From assembly GCA_963995525.1 (NCBI GenBank), contig OZ023206.1:74058506-74122505 (forward strand): DNA of 64,000 nt, in the 5' to 3' direction. The notes beneath the pieces are model-generated. The model saw only the letters and a program-made list of their open reading frames with translations, was not told where the DNA came from and made no database searches. This document shows positions 1 through 64,000 of this stretch, piece by piece; within the stretch, counting starts at the first letter, position 1, and every line of letters starts with the position of its first letter. The DNA comes from Escarpia spicata. Lineage: Eukaryota; Annelida; Polychaeta; Sabellida; Siboglinidae. Made by a program: the position numbers and the translations under genes.

Positions 1-118
1 AGTCCATCAGCATTCATCAATTTCCACGGCAACGATCCAGCCTGAACTTCCACTTTCGCTCCAATAAGAGGGGAGTATCCTTTCCGAACTTCTGCCCGCA
101 CGATCAACTTCAACGTTG
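1..118 (-). CDS. CLCA gene A exon 11 (partial, cut by window edge)
   Basis: The acceptor reads AAATAAAG. The exon then encodes [20 protein letters not shown] and AKVEVQAG, near-identical to gene B exon 11. It runs off the left edge, so the C-terminal part of gene A is outside the window. Confidence 0.8.
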
Positions 119-3100
119 CTTTATTTGAAGGCGAAATCCATTTTTTTGGCACGCATTGGCCTAAGTTCCAAAGGCATCATCACAATAATATCAGAGTGAT
201 ATTTATGAAATTAGGTATATTCATGTCAATGTGTTTATTCAGGCGTTGTTGGTGGATCTTTGAACCAGGTAGAGTAGTCTCGGGGCTGAGCATTGTGCGA
301 TGCTTTTAATAATCGACTTGTCTGTTTTGATTTTTCAATACCTGTTCGGCCACTGCAACGTAGCACAGCTAGCTAATTGTTGAAATCATATGGCTTTCAT
401 TTGGACCCGTTTCTGCCATCGTAAATACACAATAGTAAGTAGATGTTGATGTGGTCGGGTAATACAATATTCCAAATAGTTGTATTACCGCTGCACACAT
501 GTACACGATAAGAATACATCTGATGTGGACCAATAACTGGTTCGTGATATTTTTTATATTTAATACATTACCATTTGATACCGAAAATCAACCCGCAGAC
601 ACAATATACATAACTTATATAGTAATTAACATTTGACAATGATAATAACCCATTTAGAGTAATGAGACATTGTGATACAACTGTTGTGCAGTAATGTAGT
701 CACATTGTTCGCAAAATCCAATAGCGTGCCACAGTAGGTACGTAGTAGCGACTAATTCGCCGTACACCAACACGCAATGATATTCGTTTCTGGGAATATT
801 TTTGAAATTATTCGACTACCGCCCGTAGTAATCATACCAGTGAAGTTGATTCGTTGGTGACTGTGAAACGCCCTTGTGGTGATCGGATAGCTATCGTCAG
901 ACGGAGCCTTGGACGTGACGTGTAGTTGGGTCACAGTTGTTGACTGGCCAGGGTTTCTCAGCACGATAGTCCACTGTCCAACCTGAGCAAAGACATGAAA
1001 CAACACACACATTGAGAGAATATGGAGGTACCAAGGCGTAACGAAATAAAATGTGACTTACGCATCGATTCCATATGTACGGATGCGGATGCGGCATGCG
1101 GAATGCAAATGCGGAATGCGGAATGCGGAATGCGTTTTGCGTGATTCCATGCGTGCGGAATCAAGGAACCAAGAAGATAAACGACATCTTCCTTTTGATA
1201 AAAATGTGTTTCACTGAATGCATAGGTTGTTTGATGTTATCGCGGGGTAAATTATCAATATTAGTTGTTTTGTTTCAGAATTATTATAATAACATGTTGG
1301 TAGGAAATGTGCTTGGATTAATCGAGACCAGATTGCATTAATTGTAAACGCGATTTTGAGAGTTTAAGCCTATGTTGAGACTGTTTACATGTATAATGTA
1401 AAACGGCGAAACCAATACAAAGACACTTTTGTGCAAGACAAACTGCGAAAGTGAAGTAATGCTGATCAACTGTTGTTGATTCGAAAATTCATTTTTTTTA
1501 ATATAGTGCATATAAGAATATTTATTAACTTGCAATGGCGCGATTTAATTTCAGTCGTGTTGTATATTATTAAAAACCTTATTGATTGCCGTGTTTGTCG
1601 TGAATACGACTTGGTGAAACCGACAGTTAAGCTGCAGTTCGAGTTCACCTCTGATAAATATACGTAACTTGGTGACGTAGGCGTCGCGAAGTCGTATTTA
1701 TGATCAACACGAGGTGATTCAAACGCAGCATAGGGAGTGGCTGATACTCACTGATGAACGGAATCTACGGAGTGGATAATGATAGACGGACAAAATACGG
1801 ATATAGAAAGAAGAACATACACATTTACTGACGGCGGAGTAGATGGGTGAGTTGATATACATGTATATAAATAAATGTCCCAGCCATTATATAAATTTGG
1901 TTAGATTGATAAAAGCATTGTCGCATAGACCAAACATAAGCACAGAAGAAAATAAAAAGCACAACACGCTATGACATAAGTGAGCATACGGGGTTGTATT
2001 ATTACGGGCGATGTTAACCATTATCATATAAAATGGAAATCTTTAGAGAATACAATGAATAAGGACCGCACATTTTAGTTTTAATAAAAGATAGCTTTCT
2101 TTCTCAACATGTGCTAGAGACAATCAGGGGTGAAATTATATTATACATAATTTTTCCTCACATAATAAATTAGTTGACAATACATTTACCACCAAGGTAA
2201 AACCAGAAAGGAATAATAAAAGTTGTACAGGAGAAACTTCCACAATGGAAAATAAATGAACACAATAAAATATGTATCAATGATACACTGGAATAACATG
2301 CTTAAGAATGAGACAACAATAGAATGCTTGAATACTTTAAGAAGTGAAATTGAATGCATCGTCGATAAGTTTATTTCATTGAAAAAAATCAAGGGAACAG
2401 TCAAGAAATAAATATTTATTGAAACAAGCCATTAGAAAAAACAATTACAAACAAACGATGTGGAAGTCATATAGACGCACAGGAAATTATGAAGCTACCA
2501 AGTGTAATATATTATTAATGCACATCGTTCCAACTGTGTATAAGCTGTCACGACAGTTTAATCCGAAGTATTGAAAACCTCTTTAAATCCCTCTTGATCG
2601 TAAGTTCCACCCAGATACTGATGGATGTGGGTAGTGGATTGAACTAATACAAACACTTCCTATATTGGACGTTGCCAATTGATGAGATCACCCCTTTCAT
2701 GATGTCTAAATCCTATCACACATATTCCCATAGGCCCAATAAGTCGCGAGTGTTATGCTATGTCGAAATGGGTATACGATGTCAAGGTCGCATCTCTCCG
2801 ATCTTCGACATACCAAAATTGCCCTGTTTCAGGGGATGCCCAAGGGAGCTATCAACATACTAGACGCGCCAACAAACAACTATGCTACGTCATTGTGCAG
2901 CGATGTGTGACGGAGTGGATACATTACTTGGCCGGCCTCCATGTTCTACGCTACTGTAACGTTTTTGGAACACGCAAAAAGCCCTGTAGTTATGCTTGCC
3001 AGGTACTGTATGTGGTTTGTAAGATTACAGCATTTTGATAGCACGCCAAGGACAGCTTCTCCCTGGCTCATGTTTCGTGTCAGGCCGACATTTTAATAAG

Positions 3101-6100
3101 AACATATTTCCCGATTTGCTGGCGTGTTGACAGGCCAAAAACCTTTTAGGAAACAAATCTGACGTAGGTCTTACATCTATGATATGACAGTTTATATTTT
3201 GTAACTGAAATCAGCTACGTGCATTTGTGTAGTATCGAAACACTCAAATTGAGCCGAGGTGCGTGACGCTAGTTAGCACAGAATATGAAGAAGTAAACGT
3301 CCACGTAGCGCTTTGACACTTTTGTAACGGACAAGTTGCCTAGATAACGAGTTACTCTGGACACGCTTGTATACACATCGTCGCCATAACACGCACGTTG
3401 TCAGACTAGCAGGCACGTTGTCGTACTAGCCGTAGTATTGTTTTAATTTAAAATAGATGCGCAGGGGGTTTACAAAGTAGCCTGAAATTGGAGGCATAAA
3501 TAAAGGTAGCACAAATAAATCAGCAAACAACAGCTTTGAAAACTGTTCTGAAGCGTTTGTTTAAATGCAAGGAGCACAGTAAACAAAAGAAGTGAACTAA
3601 ACGTTATGATATAAGATATTGACCCTCATATAATAAGTCTAACTGAATCGTTTACACCGATATGTGAAATGTCGAATTGGTACTGAGGGTATGCACTGTT
3701 TAAGAAAGACATAATAGAAAGAAAGGGAGGTAGAGTTATGTTATATATTAAAGAATCTATCCAGGCTCATGAAATAACATTAGAATGAGAAGCAGATTGT
3801 GAAGAAGCTGTTTGGTGTAACGTAGTAACAGGAAGCTCGAAGTTAGCGGTTGGGTTAGTTAATAGAAATCCAAACATAAGTATAGAATAAAATGAAAAAG
3901 TAGAAAATGCTACAATGCAAGTGAGCATACGAGATTGTGTTATTATGGGTTTGTTTTAACAAAGGACACATACAATGGAAATATCTACAGAGTACAGGGA
4001 ATGAGGACCACAAGTGTTTAGTACAATTCATTTCCTTTCTCAACATGTGCTAGAACCAACCCGGGGTGAAAATGTGTTAGACATAGTTTTGCCCTCGCAG
4101 AATGATTTAGTTAACTAAGTCAAGATATGTGAGCCACTGGGAAGTAGTGATCGCAACTAGATACATTTTATCATCAAAGTAAAATCAGAAAGGAATAATA
4201 AACGGCAGTACAGGAGAAACTTCCACAAAACAAGATATAAGGACAAGAGGAAATAGTTAACAAAGATAGACTGGAATGACACACTTACGAATAAGACAGC
4301 AATAGAATGGTGGAATATCTTAAGGAGTGAAAATTAGTGCATCGTCGGTCATTTTGTTGTTCCACTAAAACAATTGAAACGGTCCAGAAAGAAAGACTTA
4401 TCGAAAGAAGCCATTACAAAATATAAGTACAAACAAATGATGTGGAAGTCAAGTAGACGCGCTGGAAATGATCAAGACCATAACATTCATAAAGAAGCAC
4501 TTAGCCAATATAAAACTGACATTAGGAATTAAAAGAAAAGCTATGAACACAAACTAGCTTGTAATATATAACATGACAGCAACATTTTGTATGCATATAT
4601 ACAGAGCAAATGTATAGTTCAGTGTAAAGTCAGGCCTCTAGAAGATAGTGCTGGAAATATAATATCAGAGGGATTCCTAATGGCAGAAGTCCTGAATGAG
4701 CACTTTAGATCGGTGTTTACCAGGGAGGATATTACTCCACTGTCAGTACCAGATGCTATGTTTAAGGTGGCGGAATCACACTATTTAAGACAGTTAATTG
4801 TAACACCCGGAAATGGTAGCTAAGAAAATAAGGACTAAGAAGGATACTAAATCACCTGGAGTGGATGAGATTCCACCCAAAGTACTAATACAAATTGCAG
4901 AACAAATTAGCTTACCGCTTGCATCAGTTTTCAACTTTTCATTAAACGAGGGAATGGTTCCGTTAAAATGGAAAGGAGCAAACATTATACCGTTATTTAA
5001 AAAGGCTTCGAGGAACTACTAATATAATTACAGACCACTGAGTTTAACACTGATGATTTGCAGATTATTAGAAAGAGAAATTAAGTATCACAAGGTGGAT
5101 TATATTGTCAAACATAACTTGATAGACCCATCTCAACATACGTTTTTAAAAGCGAGGTCATGCTTAATACATATGTTATGTTTCTTGTAAGATATCACTA
5201 AATGGGTAGACGAGAGATCACCAGTAGATATCATCTACTTAGATTTTCAGAAAATGTTTGAACGAGTGCCACAACAGAGAATACTGCTTAAGCTAAAGAA
5301 ATATGGCATAGGAAATGGTAAAATTAACTGGATAGAAAAATAGCTGATTGACAGAAGACAACGTGGTTGATTGGGAGGTTTGAAACTGGAAATCAGTTTT
5401 GAGTGGGGTTCCATAGGGATCAGTACTGGGACCTATATTATTCTTAATATATATCAACGATTTGGATGATGATATAATAAGTAATGTATTGAAATTTGCG
5501 GATGACACAAAAGTGTTTAGAAATGTTAAACGTGAAGTAGATGGATAACATTTACAAGATGATCTTGATTGGTTGATCAAATGGCCTGAAAAATGGCAGA
5601 TGTTGTTCAATTTTGAAAAATATAAATGCCTCTACACAGAACATGGGAACGAAGATGTACAATACATTAGGCGAAATATAGCGTATAAGAAAAAAACATA
5701 ATAATACCGTTGTACAAAACAATAGATAGGCTCCATCTAGAATAGTGTATAATAGCGTGTAGGTCATATTGCAAAAAAAGACATGTATAGAAAGAGGACG
5801 TAGGAGAGCGACTAAAATGATTCAAAAACACAGAGATCTTCGTTAAGAAATACGCTTACAAGAATGTGATTTGAAAACAGTAGAGAACAGAGGATTGGAT
5901 GGAGATTAGATATAATTTTTTTTTAAATAGTGCGTGGTTATGAAAATATTAATATACATGTTGTTGTATCAGTTAATAAAGATAAAAGGAATAGGAGACA
6001 TGGAGTTACATTAGTAAAGAAGCAGTGTAGATTAGATATAAGGAAGGGGTCATTTTCACAAAGGAGTGTAAATCATTTGAACATAATTTTTTATTATCTG

Positions 6101-6819
6101 CTGATTGTTTGGTTGCTAGTAGCGTGAATATGTTTAAAAATTAAATTTACACGTACCCCAGAAGGGCGAGATACACGAAGACTAAAGGGTTGCACTCTCG
6201 ATAAGCCAAAAGGCTTCTTTTTCCACCTGCCGTAAAGAGTTAATTCTCTGGGGGCAATCTTGTTAAATCTTGATAAATCTAGTCGGATAAAATGACAAGC
6301 AAAATCGGTTCTAATTACGGTACTGAAACTGTCCCCTTATCTACAAAAATGTATCATTATTCTGTATGAATGGATGGCAACTTACATCAACGGGAGCTTT
6401 TCCTGACGAAGTAGACTCGGAGTGTGTGACAGATGCTTTGAGCGCACTCTGAAGACCCGTAGAATCCGACGACCCAGAATCGAAAAATGAATTTCCTTTA
6501 GTAAACGCGGCTAACTCAATGAGGTCCTTATCAGCTGAGTCTCCAATAAGGACCGTATTCACAGTGACTCCCTTTGAAACACATTTTGGCGTCACATCGA
6601 CAATTCGAGGATCAACGTTCTCTTCACCATCACTCACAAGCAGCAGAACCCCGCCGCTGGCGTAAGCACCGTCGGCTTCTAAAACCTTCGAAAAAATAAT
6701 GAATTGTTTGGTCGAATGTGCAAGTGAGAGTCGTGTCTTTACGTGTGTACGAGAGAGAGAGAGAAAGAGACAGACATACAGACAGATAGACAGACAGACA
6801 GAGAGAGTGTGTATGTGTG

Positions 6820-6887
<68 letters not shown>

Positions 6888-7027
6888 TGTTTGTGTGTTT
6901 GTGTGTTTGTGTGTTTGTGTGTTTGTGTGTTTGTGTGTTTGTGTTTTTGTGTGTTTGTGTGTTTGTGTGTTTGTGTGTTTGTGTGTTTGCGTGTTTGCGT
7001 GTTTGCGTATTTGTATGTTTGTGTGTG

Positions 7028-7067
<40 letters not shown>

Positions 7068-8961
7068 AGTGTGCGTGCGTGCGTGCGTGCGTGCGTGCGT
7101 GTGTATGTGTGTGTGAGTGTGTGTTTGAGAGTATGTGCTTGATTATGTGTGTAGAATGCATTTGTAGTTAACAAAAGAACACTTGCACCCGAGGAGAATG
7201 TGAAAATAGAAAACAACTACTCCCACTTTCCGTATTGTCCAGGCGAAAAAGCAGCGATTTGTGATGATACTAGACGTGTCACATGCACGCACGTATACAC
7301 GGATGTATGAGTTGATTTCTTGTTCGCTGATTAATGTGTTATACACAATACTCCTAATACGTACACACACACACACACACACCCACACACACACACACAC
7401 ACACTCACACACACACACACACACACACACGCTCGACCGCATACTCATTCGCAAACGCTCTCACGCATTTGCTCAACATTAGTTGACACATTCATGCCAT
7501 AACGTTCATGTGCCTCCTTAATTGAATATGCCATTTATCTTTGTTACGTTAGATTGACAATGGTTTGGGTCATGTGTTAATCTTTAAATCGCTCAATATA
7601 ATATGAATACCTCTACGCCTGCCAACAATCCGCGACCTATGGCAGTTGCTCCAGAAACACTTTGTGGTAACTTCTCAACCAAATCTTGCCTCGCCTTCTG
7701 AGACGTCATTTCTGTGAGTCGTGCCACGATATTGGCAGATGAGCTAAACGTGACAATACCGACAGTGTACCCCGTAGGTACCACCTTCATGAGGAAGTCA
7801 ACTGACGTCTGGTACAACTTGTCTATCTTCTCACCCTGTTAACATCAAGTTGACAGTTGCAGCAGTGTACGTTTCTGCTAATATTGATGTAAGAATTGTG
7901 TTTATCAATAAATTATCAGACCTAGGTATACGTTCATTGTATCAACCAGTTCATCAGCTACACACATGTTGGCTGATGTAATAGAAAAGGGCAACCGGGT
8001 ATTTTGTGAGCTTCAGCACAAATAATCAAAAACTAGGATATGAATATTGTTCAAGGGATAATGATTCAATATTGACTTTATTTTGTTGTGTTAGTTTGAC
8101 ACCACGGAATGGTAGATAATATTTATTTAAATACAAATTGGAAGTCTACCAGATACTTTAAGCATATTGTTAAAAGGCCCCTTTGTGTAAGCTCAGAAAA
8201 TAAGTTAACATTTTAAAGCTACAGTTTTCATGAATGTTTTCAAATGTATTAGCTGAAGAAGTGAAATAGAAATAAAACAACGTGTTTATGAATACGAATG
8301 TCGTATCAACGGCAATATGACAGTTAATAACATGCCGCATGCTTACATATTGTCGTGTTTACAAATAATTGTGTTAAGCTGCCAGACACAACTTATTCTC
8401 TTGCTGGCAAAAATATATGATATATTTTCTTTCCCACTCTTATGGACATGTATAATAGGTACTCACTCCCATGCTACCAGACACGTCTAGTATCATCACA
8501 AATCGCTGCTTTTTCGCCTGGACAATACGGAAAGTGGGAGCAGTTGTCGTATCTTTGGGGAGAACTATGCTGTTGCCTGTAAATGAAGCAAAATAATTAA
8601 ATATATAGGAACATATACAACACTGCAAAAGCAGTTTTCTATTGTCACATTCTCCTCTGGTGCAAGTGTTCTTTTGTTAAATACAAATGCACCCTACACA
8701 CACAATCAAGCACATTCCCTCAAACACACACTCCTCACACACCGCACACGCCGCCGCGCGCGCCGCACGCACCGCACGCACCGCACGCACCGCACGCACC
8801 GCACGCACCGCACGCACCGCACGCGCCGCACGCACCGCACGCGCCGCACGCGCCGCACGCGCCGTACTCGCCGCTCGCGCCGCACACGCCACACAAGCCA
8901 CACTCGCCGCACACGCCGCACACGCCGCACACGCCGCACACGCCGCACACGCCGCACACGC

Positions 8962-9011
<50 letters not shown>

Positions 9012-9915
9012 TACAAACAAACAAACAAACATTCCACTATCATGTGAACATACCGCCCTTGAAATCGTCGTGTTCACGCATGATCTCCCAGGCACTTCTG
9101 TATCTACATATTACATTATGCTCGCTCGGGGCCTCGTCGTTGTGTAATGTGTCCGGATTGCTGGCGTTGTTATCGCAGAACGTCTCCACCTGGGGGAGAT
9201 TAAGGGATTGAGTTGGTCCATTGTATGATGCCTCATTGGAGCGTATATCGTGACTATGACTATTACGCCTAATTGTTGCATTAATTTACCAGTCGAAAAC
9301 TCGGGATGGTCGGGAACTGTTGGGTTCGCCAAGTCGTGTTACAACATTACAGTACAACAGTGCCTATCATTACGTAATGAAACTGCATGCTTACTTCCGA
9401 AACATTGTGGTAGAACATCAGTGAAGCCGTGACACCCGGCGTGTGGTGCGGTTGGAAGAAGCACGAGTCTACAGGAAGCCCGGTCGTCCTATTGATTTCG
9501 CACTTGTCTCTTGTGTGGTAGTCGACTTGCTTTCCCTTCATGTATTTCCCACACCTGACAGCTTCCACCTTGCCGTTGCTATGGTAGAAGCTCTGTCGGC
9601 CTGGGACGGGGTACTCGTCTCGGTGTCCCCACCTCAGATGGCCCCACTCGTGAACGATTGTTACCCCTGCAACAATGCTACTTATGTGGGTATGTAAGCT
9701 GTGTAAGTATGAATGGATGTGTGTGTGCGTGGGTGGGTGCGTGCATGCATGTGTATGTTTGTGTGTTTGTTTGTGTGTGTTTGTGTGTGTGTGTCCGTTT
9801 GTGTTGTGAATGTATGTTTACTTACGTTGTTTGTTTGTTTGTGTGTGCGTATGTGTGTGCGGATGTGTCGGTGTGTGTATTTGTGTGTGTGTTAGTGTGT
9901 GTGTGCGTCTGTGTT

Positions 9916-9968
<53 letters not shown>

Positions 9969-12900
9969 TGGATCCATGTGTGTACATGTGTTGGTATATG
10001 CACGCGTGCGTTACAGTGTTACCCTTGCAACGATCCCGACATCGGGGCCCATAATATTCTACTGACTCATGTTTGTGTCGTCCAACTGACAACATCTGAC
10101 ATAAATCAGACAATGTTCAAAGACTCGCTCCCAGCCACTGTAGACTGGACTTCCTAAGGCTGTTGGTACGGTCGGCCATGACGTTATCTGCTCACTTACC
10201 TCCAGAAGGTTGTTGGTACCGTCGGCCATGACATTATCTGCTCACTTACCTACAGCCCATTGGCATAGCGTCAATGGCGTGTGTTAAACCTTAGTTAAGC
10301 AACAAATAACATATAATTATCTTATCGTTGTTCGGTGAATGAAGATATGAGAAGTTGACCGGATAAGTTCCTTTATATTTTACTATTGGATTATTGATAG
10401 AAATTGACTATTAGCATGCCGACTTTAATAAAAAAATATGAACTTGCTATCAAACCTATACCGAGCACAGGCTTTATCAGCATTACTACTTGTGATTATT
10501 TAAACTCATTTCCATCTGACTTTGGCCTGTCCAGAATCACCGACTAGTTAAAGTAAAATGATCGTTTTCCCATAGTGGTGCCTTTGTAGACCGGCTCACC
10601 AATCTATTCATTCACTGTGTCTTCATTAGCCCATATATCTACCACGTGTGTCCTACAACAGCATCGCGTGTGAATTACAAATATATAAATCAATAATTGC
10701 TTTTGCCTTTAAGTGCATCACAATTCGATGGTTAATGCACCATTTTGCAATGATAAAGAACTCATATCATCCATCCATCATTAAACTATATCCGTTATTA
10801 TATTTAATGAACGTTTACAAAATGCAAAAACGCCACCGTGTTAAAGACGACACTATTTCAATGATACACAGGCGGAAGTGTGCCGGTGGCGCACCCTGGT
10901 ATTGACAGTTTCCATCACGCAAGATGACTGGTAAAGAGCAAAATTTATTTTTAAAATGAAAATCATCGTACATATGAGAAAATGCTAACGTTAATTAAAA
11001 GGTACCCTGAGGCCTATAGTTAAACGAAACGAAAACATATAGAAAGAGTACCTCGAAACAGGGGACACGCTACTGGCAGACTTTTTAAAAATATTTAGTT
11101 ACTTATTTATTTAATTAGTTAGTTATAATTTACTTACTTACTCACATACTGACCTACGCACTTACTCACTTACTCACTTGTCTCAGATACTCACTTACTC
11201 AACTCACATATTCATCGCACTTTCTCACTTACGCAGTCATTTACTTGTTTACTCACTCACTCACTTACTCACTTACTCACCCTCTCACTCATTTACTTCC
11301 TTAATGACTTACGCCCTCACTCCCTTATTCACTTACTCCCTTACTCACTCACTTATCCACTTACCAACTCACCCACTTATGCACTGACTCACTCACGCAC
11401 TTATTCATGTATTCACTTATTCTTACTAACTGATATACTCACTAACTGTTTGCTGTTTGCTCACTGGAAGATTAGGCCATCAACCATTGGTCTTCCACTG
11501 TTGTCTGTTTGATGCCATTCTCTCAATTTCTTTCTAGGCATAATCCATCTTCCTCTTTTTCGCTCTCGGTGCCCCTCTGCCAGTTATTTCTCGACCTACC
11601 TCATCTTAACTTCCCTTGTCAGTTACATTTAGGCGCTTGTTGTGTTTAATTTGTTGCTAGTATCCTTAGTGTGTGTCATGTTCATCTCCATTTTAACGTA
11701 TTTAGTTCGCTTTCTTTGGGCATTTGTTAGATAAATTCTCATAGCGTGGTGTTAGGTACCTTAAATGACCACTCGTTTCTTACAAGTGTGTACAGACATT
11801 TGTCCTTGAATACGTTTTTAGCGTTTTCTGTATAACTCGCCATGTTTCTGAGCCCCAGTGTAACATTTACTTTACAGTTTAGTTTAACATCTTCAGTTTG
11901 GCAATACACTTGGTATGGTTGGTCTATCGTTATTGGTATAACAATGAAGACAGTAACTTGGTTTTTTTTATTCATGTGTTGACCTCTTCTTTAGTGCATC
12001 CAGTCTTTGTCATCTTGCTGCTCAGATAGGTGATGAAGTAATTTTCTCCCAGTGGTTCCCTCCCATTGTAATTGTGTTGTTATTGTTGCTGCTGTTGCTG
12101 CTGTTGTTGTTGTTGTTCATGTTGGCTTGTGTGACCTTTATCTTGCTTCTGTTGATGTTGATACGTATCTCTGTTGACACTATGTTTATAAGCTGTTTTT
12201 TTTTCAGGGCCCTATCTCCAACATGATCATATTAAAACACTGGTAATATTCCATAATGCGGACCACTTCTACTGCATAACATACCTGGGTATCCAAACAT
12301 GCCCACGATCGTCCCTAGTCCTGCCGACATGTAGCCTATGGGGAGTTGCATGTACTCGCCGGGTTCACCGCACTCCCCGTACGTCCATGTGGTCGGTGTA
12401 TCCATTTCCGGTCCGTCGATGACGACATTAGCTGAGCTGAACGTCTCTGTTGTCGCTTCTCCGTACTCGCTATTATTCCCCCAACTCTGAGGTAAACAAA
12501 CATATCTGTTTTACTTATAACCAGGGATATGTATCATGTAGTACAATTATAAATTTATATTTGAATCTAACGTGCCTTGATTGTTCTACATTTTAAATGT
12601 TATAACTATTATAATAACGCTTTAAAATGCGATTCTTTTTGTTCAAGTGAGAGAAAAACTGCGCTATCGATTAAATTGTTGTCAAATGCCATACAACATT
12701 TGGTTTTTAATGCAATATGTACTTTTAGTTCCTAAATTGAACTCATATATAACGTGATGCTGTGTCTTGCACAGTGCCTATGAGGATCCATGGATCCTTG
12801 GAAGTTGGCCGGACTATGCCTACGTTAGAATGGCGCGCCACTTATACTTTTATAATGTGTTATTATTACGTGTCCCCTAAGCATTTAGAATGTGCCCAGT

Positions 12901-13292
12901 TACATACCCTCTAGACATTTGGTATGTAAACCTGTTATGTTCCCCCTAAGCACTTAGAATGTATTCCCATTTAGGTGAGTGTCAATTGCAGTGCAATTGA
13001 ACATTTTTGAAGAATTTCCGAAACAGTAAACGTCGCCCCAAAAAATGTTCACCTGCCCTCCTCCCCCTTCACCTATCAACCCCCATTGTTGTGGAGAATA
13101 AGATCGAGAGACGTGGAGTAGAGACGGCAAAACGATACAATTGAAGCAAACTATGAAAACCAAGAAATCGAGGAGCAATGTCGTGGCCAGCGTCATGCCG
13201 GTCTAGTGGAAGAAAGAGGAGAGCATCGGCGAATCACACACACACACACGCACGCACGCACGCACACACACGCACACACACGCACGCACACA

Positions 13293-13323
<31 letters not shown>

Positions 13324-13540
13324 GCACGCACACACACACACGCACGCACGCACACACACGCACACACACGCACACACTCACACACACACGCATACACACA
13401 CACGCACACACAAACACGCACACACACACAAACACACACACAAACACACATGAACACACACACACACCCACACATACACACACACACACGCACGCACACG
13501 CACATACACACATGCACGCACACACACACACATTCGCACG

Positions 13541-13577
<37 letters not shown>

Positions 13578-15619
13578 ACCCGGTGAATATTGACGTGAAG
13601 CAATCACCCTACCTTAGGAACGAGAATGGTGATGTTGCGGAAGTAGACGCGATAGTAAGTCGCCTGGAACAGGTCTCTTGATGCAAAAGTGAAGAAAGTC
13701 TAAAAAGCTAAATGTGTGTTCTTTTATAGAGACGTGTGTAAAGACACTTGACACGGCAATGTGTATCCAAGTTCGGACGAAGGCGTAATATATCAGTATT
13801 GGAATAGGGGACGACACTCACAGAAGGAGTGACAGGGTGAATTTAAATGAGTGAAATATACAATATATAAATTTTTAAAATTATGTATTATATTAAAATG
13901 TTTTATAATGGGAAACAAACAAAAACACAAGCAGACGAGGTGTGGTTTGCCCATTTTTCGGGTTACATCCGAAACAAGACGGGCACTGAGTTATAGCTAT
14001 CAAGTTTGTTTAGAAAATAAAGGCAATCACAATCGTGTTTAGGTTGATGACGTATTTGCAACGCGCAACAGTATTATTGACTAAAACTTAAGCCGACTGA
14101 TATATGATGTACAGCTATAATGATGTATAATGTCCTACCCACTCAAAGCATGCTTTGGCCAAGTGATAAATGACGTACGTCAAACATGTTTAAACATCGC
14201 ATATCTCTGTATGATCTTCTTGTAAAAACAAATTTGTCAATTCATGCGGGGAACCGATTCGCTGATTGTGATATCTGCTATCATAAACGTGTGCTCGCTC
14301 AAATATCAGCAGAAATAATCAGCGGGCCAAATGACGCGACAGGTGACTTACACCACATTTTCTCCAAAACACAATTACCAGTATACATGTTCTTAGTTAT
14401 CGACTGTGTAATACGTTCGACGTGATACATGTCAGTTTTTGGAACAAACAACGTCGCCCTGAATATCACACAAAAGTCAATGTGTTATCTGTCACTTCAC
14501 AAATAATGATCACAGGTTGCCTCTGCTGGTAGTAGGCAGCCTTAGGCATTCATTCATAGAAGCGGAATAACTGCCTGATAACATTACGTCGAACTAGATT
14601 ATAACCATGCTGTCGGTTTTGTTTTATAAATTATATAAACATGATGAGTCACCGCGATGACGCTGTTGAATGGACGTACAAGTGTTAGTAAGTACATTAT
14701 GATTCAAATAGTTATATATAACCTGTTCTGAATGTCACTGTGAAATATGATAGTTTTACGTAATCAGTCTGCCAGTATTTTAACAACCGTAGCCGTGAAG
14801 TTAACTTCATTACAAGAAAAATCGGCTATCACCTCGTTTAAGTACAAATTCTCTCGACAGCCTTCGCAGTAGCATGCAAACGCAAAACAAACACACACAC
14901 ATACACGCACACGCACACGCACACGCACACGCACACGCACACGCACATACACACATACACACATACACACATACACACATACACACATACACACATACAC
15001 ACACGCACACACATGTACATACACAAATACACACACACACAAACACACACACACATACATAAACACACAAACAAACACACACAAGCACACACATACACAC
15101 ACAGACACGCACATACACACACTGACAAACACAGACACTCACAGACACACACAGACACACACAGACACACACAGACACACACAGACACACACAGACACAC
15201 ACAGACACACACAGACACACACAGACACAAACAAACACAAACAAACACAAACAAACATACACACACACAAACACACATACAAAAACACACAAACACACAC
15301 ACATAAAAAGATACACACTCACACATACACAAACACGCACGCACGCGCACGCACACACACACACACACACACACTCACTTACACGAGACACAAACTTACG
15401 CAATTATCCAGTTAATATCCTTCGGATATTTATTCATACCTCGATTCGTTTGATCATTTCAGCGCTCTTAGAAACGGGGACGGTCTCTGCAATGGCGACG
15501 ATAATACCCTGATAGCCGTTGTTTACCAGAGATATACAGGCACGTGCCGTGCCGCCACAAGACGTCTCAACGACGAACAAAAGCGTGAGAACTGCGAGAA
15601 CGAAGACGACACGAGCCAT
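1..15619 (-). CDS. CLCA-family gene A (calcium-activated chloride channel regulator-like), spliced, 3' end off window
   Basis: CLCA proteins are secreted or membrane-anchored zinc metalloproteases with a VWA domain; they cleave themselves and modulate chloride channels and mucus. Exons located, in transcript order: 15440-15619, 13613-13699, 12285-12486, 9395-9666, 9054-9189, 8467-8576, 7611-7835, 6386-6685, then (exon 9 not found) 838-982 and 1-118. The first eight join with consistent GT/AG junctions and phases into 504 codons without a stop. The protein shows a signal peptide (residues 1 to about 22), a zinc motif HEWGHLRWG around residues 162-170 with the downstream Asp-Glu, and a VWA domain from about residue 313 with DVSGS, a MIDAS Thr and SDGEE. 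The start is the ATG at 15619 because a hydrophobic signal peptide follows directly; an upstream in-frame ATG at 15751 adds a non-signal extension. Family identity is firm. Whether the gene is whole is uncertain because exon 9 is missing. Confidence 0.9.
119..837. other. Gene A intron 10
   Basis: AT-rich non-coding DNA between exons 10 and 11. I see no repeats or conserved features. Confidence 0.6.
838..982 (-). CDS. CLCA gene A exon 10 (counting by gene B)
   Basis: The 145-nt exon lies between acceptor TTGCTCAG and donor GTATGA. It encodes [20 protein letters not shown] and then [14 protein letters not shown]. It matches gene B exon 10 in length and phase. In CLCA proteins this is part of the beta-sandwich region after the VWA domain. 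It should follow an exon 9 that I could not find. Confidence 0.8.
1920..2510 (+). mobile_element. Jockey/CR1-like LINE fragment, copy 1 (endonuclease to pre-RT region)
   Basis: The sequence tracks copy 2 (3,715-6,290) block by block. The shared 'ttctcaacatgtgctagag' and 'tacaggagaaacttccaca' segments encode the end of an AP-type endonuclease and the linker before reverse transcriptase. It is full of stops and stops abruptly near 2,510. Same orientation as copy 2, about 1.9 kb away. It lies in the intron that should contain gene A exon 9. Confidence 0.6.
2540..3440 (+). repeat. Interspersed repeat R1, copy 1
   Basis: About 0.9 kb is homologous, in inverted orientation, to 19,770-20,640. Shared landmarks are 'atcacccctttcatgatgtc', the 'agtatcgaaacactcaaatt' block and the tail ending in 'acgttgtcgtactagc'. 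No convincing protein or terminal inverted repeats are visible. It could be a non-autonomous DNA element or an old segmental copy. Confidence 0.7.
3715..6290 (+). mobile_element. Jockey/CR1-like LINE, copy 2 (endonuclease, RT and C-terminal region; degenerate)
   Basis: Translating the plus strand across several frames gives an AP endonuclease ([11 protein letters not shown] near 3,725; [15 protein letters not shown] near 4,040-4,090). Reverse transcriptase follows ([13 protein letters not shown] at about 4,850; [18 protein letters not shown] at about 5,260-5,315; [11 protein letters not shown] near 5,490-5,520, keeping the catalytic ADD). The usual C-terminal block [20 protein letters not shown] is at about 6,005-6,065. 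Many stops and frameshifts show it is dead. It is inserted antisense in gene A between exons 8 and 10. Confidence 0.8.
6386..6685 (-). CDS. CLCA gene A exon 8: end of VWA domain
   Basis: The exon has 300 nt (100 codons). It includes [16 protein letters not shown] (third MIDAS element) and [20 protein letters not shown], then ends APVD before GTAAG. Gene B exon 8 is identical in length and about two thirds identical in protein by eye. Confidence 0.9.
6750..7135. repeat. (GT)n / GTTTGTGT microsatellite compound array
   Basis: A (GA)/(CAGA) start leads into about 35 GT dinucleotides, then 8-bp TTTGTGTG units and a GTGC-rich tail. Long open frames here on both strands are repeat artefacts. Confidence 0.95.
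7100..7280 (+). pseudogene. Inverted fragment of gene A exon 6 region
   Basis: The plus strand from about 7,220 reads actcccactttccgtattgt and continues to gatactagacgtgtc. This is the sense sequence of exon 6, which normally lies on the minus strand at 8,467-8,576. The flank at 7,130-7,215 is likewise the reverse complement of 8,625-8,720. The intervening splice acceptor and first codons are deleted, and the copy breaks off inside the MIDAS codons. It lies in intron 7, antisense to the gene, so it cannot act as an exon of A. Confidence 0.85.
7365..7430. repeat. (CA)n microsatellite
   Basis: About 30 CA dinucleotides with a few CC or TC breaks, in gene A intron 7. Confidence 0.95.
7611..7835 (-). 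CDS. CLCA gene A exon 7: VWA domain middle
   Basis: The exon has 225 nt (75 codons) between acceptor TTAACAG and donor GTATTC. It begins [20 protein letters not shown] and includes [10 protein letters not shown] and [11 protein letters not shown], whose Thr is the expected second MIDAS contributor. Phase 0 at both ends; same size as gene B exon 7. Confidence 0.9.
8467..8576 (-). CDS. CLCA gene A exon 6: start of VWA domain with MIDAS
   Basis: The 110-nt exon lies between acceptor TTTACAG and donor GTGAGT. It encodes [20 protein letters not shown] and then GSMG: the first VWA strand and the DxSxS metal-ion-dependent adhesion site. The MIDAS is intact here but lost in gene B. Confidence 0.92.
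8740..8965. repeat. CGCCGCACG / CACCGCACG minisatellite followed by CGCCGCACA
   Basis: A 9-bp tandem repeat, rich in CpG, grades into (CA)n up to about 9,006. It lies in intron 5 of gene A, directly beside exon 5. Open frames through it are periodic artefacts. Confidence 0.9.
9054..9189 (-). CDS. CLCA gene A exon 5
   Basis: The 136-nt exon lies between acceptor CCCCAG and donor GTATGT. It encodes [20 protein letters not shown] and later [13 protein letters not shown], the CLCA 'VxxFC...HN..APN...C..RS.W.i...DF' linker between protease and VWA domains. Phase 0 in, phase 1 out, as in gene B. Confidence 0.9.
9395..9666 (-). CDS. CLCA gene A exon 4: zinc metalloprotease motif
   Basis: The exon carries [18 protein letters not shown], the HExxHxxxGxxDE zinc-binding motif of the CLCA protease domain (His162, Glu163, His166, Asp173 by the joined reading frame). 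A cysteine-rich stretch follows, ending [11 protein letters not shown] before donor GTAAGC. All zinc ligands and the catalytic Glu are kept. Confidence 0.92.
9718..9965. repeat. (GT)n-rich microsatellite
   Basis: Mixed GTGT, TTTG and GTGC units with a 46-nt pure GT core at about 9,920-9,965. It starts only about 50 bp upstream (in gene sense) of the exon 4 acceptor of gene A. Confidence 0.95.
10155..10255 (-). repeat. Two-copy 51-bp tandem repeat with a donor-like sequence
   Basis: Two copies of ggctgttggtacggtcggcc and its continuation, about 51 bp apart. On the minus strand each copy reads ATGGCCGAC...; one copy ends CTGGAG then GTAAGTGAG, a near-consensus splice donor. It lies in intron 3 of gene A. 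A cryptic small exon is possible but unsupported. Confidence 0.6.
11090..11455. repeat. ACTCACTT tetranucleotide-type repeat
   Basis: About 360 bp of imperfect (ACTC/ACTT)n units in gene A intron 3. It encodes Ser/Leu/Thr-rich artefact frames only. Confidence 0.9.
11470..12065 (-). mobile_element. Decayed 3' fragment of a non-LTR retrotransposon
   Basis: Minus-strand translation in shifting frames gives [18 protein letters not shown] and, further on, [17 protein letters not shown]. These resemble the region after reverse transcriptase in endonuclease-RT elements ('YLGS...D..C..E...RI.K' and 'D.ERMG..R..W'). Many stops. Clade not assignable. Confidence 0.45.
12285..12486 (-). CDS. CLCA gene A exon 3
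   Basis: The 202-nt exon runs from acceptor CCTCAG to donor GTATGT and ends in phase 1. It encodes [20 protein letters not shown] and then the CGEPGEY segment, which in CLCA proteins precedes the zinc site. Same length as gene B exon 3. Confidence 0.88.
13235..13580. repeat. (CA)n / (CGCA)n array
   Basis: About 345 bp of mixed CACA and CGCA units close to the 3' side of gene A exon 2. Confidence 0.95.
13613..13699 (-). CDS. CLCA gene A exon 2
   Basis: Eighty-seven nucleotides (29 codons) lie between acceptor TTTTTAG and donor GTAGGG. The peptide includes [19 protein letters not shown], matching the CLCA core 'a/sxxLFxATxxRvyFrnvtILvP'. Gene B exon 2 is exactly the same length and phase. Confidence 0.88.
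14884..15375. repeat. Compound CA-rich array including a 10-bp ACACACAGAC repeat
   Basis: Consecutive blocks of CACACG, ACACAT, ACACACAGAC (about nine units at 15,140-15,230) and ACAAACA units. It fills most of gene A intron 1 next to exon 1. Confidence 0.95.
15440..15619 (-). CDS. CLCA gene A exon 1: signal peptide and N-terminal strand
   Basis: Sixty codons start [17 protein letters not shown], a clear signal peptide, and continue into [17 protein letters not shown], the usual first strand of mature CLCA proteins. The exon ends ATC GAG before GTATGA, phase 0. Gene B exon 1 aligns along its whole length. Confidence 0.85.
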
Positions 15620-15699
15620 GGCTTGTCCACTGCTAACAGACCACGTCCAGTCGCCACTGGTCGTCGAACAATATCTACGGGGAAAGTGGTCGTGATTGC

Positions 15700-15800
15700 T
15701 GAGCGTATTTTTCATGATATCAGTTACAACTACTTCCTTGTTTAGCGGCATTGAATGTCGCTCGCTCGTGTCTCGCTCGAGGTATTTAAGATGGATTAGC
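15700..15800 (-). promoter_or_regulatory. Candidate promoter / 5' UTR of CLCA gene A
   Basis: The minus-strand sequence includes CTTAAATACCTCGAGC, a weak TATA-like motif about 170 nt upstream of the start ATG, then GAGCGAGCGACATTC. This block is preserved in the decayed copy at 18,720-18,800, which also has TTTAATACCTCGAGC. Conservation between copies may reflect common origin only. Confidence 0.35.
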
Positions 15801-15979
15801 GATACCCGTCGTTTCTGTCAAGATAGGTGTATCTGCAGGGTACATGTGTTTGTATTCGTGTGCATTTACTTAGAGCGCAGTCATCAGGGAGTTTTGTTAT
15901 GTATTCGGATTCGAGTGCAACACATCGAATCATGTGCTGCCGTTTCGAACCATGGGCAAATTCGTCCATTCTACTTTGT

Positions 15980-16335
<356 letters not shown>

Positions 16336-16339
16336 TAAC

Positions 16340-17570
16340 ATTCCCGCTTTAATTTCAGCGTGGCTTAATTCTTCTCAGATTACTCTAAATAGTGTTTGAT
16401 TGAACAGGTCTCCCAGTGAGTAAATTGTCCTGCGATTTGAGGAATCCAACAAACTGGATACTGCGCTATATTACAACTTATTGTTTGCTTTACTTTTACC
16501 GTTATGCCAGACTGTAAACCTACATGTTAGCACAACAACCTTACCAGTTTAGGGTTCCTTCCGTACTCTCGGGGGATGTAGATTGATTCTTTATGACGTC
16601 GCGCATATTTTCTGCTAGTGTTCCAAATGTCGATACGTTCTATTCGGGTTAAGTTTAAGTAATACACAATGTTCAAATTTACGTAATAACAACTACCATT
16701 GCCGAATATTCAGAGAATCCGTTTTCTGCGTATATGTGTACATAGCTCCACCTGAAGGACGGGCCTTTTGCTAGGATACGGAACAGGTGTAATGCACGTA
16801 TAATCCCCTAAGGTATTTTCCACCTCACTGTATGGGTCTCCGCCTCCCTCGTCAACCGATGTAGACTGTTTCAAATTATATTATCTGAACAGTGGATTTA
16901 ATTATTGAATAATCTGGAGTAACTTAGTTGCGCAAAAACAGTCTTCAGTTCGTACCATTGGTGTTTTTGCCACAAACACCTTCCATGAATAATAAGCTTT
17001 GTCACCAATACCAACATTCAACTGAACATCGACACTAGATATGTCCTACGACAAACTGTCGGCTGAAAACATCTAACGCAGCACATTTTCTCATACGCCG
17101 GATCAAATATGTGTGCATTTACCATGGTTACATACAACTTTGAAATAATGCATGTGCAGACTACGTATAAAATACATTACGTAAAACCGTCTCACTTTTT
17201 ATGTTGCGACTTATTTACATGTCGCAAGATTTGTGTAATTAGCTCACAAAATCATTATTTTATTATTGATCATATATAGCATATTTGGTAGAGATCAAAT
17301 GAATCTGTTAACTACTTTAGCTAAATGTCAAGGGGTAGCTTGCAGTGCAATTCATACAAACATTCGTTGCGAAGAAAGTGGACCGTTGTTAGTTAATATG
17401 TTTTAGAAAAGCCGACGTCTACTAACATAACACACTGGTAGCGTTTTGGCTCAGTGCTGTGGAGTCTTTTCATCGCAAGGCACGCTGTGGTATTATCGCG
17501 TCAGTCGCCCGTCGGTGCTAAGTCGATAACGTTTCTGTGTCAAGCCTACCCCCGTGCAACTAGCCTTACT
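16340..17570. other. Upstream intergenic region without recognised features
   Basis: Unique, AT-rich sequence between gene A and the 40-bp repeat. No coding signal was seen on either strand. Confidence 0.6.
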
Positions 17571-17572
17571 TT

Positions 17573-17780
17573 GACAGTAGCACTACCGGTACTGTGTTGG
17601 TAAGCCGTCAGTGTCAGTAGCACTACCGGTACTGTGTTGGTAAGCCGTCAGTGTCAGTAGCACTACCGGTACTGTGTTGGTAAGCCGTCAGTGTCAGTAG
17701 CACTACCGGTACTGTGTTGGTAAGCCGTCAGTGTCAGTAGCACTACCGGTACTGTGTTGATAAGCCGTCAGTGTCAGTAG
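17573..17780. repeat. 40-bp minisatellite, five copies
   Basis: Near-perfect 40-bp units at 17,575, 17,615, 17,655, 17,695 and 17,735. Each contains gcactaccggtactgtg, whose core taccggta is a perfect palindrome. Only one substitution (ttgg to ttga) is seen in the last unit. Confidence 0.95.
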
Positions 17781-18274
17781 CCTTACGTACAAGTAGTCTT
17801 CCCTTGTCAGTAACTTTTAGGTGTCGAATCCTCAACATTTCAAAGTGCTGCCATAATACTTGTTTCTTGACAATATTTATATGACACACGCAAACATGAA
17901 GCGAATCGAGATATGATCAAATCCATGGCATAATTATCAACGCGGGCCGGAACGCCATCGCCTTTTTCAAAGTCTGTGATAGCTTAGTGTAGCAGAGCAT
18001 ATTTCGTGCGGCTGCTAAACATAGCTAATGTGCTTGTTTGAGTCTCAATAGGCCCACGTAAACGAAACACTTGGAGGTCGGCTAAGTCGCGTTGGTACGT
18101 CGACACACATCGTTGCACAGCTATGCAGCTCGTGTGATTCTTTGAAGCCGATCTCAGCCCCGGATGTTGAGGATTTGTATTTCTTTCAATGTTCTACAGC
18201 ATTCAACTCCTTGAATCCACACAATCTACTTGTTGGCTTCTCATGATGTATTGTAAGTTATATGCCGTCGTTTA

Positions 18275-18540
18275 GAGTGTTTGTGTGTGTGTGTTTATGT
18301 GCTCGCTCGCGTGCGTACGTGTCTGTGTTTACGTGCGTGCGTGTGTGTTCGTGTGTGTCTGCGTGAACGCTCCGTTTTACACAAATGTGGCGTGTGTGGG
18401 TTATATGTGAGAGACAGTGTGTGTGTTTATTTTTGTGTGTTTGTGTGTATACTGCTGTTCGTGTATGTTTTTGCGTGTGTGTGCGTGGGTATGCGTTAGT
18501 TTGCGCGCGCATGTTAGTGCGGTGCGGTTGGGTACAGGTT
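18275..18540. repeat. GT-rich low-complexity block
   Basis: Imperfect GTGTGT/GCGTGC units bordering the decayed exon 1 copy, much as the CA array borders exon 1 in gene A. Confidence 0.8.
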
Positions 18541-18559
18541 GTTTGTTTACATTTGCATA

Positions 18560-18800
18560 CCAGTGTATACCCTTGTAGCCGTGGGTCATATGATATATAA
18601 TGCCGCGTGTTGTGCCGCCTAAAGACATCTGAATGACGAGATACAAGCCACTGATTGTCCACTGATAACATGTCACACGCATCACCAACGCGTCATCGAG
18701 ACTGCTGGAAGGATTGTTCCTGATATCATCCGACAATACTTCCTTATTTAGCAGCATCGAATGTCGCTCGCTCATGTCTGGCTCGAGGTATTAAAGACGG
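18560..18800 (-). pseudogene. Decayed duplicate of CLCA gene A exon 1 and upstream region
   Basis: The minus strand is recognisably homologous to 15,540-15,790. Shared stretches are gaatgtcgctcgctc plus ctcgaggtatt (plus strand), tgtccactg...aaca, gccgcc plus 'cctaaagacatct' against 'acaagacgtct', and the 'ggctacaagggtat' end. The start codon region CCATGGCTCG has become CAGTGGCTTG, so the ATG is lost and the frame is broken. It is a relic of a third gene copy or of a local promoter/exon duplication. Confidence 0.75.
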
Positions 18801-18994
18801 ACTCGCGATACTCGCTGTGGCTCGCCTGTATATTTGAATTCGTGTGCATTTACTCAGACTGCGATTGTTAGCGTGTTCAAGTATAAATTCTGGTTCAATT
18901 GTAAGATGATTTTGTATGCATTTAAGTGCACGATTAATTGATATGTCCTATGTTACTCGCTGCAGGCATACCTGTCGAGTATGGCAGAATTATA

Positions 18995-19790
18995 ACTTAA
19001 CTGACACCGTATCTGACAGCAATCCAGTCTGACTACGTGCCTACCAGCAGAACAGCGTGTCTGACAATAACAGAACACGTATGTCCAACAATGATAACCT
19101 ATGCCACAACATGTCAACGTGTTATCCAGACGGGCAAAGTGCCTGTTAGCTAACGAGGTGGCTGTCCGTCCGTCAATTTACTTGCTAGCCTAAACAATTA
19201 ACGGTCGAGAAAAAAACGCCTACCTATCATGCCGACAACGGGCTTGCCAGAATACAACATGACGTTTAGGATAATAATATATCACATTCTCCTTCAATCT
19301 AGTAATAATAATAATATGATAAGTTCTATTGCGCCTAAATCCCTCGAAACCAAGTTCAGCAGCGTATCAAGACAACATGGTTAGTCAATCGCATAATCCA
19401 TAAACAGCATTCCAGTTATCTACAGATGGGTCAAGGCGTCCAGTCTGACAACGTAACGGTCAGAATGATAATGTGTATGTCAGGCTTCTGACAAAGTGCC
19501 TGCAAGACTCACAACGTAAAAATAAGGCTGACAAAATGCACCAGCCAGGCTGACGTGGCCGCCAGGATGACAACGTGACGGCCAGGATGACAATGTGACG
19601 ACCATGCTGACAACGTGACGACCAGGATGACAACGTGACGGCCAGGATGACAATGTGGCCGCTAGGACGACAAGGTGATTGCCAGGATGAAAATGTGCCT
19701 GACAGATCCAAAACATGCCGGTTAGGGTGACATCGTGACGGCCAGGCTGACAACGTGAAGGCTAGTATGTCAATATGCCTGTTGTGACGA
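18995..19790. repeat. Irregular 20-bp tandem repeat (gccaggatgacaacgtgacg type)
   Basis: Best preserved at 19,540-19,770, where 'gccaggatgacaacgtgacg' recurs about ten times with substitutions. More decayed 'ctgac...acgtg' units extend left. It abuts, and may belong to, the R1 repeat copy. Confidence 0.75.
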
Positions 19791-20640
19791 CGATGTGTAT
19801 GCCAGTGTGTGTCCTCGCCAGCCCGTTATCTAGACAACGTGTCAGTAACAAAGGTGTCATTGCGCTACGTGAACGTTTACTTCTTCATATTCGGTGCTAA
19901 CTAGGGTCACACACCTCGGCTCTGTTTGAGTGTTTCGATACTACACAAACGCAGGTAGCAACTCATTTCAATTATAAAATATCAACTATGATGTGATTTC
20001 ATAGCAGGAAAGCTTATGTCAGATTTTTTTCGTAAAAGTATTTTCCCTGTCAACACGCCAGCAAGTCGGGAAATGCGGTGTTATCGAAATGACGGCCTGA
20101 CAGTAAACATGAGCCTTGGTGAACCCGTCTTTGGCTTGTTGTCAGCTTACAAACCACATAGTGTGCTTATCAGGCATAGCTACAGAGCTTTTGCGTGTTT
20201 CAAAAGCGGCACTGTGGCGTAGAACATGGAGGCCGGCCAAGTAATGTATCCACTCCGTCACACATCGCTGCACATGACGTAGTGTAGTGGTTTGTTGGCG
20301 CGTCTGGTATGTTGATAGCTCCATTGGGCGATCCGTGAATTAGGACAATTTGGGTATGTGGAAATGGAGATAGATGCGACCTTAACATGGTATGTATAAC
20401 ATAGCATAGTACTCGCGATTTGTTCGGACTATGAGAATACGTTTGAGAGGATTTAGACATCATTAAAGGGGTGATATCATAAGTGGACAAAGTCCATTGT
20501 ATGAAGTAATTGTATTAATTCAATGCAATACCACAACCATGTGGGGTGGGACTTACGATCTCGAGGGATTCACAATGGCTTGCAAAGCTACAGCGACTAG
20601 TCGTCGGATTAAATTGACGTCACATCTTTTCCCTGTAGTA
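19770..20640 (-). repeat. Interspersed repeat R1, copy 2 (inverted)
   Basis: Reverse complement matches 2,540-3,440. Matching landmarks are 'gtgtttcgatactacacaaa', 'ggggtgatatcataagtgga' and 'gacgacgatgtgtat'. Divergence is substantial, so insertion is old. Confidence 0.7.
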
Positions 20641-20699
20641 TTATCCACAATTGAATGATTCCACTTGGTAGATGCCGCTGCTACGGCGATCTATGTTCT

Positions 20700-21190
20700 C
20701 ATGCATACATGTAGGTGAGTATGTACGAATGTACGGATGTCATGCACGTATGTACGTACACACGTATGCACGTATGTAGGTGTGTACATATGTACGTATG
20801 CATGTCTGTTCGTATGGCGTATGTGCGTATGTGCGTATGTGCGTATGTGCGTATGTGCGTATGTGCGTATGTGCGTATGTGCGTATGTGCGTATGTGCGT
20901 ATGTGCGTATGTATAACTTGTATGTATGTATGTATGCATGTATGTATGTATGTATGTATGCGTGCATGTGTGTTTGCGTGTATGCATGTATGCGTGTATG
21001 CGTGTATGCGTGTATGCGTGTATGCGTGTATGCGTGTATGCGTGTATGCGTGTATGCGTGTTTGCGTGTATGCGTGTATGCGTGTATGCGTGTATGCGTG
21101 TATGCGTGTATGCGTGTATGCGTGTATGCGTGTATGCGTGTATGCGTGTATGCGTGTATGCGTGTATTAGTGTATGCGTGTATGTAAGCA
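20700..21190. repeat. GTATGTGC / GCGTGTAT microsatellite
   Basis: About ten 8-bp GTATGTGC units (20,815-20,905), a GTAT run, then more than twenty 8-bp GTATGCGT units (20,975-21,180). Long open frames in all directions follow from the 8-bp period. Confidence 0.95.
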
Positions 21191-21945
21191 TGCATGCATT
21201 CATGGATACATTTGCGCTTACCTTTAATACCAAATAAGCATACAAATATACGAAACATAATTACACAGAAACGAACTTTATTTGTGTCTTTGCTAATATA
21301 TTTGGCTATCGATAGTAAGTGTTCAGGCCAAACTTAGATGCCCGTCAACTTGAATAATTACCCACAGTTGGCTAAATATTACCACACAACCTATATGCAA
21401 CTGTAGTACTTTATTACTCTTGTGCAGCTAGCTGCCCGTTACCTTATACAAAGATATGCAAATGGCTAGTTATTTCTACAATGTACGTGCTGCGTAACAA
21501 TAGTAGTTCGTTAGATTCGCCACCTTAATAACTAATGGAGATACACCCAATTCGACTCGCTCTCTGACTGTACCGAGCAACTTTACAAGTATCCATTACA
21601 CGTAACACATTACCCAAACAAATATCATTTGTACATAACTATGTATAGTGAGCTATATGTTCATACGATATGGCATTACATCTATGCAATGGCACATTAA
21701 CACAACTAATGCATTAGGAATTGAGATGCGCTGTAGCATTCCATAATTAAAATATAGCTCGCCCCCCACACACACACACAGACACACATATATATACATG
21801 TATACTATTTCATTTACATCGTCGTGGCATATAAAATAGCACGTGTTTTGTTTCATGGGAATAACATGTTTTCAAGTTTTGCTTTATCAGAATGGCATAC
21901 CATTGTGTAGCGTATATCATCACCCAGCTCAACGTTTATCGGCGC

Positions 21946-23356
21946 CTAATGATAATAGTCTGGCTTCGGTTCGAAGAAACCGTCACCATTATAATCTCTT
22001 GGCTGATGCGGTGGATCTTCGAATTGTCGCTGTTGATAAGGATTCGTTTGTGGAAAGTAACATTTTGATAAACTACGGACGTATTGTGGTCCCATTGTGA
22101 GTTTCGCTGGTGGGGTATAACAATCCGACGCGTCACGAGTGTATCATGGTTCCATGGGCCGCGTCGCTAGTGGGAGATAACACGTAGATGCGTCACGAAC
22201 ATATCGTTGTCCCATGGGTCGGGTTACCCGCGGTATGGAATACGGCAATGCGGTGTAGTCGTTGGTGTGTGACTCGCAGTAGTCATTGCTGGGTGATTCT
22301 CTCCGTCCTGTACTCTGTGTGTTGCTCGTGCTACGGACGTTTCTTATCATCAGCGGTATCGCGATCAGGAACATTACAGGTATGCCGACTCCGAGCGTTA
22401 ACTTTATCGCAAACAGAACCTTCTCGGAACTGTCGGTCGTAGACTGTTTATTTGTCGGTGGTGCGTTTGTGGTGATAGTGGAGCTGCTGGTGTCGTGTTG
22501 TTCACTGGTTGGTTCCACCATTGTGATAGGACTTGTGGTTGTTGTTTCAGGTTCAGTGGTTAGTTCCAATGTAGCTGTGGCGGCTGTGGTAGTTTCGAAT
22601 GGTTCTGTTGTCGGTTCCCACGTCGTGGTGTCGTCGATTGTGGTATCGTCACATGTGGTGTAGTCGGGTACACTCGTAGTTGATTCTGTTGTCGGTTCCC
22701 ACGTCGTGGTGTCGTCGATTGTGGTTTCGTCACCTGTGGTGTAGTCGTGTTCACTCGTAGTTGATTCTGTTGTCGGTTACCACGTCGTGGTGTCGTCGAT
22801 TGAGGTTTCATCATGTGTGGTGTAGTTGGGTTCACTCGTAGTTGTTGTCGGTTCCCACGTCGTGGTTTCGTCGATTGTGGTTTTATCATCTGTGGTGTAG
22901 TTGGGTTCACTCGTAGTTGGTTCTGTTGTCGGTTCCCACGTCGTGGTTTCGTCGATTGTGGTTTTATCATATGTGGTGTAGTTGGGTTCACTCGTAGTTG
23001 GTTCTGTTGTCGGTTTCCACGTCGTGGTGTCGTCGATTGTGGTTTCATCATCTGTGGTGTATGGTTCACTCGTAGTCGGTTGATATTTCGGAGGCACGTA
23101 TACGATTTCGGCAGAAACAATGTTGGACACTTTGCTGACTCGGTCGGTATTGTTGTGGATTACCTTCAGGCCAAAGAATAGGGTTTCTCCGCTAAAACCG
23201 GCGGGGAAACATATCACGATTATTTCAGTTTAGATGGTGTCAATGGAGAATAGGGATTTCCAGCGACGTTGTCAGTGTCGTTGAGTCGAGAAGTGTTGTC
23301 GAAAGAATATCGCAACCATTTGATGTCGGTGCTGACGCGGATGTCGTACGATGATG
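21946..23356 (-). pseudogene. CLCA gene B exon 12: mucin-like repeats, TM helix, cytoplasmic tail
   Basis: Order of parts: SSYDIRVSTDIKWLRYSFDN (beta strand region), a frameshift near 23,230, and ETLFFGLKVIHNNTDRVSKV, matching the last CLCA strand. Then come six 27-residue Thr-rich repeats, a helix VLFAIKLTLGVGIPVMFLIA, and a tail with repeated Y(V/T)RDAS.CY motifs. TAA interrupts the repeats at 22,777-22,779 and TGA the tail at 22,144-22,146. The frame then stays open, with the same tail motif repeated, to TAG at 21,946-21,948, probably the original end. Confidence 0.82.
22594..23083 (-). repeat. 81-bp coding minisatellite (Thr-rich mucin-like repeat)
   Basis: The landmark 'cgtcgtgg' recurs at 22,621, 22,702, 22,783, 22,858, 22,939 and 23,020. 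That is an 81-bp period (one unit is 75 bp), or 27 residues such as EPTTEPTTSEPNYTT plus DDETTIDDTTTW. Thr and Ser density suggests an O-glycosylated stalk ahead of the membrane helix. Confidence 0.93.
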
Positions 23357-23984
23357 CTGACAAACAAAACAAATTAATATTATATTGTAGCAATTGCTGT
23401 ATCAGTGTCTAAGAAGACTGCAGTAAGAATAGCCAGATAGAAACGGCAGGAATAACGGTTTCAGTATTAATGCAATCAGTAGATCATATTTCCTTTCATT
23501 GTTGATCATATTACCATATAAACAAATAGGTCAAACGTTGCCTTACGACAGACTATTATATATCTTCATATGTCTGTCATCGTAAAAAAACAACGAATCT
23601 CAGCCTTATTTCAATGTTTCTTGTAATTTGTCGTTCACGAAAATAGTCATATTACTGCGATTACAGCACAATTGGCTGGTTAGTGTGAAGTGTTCATTGC
23701 AAATGTAGACAGCATAGAATTGATATATTAATTGGATTGCCGACGTCTTCTTTCATAAAACAAAATTACTGCAATATAACTAGGCAATGTTGTTGGGCTT
23801 GCTATAACAAAAGTTGCTTTATTACAAATAAAAAAAAACTCACATACAAAACATGTACAGTTTTATAGTGGAGAACAAAATATTATGTACGTCATTAACG
23901 TTACACAATCTTTATAAATTATTCTACTTTGAACTGAATAAATAACCCGAATTAATATTGAATGTTGCGAAGACATATCCATAC

Positions 23985-24104
23985 CCACTCCGTCATCTTT
24001 CATCAATTTCCATGGCAACGTTCCCACTCGAACCTCGACCTTTGCTCCAATTAAAGGGGAATATCCTTTCTTAACTTCCGCTCTCACGATCAATTGCAAT
24101 GTTG
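23985..24104 (-). pseudogene. CLCA gene B exon 11 with lost acceptor
   Basis: It encodes [20 protein letters not shown], like gene A exon 11. Where gene A has AAAG before CAACG, gene B has TAAT before CAACA, so the acceptor AG has become AT. The donor GTATGG at the other end is intact. Confidence 0.82.
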
Positions 24105-24473
24105 ATTAATCTAAATTTAAAATATCAAATAGATTGCTGTGAATATCAGCATTGCCATAACTTGAAATGTCGTTGCTGTCAATACTTAAGATTATACAAG
24201 ACATTTACGTAAGGTGAACGTAAAGAAGAAAACATTATTTGCGATTCAAAATAAAGCTACACATCGTAGTAGATTATAATTTTCAGTATTAAAATGGAAT
24301 GGCGATGAAAAATAACCTTCTTCTAAACAAATGATATATATAAAGAACGTTGAATTCCTGTATGTATACAATGTCTAGTTTGTAATAACATTTCACTCAC
24401 ACAAGTGCCGTCAATAAGGGCTATGGTCGCGCAAATGCGACAAATGCCTAATTAACATGATTTAGTTACGTGC

Positions 24474-24618
24474 CTGTGAAGTCGATCTCTTGGTTGCTGA
24501 GGAAAGCCCTCACCCTGATTGGGTAACTGTCGTCGGACAATGATTTTGACGTTACATGTAGTTGAGTTTGGGTGGCGGCCGATCCGTTGTTTTTCATCAC
24601 GACCATCCATTCACCCAC
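24474..24618 (-). pseudogene. CLCA gene B exon 10 with GC donor
   Basis: The 145-nt exon encodes VGEWMVVMKNNGSAATQTQL and HVTSKSLSDDSYPIRVRAF. It ends ACA G followed by GCACGT; gene A has ACT G followed by GTATGA. The donor T is therefore C. GC-AG introns exist, but with the other lesions this is probably decay. Confidence 0.82.
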
Positions 24619-24934
24619 CTTGTGTAAAAAGGAAGAACCATATCAGTTGGGAAATTTGGCTAAACTCATAGTTGTAGTGTTAAAAAAAGATGAGTGATCG
24701 CAAATTAGCAGTACATTATTCCAACACTTTTTTTCCTGAATATACTACAAGGCGGTTTTGCCAGATGACACTTCCACAAATCGAGGTTATTAAAAACACG
24801 CACATATGTACACACGTTGTCTTATGTGAGACGCGCGTGCACGCATCAGATACTATCAGCACAGGCGTAACACTAAGATGGCTGCTGCTGCTATCTCAAA
24901 AAATATATGCTACACTTTCCTTGTTTGCCCCTTT

Positions 24935-25075
24935 GGATCGCCGCCGCCAAAACCACCGCCACCACCATCTCCATCTCCATCTCCACCTCCACCACCAACA
25001 CAACCATCACCACCACCACCACCACCACAGCCACCGCCACCACCTCCACCACCACCACCACCACAACCATAATTG
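24935..25075. repeat. (CCA)n / (CCACCG) trinucleotide array
   Basis: About 140 bp of CCA-rich triplets in gene B between exons 9 and 10, within the intron 24,619-25,181. Confidence 0.95.
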
Positions 25076-25181
25076 GCAAGGACTCGATCATAACTACCAC
25101 TATCACAAATACTACTAATAATATTAATTGCACTGATGATATTTAAAAAATCGTAATAAAAGAATAATACTAATGACTCAC

Positions 25182-25410
25182 TTCCGTTTCATTTAACGAT
25201 ATCATCACTTGTTTCTGTGCGATGTCGTGACGTCCGTTTGGACCGTTCGCCTTGTAACTCAGTCCTGAAGGTGACGTCACGAGGACGTCTAAGGTGAAAG
25301 TACTGCCGGAATACGAAAGTGGTCGCAGTGTCTCGGCCGATGCTTGAGTCGATGGCCACTGATCTGCTGACTTAGTCCCTCGCACTGACCAACACTGTCT
25401 CCAGCAGCAA
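25182..25410 (-). pseudogene. CLCA gene B exon 9 with stop and frameshift
   Basis: In the expected frame the exon reads LLLETVLVSARD, TAA, then VAIDSSIGRDTATTFVF, which matches the CLCA post-VWA strand. The match then moves to another frame (STFTLDVLVTSPSG). Its length of 229 nt is one more than a multiple of three, although both neighbours require phase 0. This fits one net inserted base. Gene A has no visible counterpart. Confidence 0.8.
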
Positions 25411-25449
25411 CTGAAAATTATAAACATAAACACGTTGTGTACGTGACAC

Positions 25450-25560
25450 GCACGTACACTCACGCGCGCCGCGCGTGCACGCACGCACACGCACACACGC
25501 ACACACACACACACGTACGTACACAAAAACACAAGTACGCACGCTTACATAAACACACAC
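25450..25560. repeat. CACG/CACA-rich microsatellite
   Basis: Short compound CA/CG array in the intron between gene B exons 8 and 9. Confidence 0.85.
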
Positions 25561-25821
25561 TATACATATTAACGTCACAAACATTACAAAAGAAACCACT
25601 TGGCTAAGATGTGTGTAAGTTGGTAACAAAGCCAAGAGCAAACATTGTTTTAAGAATTTAACATATCAGTAGGATATTCTGTGTCTGTGTGAATTAATGG
25701 TTATAGCGCGACGTCAAATATAGCATGCGTATTTACCTTACAGGATCAACTGAAAATGTGGTCAGTTTAATCATACTATTTGTTAAAATGACTAGGAGTA
25801 ATACTTAACAGATAAACACAC

Positions 25822-26121
25822 CTCAACGGGAGCAACACCTGGAGCATCGTTTTCAGACTCTTTCACGGTCGTTCTGAAAGCAATCTGTAGATTTGTGGAG
25901 TCAGACGCCCCTGAATCGAAGAACGACTTCCCTTTTGTGTAGGCTGCTAGTTCGACCAACTTCGGCTCAGCGTTGTCACTTATCATAATGGTATGAACGA
26001 CGACCCCTTTCTGGCGCAAGGTTGGCTTGACAGCAGCGATGTAAGGGTCTACGTTCTCCTCGCCGTCGCTTACTAGCACCACGACCCCACCACTGGCAGG
26101 ACGTTGACCGGTCTCGAGTAA
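25822..26121 (-). pseudogene. CLCA gene B exon 8: VWA end
   Basis: The exon has 300 nt and encodes LLETGQRPASGGVVVLVSDG and ELAAYTKGKSFFDSGASDST, ending VAPVE before GTGTGT. Intact in isolation. Confidence 0.9.
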
Positions 26122-26760
26122 CTGGCAAAAGTACCAAGAAAACAATGAGCTTTGTAGTCAGAGGACTCACGTTATTTCGCCAAAAAGCGGTAGATTTACC
26201 TGTTTTGATGATGTGATCACGGCATATGAGGATCTGGCACCAAATGATTCGAGCATCAGTTAAAAGGAGAGTGCATGCGTGAAAGGGAGTCGTTTCATCA
26301 GCAATAATTATTCAATCGTAGGGTACATTTACTTCTTTTGTAAAGCATGTTCAACGTAAAATGTTTGTTAAACAGTACAATTGCATTACAAATTAGCAAC
26401 TATGTCAGTAAACCTTGAAGTTCACCGGCGTATGGCGATTTGAGATCAGAAGAAATATAGACCGTGAAACATTGGTGAGAGTATGCAAACAAATTAAAAA
26501 GCGTCCGTTCTCCTGCACAAGTGGTAGACTTGGCACCTCTGGTAACAGTATTTATATTTTATTATTGAATCAGATGATTATTTTGATCATCCGATGGTCA
26601 TTATCCAGGTTATCGTGCAAAAGTATATATTAAACAATCTTGAAATGCTGTCAAAGTAGATGCTCCACCGCCAATTTTCACAGTCATGCATGCACGTCAT
26701 GCGGGCACGTTGACATAATTTTATCAAGGGTGATACCAACATTATTTTAGTTGCCTTTAC

Positions 26761-26985
26761 CTCCACTCCGCGTAGCAGTCCTTTACCGATCGCTGTGTAT
26801 CTTCCTGTGCTTTGCGGAAGTTTTGCGACCAAGTTGTCTCTCACACTATTGGAATTTATTTCGGTGAGAGTTGCAGCGGTTGTGGCGTCGCTGCTGAATG
26901 TCACTATTCCGACCGAGTAACCCGCTGGAATGACGTTCTTCACGTAGTCGGACGATGTCTGGTAAAGTTTTTGTATCCGGGTTAC
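26761..26985 (-). pseudogene. CLCA gene B exon 7: VWA middle
   Basis: The exon has 225 nt and encodes [30 protein letters not shown] and YTAIGKGLLRGVE before donor GTAAAG. Intact in isolation. Confidence 0.9.
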
Positions 26986-27488
26986 CTGTTGGTAGGTGAT
27001 ACATAACTAATGAGCACACATACTTATTTATTTCGTAACTGATCACTTTTATGATGTCTACAGACAACAACAGGTGTTTTGATTTAATTTTTACTATTTT
27101 TAATTTTTACATTATTAGTGTTTTACATTGTTTCTCTTCTCAAGTTTGTAGTTACGAATTTATAAGAAAATGATGTTACTTTCAGAGGTGACGATGCCAG
27201 ATGCGATCGCTACCTGTGTTATTTTCAGAAGCAACGATAAACTCCTGCACATCTGGTTGTATACATAACGTGATACCTACTAAAACAAAGTTCAAGGTTT
27301 CATATATGTTCACTCGCGTCTCCATCTTCATTACGTCATAAACATACAGCGTATACTCATCATGTTACTAATAGTGCGTCCGTTAAAGTCCACTCACCTC
27401 GTTAGGACACTGGCATTAATGTCACAAACATATGCTCATCACAAATTTACTTCAATTGACATTCACTAGTAATGACATATATACTCAC

Positions 27489-27582
27489 CCCGTTACGTCC
27501 AATACCATCACAATCCGTTTGCTTTTTGCTTGAACGATGCGGAATGTGGGATTCTGCGGTTTGTTTATAGCGGGGTTGTTTC
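27489..27582 (-). pseudogene. CLCA gene B exon 6 with MIDAS deletion
   Basis: It encodes [20 protein letters not shown] and then stops at GG before donor GTGAGT. Compared with gene A the last ten nucleotides of DVSGSMG are missing. DxSxS is lost and exon 7 would be read out of frame. Confidence 0.88.
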
Positions 27583-27704
27583 CTGGAATACACAATTAAT
27601 GGTTGCTTGCAACTGCATTTTTGTTATATAACTGTTATTAGTTTAATTTACAGTTAATAACATAGACAGGTGACCATTTCAAACAACGTGCATAACCGAA
27701 ATTA

Positions 27705-27845
27705 TTGAATTGTTTGATAAATAATAGTACTAACAATATTACATATAATAACAATTATATTGATGATAATAGCAAAAATAATAATGATAATAATGATCAT
27801 ATTGATAATGGTGATGATGATGATGATGATAATAACAATAAACGC
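27705..27845. repeat. AT-rich (AAT/GAT)n low-complexity stretch
   Basis: Imperfect AATAAT, GATGAT and ATAATA units in the intron between exons 5 and 6 of gene B. Confidence 0.75.
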
Positions 27846-27973
27846 TGTAACTGTTCAGAAGCGCGTAGGTGTACAAAAAAATGGGGATGATATATGTTAA
27901 TAATAATTGATTCGACAAGCATTTAGTGCAACGAAGTGATATCAGTTTTGATATATTATTAACATGCACCGAC

Positions 27974-28109
27974 CATTGCGAAAATCGTCGTGTTCACGCA
28001 TGATCTCCCACGCACTCCGGCCTTCACACAGATCGTTATGAATATTCGGTGCTTCGTCGTTGTGCAGTGTCGCCCGGTTATTTTCGTCGTTGTCGCAAAA
28101 CGTTGTCAC
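27974..28109 (-). pseudogene. CLCA gene B exon 5
   Basis: The 136-nt exon encodes VTTFCDNDENNRATLHNDEA and [13 protein letters not shown]. The acceptor TATCAG is good. The donor reads G|GTCGGT, which keeps GT but is weak compared with G|GTATGT in gene A. Confidence 0.88.
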
Positions 28110-28194
28110 CTGATATAACAAACTTGAGCGAGTGAGATTTTTATTAATGAACAACTGAATGAGTCGAGTTTGTGGGTACGAAGAGTGGTAAAGA

Positions 28195-28880
<686 letters not shown>

Positions 28881-29084
28881 GTTAATATTACCTTGTGTAT
28901 ATCGATTGTATTAAAGGGAATAAAAACACCTATTGCTTGATTTCATGTTATATTACATCCTGCTATCTATATTCACGTCCACCAAGCCCAAACAATTCAA
29001 TGAATTAGAAATTCCACATTTATGATGTGCATCCGGACATTTTCGAATATGCATATTTTTGGCGCGCTTTTCGGGATGCTGAGA

Positions 29085-30312
29085 TGTGACATCACTTATG
29101 ACTCAAACTCGCATCAGGCCGACCCTTTCCAAGCATTCAGAACATGTTTAGAAGTATAGCTTTTGCGTCGAAACGAGCGTCAGAATGAGTTATTGTGCAA
29201 TATTCCGACGTAATACAAACACTAGTCATCATAGTGGAACAAGCAGTTATCTTACGGTTCCACGTGAATCAAATTTTATTCAAAACAACGAATGCGAATG
29301 GGCATACAAGTCGACTAGGTTTCGCCCAGCTTGGGCTCGTTTTCAGAATAATTATTTCGAATGCAACCAACGGGAGATTATCTATTCCAATAAACATACA
29401 TAGCAAACATATATTGTATCCAGCTACAGAAAGTAACGTGTATAATCTCATAATATCACTAGAATATCGATATATGAAGGAGTTTTACAATTTATCATAA
29501 CAACTTAAATCAGTCAGATATTCTCCGCTGGTGGCGCTGGCCCAGTGGGTAGGCGCGCTGGTTTTTTGCCATTTATTTTACAATCGGGCGACGCCGGTTG
29601 AATCCTGACAGCATGCAAACCATTGATTTTCCTTACACTTTTTTGGTTTATGTTTTCACGAAGTAATATAAACCAAATCATTTTATACTATAATGCACTG
29701 TTTGTAAATCATTTTTATTTTTGTAAATAATTAAAATATGGTTATTATATAACGATGTTTCTAAATTTTATTTATCCAAACAAATATAATGTAATGGATA
29801 TATAATTTATTAATTGTAAATATACTGTACGGTAATATATTGTAATATATGTAATTATATATGTGAAAACAGATTGTGATCTGTTTGGATAAATACAATT
29901 TAGAAACATCGAATAAATAATTACTACAAAAATATTTAAAAATATTTACAATCAGTGCATCATAGTATACTAAATTATATGGTTTATATTACTTCGTGAA
30001 AACATAAACAAAAAAGTGTAAAGAAAATCAATGGTTTGCATGCTGTTAGGATTGAACCGGCGTCGCCCGATTGTAAAATAAATGACAAGAAACCAACGCA
30101 TCTACATATGAGCTAGCGGCACCAACAGAAATTCGCTGACTGATTTAAGTTGTTATGATAAATTGTACAACTCCTGCTTCATATATCGATATTCTTGTGA
30201 TATTATGAGATTATACACGTTACACGTTACCAAAAGCTATCCTTGTAAACATGCTGTGAATGCATGGAAAGGGTCGGCCTGATGCGTGTGTGTGTCATAA
30301 GTGACGTCACGA
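29085..30312. mobile_element. Foldback (near-palindromic) element with tRNA-like sequences in both arms
   Basis: Left-arm blocks 29,085-29,180 and 29,420-29,790 are inverted copies of 29,860-30,312. For example 'atcaggccgaccctttcc' pairs with 'ggaaagggtcggcctgat', and 'caatcgggcgacgccggttg' with the reverse complement of 30,053-30,072. A 240-bp stretch in the left arm has no partner. Each arm holds a pol III A-box-like and B-box-like pair. Arms differ by scattered substitutions. It lies in intron 4 of gene B. Confidence 0.8.
29532..29620 (+). other. tRNA-like (pol III promoter-like) sequence in the left foldback arm
   Basis: TGGCCCAGTGGGTAGG fits the A box (TRGYNNARNGG). GGTTGAATCC, about 45 nt further on, resembles the B box (GGTTCRANTCC) with one change. 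The acceptor and T stems do not pair, so this is a tRNA-derived relic, not a working tRNA gene. The inverted partner at 30,033-30,120 keeps a better B box, GGTTCAATCC. Confidence 0.55.
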
Positions 30313-30922
30313 TACCACGTGATCGCCTAGCTCATTAAAATTTAATTTTCCGCGGCAATCGCTTCACAGACGGGCTTAACATCGAATTGATGCTACAAAT
30401 AAATTTGTTGGTATTTGTTTAATGTTGCCAAATGCTACATACAATGTTAAACTTTGTGTACACATAGAAAAAGGATATTAGAGCTAAAGCCTTATTTTTA
30501 TTTCCTTTAATGATTGAGTGGGTGAAATTAAAATAAGCATGTGTGACTTGGTGAGTAAGGAAACCAAGCATAGAGTGCATACAACACTGGGTTAATTTGG
30601 TGGAAGTAGTACGTGTGCGAAGTATTGCTTTGTCTCAGGGCAGGTATAGTTCACAATTAAAGATTTATTATTATTATGGCCGAAATAAATGTAAGCACTA
30701 ATTATCGAGAAACTATTTGCGGGCTACATAGTTCCAATTTCCTGCTATCGTCGCATCCAAGTAGGAACAATTTGCTGACATATTAGACACCTTTACATAA
30801 ACAATTGCAAACGTTCGCATACATGCACACACATATATTGTCTAGCAAAATTAATACTTACGAACGCAGCGAAAACGCTTTTCGAAATATAACGTCAACA
30901 GGTAAACAAATCAATTGAATAC

Positions 30923-31197
30923 CTCCGTCACGTTGTGGTAGAACATCAGGGAGGCTTCTACACCTGGGTTTCCAAGAAGCGGTCTAAAGTAGCATGTTTC
31001 AGTTGGCAGTCCAGTCGCCTCGTCTACAACGCATTCTCCATTGGTGACGTAATCTACGTGGCTCCCTCTCATGTGCTTGCCGCACTTGACCGCGGTCACC
31101 TCGCCGTTCGAGTGATAGAACCTCTTCCTTCCGATCACGGGATACTCGTCCCGGAGTCCCCACCTCAAATGGCCCCACTCGTGAACGAACGTCGGGC
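30923..31197 (-). pseudogene. CLCA gene B exon 4: zinc protease motif
   Basis: It encodes [20 protein letters not shown] with all zinc ligands. It is one codon longer than gene A exon 4 (LLGNPG against HHTPG) and ends FYHNVTE before GTATTC. No lesion inside this exon. Confidence 0.92.
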
Positions 31198-31264
31198 CTA
31201 CGAAAGGGAAACACGATATTGAACTTGACGGTGCATCTAGGCAACATTATTGTTTACATTGCGC

Positions 31265-31875
31265 GCGTACACACACACACACGCTCGCACATACAAATTC
31301 ACAAGCACACGCGCACGCATAAATGCACATGCATGCGCGCGAATACGTACACGCTCACGTACACGCACACGCGCGCACACACATGCACATATAAACACAC
31401 ACAAACAAGCACGCGCACATATATAGACAAGCAAACGCACACGCATAATCACACATGCACGTTATCAAATACGCATTGGCATGTGCACACGCATACGGGA
31501 GAGCGCACACGCACACATACATATAAACACACACACGCGCACACACACACAAACAAACACCCACACACACGCATACATACAGACACACTCAACGCTCACA
31601 ATCACATGTAATACACAAACTCTCACATACATTCACAAACGCATTCACGCCCGCACGCCCGCACGCCCGCACGCCCGCACGCCCGCACGCCCGCACGCCC
31701 GCACGCCCGCACGCCCGCACGCCCGCACGCCCGCACGCCCGCATACATACACTACACAACACACACAAACACACAAACACACACACACACACAAACATAC
31801 ACACACACACAAACACACATATACACACATATACATAAACACTCACACACACGCACACGCACACGCACACGCACA

Positions 31876-31939
<64 letters not shown>

Positions 31940-31940
31940 A
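31265..31940. repeat. CA-rich compound array with a (CGCCCGCA)n core
   Basis: Mixed CACA/CGCA units, then about twelve 8-bp CGCCCGCA units (31,647-31,742), then a long pure CA run (31,880-31,936). It lies in intron 3 of gene B. Confidence 0.95.
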
Positions 31941-32049
31941 CCAATAAAAAATTATCAAACCATGTAAATAACAAATGCACAAATAGCAGTTCTTTTGGAT
32001 ATTTAAACGATCAACAGAGGGAGCCACATTGGGCGTCAGAAATGCTCAC

Positions 32050-32251
32050 CGTGAAATCCAAATAGTCTGACCACCGTCTGAAACGAGGCTAGCATGTAGC
32101 CTATGGGCAGTTGTATGTACTCCCCTGGTTTTTCACACTCTCCGAAAGTCCACGTAGTCGGAGTTTCCACCTCCGGGCCGTCGACGACGACATTGGCTAA
32201 GCTGAACGTCTCTGTTGTTGCCGCGGTGTAGCTGTTGCTACTTCCCCAACT
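32050..32251 (-). pseudogene. CLCA gene B exon 3
   Basis: The 202-nt exon encodes SWGSSNSYTAATTETFSLAN and a GECEKPGEYIQLPIGYM segment. Acceptor GGCAG, donor GTGAGC. No lesion inside this exon. Confidence 0.88.
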
Positions 32252-32277
32252 CTGCCGTGCTAACAGCGAAGTTACTT

Positions 32278-32515
32278 GCTTACTTGCGTACATGTATACA
32301 TACGTGCATGCATGTATACATGCACACGTGCGTACGCACATAAGTGCATGCATACTCACGTACGTACATACATACATACATACATACATACGTACATGCG
32401 TACATGCGTACATACGTACATACATACACACATACATACATACATACATACATACATACATACATACATACATACATACATACATACATACATACATACA
32501 TGCATACAAACATGC
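32278..32515. repeat. (CATA)n microsatellite
   Basis: Imperfect then pure CATA repeats (pure core 32,430-32,500), immediately upstream in gene sense of gene B exon 3. Confidence 0.95.
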
Positions 32516-32559
32516 ACACGTTTACATAAGCAAACAAGTTCCACCTGCCACCGTTTCGA

Positions 32560-32845
32560 AACTAAGGCAATTTCGTTAACCTCTAGTTGCCTGTGTCTTT
32601 CGGAAGAGACACCAAAACCCGTTGGTCCCTTCTATCTAGTGTTTATGCCAGGGAAAGTAAAAGATCACATACAGGCGGTAAATGCGTAAACTGTCGTGGA
32701 CTGACAGAGTGGTGGTCTCTATTTGAAAGCCATTGTATCTTGTTTCCAGCGGCCGGGCTTGATTCCCGGTAGGGTGTGTGAGAGACGCCGAGCAGGCAGT
32801 GTATAAAGTATATACACTGGATCATTTGACCCACCGGATCCTATG
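32560..32845 (+). mobile_element. tRNA-derived SINE-like element
   Basis: The segment 'ctttcggaagagacacc' with the following 'aaaacccgttggtccc' resembles a motif common in SINE and LINE tails. A T-arm-like hairpin, CCGGG-CTTGATT-CCCGG, at about 32,752-32,770 has a perfect 5-bp stem. An A-box-like stretch TGACAGAGTGGTGGTCTC lies about 60 nt before it. It is in intron 2 of gene B. I cannot name a family. Confidence 0.45.
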
Positions 32846-32930
32846 TGAATTTATATACTAGCACACAAGAACACATATTCAATAGTGATACATATTACAC
32901 ATAATATTTGTAAAATACGCTAGTCCTTAC

Positions 32931-33017
32931 CTTCGGTACTAGGATGGTGACTCTGCGAAAGTAAACACGCCTGTATGTCGCTACAAACAGGACGGACGAG
33001 GCTCGCTCAAAAATAAA
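32931..33017 (-). pseudogene. CLCA gene B exon 2
   Basis: The exon has 87 nt between acceptor TTTTTTCAG and donor GTAAGG. It encodes FIFERASSVLFVATYRRVYF and then RRVTILVPK. No lesion inside this exon. Confidence 0.88.
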
Positions 33018-33234
33018 CTGAAAAAACCCACAATATATAACTACTATTACCTGAGGATACCACTGTTCGTACTGCTAACACGAATTTGCGGAAACTATGT
33101 GTTGTTGCGCAAATTACAGTTAATTAGGGCTACCAATATTCACACATTATTTTCGTTTGCACTACACTGGTTGGACATACTGCACATTTTGCTTGAAGTG
33201 AAATATCCGTTGCTACAGGAACGGCGACGATAGG

Positions 33235-33540
33235 ACAGACGGCGGTGGTACAATGGACGGTGGAGGTAGGAGGGACGATGGAGGTAGGAGGGACGGTGGA
33301 GGTAGGAGGGACGATGGAGGTAGGATGTACGACGGAGGCACGAAGGACGATGGTGGAGGTAGGATGTACGAAGGAGGCACGAAGGACGATGGAGGTAGGA
33401 TGGACGATGGAGGTAGGAGGGACAACGGAGGTAGGATGGACGATGGAGGTAGGATGGACGACATAGGCAGGAGGGACGATGGAGGTAGGAGGGACGATAA
33501 AGGTAGGAGGGACAATGGAGGTAGGACGGACGATGGATAT
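33235..33540. repeat. G/A-rich minisatellite, 18/15-bp (gatggaggtaggagggac)
   Basis: About 17 variable units such as 'gacgatggaggtaggagg'. It abuts the 3' tail of the LINE at 33,541. The same family recurs beyond the LINE's other end at 37,290-38,105. Confidence 0.92.
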
Positions 33541-36500
33541 AATACTACTACTACTAATAATAATAATTTACTGCATTTCTCTGCGCCATAAATATGGCTG
33601 TTACTACCAGACAGAGGCGCATTACAATCCTTAAAAAAACATGGCATATAGCTATTAAGATTATAAAATAAAAATATATAAATAAATAAATAAAAAAATT
33701 AAATAAAAAAAGCATTAACATATACATACATATACATATCAATTGTAAATAGATGAGGATAGTAATAACAATAATACTAATTAAAATGACAAATTAAGAG
33801 AGAATAATATTATAATAGTTAAATGTAGATATTAAAAAGTCCGGAGTTCGCCACTGTCCTCACACATGTAATTTAAAGAAAAAAGCACGTTTAAAAAGAA
33901 ATGTCTTTAGTTGCTTCTTGAACACGATGAGGCAGTCTGTAGCACGCATGGCAAGGGGCAGATTGTTCCAGAAGCGTGGCGCGGCGCGTGAAAAAGCTTT
34001 GTCGCCTTGAGTACAAAGCTTGCAGCGCGGGTCCTCGAGCAGGTGAGCGTCGGCGGAGCGTAACGTGCGAGTGGGCTGGTGTCGAGTTAGCAGGTCCGCT
34101 AGGTATGACGCTCTCATGCCATGCAAACTGCGGAACGTAAGCAGGAGTAGTTTGTACTCGATGCACTGTTTAATCGCCAACAAATGAAGCGCAATTAGAG
34201 CAGGAGTGATGTGGTCGTGCTTCTTAGTTCTGTTTATGAGACGGGCTGCAGCATTTTGCACTCTCTGGAGTCTGGTGAGGAGATCGTCAGAAATCCCGTA
34301 AAGTAGGCCATTTCCATTGTCAAGACGAGACGTCACGTAAGTATGCACCATCATCTATGTCGTTTTCCTATCTAGAAGATTTCGAATTCTTCCAATACTG
34401 TGTAGATGGAAATATGCTACACGACACATGTAGTGTACATGGCTGTTCCTGGCCACAGTGGAAGTAGGCACGATGTTATTGGCAAGTTCTACGTGCGGCA
34501 TAGAAAGTTTGTTCTTGATTTGTGGCGAACACATCACAATAGCCTCTGTTTTGTCAGCATTCAGTTTGAGATTATTCATGCGCATCCAAGCTTGTATTTC
34601 AGCGACACATGCTTGTATGCGCTTCACAGCTTGGGTTGTGTCTTCCTCTGAGAGAAGACTGAAGGCGATGTAAAGTTGGGTATCATCAGCATATAGATGC
34701 CTGTTGATTCCATGCCGACGTGCGATATCTCCGAGTGGTGCTGTGTAACAAATGAACATGAGCGGGCCGAGAACGGAACCTTGCGGGACTCCGTACACCA
34801 CTGGACTTTCGGCTGATTCTCTTCCGGGCACTTGAGTACTCTGACTTCGGTTGGCCAAATACGAATCAAAACACGCAAGAGATGTTCCAGTTACTCCAAA
34901 ACGATCTCTGAGGCGTGATAACATGATCCCGTGGTAGATCGTGTCGAATGCTGCTGAGAGATCTAATAGCACAAGTATGGTAGTCTTGCGCTCATCAAGT
35001 ATACAAAGCAGATCGTTGCATACTCTCAGCAATGCAGTCTCAGTGCTGTGGTGCGGATGATAAGCAGATTGCATTTGCTCATAGAGTTCGTTTTCAGATA
35101 GGTGTTTGGAGAAACGGGCAGCAACGACCTTCTCTGCAATTGTTGACACAAAAGACAAGATATTTAGGTCATTTGGGTTCAGTGTTGCTTTATTCAAAAG
35201 AGGAGTTACGACAGCCTTTTTAAAGGCAGAAGGAAAGACTCCTGTCGTAATCGATAAGTTCACAATGTCGGTGATGACTGGTGCCAAAGTGGATGTTGGC
35301 CTTCAGCAGATGAGTCGGATCCAACTTATACGAATTACAAGCCGACTTGCCGACCAATTTGGTGATCTCCTGCGTCGTGGTCAGCAGGAACAATGGTAGA
35401 TGTGACAGGACAACAGAGGGTTCGTCCGGGCGCAGCAATGTGTGTTTGTCGTGAGTATCAAGATCGTGTCTGATAATGTCAATTTTGTTCGTGAAATAGT
35501 TGCTGAAGTTGTCAAGCAATTGTCCGGGGCGGTTATCGGGCAGTGGTGGCAGGTCTGTTGTATGCAGCAGAGAACCAACTATCCGATATAGAGTTTTGGG
35601 TTGCCAGCCTGTTCGTTGATTTTGTTGGTATAAAATGTGGCTCTGGCAGTGTACAACATCTTCTTCACTCGTTCTCTCTGGTTGATGAAGATTTTTCTGT
35701 CGATGGTCAACCTGGACAATCTCCATCTTCGCTCCTTCCGGCGCCTCTCCTTCCTGGCTGATAGAATGTCGCCATCGACTCACGGCACATCAGATCAGAT
35801 GGTGAGCCATTTCGTTTTAAGTGGTACGTGTTTTTCAAGTAGCTCGCCCAGGATAATGTTGTTTTGAGCTACAATGTCGTCTGATGGTTGTTCACGGTTT
35901 GTATTTAATGTGGAGTTCACAATATCCGACGAGAACGATTTGAGATTGATCGCCTTTATCTTGCGGTAAGTCTTATTTTCTCTCCGAAATGGAAGCTTGC
36001 GCATTGCAAGACGGCATTGCACAGCGTGGTGATCAGAAATAAGCTCGGCGACCACCGTGTCAGCCACACAATAGTTAGTACAGGCTATCACAAGGTCTAA
36101 AATATGGCCTTCTTGATGCGTTGGTTGTTGGACATACTGCGTCATGTCATGGCAGTGCAACATGTCACGGAAACGTTTCACGTGAACGTCAGTGTTAACG
36201 TCAAAGTGAACATTAAAGTCGCCAACTATAACAAGTTCACCAGGTAGTGTCGCATACGTGTCAAGAATATCTGCGAAGTAATTGAATAAATCGACAACCG
36301 ATGATCCGTTCTTCTTAGTTGGTGGTGGGCGATAAACAACAAGCAAGATTATACTTTTTCCGTGTGATGTTAATTTCGCGCTCATCGCTTCGAAGGACCG
36401 AATGTTGTTGAACATTTTCATGGCTGTTGTTTTGATCGAATCTTTATGCAGTATCGCAATGCCGCCACGACGACGACTGGATCTAGGATGGGTGAATGAG

Positions 36501-37060
36501 TTTATAACCAGGTGGTTTGAGAGCCCTGGTTACCAGGAGGTCGGAGTCTTTGTTAGAGAGCCAAGTTTCGGTAATGGCCACAACGTCGAGATCGTGTGCG
36601 CAGACGTGGTATAAAATGTCGGTTGTTTTGTTGCGAACAGATCTTGAATTGATAAGGCATGAGGAGGCTTGTGTGGTCGGACAGCATAGTGGATTTGGGG
36701 AAAGAGTCACGGAAATCAGGTTGTCATGTACTTGTGAAAATGTGCGCACGTAGTTGCTGGGTGGTCGAAAACCGATCACTGTGGAGATAGGTAGTTGATT
36801 ACTTCCACCTCGGCTCCACGCTTCGTTGGTCGTCTTGACGCAATGCCAAGTTCAAGTAAAATGTTCCAAGCACTGGCATTCAAGCGTGAAGAATTGGAAC
36901 GTGCCACTTGAGCCAGTTGATACAGCTGACAAGCTGTGTATGTGTAGCGGGCTTGGTCAGGCGTGATCACAGTGGGTGACATCACTGAAGCGTGATGGCA
37001 AAGCTGCACACTGGTTCTGCAGACTCGTTGGTAATGTCGCCGATTGTTGTCACGCACGAG
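33541..37060 (-). mobile_element. CR1/L2-like LINE in intron 1 of gene B, nearly full length but mutated
   Basis: Read on the minus strand: an N-terminal region (RRPTKRGAEVEV near 36,810), AP endonuclease (INSRSVRNKTTDIL near 36,630; VIVGDFNVHFD near 36,225; AELISDHHAVQCRL near 36,020) and a linker to about 35,300. Reverse transcriptase follows (AFDTIYHGIML; YGVPQGSVLGPLMF; HLYADDTQLYIAF near 34,690), then the C-terminal domain (TRLQRVQNAAARLINRTKKH). It ends with a TTA-rich 3' tail at 33,541-33,571. Damage includes at least one frameshift before RT (about 35,280), a missing piece near the NYRP motif, and a TAG at 34,355. Catalytic YADD is intact. Same strand as gene B. Confidence 0.9.
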
Positions 37061-37289
37061 TAATTACTGGCAGAGCATATCAAGTAAAATGACAGTTCAT
37101 GAAAACATTTAAAACTCACAGATATGCTGCATATGTATAAAATCGTCCGTTGAACAGCAATCAAAATGTGCTTGCAATTTCCTCTGTCAAATAGTAGCGG
37201 TGTTGGACAGTTATAACTCCTACAAAATCAAAATTTCATGGACCACTTATAAGACGCAGCCACACAGGCGCAGCCATAGATCACCGTAC

Positions 37290-38105
37290 CCTAGGACGGA
37301 CGACGGAGGTAAGACGAGCGATGCAGGTAGGATGGATGTTGGAGGTAGGAGGAACGATGGAGGTAGGATGGACGATAAAGGTAAGACGGACGACGGAGGT
37401 ACGACGGAGGTACGTGAGACGATGAAGGTAGGATGGACGATGGAGGTACAACGAACAACGAAGATAGGAGGGGCGACAAACGTAGAGGGACGACGAAGGC
37501 AGGAGGGACGACGGAGTTAGGAAGACGAAAAAGGTAGGAGGGACGACGCTAGTTAAATCGACGACTGAGATCGGAGGGACGACGGAGGTAGGGGGATAAC
37601 GAGTGTATGGGAATGAAATAGATAGGATGAATGACGCAGGTAGGAGGGAAGACGGAGAGAAAACGGACGACGGATGCAGGAGTTATGACGGAGATTGATC
37701 GGACGACGGATTTAGGGGGATGACGGAGGTAGTAGGGACGAGGGAGTTAGAGGGAACTATGGAAGTAAGGACGACAGAGGTACAATGAACGATGGACGTA
37801 GACTGGACGACGGAGGTAGGAGGGACGACGGAGGCAGGAGGGACGACGGAGGTAGGGAGACGACGAAGGAAGGAGGGACGACGGATGTGGAAAACGAAGA
37901 AGATAGGAGTGACGACGGTGGTAGGAGGGACGACGGAGATCGGAGGGACGACGGGGGTAGGAGGGACGACGGAGGCAGGAGGTACGACGGAGATTGGTCG
38001 AACGACGGATTTAGGGGGACGACGGAGATAGTAGGTACGAGGGAGTTGGAGTTAGAGGGGACAACGGAAGTAAGGACGACAGAGCGATGGAGGTAGACTG
38101 GACGA
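37290..38105. repeat. G/A-rich minisatellite (gacgacggaggtaggaggg)
   Basis: About 800 bp of diverged 15-18-bp units with higher-order similarity. For instance 'gagattgatcggacgacgga' near 37,692 and 'gagattggtcgaacgacgga' near 37,990 suggest a duplication of about 300 bp. It lies in gene B intron 1. Confidence 0.92.
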
Positions 38106-38533
38106 CAACAATGGTAATGTTTCGATCACCATAGATCTTACTTAATTTCATCAGCTTTCAGCAGATCCATAGCGTAACAGTGAGTACCTGTGCCATCTCT
38201 TTGCAATTGTGTCAATTGTTTAACAAAATCAACGAAGAAAAGGCAGATTGTTCACTGTTATTATTTTAGGTGCTCAGTACTTTTCCTCGGAATGAATGTG
38301 TGACTAATTGTTCCTCTCCCTTCATTGAATAAGGTTAGTTCCAAACAGAGAGGGATACTTTTGAAACCGTCATGATAATCTTGGTAAAGATTTTGCTTTC
38401 TACCTAGAGTTGGGTAATTGTGCATTGCATACTTATTCATATCTGCAATAGTTTTTTTGTACATACTCAACTATTGTTCATACTTACCTGCAACTCAAAT
38501 ACTAATCAAATAGACACTTTATTTTGTACGTAC

Positions 38534-38716
38534 CTTGATTCGCTTTATCATAGTATCGCTATCTGACACGGGAAAAGACTCTCCGATGGCGACAAGTATA
38601 TCCTCATATCCGTTATTGACCAGCTTGATTTAATTTCGTTCCGTGTAGGCCAGTGACGTGTCAACAGCAAGAAAGGCAGCCAGACAGACGGCGACAATGA
38701 CGGCGACAGTAGCCAT
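38534..38716 (-). pseudogene. CLCA gene B exon 1 with in-frame stop
   Basis: It starts MATVAVIVAVCLAAFLAV, a signal peptide. Codon 29 (38,630-38,632) is TAA, then the family sequence resumes in frame as IKLVNNGYEDILVAIGE. The exon ends ATC AAG before donor GTACGT. The same codon in gene A encodes Cys. Confidence 0.88.
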
Positions 38717-38989
38717 GATACGGTCACAGTGGATCCCAGTAGAAGATCCGTCTGATCAAATATAAAACTGCATACGTTCGCGGTAAGCTACTCTACTGAA
38801 CCCATGCTTGGTAATATACGTATTTATAGAATCAGTAAAACTTCCTTGTTGGTGTGGACGAATGACATTCTCTCTTGGAACTGAGATCTCGTGCACCGAT
38901 TAATGTCTCACATTAATAGGTAACACTGTGGGGTGCGGTACCGACTAGGAAATTATACCTCCTCTTCCTCATCCACAACACAGACATAC

Positions 38990-41900
38990 ATGTGTGTGAG
39001 CCGCTGAGCCTTTCAAATTGTTGCACACTTAAAAATGGTTGCTCACGGCGCCGTAAAAAATGTTCGGGAAACCAGGTAGGTCTTATTTTTTATTTAAAAT
39101 CAGAGTTTGTCATTGTTGTAACTTTTGCGGTACCAAGTTCCATAGCGTTTAGGCTGCCACGCAAGATGATCTGTCACTCCAGCGACGCGCTTCACGTGGT
39201 ACACATAAATGATTGTGTTGACTGGAGCGCAGCAGTCGAGTTGGCTGGCGTCGGTTCACACGTTTGGTGCACAGCCAGTCAGTGCTCGATGCGTGAGTAG
39301 AAGTATCTTATATTCTACTCTCACTGCTCTCGGCAGCCAGTGCAGCTTCGTCAATAGAGGTGTGACATGACAGAACGCTTTGACGCCGTCGACAAGGCGG
39401 GCCGCCTAGTTCTGTACTTTCTGCGGCCGTTCTAGTTGTTTCACAGGCAGTCGGTGGAGTAATGCATTGCCAACGTCAAGCCTGCTAGTCATAAACGCAT
39501 GTATGATTTGTTCTGTCGCTGCAGGTGTTAGATAACGTCTTATTCTTGCAATATTGCGTATATGGAAAATTGCAGACTTACATACAGCAGTCACGTGGGT
39601 CTGCATCTTCATCTCGGCATCGAAATGTACACCAAGATTTCGTACATTCTGAGTTAAGGTGACCAAACAGTCACCAATGCGTAGTGTGTGCAACTCAGTT
39701 TTGTTAGCTGTTGCGCACAGCCGAACACTACGACTTTTGTTGTGCTTTGAGTCATTCAGCTTTAACAAGTTCGATACACATTTTTCAATACGCAGCCGCA
39801 GCAATGTCCTGTTGGTGGGGTTTCAATGGAATGTAGATTTGAGTTTCATCCGCATAGAAATGACACATCAAATTGTACTTGCGTATAAACTTAGCCACTG
39901 GTGCTATATAGAACAGCTGAGGACCCAGCACGGAGCCTAGTGGTACCCCGTATGCCAGATGACGAGCAGGTGATGTAGCACCATGAATGTGGACAGACTG
40001 GACTCTGTCTCTTAGGTATGACCTAAACCAGTCCAGTGCAAATTGGACCACTCCGATATCATGTGAGAGTCTATGCAACATCACTTCTTGGTCGACGGTG
40101 TCAAATGCAGCCGATAGATAAAGGAGAACCATGATGACATCATTCTGATTGTCAATTGCGTGCAGGATGTGATTCTGCACACAAACACTGGCTGTCTCAA
40201 CGCTGTGATTCGGCTTGTACGCTGACTGATAGGGCTCACAGAGATTGTGCTCTGACATGTGAGCTGACAATCTCGAGGCAACGAAACGTTCTATTGTCTT
40301 CGATAGATATGGTAGATTTTACACATTTTATTCAAGAGGGTTTTGCCTAGACTCGGTTTGTTGAGTACTGGCCTGATGTGCACTTCCTTCTAGTGACAAG
40401 ACATTACCCCGTTCTCAGAGACAGGTTAACAATTGTCACACATGTACAACATCATGCGCACAGTTTCTAAGAAGCCATGTCGGAATGGGATCAAGTTCAC
40501 AAGATTCCACTGGCGATTACTCCAACAGCATTCCAATTTCAGCCTCAGTGGCTGGCTTAAATGCAGTCAGCGGACACGTCTGCGGTGCATTCTCAGCAGA
40601 GGCATTTACACTGATTCAGTTCAGACCGAATTTTCGTGATATTTTTTTAGAAATAATCCGAGAACCGCATTGCCAGGGTGTCAGACGAGTCACGTGGCGG
40701 TAGTGGTGTGTCATTATCGGTGTGTAGGTCCTTGGCATCAATCTTGAACAGCTGCTTCTGGTCACCAGATGCGTCAGCAATTTGATTCGTGTTTTATTAA
40801 AGTTTTGCATGGTGCACAGACAAAGTGACGAGCTGGCGCTGGAGGTAGAACGCAAGCCTGTCAGACTCCAGTCCAGACTTTCTCCATGTTTTATCCCGCT
40901 GTCGTCTAACAAACTTTTGTGATCGTATGTCATCATTACACCCCAACGTGTGTGATCGTATAGTCACTGTGCTGGTCTTTAACGGTGCTTGCTTGTCAAT
41001 GATAGCCGCAACGGTTTCATTGTACATGTCAACAGCGTAGTTCATGACATCAGACAGATGATTTGACAGTAGCAGCGATCGGATTTCGTTACATTTCGCA
41101 GTGGTATTGATCTGTCGATAATTCCGACGCGTCGTCGTTACCCGGATGTTTGGTGTCACGAGTTTCAGTGTGTAATGAATTGCCGAGTGGTCTGACATGT
41201 GTGGAATGTATGTTCTTATATTGTTCAGAAACGTATCAGATGAACGCGTTATAAGCATTGTCTGATGTCCATGTTGAAGTTAAAATCATCTGTGATCAGC
41301 ATGTTTGACGTATACGTCGACATGGTGTCCAACAAATCACCAAACTCTAGGAGAAATTCCGCAGTTGTAAAGCCATTCTTAGTGTTTGGCGGAGACGACA
41401 AGAAGACGAACAGATTGAGTGCCATTGCTGAGATATAGACACATCGATTCGAATGTCTTTGATTTCGGCATCTCGAGTTGTCGCATTGTGAAGCCAGACT
41501 TGTAGACGACTGCAACACCACAACCAGTGCCGTACGTTCGAAGTCGGTAGCCAGCTGGTGTGATGCAACCGGTAGAGACGGAGATATCAGCACTCAGCCA
41601 CGTCTTTGTGATGGCGAGTATGTCTATGTCATTGCCCTCAATGAGGTCACATATGATGGTCGCTTTCCCTTTGCTTCCCACCACACACCGATCTGGCATT
41701 CAACAAGCAGAAAGACACTAGGCGTACAGATGGCATGTCACATACACTGTCAACTCGAATCAAATTTGATGTGTAGGTTTCACGTCTCACGATAACCGAT
41801 GACGGGGAGCGAGGAGTAATCAGTACAGGAATGGGTTTTTGTGTTGACCTCCCTGCCCTACACCCCCTGCGAGTCCGCCGATTGTTCAAGCGTTCTAGTG

Positions 41901-42020
41901 ATCCAAGTGGTGCCACACAATCATCTGTTGAAATGTAGCATCCAGTAACAATAGAACGTCCAATTCGCAGCTGCAATGTTATGACACGGGCGCAGTTCAC
42001 TATACAGGTACACAATATAG
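38990..42020 (-). mobile_element. CR1/L2-like LINE upstream of gene B, inactive
   Basis: Minus-strand pieces: N-terminal and endonuclease region (NARSVCGGK near 41,670; MLITDDFNFNMDI near 41,280; SDHSAIHYTLK near 41,180), RT (EPYQSAYKPNHSVETAS; YLSAAFDTVDQEVML; YGVPLGSVLGPQLF) and a C-terminal domain to about 39,060. The catalytic box reads FYADETQIY, so the second Asp is Glu, and the RT GVPQG motif is GVPLG. Many stops and frame changes. Its 3' end is about 270 bp upstream of the gene B start codon. Confidence 0.85.
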
Positions 42021-42353
42021 ATACATTATTAAAATGCTAACATGTCATTAAGTACTTGTTAAAATAGCGCAGTTCACCTTCGCCCAGAGACATTAATAAA
42101 AACAACTCTGAAATTGCACTGTTGTACCTCAGTTAAAACATATAAAAATGTAAGATATCCACGAGCGTGTTCTGCAGCCATATAGAGGCGCGATGCAAGC
42201 AAAACAAACTACACATAAACAATGCATTACACAAACAAAAACACATTACACTTAGACAATGCATTTCTCATTTCTCGTAGTGTTGTTTACTGACGCTTAT
42301 TAGTAAGACTCATTAAATAAGATGGTATAACTTACTATTCAGAATATATATTG

Positions 42354-42525
42354 TGTCTAGTCCAAGTGAAGACAATGGTCTAGTCCAAGTGAGGACCAGG
42401 GTCTAGTCCAAGTGAAGACAAGATTCTAGTCCAAGTGAAGACAATAGTCTAGTCCAAGTGAAGACAAGTGTCTAGTCCAAGTGAAGACAAGGGTCTAGTC
42501 CAAGTGAAGACAACTATCTAGTCCT
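42354..42525 (+). repeat. 24-bp array, forward orientation (gtctagtccaagtgaagaca)
   Basis: Seven to eight units of about 24 bp with few changes. It is followed by 'gtcccggaattcagagagaa'. It pairs in reverse complement with the array at 42,757-43,010. Confidence 0.93.
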
Positions 42526-42756
42526 GTATGTCCCGGAATTCAGAGAGAAAGAGGAAAACAGCAACAACAACAAATCCAACAACAACGGAACTTGGATGCT
42601 GAACCAGACATACGATTTTAGTACATGGAACTTATTCACCAGCTACTTAGGTTTCTATTATTCAAACTGCTATGATACACAAATGGTACTAAGAACGGAA
42701 AATTATAAATATATATATATATATATATCAACTAGAGTTATTTATAATTATACTTG

Positions 42757-43012
42757 ACCCTTGTCTTCACTTGGACTAGACCTTTGTCTTCACTTGGACT
42801 AGACACTTGTCTTAACTCGGACTAGACACTTGTCTTCACTTGGACTAGACACTTGTCTTCACTTGGACTAGACCCTTGTCTTCACTTGGACTAGTCCCTT
42901 GTTTTCACTTGGACTAGACACTTGTCTTCACTTGGACTAGACGCTTGTCTTCACTTGGACTAGACACTTGTCTTCATTTGGACTAGACACTTATCTTCAC
43001 TTGGACTTCACT
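42757..43012 (-). repeat. 24-bp array, inverted orientation (tgtcttcacttggactagac)
   Basis: About eleven units, the reverse complement of the 42,354 array. It is followed by 'tttcctctttctccccgaat', itself the reverse complement of the motif flanking the left array. Motif and array are each inverted, yet keep the same left-to-right order. Confidence 0.93.
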
Positions 43013-43569
43013 TGATTTCACTTTCCTCTTTCTCCCCGAATTCAGGGTCATACTCAAATAGATAGTTGTCTTCACTTTTCCATTTTGACGTTGCTATTTT
43101 GATTCAAACGTATTATGATATTATTACAGCTATTACGTGTCATGCAGACTTTTCGCTGTCTTAGCCTCCACCGGTCTTTAACGTTCTGCTAAAATAACGG
43201 GTCACACGCGGCTAGTGTAGAACTTGTTGCATTTCTCCAGATTATTTGATCACCCATTGATCTGCCATTCAATAGCACCGCATGTGTTCACAATTCTTTC
43301 TTAACACTTTATGGTATTTTAGCTGCGCCATGCCTGTCATTTCACCATGGTGGGATTATATTAATTGAAGCGCGTTAATTCATTGAGTCATTGTGAACTG
43401 AATAAACATATCATCAAATATCTACCTCCGCTAGACACTATGATCGCAATAAGAAAATAACACAGTCCGCAAAAGGTTTAACTCTTTATCAATTGCACTT
43501 TGATTCCTAAAGCTAAATTCGTTTCTATCGATGACAATGGTAATACAAATAATATATGAATTTGGGGTG

Positions 43570-44283
43570 TGGACTTTTAATACGTAATATGGTAGAAACA
43601 GGATTTACATATTTGAGAAATGTTCTGCTTAAAGCTGAAATGACTGTCAAAGATAACACCTAGATTGCGAACAGTAAATGATGGTGATGTATCATTACCA
43701 AGCAATTTAACTGGAAAGTAGTTAACAACCTTATTTCGTTGTTGTTTGGTGCTAATAATAATTATATCAGTTTTATCTTAATTTAGCTTAAATTTACTTG
43801 TTTCCATCCACAGCAAGGTGTCAGTGAGATAGTCATTTAAAGTTGATGGAGATGTATGTGTATCAGTTGGTGAAAGTGATATATACACATGTGTGTCGTC
43901 AGCAAACAAGTGACGATATATATTATGACTAGTTATGACTCAACTAAGGGATGTAGTGTATAAGGTAAACAGAACAGGGCCAAGGACAGAACCTCGTGGG
44001 ACACCAAATGGAAGGTGTTCTGGCTTGACAGTGAACCAGATATGTTAATGCTTTGGTTTCGGTCTGAAAAATACCACTGTCATTGTGTATTTTAAGAGGA
44101 GCCGTCTCAGTTGAATGAAATCGCTTATATGCAGATTGTAGATCATTTGATAAATGTTGTGAATAAATGTGTTGCAACAACCTTCTCCAATACTTTCGAC
44201 AGAAAATAAGATTTGCGATAGGACGGTAATTTTTAAGGTCTTTTGCACAGACTGTGGTAATGCTGAAGTGGTTCATACAGGGC
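43570..44283 (-). mobile_element. LINE (CR1/L2-like) 3' fragment
   Basis: The minus strand encodes DLKNYRPIANLIF (RT motif), QSAYKRFHSTETAPLKIHND, and a frameshifted 'SHEVLSLALFCLPYTLH' in place of the PQGSVLGP box. Later LLGNDTSPSFTVRNLGVIFD is characteristic of the region after RT. It is broken in several frames and truncated at 44,283, where gypsy integrase sequence begins. Confidence 0.7.
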
Positions 44284-45289
44284 CAATAGACGACCTCGCG
44301 CGCCCTTCGCAGGCGTCCTTCTACAACAATGTGTCATGGTGTATTAGTTTCACTAGTCTCGCTCCCATCCTACGGTAGATTATTAGCATGTCGCCCTTGA
44401 AAATCATGCCATCTTAAACAAACAGTTCGTCTTTGAACTGGAAGTACGGCTTTAGTACTTAATTGCCGGTACTCTCGCCCTGCCACCCTGTCTTGATTGC
44501 CTTCTCGAGTTCCCGCAACACTGTGCCGTCCTTGGTGGCGTGCTGCAGCTCGATCATTTTCTGTTCAGGCAGCATGATGATGACACTGAACATAATTATT
44601 CTCTTCTGAGTCGTCAACTTTATTGATATCGGTATGAGTACATTGCTTGGCTTTAGTGTTGTAAGCTTGGCTCAACGTATCGGTCACATACATTTCTAAT
44701 ATTTTCTTGTACCTCCTCTAGTGGTTATTGCTGCAGTCGCAGTCTCATACGTTGCAGGCGCTTCGGTGCCATGTGAATTTATCTCTTGAAGATACTTTCT
44801 AGCAGCTGGTGGACTCATTCCACGTGAACTACATCCTGTCCGTAGATGTATTCGTTGAACCCCGCTAACATGGGAACACCATGGCCAACAGTTATTTATC
44901 GATCTGTGCGTAATTGTGTTCGGAGTCCATCATGGCTCTGCTTGCTAACATATCGGCTGTTCGTCCTGCATGAGCGCAGCTCCCAGCCCCGTCTGCGTTG
45001 TTAGGTCTTTATTCACGTCGCAGTAATGCAGCACTGGGGCGTTACTGGCTTGTCGTGTATCGCACGCACCGCGTTGGTGTGGAATTCGTTCAATGTGAAT
45101 TCGTTTTCCTTGCGTATGAGTTCATGCAACGGGCTGAGAGGTCGGTCAATCCCTTCGCAAACTTGCCTAGGTACTGTACGGTGCCAATTAGGCGGCGTAC
45201 TCCTTCGACGTCGGTGGGCATTGGCATGTCGAGTGTTATCTTTACGGTACCTATCACAACTACAGTCCCATCAAAAAGAATAATGAATG

Positions 45290-47700
45290 TGCGTAAGTTG
45301 AAAATTATCAACCATCAGAAAATCAGCCATGACATTACTTGCTCTGATCTGACTGTTCAGCAAGCCAGCGAATCGACAACAGCAGCATTTTCTCGTTACA
45401 ACAACACTTTGTTATCAATACTCGACCAATATGCTCCTGCTAGAGAGTGCACCATCACCGTAAAAAAACAGCGTGCCATGGTACAACGCGGACATCATAG
45501 TTGCAAAAGCTAAACATAAGCGGCTTGAACATCAATACAGAAGGACACAATTAACAGTGGACCGAGACATGTATGTACAACAAAGAAACACAGTTAACAA
45601 CATGAGCCCTGAAGCGAAAAATCCATTACGAAAAAACATTGTCGGACGTCTTGAACCAAGCGCAATTCTACAACATCGCAAACAAGCTGCTGCATCGGAG
45701 TAACACAGCAACACAACCAACCTACGAATGTGCCGAATCGCTCGCCAACGACATTGCACACTACTTTGAGGATAAAATCCTGTGTATTCGCACCACACTA
45801 CAAGGGCCAGATGTCCATGGTGTGAGTACCGACTTTGTGAGCACAAATCACTCTGTCACAGACTGTCATCTCTCTACTTTCGTGCCTGTCACACAAGAAG
45901 AATCCGCGCAACTACTGAGCAAGTCATCATCGAAGACTTGCAAACTTGACACGATGCCTTCAAAAACTTGGTAAAAGAGTGCTCTGATGTCATGACGAAG
46001 CCTAGTATGAACATCATCAACAGGTGTTTGCTGGAAGGAATGCCTGATGAAATGAAAGTTGCTGTCATCACACCCATATTGAAAAAGGCAAGTCTTGATA
46101 GTGACATTTTGAAAAGCTATCGGCCTATTTCTAACATGTTCTTTTTATCAAAGTTAGTCGAGAGGATTGTGGCAAACCGGTTGATTGCACACATGCGTGA
46201 AAACAACCTGTATATGCCGTTGCAATCAGCGTACCGACAGGACTGTAGTACTGAAACTGCGCTTCTGCAAGTGCATGACAATGTGATTCGGTACATGGAC
46301 GAACGCAAAGGTGTGGTGCTGCTGCTAATTGATCTGAGCGCAGCATTTGATACAATTGACCATGCCATTCTTTTAAACACACTGAGCACCATCATCGGCG
46401 TCGACGATCACTGTTTGTCATGGTTTGCTGCCTACCTACAACATAACCAATACACGGTGTTGATTGCCGGTGAGCAGTTTAAACCTCACAGACTGACTTG
46501 CGGTATCCCGCAGGGGTCAGTTCTTGGACCATTACTGTTCACTATATATATATACGACTCCTCTCGCGTCGCTACTCAGCCACCATGGCATGGCTTACCA
46601 TCTAAATGCAGATGACATCCAACTTTTACAAGAATTTAGCCTGAGCGATAACATGTCACCCGACATTGCCATCAAGATTATCCTTCAATGGATGAACACC
46701 AACATGCTAAAACTCAATGATGATAAAACGGAGATCATTATCGTCCAACCGAAATCAGCAACCGAAAATGTTCTTCCTGATGGTGTAACTATCGGAAACG
46801 TTCGCGTGTTACCCAACACTTGGTTGTGACCTTTGATTCTAATATGTCCCTTGAGCGACACGTAACTAACATTTGTAGAAATACGTATTACCACCTCCAT
46901 AGCATTGGACGCATTCGTCGATATTTAGACAAAGAACACACAAAACAACTTGTGCATGCGCTACTCATTAAGCGAATTGACTGCTGCAATAATCTTCTTA
47001 AAGGATTGCCAGCGACAGTAATTGAGAAACTACATCGTGTCCAAAATGCATGTGCTCGTATCATAACGATGCGTTCGAAACGAGACCACGTCACGCCCAT
47101 GCTCTTTGAGCTGCACTGGCATCCTGTGAAGAGTCGCATTATTTTCAAGACCCTACTTCTCATTTTCAAATGCCTTCATGGGCTCGCACCTCCATATCTA
47201 TCAGCACTTCTCTCTCCGTATCGCCCAACACGCTGTCTACGCTACTCCGATCAGCTACTCCTTAAACAACCCACTACCCGAAATAAAATCGGCGTACGAG
47301 CATTCTCTTTTGCAGCTCCAAGAGCATGAAATCAACTATCACTTACAGTGCGCCAATGCACTAGTGTCAATCAATTTAAAGTGGCACTGAATACGCATCT
47401 TTTCACAAATTATTTTAACCTTCGATGATCGATGATCATCATTATTTATACCTTTATTTTAATTTATTTAGTATTATAATTAATCTATTTTATTGTTTTA
47501 ATGGTTTGCATAATTGTGTTTATTTATATATTTTAAGACAGTATAGTGGATTTTACTTAGTACTAATGATTGCATAGTATTTTTAAACTATATATCGCAT
47601 GATGTTATTTATTTATTTATTTGCATTAACCACTGTAAAGCGCCCCAGAACAATTATTTGGATGGGGCGCTATATAAGAAATAAATTATTATTATTATTA
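45290..47700 (+). mobile_element. CR1/L2-like LINE inserted in the gypsy element, 5' truncated
   Basis: The plus strand begins in the endonuclease-RT linker (KLKIINHQKISHDI) and continues PVTQEESAQLLSKSSSKTCK. RT follows (SYRPISNMFFLSKLVERIVA; AFDTIDHAILL; CGIPQGSVLGPLLF; YHLNADDIQLL), then the C-terminal block LHRVQNACARIITMRSKRDH and a tail GGGGCGCTATATAAG ending in (TTA)n at about 47,685-47,704. Several frameshifts. The catalytic box is NADD, not YADD. It separates gypsy RT from its C-terminal part. Confidence 0.88.
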
Positions 47701-49242
47701 TTATTCGGGTCAGGTTTTATTACCTCGTCTGTCAGCAGACATCCGATGAAGCTGACTTCATGTAGATGGTGCCCTCCAATTCTTCGATGGTCTCATGCTT
47801 CTTCCTCTTCCAGACTTCCGGTTTGCTGCAAATGCCAAATGGCATACGCTTCCATCTGTAGTGTCCAAATGGCATGTTGAATGTTATGAGTCGGCTTGAT
47901 CCCTCATCTAATTATTCCTGTCAAAACCCGTGTCTGGTGCCCACAACAGTGAAGACCAATCCCTGGAAAACGTTCGCATACTGGTGGTGTATATCGGCTT
48001 TGCCAAAGCAAGACGCCTTCACTGCCTGCTTTGCACCAATTGTGTTTAAGCTCGGGGGCTGCAAGCGAGTCTTCAAACGGTCGAATGGTGTCCACATTAA
48101 CACACTTGAGCGAACCGATGTCAACGCATGCCTTACGGCTTAGAAGTGGTTGATAATGTTTACCGGTCATCACTTTAAAATGCATATTGTGTTACGGCCG
48201 TTTCTGTGGACTTGAAGTGTTGTGATCGCCGTCACTTTACATTTATTTCCTCCATACACAGTGTCTGAGATTTTATTGTCAGATTCTGAAAGTTAGTGTC
48301 TCCTGTAGCTAACTTGTAGTCACTCAGCGACAGGATATTACACTGTGATCCGAACATTAGAACTGTACTTTGTGCGACCCGATCCCAAGTGTTACGTAAC
48401 CAGCACCCGTCTGCCGTCCGTCCACACGGATAACCAATTGTCGCATAGCCGAACCTTTCAGACTAATCACACCATATTCTTCATTTTCGACAGTTTTAAC
48501 GTATCTTTTGTTGACTCTGAAGTTGCGACACTTCGCGGCGAAATGATTCAAAGCCTGACAGGTTCTGCATTTCTGGCATGAAGCTGGCCATTTGCCTCTG
48601 TCGTGTTTTGCCGCAAAACGAACGATTCACAACAGTACCTGTTTTTGCGTGTGATCTTTCTCGAGGTCTTGCGCGTTCTGCCTCGTTGCCACGCTTTCCA
48701 AATCGTCTCGTTCTTGTGCGTTTTCTCATCACGTGTATCTCCATGTCATCGTTGGAACTACATGCCTTAGCTCGTTCACCTTTCACTTCTGGTCAAGTCT
48801 TAGGCTTTCTTCAGCGTTACGTCGCGTTGCTCGAGTAGTTTATCGATTAGTTTATCTTGTCCAGAACAATCCATGATCACAGTATATCTCATCCGTCGTG
48901 ATCACATCAAACGCACAGTTTGTTCCGATCCTACGCAACTCGTTGTACCACGTCATAACATCTTCACCGGCCCGCTGTTTTCGTAATTGAAGTGCACGTC
49001 GCTCATTCGGTACATTTACCCTGGACCTACAGTAATTGCCATACATTTGTGGCACTGGCGCAACTTTGTACCGATCCTCATCATCAATCTACAAGTGATT
49101 TTGTCAGATGTCCTTCGTATCTTCACAACAACGTACACCCTCGTTCCCGTTCTATGTTTTCGTCCAGGTCCGTGGCAATTTCATATTCGATCCAGGCGCT
49201 TTTCCATTGACGCTAAGAATTCGTGGCGGTTACTGCGTCGAT

Positions 49243-49282
<40 letters not shown>

Positions 49283-49297
49283 GGCGGCGGCGGCGAT
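49243..49297. repeat. (CTG)n-(CGG)n trinucleotide run in the gypsy gag region
   Basis: About ten CTG followed by five CGG triplets on the plus strand. On the minus strand it reads as poly-Ala/Ser in the gag frame. Confidence 0.9.
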
Positions 49298-49501
49298 GGT
49301 ATACTTATACTATTGTGCGTATTCACATTACGATTAAGAAGAGGCGATGGCGGTGGCGTAGCTATGACCGGATCCTCACTTAACGGAGTCTAGCTGATAT
49401 GTTATTAGGCACAGCTTCCACAATTCCGCTAAGCTTGTAGTTCAGCAATCTAGATTACGTAATCCAGTCAACACGTAACGATAGGTTACTTCCTGACACC
49501 A

Positions 49502-49749
49502 TGTAACGGCATTGTTTGTACATATCTGAATAATATACAAACAAAATATCATGATCTTACATGTTTATCACGCAGCTATCTAGCTACACGTGCGCACTGA
49601 TCCAACCTTAGCCTTGTTCACTACTCTAAACAACAGCAGAGCCCACAACTCTCTATACTAATTTACTGTCCATGCGGGTACTGCCTCGAGTCCAAATATA
49701 ACCCTCCCGCTAGGGATCAGCTGGGGCATCTCATGACAATCTCGTGACA
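49502..49749 (-). repeat. Candidate 5' LTR of the gypsy element
   Basis: The minus strand starts TGTCACGAGATTG and ends GCCGTTACA, then TGGTGTCAGG follows directly; TGG start is expected of a tRNA primer-binding site. The segment contains TATATTTGG and a length of 248 bp is reasonable. No second LTR is in the window to confirm the ends. Confidence 0.45.
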
Positions 49750-50390
49750 CTGGGGCCTATCGGTGAACAAACAAAGAGTATCTGCGACCACGTCATCATG
49801 CTGAAATACATGTAATAATGTAGTTTGCAGTTTTGTAAATATTACTGTCACGACTGACAATTAACTACCAAGGCATAATTTTTGAGTAGTGATAATGATT
49901 TTGAAACTATTTGGTAGCTCGTTTCTACTGTTAAACCCAGGCCCCTATGACATACTTTTCTGACTGCACCTAACGTGGAATCTTTTGAGCATTATCAGTC
50001 AAACATTGACAGCTAAACAAGCTACCACATAGTCGTTCTATTCGTTACGTAAGGCGCACCCGGACACCCCCATCTCCGCGTAAAGCATTGTCACGTCGAC
50101 CCGTATATCTACACCACAATACCCAAAGAGTGGGATAGGCTATACGGTTGACCGCAACGGTGTTGCTAATTAATGGCGTATATGTCTTATTATATTGTAG
50201 ACATTTCTACGTCCAGCTACCTTTTAATAGGGTCGATCGGATTGCAGAAAACCAACTTTATTCTGGTGGGCCTATGCATTAACAATTAGCCGGCTTGACA
50301 ACCTTGTCCAGGAATCTTCTGCATACAGTAAGATATGGGAAATGAGGCTATTCATGTCACATCATCAACAAACGTTGTGAGGCGTCACAC
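49750..50390. other. Unassigned sequence between gypsy element and zinc-finger relic
   Basis: Unique sequence. No coding signal, repeat or RNA gene recognised. Confidence 0.5.
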
Positions 50391-50399
50391 AGACAAAAC

Positions 50400-52080
<1,681 letters not shown>

Positions 52081-52244
52081 CACTAAATGTTGTGCCATGA
52101 GTCATTCAGTCACATGTTTTTTCGTCATTGTGTTGATATTGTGTGACGTGCCTCGATGTCCAACGTCGTGTTGGTGCACACAGCGCGACAGATGTTCTTG
52201 TCAATGCCCGCGAGTTGTTGCAGCTGTGTTACATTATTGTTGAC

Positions 52245-53040
52245 AGTTCTTACACAAACATTTGTGATTTCTGAAACACAATAAAAGTAAGTGACACCAC
52301 CAGACGACGTGTGAAGCAGGCTAGCAGGCTAAGCAAAACAATAGAGTGTAAAGAACAGTGTGGAAGATCGGGAAAAGTGTATTTTGGAGAAACAGGAAAT
52401 ATTGATCTGTCGTAAATTCACAATACAGAATAATCGTAATAAAAAAACATAATACATTATGTTTACATTCGACTCGACAACGTGGTAAACATAAAATGTA
52501 TGGTATGAAAATAAAAGAATAGGGAGACTCCTACTGAGACTAATTATAGTCTGTCGTAGGAGCTACTCTAAATGGTAATTTAATCGATTATTTGATTTAT
52601 AAAAGAAAACAATCCTTAAAGCAATTGGTGCATTACTACACTATAAATGTATATTATGTTATGTCTTATATGTATTAAATATTACACTTACTAAAAACAC
52701 AAATGTACAAACATATGTTTTTTTTAAATTAAGTAATAATTTATATCAAGAGGCACAGAGTCAGCCAAACATATCCCTATTACATTTAGAACAGTTTTGG
52801 ACAGTACACTGCTCAGCAAGAGTGTTCAAATAGTAAAGCTTGGAATATGCTGAAAAGGCATGCAAACTGTGAGTGGCGATCTTGTCCTTAATTAAATCTG
52901 GTGCATTATTTATTGTATGTGAGTAGTATATAGACAAGGCACACCCTCGCCCAGCCCCTTTTTAGACCTAACTACGTGCATAAAAAACGTCCTTATCAAA
53001 ATCGGGAACCTACTTATAAAAAAAGATCAAAGGGTTTTGT
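52245..53040. other. AT-rich unassigned region
   Basis: No gene or repeat recognised. Low coding potential on both strands. Confidence 0.5.
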
Positions 53041-53054
53041 GTAACCTGAGAGAA

Positions 53055-53320
53055 ATCGGGAACCTACTTATAAAAAACGTGATTGATGGCCTGTCACTTT
53101 TGATTGATAATATTAAGGCGCCATCTAGCGATTATTTCAGTAACGGCGTCCCTAGTTACGGCGTCCCTAGTTACGTGATAACGCCATCTAGCGATTGTTC
53201 CAGTAACAGCGTCCCTAGTTACGATATTGGTTATAGCTGAAACCACCGTGGTTATAGCTAAAACCACCGTGGTTACGACATACGCTTATAGCTAAAACCA
53301 CCGTGGTTATAAATTAAATA
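53055..53320. repeat. Short tandem motifs: 'gcgtccctagttac' and 'ggttatagctaaaaccaccg'
   Basis: Two to four copies of each motif lie in succession. The second motif contains ccaccgtgg, an imperfect palindrome able to form a small hairpin. 'gccatctagcgatt' also recurs. Confidence 0.7.
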
Positions 53321-53362
53321 ATTAATTAATTCATAATTAATTAATTAATTAATTAATTATAT
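53320..53362. repeat. (TTAA)n run
   Basis: Perfect or near-perfect TTAA/AATT tetranucleotides, self-complementary. Confidence 0.9.
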
Positions 53363-53539
53363 ATAGGCCTGTCACTTTTTGATTGATGACCCTTCCTTGA
53401 GGTGTCACCACCTAGCGGTTATCCCAGTGACTAATTCCCTAGCGATCAACGTAGGACCTACCGTTGTGCTTACGTAAGCACTTATATAGCGTCCCTAGCG
53501 ACCGTTGTATATATATATATATATATATATATACGTAAT

Positions 53540-53905
53540 AGGCCTTTATATAACCACAACGGTTATAGCTAAAACCACTGTGGTTATAACGGCGCTCTAA
53601 ACCCATTGTGTGAGAATAACACCGCTGTACCCTATGTAGCAGTAGCCAGCAGCGCTGGCCTATGATCTGGCGGCCTAGTCGTCTTGCCACGACGTCTTAC
53701 GCACACCGAGCTCCACCTTCGTGCCAGTTAATGCCAGCACGATATATATATATATGCTTATGTAAGCCCGTATATAACCACAACGGTTATAGCGGCGCTG
53801 CGCTCTAAACCCATTGTGTGAAAATAACCCCGCTGTACCCTATGTAGCAGCAGCGGCGTGCGCTCGCAGCAGCAGCAGCCATGACCTATGATCCGGCGGC
53901 CTAGT
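53540..53905 (+). repeat. Two-copy direct repeat, about 220 bp apart
   Basis: The block 'tataaccacaacggttatag', 'gctctaaacccattgtgtga' and 'gctgtaccctatgtagcag' through 'ggcggcctag' occurs at 53,550-53,685 and again at 53,770-53,905. The second copy has extra CAG triplets. Confidence 0.85.
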
Positions 53906-54339
53906 TTCTAAATATAACCATGCGACTAGCCGGCTCTGTAACGGCGTTAATTTCAGCCGTGGCGCTATCAAAACGAAACGAATTCCATGCATGCATTTAG
54001 CGTTTAAAAGCAGTACTCAGCGGCCTGTTAAAGCAGGATGGTTATATGCGGTGGATAGACGAATGGACGCAAAATGGTGTAAGTTATGTTTTATTAATAG
54101 AAGTCACGGTGGCGTGAGCCAGGTCTGCGTAATGTTTGCTTGAGAGCCTCGTCCCTGCCGTAGCCGAGCGGCGCGTGAGTTGTCCCCGTCAAACTGCCGT
54201 TGTAGCATTTGTTGAGCGACCGGCTGGAATTAACGGCAAGTTTTCACACGACATACAGGTTTGTTGTAGAGTGTTGTGTGTAGGCAGGTGTATTTCCTTT
54301 CCACGTCGAGGCAGGTGGATTCTGTGAAATAATGCATAT

Positions 54340-54730
54340 GAATAATGAGGAGTTTCCCAAGAACTAAATCACTGTTATTAATATAAAAGTAAATAATAAA
54401 GAATAGTTTAATACAAGAATAGCATATAAATAATATAAAAAGTAATTAATATAAAACTTACCGATAGGATAAAAGACGAAATACCGCTGTACTAAATAAA
54501 ATAAAACTTACCGCTGTTCTTTGCATATGAATAATGGAGGAGAACTAAATCACTGTTATTAATATAAGAGGAGAACTAAATCAATAATTAATCAAGAATA
54601 GTAATTAATAAAGAATAGCATATTATTAATATAAAAGTAATTAATAAAGAATATAAAACTTACGGATAGGCTAAAAGACGACTTAACGCTCTACTAAATA
54701 AATAAAATAAAATAAAACTTACCGCTGATC
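54340..54730. repeat. AT-rich repeated block
   Basis: Three diverged copies of 'gaactaaatcactgttatta' with 'taaaacttaccg', spaced about 100-180 bp. It resembles, in part, the 170-bp module of the satellite region (taatgaggag.ttccc). Confidence 0.6.
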
Positions 54731-55390
54731 TTTCGTGGAAGGTTGCTCAGACGTTGTGCTGGCGGTAGCCATGATTGAATGAAAATGAGCAACGACCGTT
54801 GCATGCATGCATTATTTCCTAAAGTCATTTATGCGTTTAGCGCGCATGCGCGAAAATGTTAAGCGCGCATGCGCAAAAGTGAAGTAAAACATTGAAGGCA
54901 AAGAGATCAAAATGGCAATAAACGAACGTTTAAATCATAAAATGAACCGTTGTATACGCTTAGTTAGGGATCAGGCATATTGTGGAGTATTAATAATAGA
55001 GAAATTCGATGTGAAAGTCACATTTGACAACGAACGCGCTAACGTGAACGTCGAATTTTTTTCTTGACAATAACTAGAAACCGGATGGTGACGCAAGCCA
55101 GCTGTGGCGCGCGTGACGCTAATGGGGGTAGCTTATGTGAAGCTAGAACAATGCCATTTCAAAAACGATACACGAACTATAAAAGCATGAATTGAAGCGT
55201 TGTTTAGGATCAGTGGAGAGTAGGGATCTGTGTAGTGCCATTATATTATAGAAAATCGATGTAAATAACGTTTGTGAACGAAAAGCACTACATGACCGTT
55301 CATTTTTTTCTTTCCGAAAGCAAAGACATCCGAGACTAGTCAGTTATGCGTTAGGCGATTAGTAGGATCTGCTTTGTGCTGTAGGGGTGC

Positions 55391-55756
55391 GTGCGTAGCG
55401 ATAACGAGTTGGACGTTATCATCGAGGAGGCACTAGGCGTACCACACATCGAACCGCCGACGTACGAGAGTCTGTACACGGTGTCGCCAACACCGCCGGA
55501 AGTGATACAACGTCAAGTCATCGCGACGGGTCGGGGTCAGTTGGCCTTCCGCTATGAGCGGCACGCGATGTCCCCCCTCGCCGAACACCTCAGTGAGATG
55601 ATTCTGGAGAGGGCGCGCGATCGATGCGGCGCTGTATCTGGTCCAGTTCGTTTCGGACTGGCTGCTAGGCACGGACTGGCGCGACTACATCAACCGCGCT
55701 CTGCTGGAGTCGACCGTCCATACGTACATTCAGCGCAGGAACGGACTCGAATAGAA
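55391..55756 (+). CDS. Unidentified GC-rich ORF, possibly frameshifted
   Basis: From about 55,391 the frame reads ELDVIIEEALGVPHIEPPTY, SPTPPEVIQRQVIATGRGQL and AEHLSEMILERAR. After a probable single-base shift near 55,620 another frame continues AALYLVQFVSDWLLGTDW and RDYINRALLESTVHTYIQRR to TAG at 55,754. No in-frame ATG precedes it (TAG lies just upstream), so it may be an exon or a remnant. It is GC-rich beside AT-rich DNA, and has a PPTY motif and helical, amphipathic segments. I do not recognise the family. It could be an element-encoded protein or chance. Confidence 0.4.
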
Positions 55757-55869
55757 CATTATGCTTGCTTTGTTTGCTATAACATTGGTTAAAAATAAAA
55801 GCCGTTGTTTTGAATGTTGTACTACGATGGCGACGCTTAATAAAACGTTGAAAATGTACTTTCCGTTCG

Positions 55870-58800
55870 ACAGTCCCACACAGCTCCCCGAAAGTGCCAC
55901 ACAATTTCCTGACAGTCCCACACAGCTCCTTGACAGTCACACACAGCTCCCCGGCAGTACGTCTAGCTTGTTACATGTTTGCCTTCCGTACATGGTCTAG
56001 CTTGTTACACGTCTGCCTTCCATACATGTACTAGCTTTTTACTTATTTGCTATCCATACATGGTCTAGCTTGTTACATGTTTGCCTTCCATACACGGACT
56101 AGCTTGTTACATGTTTACCTTCCATACACGGTCTGGCTTGTTACATGTCTACCTTCCATACATGGTCTAGCTTGTTACATGTCTGCCTTTCATACATGGT
56201 CTAGCCTGTTACATGTCTGCCTTCCGTACATGGACTAGCTTGTTACATGTTGGCCTTCCGTACATGGGCTAGCTTGTTACATGTTTGCCTTACGTACATG
56301 GACTAGCTTGTTACATGTGTGCCTTCCATACACGAACAAGCTTGTTACATGTTTGCCTTACGTACATGGACTAACTTGTTACATGTTTGCCTTCCATACA
56401 CGGACTAGCTTGTTACATGTTTGCCTTACATACATGGACTAGCTTGTTACATGTTTGCCTTCCATACATGGTCTAGCTTGTTACAGGTCTGCCTTTCATA
56501 CATAGTCTAGCTTGATACGTGTTACCCTTCCGTACATGGACTAGATTGTTACATGTTTACCTTCCATACACGGACTAGCTTGTTACATGTTTACCTTCCA
56601 TACACGGACTAGCTTGTTACATGTTTGCCTTCCATACACGGACTAGCTTGTTACATGTTTGCCTTCCGTACATGGTCTGGCTTGTTACATGTCTGTCTTC
56701 CATACATGGTCTAGCTTGCTACATGTTTCCCTTCCATACATGGTGTAACTTGTGACATGTTTGCCTTCCATACATGGTCTAGCTTGTTACATGTTTGCCT
56801 TCCATACACGGACTAGCTTGTTACATATTTGCATTCCATACATGATCTAGCTTGTTACATGTCTACCTTCCATATATGGTCTAGCTTGTTACATGTCTGC
56901 CTTCCGTACATGGACTAGGTTCCCTGGCAGTCCCACACAGCTTCCGACAGTCACACGCAGTTCCCTGACACCCACACAGCTCCATGACAGTCCCACATAG
57001 TTTCCGACAGTCCCACACAGCTTCCCGACAGTCTCATACAGCTTCCGACAGTCCCACACAGCTCCATGACATTTATTTTATTTAGGTCTTATTATTTAGC
57101 AATAGACCGGTAAGTTGCCTTTTACACGAGTCCTATTAATTATCTTTATTAATTAATAAGAACCTCATTAGTCATGTTTTGATTTAATTTGGGAACCTCC
57201 TCATTAGTCACAGCGATAGAGCGGTAGGTTCTGGCAGTCTCACACAGCTCCATGACAGTCCCACACAGTTTCCGACAGTCCCACACAGCTCCATAACAGT
57301 ATTACACAGCTTCCTGACAGTCCCACACAGTTCCTGGCAGTCCCACACAGCTCCCCGACAGTCACACGCAGTTCCCTGACAGTCCCACACAGCTCCCTGA
57401 CAGCCCCACACAGTTTCCGACAGTCCCACACAGCTTCCCGACAGTCTCATACAGCTTCCGACAGTCCCACACAGCTCCATGACATTTATTTTATTTAGGT
57501 CTTATTATTTAGCAATAGACCGGTAAGTTGCCTTTTACACGAGTCCTATTAATTATCTTTATTCATTAATAAGAACCTCATTAGTCATGTTTTGATTTAA
57601 TTCGGGAACCTCCTCATTAGTCACAGCGATAGAGCTGTAGGTTCTGGCAGTCCCACACAGCTCCATGAGAGTCCCACACAGTTTCCGACAGTCCCACACA
57701 GCTTCCCGACAGTCTCATACAGCTTCCGACATTCACACGCAGTTCCCTGACAGTCCCACACAGTTACCCGACAGTCACACAAAACTCCCGATAGTCCCAC
57801 ACAGCTCTATGACAGTCCCACACAGTTCCTGGCAGTCCCACACAGCTTCCCGACAGTCCCACACAGCTCCCTGGCTACATGTCTCCCTTCCATACATGGT
57901 CTAACTTGTGACATGTTTGCCTTCCATACATGATCTAGCTTGTTACATGTTTGCCTTCCATACACGGACTAGGTTGTTACATATTTGCCTTCCATACATG
58001 AACTAGCTTGTTACATGTATGCCTTCCATATATGGTCTAGCTTGTTACATGTTTGCGTTTCATACATGGTCTAGCCTGTTACATGTCTGCCTTCCGTACA
58101 TGGACTAGGTTGTTACAGCTCCCTGACAGTCCCACACAGTTCCCTGACAGTCCCACACAGTTACCCGACAGTCACACAAAACTCCTGACAGTCCCACACA
58201 GCTCCATAACAGTATAACACAGCTTCCTGACCGTCCCACACAGTTCCTGGCAGTCCCACACAGCTCCATGACAGTCCCACACAGTTCCCCGACAGTCACA
58301 CACAGCTTCCCGACAGTCCCACACAGCTCCCTGAAAGTATCACACAATTCCCTGACAGTCCCACACAGCTCCCTGACAGTCACACACAGCTCCCCGGCAG
58401 TACCACACAATTCCCTGACAGTCCCACACAGCTATCTGACAGTCCCACACAGCTCCTAACAGTCCCACACAGTTCCCTTACAGTCCCACACAACTCTTGA
58501 CAGTCAAACACAGCTCCCTGACAGTCCCACACAGTTCCGGTCAGTCCCACACAGCTCCCTGACAGTCCCACACAGCTCCCTGACAGTCACACGCAGTTCC
58601 CTGACAGTCCCACACAGTTTCCCGACAGTCACACAAAACTCCTGACAGTCCCACACAGCTCCATAACAGTATTACACAGTTACCCGACAGTCCCACACAG
58701 CTCCATGACAGTCCCACACAGTTCCCGACAGTCCCACACAGCTTCCCGACAGTCCCACACAGCTCCCTACCACACAATTCCCTGACAGTCCCACACAGTT

Positions 58801-59850
58801 CCGGTCAGTCCCACACAGCTCCCCGACAGTCTCACACAGCTCCCTGAAAGTACCACACAATTCCCTTACAGTCACACACAGCTCCCTGTCAGTCCCACAC
58901 AGCTCCCTGACAGTCCCACACAACTCCCTGACAGTCTCACACAGCTCCGCCTGATAGTCCCAAAACTCCCGACAGTCCCACACAGCTCCCTGACAGTCAC
59001 ACACAGCTCCCCGGCAGTACCACACAGTTCCTGGCAGTCCCACACAGCTCCATGACATTTATTTTATTTAGTTCTTATTATTTAGCAATAGACCGGTAAG
59101 TTGCCTTTTACACGAGTCCTATTAATTATCTTTATTAATTAATAAGAACCTCATTAGTCATGTTTTGATTTAATTTGGGAACCTCCTCATTAGTCACAGC
59201 GATAGAGCGGTAGGTTCTGGCAGTCCCACACAGCTCCATGACAGTCCCACACACTTCCCGACAGTCCCACACAGCTTCCCGACAGTCCCACACAGCTCCC
59301 TGGCTACATGTCTCCCTTCCATACATGGTCTAACTTGTGACATGTTTACCTTCCATACATGGTCTAGCTTGTTACATGTTTGCCTTCCATACACGGACTA
59401 GGTTGTTACATATTTGCCTTCCATACATGAACTAGCTTGTTACATGTATGCCTTCCATATATGGTCTAGCTTGTTACATGTTTGCCTTTCATACATGGTC
59501 TAGCCTGTTACATGTCTGCCTTCCGTACATGGACTAGGTTGTTACAGCTCCCTGACAGTCCCACACAGTTACCCGACAGACACACAAACTCCTGACTGAC
59601 AGTGCCACACAGCTCCCTGACAGTCTCACACAGCTCCCTGACAGTACCACGCAGTTCCTCGTCAGTCACATACAGGGGTTCTGTATGTATGTATGTATGT
59701 ATGTATGTATGTAGGAGCCGTCGCACCACGGCGCCGATACTCGTCTAACTCGTATAACTAACTAACTAACTCGTCTAACTCGTAGGGGGGTGGCGGGGGG
59801 TTCTGTATGTATGTATGTAGGTATGTAGGGTAATAAAAACATACAATTGT
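55870..59850. repeat. Left arm of large palindrome: 21-bp and 33-bp satellites plus 170-bp modules
   Basis: 33-bp units (core tagcttgttacatgtttgcc; 56,000-56,915, 57,880-58,110, 59,305-59,545) alternate with 21-bp units (core acagtcccacacagctccct; 55,875-55,960, 56,930-57,070, 57,235-57,480, 57,650-57,875, 58,110-59,050). A 170-bp unique module starting gacatttattttattta occurs three times (57,068, 57,479, 59,053). The reverse complement is present from 60,560 on. Confidence 0.95.
59672..59825. repeat. GTAT microsatellite and G-rich segment bordering the spacer
   Basis: (GTAT)n runs flank a unique stretch with ggagccgtcgcaccacggcg and a G-run block ggggggtggcggggggt. The whole is mirrored at 60,597-60,760. 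Confidence 0.9.
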
Positions 59851-59874
59851 TTTCAGACTGACAGGAACTGTGTG

Positions 59875-60560
59875 GGATTGCCAGGAAGATGTGTAATACT
59901 GTTATGGAGCTGTGTGGGACTGTCAGGCGGAGCTGTGTGAGACTGTCAGGGAGTTGTGTGGGACTGTCAGGGAGCTGTGTGGGACTGATAGGGAACGAAC
60001 TATGTGGTACTGTCAGGGAGCTGTGTGTGACTGTAAGGGAACTGTGTGGGACTGTCAGGAGCTGTGTGTGATAGTCAGGAGCTGTGTGGGACTGTCAGGG
60101 AGCTGTGTGGGACTGTTAGGGAATTGTGTGGTACTGCCGGGGAGCTGTGTGTGACTGTCAGGGAGCTGTGTGGGACTGCGCGCTTTTACGTGTATAGTAG
60201 TAGTAATACAAAACAATGGGATTGCCAGGAAGATGTGTAATACTGTTATGGAGCTGTGTGGGACTGTCAGGCGGAGCTGTGTGAGACTGTCAAGGAGTTG
60301 TGTGGGACTGTCAGGGAGCTGTGTGGGACTGACAGGGAACGAACTATGTGGTACTGTCAGGGAGCTGTGTGTGACTGTAAGGGAACTGTGTGGGACTGTC
60401 AGGAGCTGTGTGTGATGGTCAGGAGCTGTGTGGGACTGTCAGGGAGCTGTGTGGGACTGTTAGGGAATTGTGTGGTACTGCCGGGGAGCTGTGTGTGACT
60501 GTCAGGGAGCTGTGTGGGACTGCGCGCTTTTACGTGTATAGTAGTAGTAATAAAAAAAAA
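59875..60560 (+). repeat. Two direct 344-bp repeats at the palindrome centre
   Basis: 'gggattgccaggaagatgtg' occurs at 59,874-59,893 and 60,218-60,237, and 'gcgcgcttttacgtgtatag' at 60,178 and 60,522: an exact 344-bp offset. Each copy holds about fourteen 21-bp satellite units in the right-arm orientation. Copies differ at only a few bases. Confidence 0.95.
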
Positions 60561-63500
60561 AACTTGAAAACAATTGTATGTTTTTATTACCCTACATACC
60601 AACATACATACATACATACAGAACCCCCCGCCACCCCCCTAAGAGTTAGACGAGTTAGTTAGTTAGTTATACGAGTTAGACGAGTATCGGCGCCGTGGTG
60701 CGACGGCTCCTACATACATACATACATACATACATACATACATACATACATACAGAACCCCTGTATGGGACTGACGAGGAACTGCGTGGTACTGTCAGGG
60801 AGCTGTGTGAGACTGTCAGGGAGCTGTGTGGCACTGTCAGTCAGGAGTTTGTGTGTCTGTCGGGTAACTGTGTGGGACTGTCAGGGAGCTGTAACAACCT
60901 AGTCCATGTACGGAAGGCAGACATGTAACAGGCTAGACCATGTATGGAAGGCAAACATGTAACAAGCTAGACCATATATGGAAGGCATACATGTAACAAG
61001 CTAGTTCATGTATGGAAGGCAAATATGTAACAACCTAGTCCGTGTATGGAAGGCAAACATGTAACAAGCTAGACCATGTATGGAAGGCAAACATGTCACA
61101 AGTTAGACCATGTATGGAAGGGAGACATGTAGCCAGGGAGCTGTGTGGGACTGTCGGGAAGCTGTGTGGGACTGTCGGGAAGTGTGTGGGACTGTCATGG
61201 AGCTGTGTGGGACTGCCAGAACCTACCGCTCTATCGCTGTGACTAATGAGGAGGTTCCCAAATTAAATCAAAACATGACTAATGAGGTTCTTATTAATTA
61301 ATAAAGATAATTAATAGGACTCGTGTAAAAGGCAACTTACCGGTCTATTGCTAAATAATAAGAACTAAATAAAATAAATGTAATGGAGCTGTGTGGGACT
61401 GCCAGGAACTGTGTGGTACTGCCGGGGAGCTGTGTGTGACTGTCAGGGAGTTGTGTGGGACTGTCGGGAGTTTTGGGACTATCAGGCGGAGCTGTGTGAG
61501 ACTGTCAGGGAGTTGTGTGGGACTGTCAGGGAGCTGTGTGGGACTGACAGGGAGCTGTGTGTGACTGTAAGGGAACTGTGTGGGACTGTCAGGGAATTGT
61601 GTGGTACTTTCAGGGAGCTGTGTGAGACTGTCGGGGAGCTGTGTGGGACTGACCGGAACTGTGTGGGACTGTCAGGGAATTGTGTGGTAGGGAGCTGTGT
61701 GGGACTGTCGGGAAGCTGTGTGGGACTGTCGGGAACTGTGTGGGACTGTCATGGAGCTGTGTGGGACTGTCGGGTAACTGTGTAATACTGTTATGGAGCT
61801 GTGTGGGACTGTCAGGAGTTTTGTGTGACTGTCGGGAAACTGTGTGGGACTGTCAGGGAACTGCGTGTGACTGTCAGGGAGCTGTGTGGGACTGTCAGGG
61901 AGCTGTGTGGGACTGACCGGAACTGTGTGGGACTGTCAGGGAGCTGTGTTTGACTGTCAAGAGTTGTGTGGGACTGTAAGGGAACTGTGTGGGACTGTCA
62001 GGAGCTGTGTGGGACTGTCAGATAGCTGTGTGGGACTGTCAGGGAATTGTGTGGTACTGCCGGGGAGCTGTGTGTGACTGTCAGGGAGCTGTGTGGGACT
62101 GTCAGGGAATTGTGTGATACTTTCAGGGAGCTGTGTGGGACTGTCGGGAAGCTGTGTGTGACTGTCGGGGAACTGTGTGGGACTGTCATGGAGCTGTGTG
62201 GGACTGCCAGGAACTGTGTGGGACGGTCAGGAAGCTGTGTTATACTGTTATGGAGCTGTGTGGGACTGTGAGGAGTTTTGTGTGACTGTCGGGTAACTGT
62301 GTGGGACTGTCAGGGAACTGTGTGGGACTGTCAGGGAGCTGTAACAACCTAGTCCATGTACGGAAGGCAGACATGTAACAGGCTAGACCATGTATGAAAC
62401 GCAAACATGTAACAAGCTAGACCATATATGGAAGGCATACATGTAACAAGCTAGTTCATGTATGGAAGGCAAATATGTAACAACCTAGTCCGTGTATGGA
62501 AGGCAAACATGTAACAAGCTAGATCATGTATGGAAGGCAAACATGTCACAAGTTAGACCATGTATGGAAGGGAGACATGTAGCCAGGGAGCTGTGTGGGA
62601 CTGTCGGGAAGCTGTGTGGGACTGCCAGGAACTGTGTGGGACTGTCATAGAGCTGTGTGGGACTATCGGGAGTTTTGTGTGACTGTCGGGTAACTGTGTG
62701 GGACTGTCAGGGAACTGCGTGTGAATGTCGGAAGCTGTATGAGACTGTCGGGAAGCTGTGTGGGACTGTCGGAAACTGTGTGGGACTGTCATGGAGCTGT
62801 GTGGGACTGCCAGAACCTACCGCTCTATCGCTGTGACTAATGAGGAGGTTCCCGAATTAAATCAAAACATGACTAATGAGGTTCTTATTAATTAATAAAG
62901 ATAATTAATAGGACTCGTGTAAAAGGCAACTTACCGGTCTATTGCTAAATAATAAGACCTAAATAAAATAAATGTCATGGAGCTGTGTGGGACTGTCGGA
63001 AGCTGTATGAGACTGTCGGGAAGCTGTGTGGGACTGTCGGAAACTGTGTGGGGCTGTCAGGGAGCTGTGTGGGACTGTCAGGGAACTGCGTGTGACTGTC
63101 GGGGAGCTGTGTGGGACTGCCAGGAACTGTGTGGGACTGTCAGGAAGCTGTGTAATATTGTTATGGAGCTGTGTGGGACTGTCGGAAACTGTGTGGGACT
63201 GTCATGGAGCTGTGTGAGACTGCCAGAACCTACCGCTCTATCGCTGTGACTAATGAGGAGGTTCCCAAATTAAATCAAAACATGACTAATGAGGTTGTTA
63301 TTAATTAATAAAGATAATTAATAGGACTCGTGTAAAAGGCAACTTACCGGTCTATTGCTAAATAATAAGACCTAAATAAAATAAATGTAATGGAGCTGTG
63401 TGGGACTGTCGGAAGCTGTATGAGACTGTCGGGAAGCTGTGTGGGACTGTCGGAAACTGTGTGGGACTGTCATGGAGCTGTGTGGGTGTCAGGGAACTGC

Positions 63501-64000
63501 GTGTGACTGTCGGAAGCTGTGTGGGACTGTCAGGGAACCTAGTCCATGTACGGAAGGCAGACATGTAACAAGCTAGACCATATCTGGAAGGTAGACATGT
63601 AACAAGCTAGATCATGTATGGAATGCAAATATGTAACAAGCTAGTCCGAGTATGGAAGGCAAACATGTAACAAGCTAGACCATGTATGGAAGGCAAACAT
63701 GTCACAAGTTAGACCATGTATGGAAGGGAAACATGTAGCAAGCTAGACCATGTATGGAAGACAGACATGTAACAAGCCAGACCATGTACGGAAGGCAAAC
63801 ATGTACCAAGCTAGTCCGTGTATGGAAGGCAAACATGTAACAAGCTAGTCCGTGTATGGAAGGTAAACATGTAACAAGCTAGTCCGTGTATGGAAGGTAA
63901 ACATGTAACATGCTAGTCCATGTACGGAAGGGAAACATGTATCAAGCTAGACCATGTATGAAAGGCAGACCTGTAACAAGCTAGACCATGTATGGAAGGC
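60560..64000. repeat. Right arm of large palindrome (continues past window)
   Basis: Inverted copy of the left arm. Paired positions sum to about 120,424 near the centre and 120,457 at the outer end, a net 33-bp (one-unit) indel. Modules reappear at about 61,208, 62,812 and 63,229. At the window edge 'atgtatgaaaggcagacctg' still matches the left arm near 56,490, so the arm extends further. Confidence 0.95.

What the first reader, a model, noticed from the sequence alone, without database searches (positions are those of the whole stretch)
56457..64000. Very large near-perfect palindrome (arms at least 3.4 kb) made of satellites
Sequence from about 59,850 leftwards is repeated as its reverse complement from about 60,560 rightwards, up to the window edge. 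Arms differ only by sparse substitutions and small unit-sized indels; unique 170-bp modules occur three times per arm in mirrored positions. Palindromes of this size are unstable or gene-converted structures. Alternatively, a long-read hairpin or missing-adapter artefact may have been assembled as an inverted repeat. The arm differences argue somewhat against a simple artefact.
Basis: seen in the sequence. Interest (0 to 1): 0.8.

Follow-up and report, generated by a model that had tools for sequence, protein, structure and literature searches.

The report
Giant palindromic Maverick-type foldback transposon
The mirror-image DNA is a 15-kilobase mobile element with two nearly identical 7-kilobase halves, one of many such copies spread through an animal genome, and it appears to be a stripped-down relative of virus-like Maverick elements.

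Summary
The palindrome is real and about twice as long as reported. With the right flank added, its arms run 52,922-59,855 and 60,565-68,135 (6.9 and 7.6 kb, 34 substitutions between them). The whole is 15,214 bp, ends in (AGT)2...(ACT)2 and is flanked by an exact 6-bp duplication, TATGTG. It is a transposon: 18 of 19 other loci fetched as best inner-arm hits are palindromes too, and 14 of 16 copies with both ends fetched have exact 6-bp target duplications. An assembly artefact is not a tenable general explanation.

Ends and duplication size are those published for Mavericks. Asymmetric 15-17-kb relatives in the same genome share the subterminal sequence and carry a 201-aa gene and a family-B DNA polymerase. 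The one whose ends were read has a TIR of only ~0.44 kb. The palindrome's arms carry a remnant of the small gene.

Arms are copied from each other: variable terminal bases match at both ends of a copy, and one copy has the same LINE insertion in both arms. No integrase was found; capsid genes were not tested. How the palindrome arises (snap-back replication or repair copying) is inferred.

The parts
52916..52921 (.). left copy of the 6-bp target-site duplication TATGTG (right copy at 68,136-68,141, outside the window)
52922..59855 (+). left arm, 6,934 bp
52922..52945 (+). terminal AGTAGTATATAG...: (AGT)2 motif plus a segment that varies between copies but matches the other end of the same copy
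52961..53320 (+). subterminal sequence shared with asymmetric polymerase-bearing relatives
   Evidence: (1327 first-look candidates, 40 scored)
55385..55789 (+). remnant of a gene of unknown function (mostly 201-217 aa in relatives); the middle is missing in the copies where it was read
55963..56918 (+). 34-bp satellite array, about 28 units (mirrored from 63,539 to beyond the window edge, where it is longer)
56919..59658 (+). 21-bp minisatellite blocks, interrupted by shorter 34-bp arrays (57,876-58,117; 59,305-59,546) and by the modules below
57066..57230 (+). module 1, left arm
   Evidence: (622 first-look candidates, 40 scored, all 40 identical over 162 bp)
57485..57647 (+). module 2, left arm
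59058..59220 (+). module 3, left arm
59856..60564 (.). 709-bp centre with two ~344-bp direct repeats; 12 of 19 other loci show a single ~315-bp stretch of it, in either orientation
60565..64000 (-). right arm, part inside the window (continues to 68,135; 7,571 bp in all)
61216..61384 (-). module 3, mirrored
62810..62972 (-). module 2, mirrored
63227..63393 (-). module 1, mirrored

Best explanation
This is one copy of a recently amplified family of non-autonomous 'foldback' elements that works like, and probably derives from, a Maverick/Polinton-type self-replicating element. SHOWN: mobile palindromes with (AGT)2/(ACT)2 ends and 6-bp target duplications; asymmetric relatives that share the subterminal ~0.3 kb at 96-97% and carry an intact small gene and a family-B DNA polymerase gene; a remnant of that small gene in each arm, in the same inward orientation; arms copied onto each other over kilobases in at least one copy. 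INFERRED: both arms descend from the gene-bearing end of such a relative; the relatives supply polymerase (and some source supplies integrase) in trans. During protein-primed, strand-displacing replication a single strand that carries only one end folds back on itself and is copied into a symmetric molecule; this is then replicated and integrated like a full element. After integration, hairpin or break repair can again copy one arm over the other. Satellite arrays change by whole units within an arm and are then mirrored.
For: Mobility: 18 of 19 further loci are palindromes. Six of 6 copies and 8 of 10 have exact 6-bp duplications. A 162-bp module gives 12 inward-facing and 0 outward-facing pairs within 9 kb among 40 scored hits, all 40 identical. 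Maverick link: PMC8097293 (passages) gives (AGT)2//(ACT)2 ends and perfect 6-bp duplications for vertebrate Mavericks; PMC12220804 (passages) says rve integrase typically makes 6-bp duplications. Polymerase: three pieces of the array unit L060/L061 align to successive parts of the same database proteins (P0008 residues 57-638, 545-750 and 938-1061), which carry PF03175 (4 of 5 rescanned match, three above the cut-off). Among 150 scored hits each, 60 of 150 small-gene hits have a polymerase hit 2.7-5.3 kb downstream on the same strand, 0 in both controls. Of 10 inverted end pairs among 40 scored ends, 4 enclose the small gene once and 3 of those also the polymerase. The asymmetric relative whose ends were read has (AGT)2 ends, TSD AACGTT and a TIR of ~0.44 kb. 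Arm copying: terminal bases 8-24 total 2 mismatches within 15 copies against a minimum of 36 in 100,000 random pairings; mirrored 3,247-bp LINE with 10 differences and identical junctions.
Against: Beyond the first ~0.36 kb the gene-side end of the C6 relative (~0.83 kb of it read) is not colinear with the arm; only short matches at 82-84% follow further in, so descent of the whole arm from that end is not shown. No integrase or capsid gene was found: Pfam scans of 10 open frames in the C3 array unit and 5 at C1:49.79 Mb gave no integrase inside an element; one rve frame lies ~0.5 kb outside the C1 element. The rve genome search scored only 150 of 5849 candidates; by eye none lies in the four asymmetric elements. 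The interiors of relatives sharing the 96-97% subterminal sequence could not be read. Pfam itself matches this genome's polymerase pieces weakly or not at all. L018 has no target duplication and L028's left end lacks the motif. L026 has lost most of one arm yet keeps its duplication, so the palindrome is not needed for integration. The data do not separate copying before integration from copying after it in most copies.
Confidence: 0.8

Rival explanations
1. Assembly or library artefact: a missing-adapter or hairpin read assembled as an inverted repeat.
For: No raw reads could be checked. Such artefacts are known (recalled), and long near-identical arms are hard to assemble.
Against: Same architecture at 18 of 19 fetched loci. 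Fourteen of 16 copies have exact 6-bp duplications at ends that lie 6.5-15.2 kb apart where measured. Arms differ by substitutions and unit-sized indels, and the flanks on the two sides of the window copy differ.
Confidence: 0.03
2. An ordinary inverted segmental duplication of satellite DNA, homogenised by gene conversion, not a mobile element.
For: Unit-sized indels, arm conversion, and the mirrored ~77 bp of flank at L018.
Against: Dispersed copies, shared precise ends and target duplications.
Confidence: 0.03
3. A foldback element of another DNA-transposon superfamily (Galileo/FB/MULE type), with the Maverick-like ends being convergence.
For: Long TIRs built of tandem repeats are the hallmark of Galileo and Tetris (passages). 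No integrase found.
Against: Target duplications are 6 bp, not the 8-10 bp reported for Tetris. Ends carry (AGT)2. The subterminal sequence is shared with polymerase-bearing elements.
Confidence: 0.1
4. Same element, but the palindrome is made and maintained only in the chromosome, by break repair copying one end over the other, as proposed for Galileo, without any replication step of its own.
For: L018 carries ~77 bp of mirrored flank outside its ends, which points to copying after integration. LINE mirrored in both arms at C588. The Galileo paper proposes such copying and mentions expanded Polinton inverted repeats (passages).
Against: 14 of 16 copies kept intact target duplications, so copying seldom runs past the ends. 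Private variants present in both arms (9 states) beside one-arm variants suggest matching arms at landing, which replication or a conversion before the last transposition would both give.
Confidence: 0.37

Closest known systems
Maverick/Polinton elements (PMC8097293, PMC12220804, PMC6431247: passages read)
   Same: (AGT)2//(ACT)2 ends, exact 6-bp target duplications, size within the published range, related elements with a family-B polymerase gene.
   Different: TIR occupies almost the whole element (6.9/7.6 kb) instead of 46-1,447 bp (mean 402) in vertebrate Mavericks; arms filled with satellites; no intact gene recognised in the arms; integrase not found, capsid genes not tested. PMC12220804 accepts TIRs of 100 bp-8 kb in polinton-like viruses, so long TIRs alone are not new.
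Foldback elements Tetris (PMC4079207) and Galileo (PMC3573991) of Drosophila (passages read)
   Same: Long inverted arms with internal tandem repeats, structurally fluid; Galileo arms of one copy 98-100% alike.
   Different: Arms up to 1.7 kb (Tetris) or about 0.3-1.2 kb (Galileo) against about 4-8 kb here; 8-10 bp target duplications (Tetris) against 6 bp; other mobilising machinery.
Symmetric defective adenovirus genomes and self-complementary AAV (recalled; a search, listed no paper on them)
   Same: Palindromic derivatives of a linear replicon that keep one end twice; thought to arise by fold-back copying.
   Different: Those are virus preparations; here the palindromes are dispersed, integrated and amplified in an animal genome.
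Tlr elements of Tetrahymena (recalled, no call)
   Same: Maverick-related elements with long inverted repeats containing tandem repeats.
   Different: TIRs under 1 kb and a coding interior, as recalled.

Membership tests
Maverick/Polinton | terminal inverted repeats with conserved (AGT)2 or (AG)3 end motif | tested here: met
   AGTAGTA at both ends in 14 of 16 copies (L017 right end has AATAGTA; L028 left end lacks the motif)
Maverick/Polinton | 6-bp target-site duplication | tested here: met
   14 of 16 copies exact; also the C6 relative and a PolB element on C1
[quoted passage not shown]
   absent from the palindrome; present in linked relatives as part of PF03175-bearing proteins; protein priming not testable
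Maverick/Polinton | retroviral-type integrase | tested here: inconclusive
   not found inside the elements scanned; genome search scored 150 of 5849 candidates, none seen in the four relatives
Maverick/Polinton | capsid, ATPase and protease genes | not tested
   interiors of relatives sharing the 96-97% subterminal sequence were not read; no dedicated search run
Foldback elements | long TIRs with internal tandem repeats forming most of the element | tested here: met
Foldback elements | 8-10 bp target-site duplications as in Tetris | tested here: not met
   6 bp in 14 of 16 copies
Assembly artefact | unique to one locus, no element ends | tested here: not met

The most novel reading that the evidence does not exclude
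Snap-back defective genomes of a protein-primed Maverick-type replicon have become a self-sustaining transposon family: palindromic parasites of the full elements that keep one end twice, renew both arms from one template at each round, and carry kilobases of satellite (and even a LINE) as mirrored cargo. This would be an animal-genome counterpart of defective viral genomes.
Probability: 0.3. Interest if true: 0.8.

Novelty: new variant of a known kind. Interest (0 to 1): 0.62.

Why it matters
It joins two element types that are usually kept apart, foldback elements and Mavericks, and gives a natural experiment on how the ends of protein-primed elements are copied. Long palindromes are thought to be unstable (recalled), yet here many recent copies with arms of about 4-8 kb persist, and each copy records the arm-copying process in mirrored variants. 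It also shows a route by which satellite arrays are dispersed as transposon cargo.

Tried and rejected
Artefact and plain segmental duplication: rejected on dispersed copies and target duplications. Rfam on the window: no match at gathering thresholds. One exact 28-base pattern of the 34-bp unit is absent from viral contigs; an exact 18-base match to the 21-bp unit occurs in 1 stretch of genome contigs and was not followed up; 57,051-57,240 has no plasmid match. Pfam and PDB give nothing for the arm gene remnant. Species: not identified. One homologue (P0003) lies on a contig deposited under a tubeworm endosymbiont, and I saw passages of the Paraescarpia genome paper (PMC8476170; 1.09 Gb, 14 pseudochromosomes), but its 12,710 contigs do not match this assembly's 1,097; only a weak lead. 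Literature: seven searches on Mavericks or foldbacks listed no title on palindromic Mavericks; listings are capped and I saw only listings and the passages named, so this is no proof of absence. Tree-type resolution in 720 bp of arm was too low to rank copies. A third AGT at the L012 right end first looked like replication slippage; it is explained by the target duplication ACTGCG itself and is not used.

Caution on counts: 716, 622, 1327, 1855 and 2226 are first-look candidates, not confirmed copies; 40, 40, 40, 150 and 150 were scored. together give 53 clusters of hits at a 9-kb gap. In that script one position was typed with the wrong contig (C5 for C8:5457432); it is a lone hit, so the count should not change. 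In one search, most of the one-arm total of 88 (61 at L012 and 5 at the window) come from rows of unequal length, not variants; a few of the 8 at L024 may too.
Full report
OBSERVATION. Self-alignment of the window confirms the inverted repeat: 56,457-59,855 against 60,565-64,000, 98.2% identity, 25 substitutions (9 transitions, 16 transversions) and three indels of 21, 12 and 4 bp. The arms are made largely of a 21-bp minisatellite, a 34-bp satellite and three ~165-bp modules, with two ~344-bp repeats at the centre.

EXTENT. The genome is held (1.06 Gb; window at C2:74,058,506-74,122,505). Adding the next stretch shows that the palindrome continues: 52,922-59,855 against 60,565-68,135, arms of 6,934 and 7,571 bp with 34 substitutions and indels including 170 and 408 bp, i.e. 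5 and 12 units of 34 bp. The outer 3 kb is largely non-satellite. The ends read AGTAGTATATAG...CTATATACTACT, and the flanks carry TATGTG on both sides.

A MOBILE FAMILY. The inner arm has 40 scored candidates with near-full hits at 96-100% (716 first-look candidates), in 37 clusters. Of 19 other loci fetched as best hits, 18 are long palindromes; L026 is not, having lost most of one arm. Both ends were fetched for 16 copies. Fourteen have exact 6-bp target duplications: TATGTG, ACTATA, TACATA, GATGTT, ACCGTC, AACATG, GAGGAT, ACTGCG, GACGGT, GACGGG, AATGAC, CGCCAC, TGGGTG, TTCCTC. L018 has no duplication but ~77 bp of flank repeated in mirror image. In L028 the left piece shows no AGT motif. 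Five copies other than the window's measure 6.5-12.4 kb end to end. The 162-bp module is identical at all 40 scored places of 622 candidates, with 12 inward and no outward pairs within 9 kb: a young burst.

WHAT THE ENDS SAY. In the passages seen of PMC8097293, vertebrate Mavericks have 5'-(AGT)2//(ACT)2-3' ends, perfect 6-bp duplications, sizes of 12.7-24.6 kb and TIRs of 46-1,447 bp, and the end repeats are linked to the jumping-back step of protein-primed replication. In PMC12220804, rve integrases typically make 6-bp duplications.

RELATIVES WITH GENES. The subterminal 360 bp has 1327 candidates, 40 scored. The arm's gene remnant (55,385-55,789) matches a 203-aa database protein at 64% identity over 58% of the query; the middle is missing in the copies where the remnant was read. 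An intact relative of that gene has 150 scored hits of 1855 candidates, mostly in open frames near 201 aa. A polymerase piece has 150 scored hits of 2226 candidates, in open frames up to 1,375 aa. Among these lists, 60 of 150 small-gene hits have a polymerase hit 2.7-5.3 kb downstream on the same strand; the opposite-strand and shifted controls give 0. Fifteen of 40 scored ends have the small gene 3.3-4.1 kb inward. Of 10 inverted end pairs, 4 enclose the small gene (3 of them the polymerase too), each seen once; the other six, the window's among them, enclose no scored hit. The ends of one asymmetric element (C6) are (AGT)2 with TSD AACGTT and a TIR of about 0.44 kb; they match the arm at 96-97% over its first ~0.36 kb, but further in, the ~0.83 kb read on the gene side is not colinear with the arm.

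THE POLYMERASE. A 618-aa piece of the C3 array finds 705 database proteins; by my count about 85 of the 120 listed carry PF03175, and on rescanning 5 of them 4 match, three above the cut-off. Three array pieces, the genome query among them, align to successive parts of those proteins: on P0008 residues 57-638, 545-750 and 938-1061 at 52, 63 and 70% identity. The genome query finds 50 of the 120 proteins, the other two 119 and 120. Pfam alone matches these pieces weakly or not at all. A separate element on C1 has a PF03175 match (E 9.5e-8), AGTAGTA ends and TSD CATAGG.

ARM COPYING. Bases 8-24 of the ends differ between copies by 6.4 on average, but within 15 copies the two ends differ by 2 in total; the best of 100,000 random pairings gives 36. 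At C588 a 3,247-bp LINE lies at the same site in both arms, with identical junctions and 10 differences, while the inner arms differ by 1.5% and the outer by 0.25%. A LINE insertion is one event, so the arm was copied afterwards; the ends and target duplication of that copy were not resolved. In 13 copies with both arms compared over 720 bp, private states occur in both arms (9) as well as in one arm, so copies probably landed with matching arms and then drifted. At L018 copying ran past the element's end into the flank, which points to repair in the chromosome in that copy.

MECHANISM. Shown: mobile palindrome, Maverick-type ends and duplications, polymerase-bearing asymmetric relatives with the same subterminal sequence, arm copying. 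Inferred: descent of both arms from the gene-bearing end; mobilisation in trans; origin by fold-back copying of a displaced single strand carrying one end; renewal of both ends from one template. The rival, repair copying after integration as proposed for Galileo (passages), is not excluded, and both may act.

MEMBERSHIP. It works like a non-autonomous Maverick and has foldback architecture. Membership in Maverick/Polinton rests on ends, target duplication and the relatives' polymerase; integrase was looked for and not found inside the elements, capsid genes were not tested. It is not a Tetris-type foldback element by target duplication.

Noticed in passing
window 42,353-43,007: A second, small foldback: 23-bp repeats (GTCTAGTCCAAGTGAAGACAAGG) at 42,353-42,524 and inverted at 42,752-43,007, about 91% identical, ~230 bp apart.
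   Followed up: partly
L060/L061 (C3:52,175,600-52,193,700): A head-to-tail array of at least four 17.2-kb units with the same subterminal sequence at 88%, the small gene, polymerase pieces and a Rep_fac-A_C domain.
   Followed up: partly
L058+L025+L059 (C588): Palindromic copy with a LINE mirrored in both arms; a natural marker of arm copying.
   Followed up: yes
L044/L045 (ends of the L018 copy): About 77 bp outside both ends is repeated in mirror image, with no target duplication.
   Followed up: partly
L026 plus L031 (C3:11.89 Mb): 6.5-kb copy with one arm mostly lost but intact ends and target duplication.
   Followed up: partly
L062/L063 (C1:49.79 Mb): Another polymerase-bearing element, about 11 kb, AGTAGTA ends, TSD CATAGG, no blastn similarity to the palindrome's arm.
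   Followed up: partly
window 34,355-36,529 and 45,950-46,615: LINE-type reverse transcriptase and endonuclease fragments.
   Followed up: no
C5:1,443,197-1,458,278: Inverted end pair whose subterminal sequence is tandemly repeated outside each end, itself mirrored.
   Followed up: no
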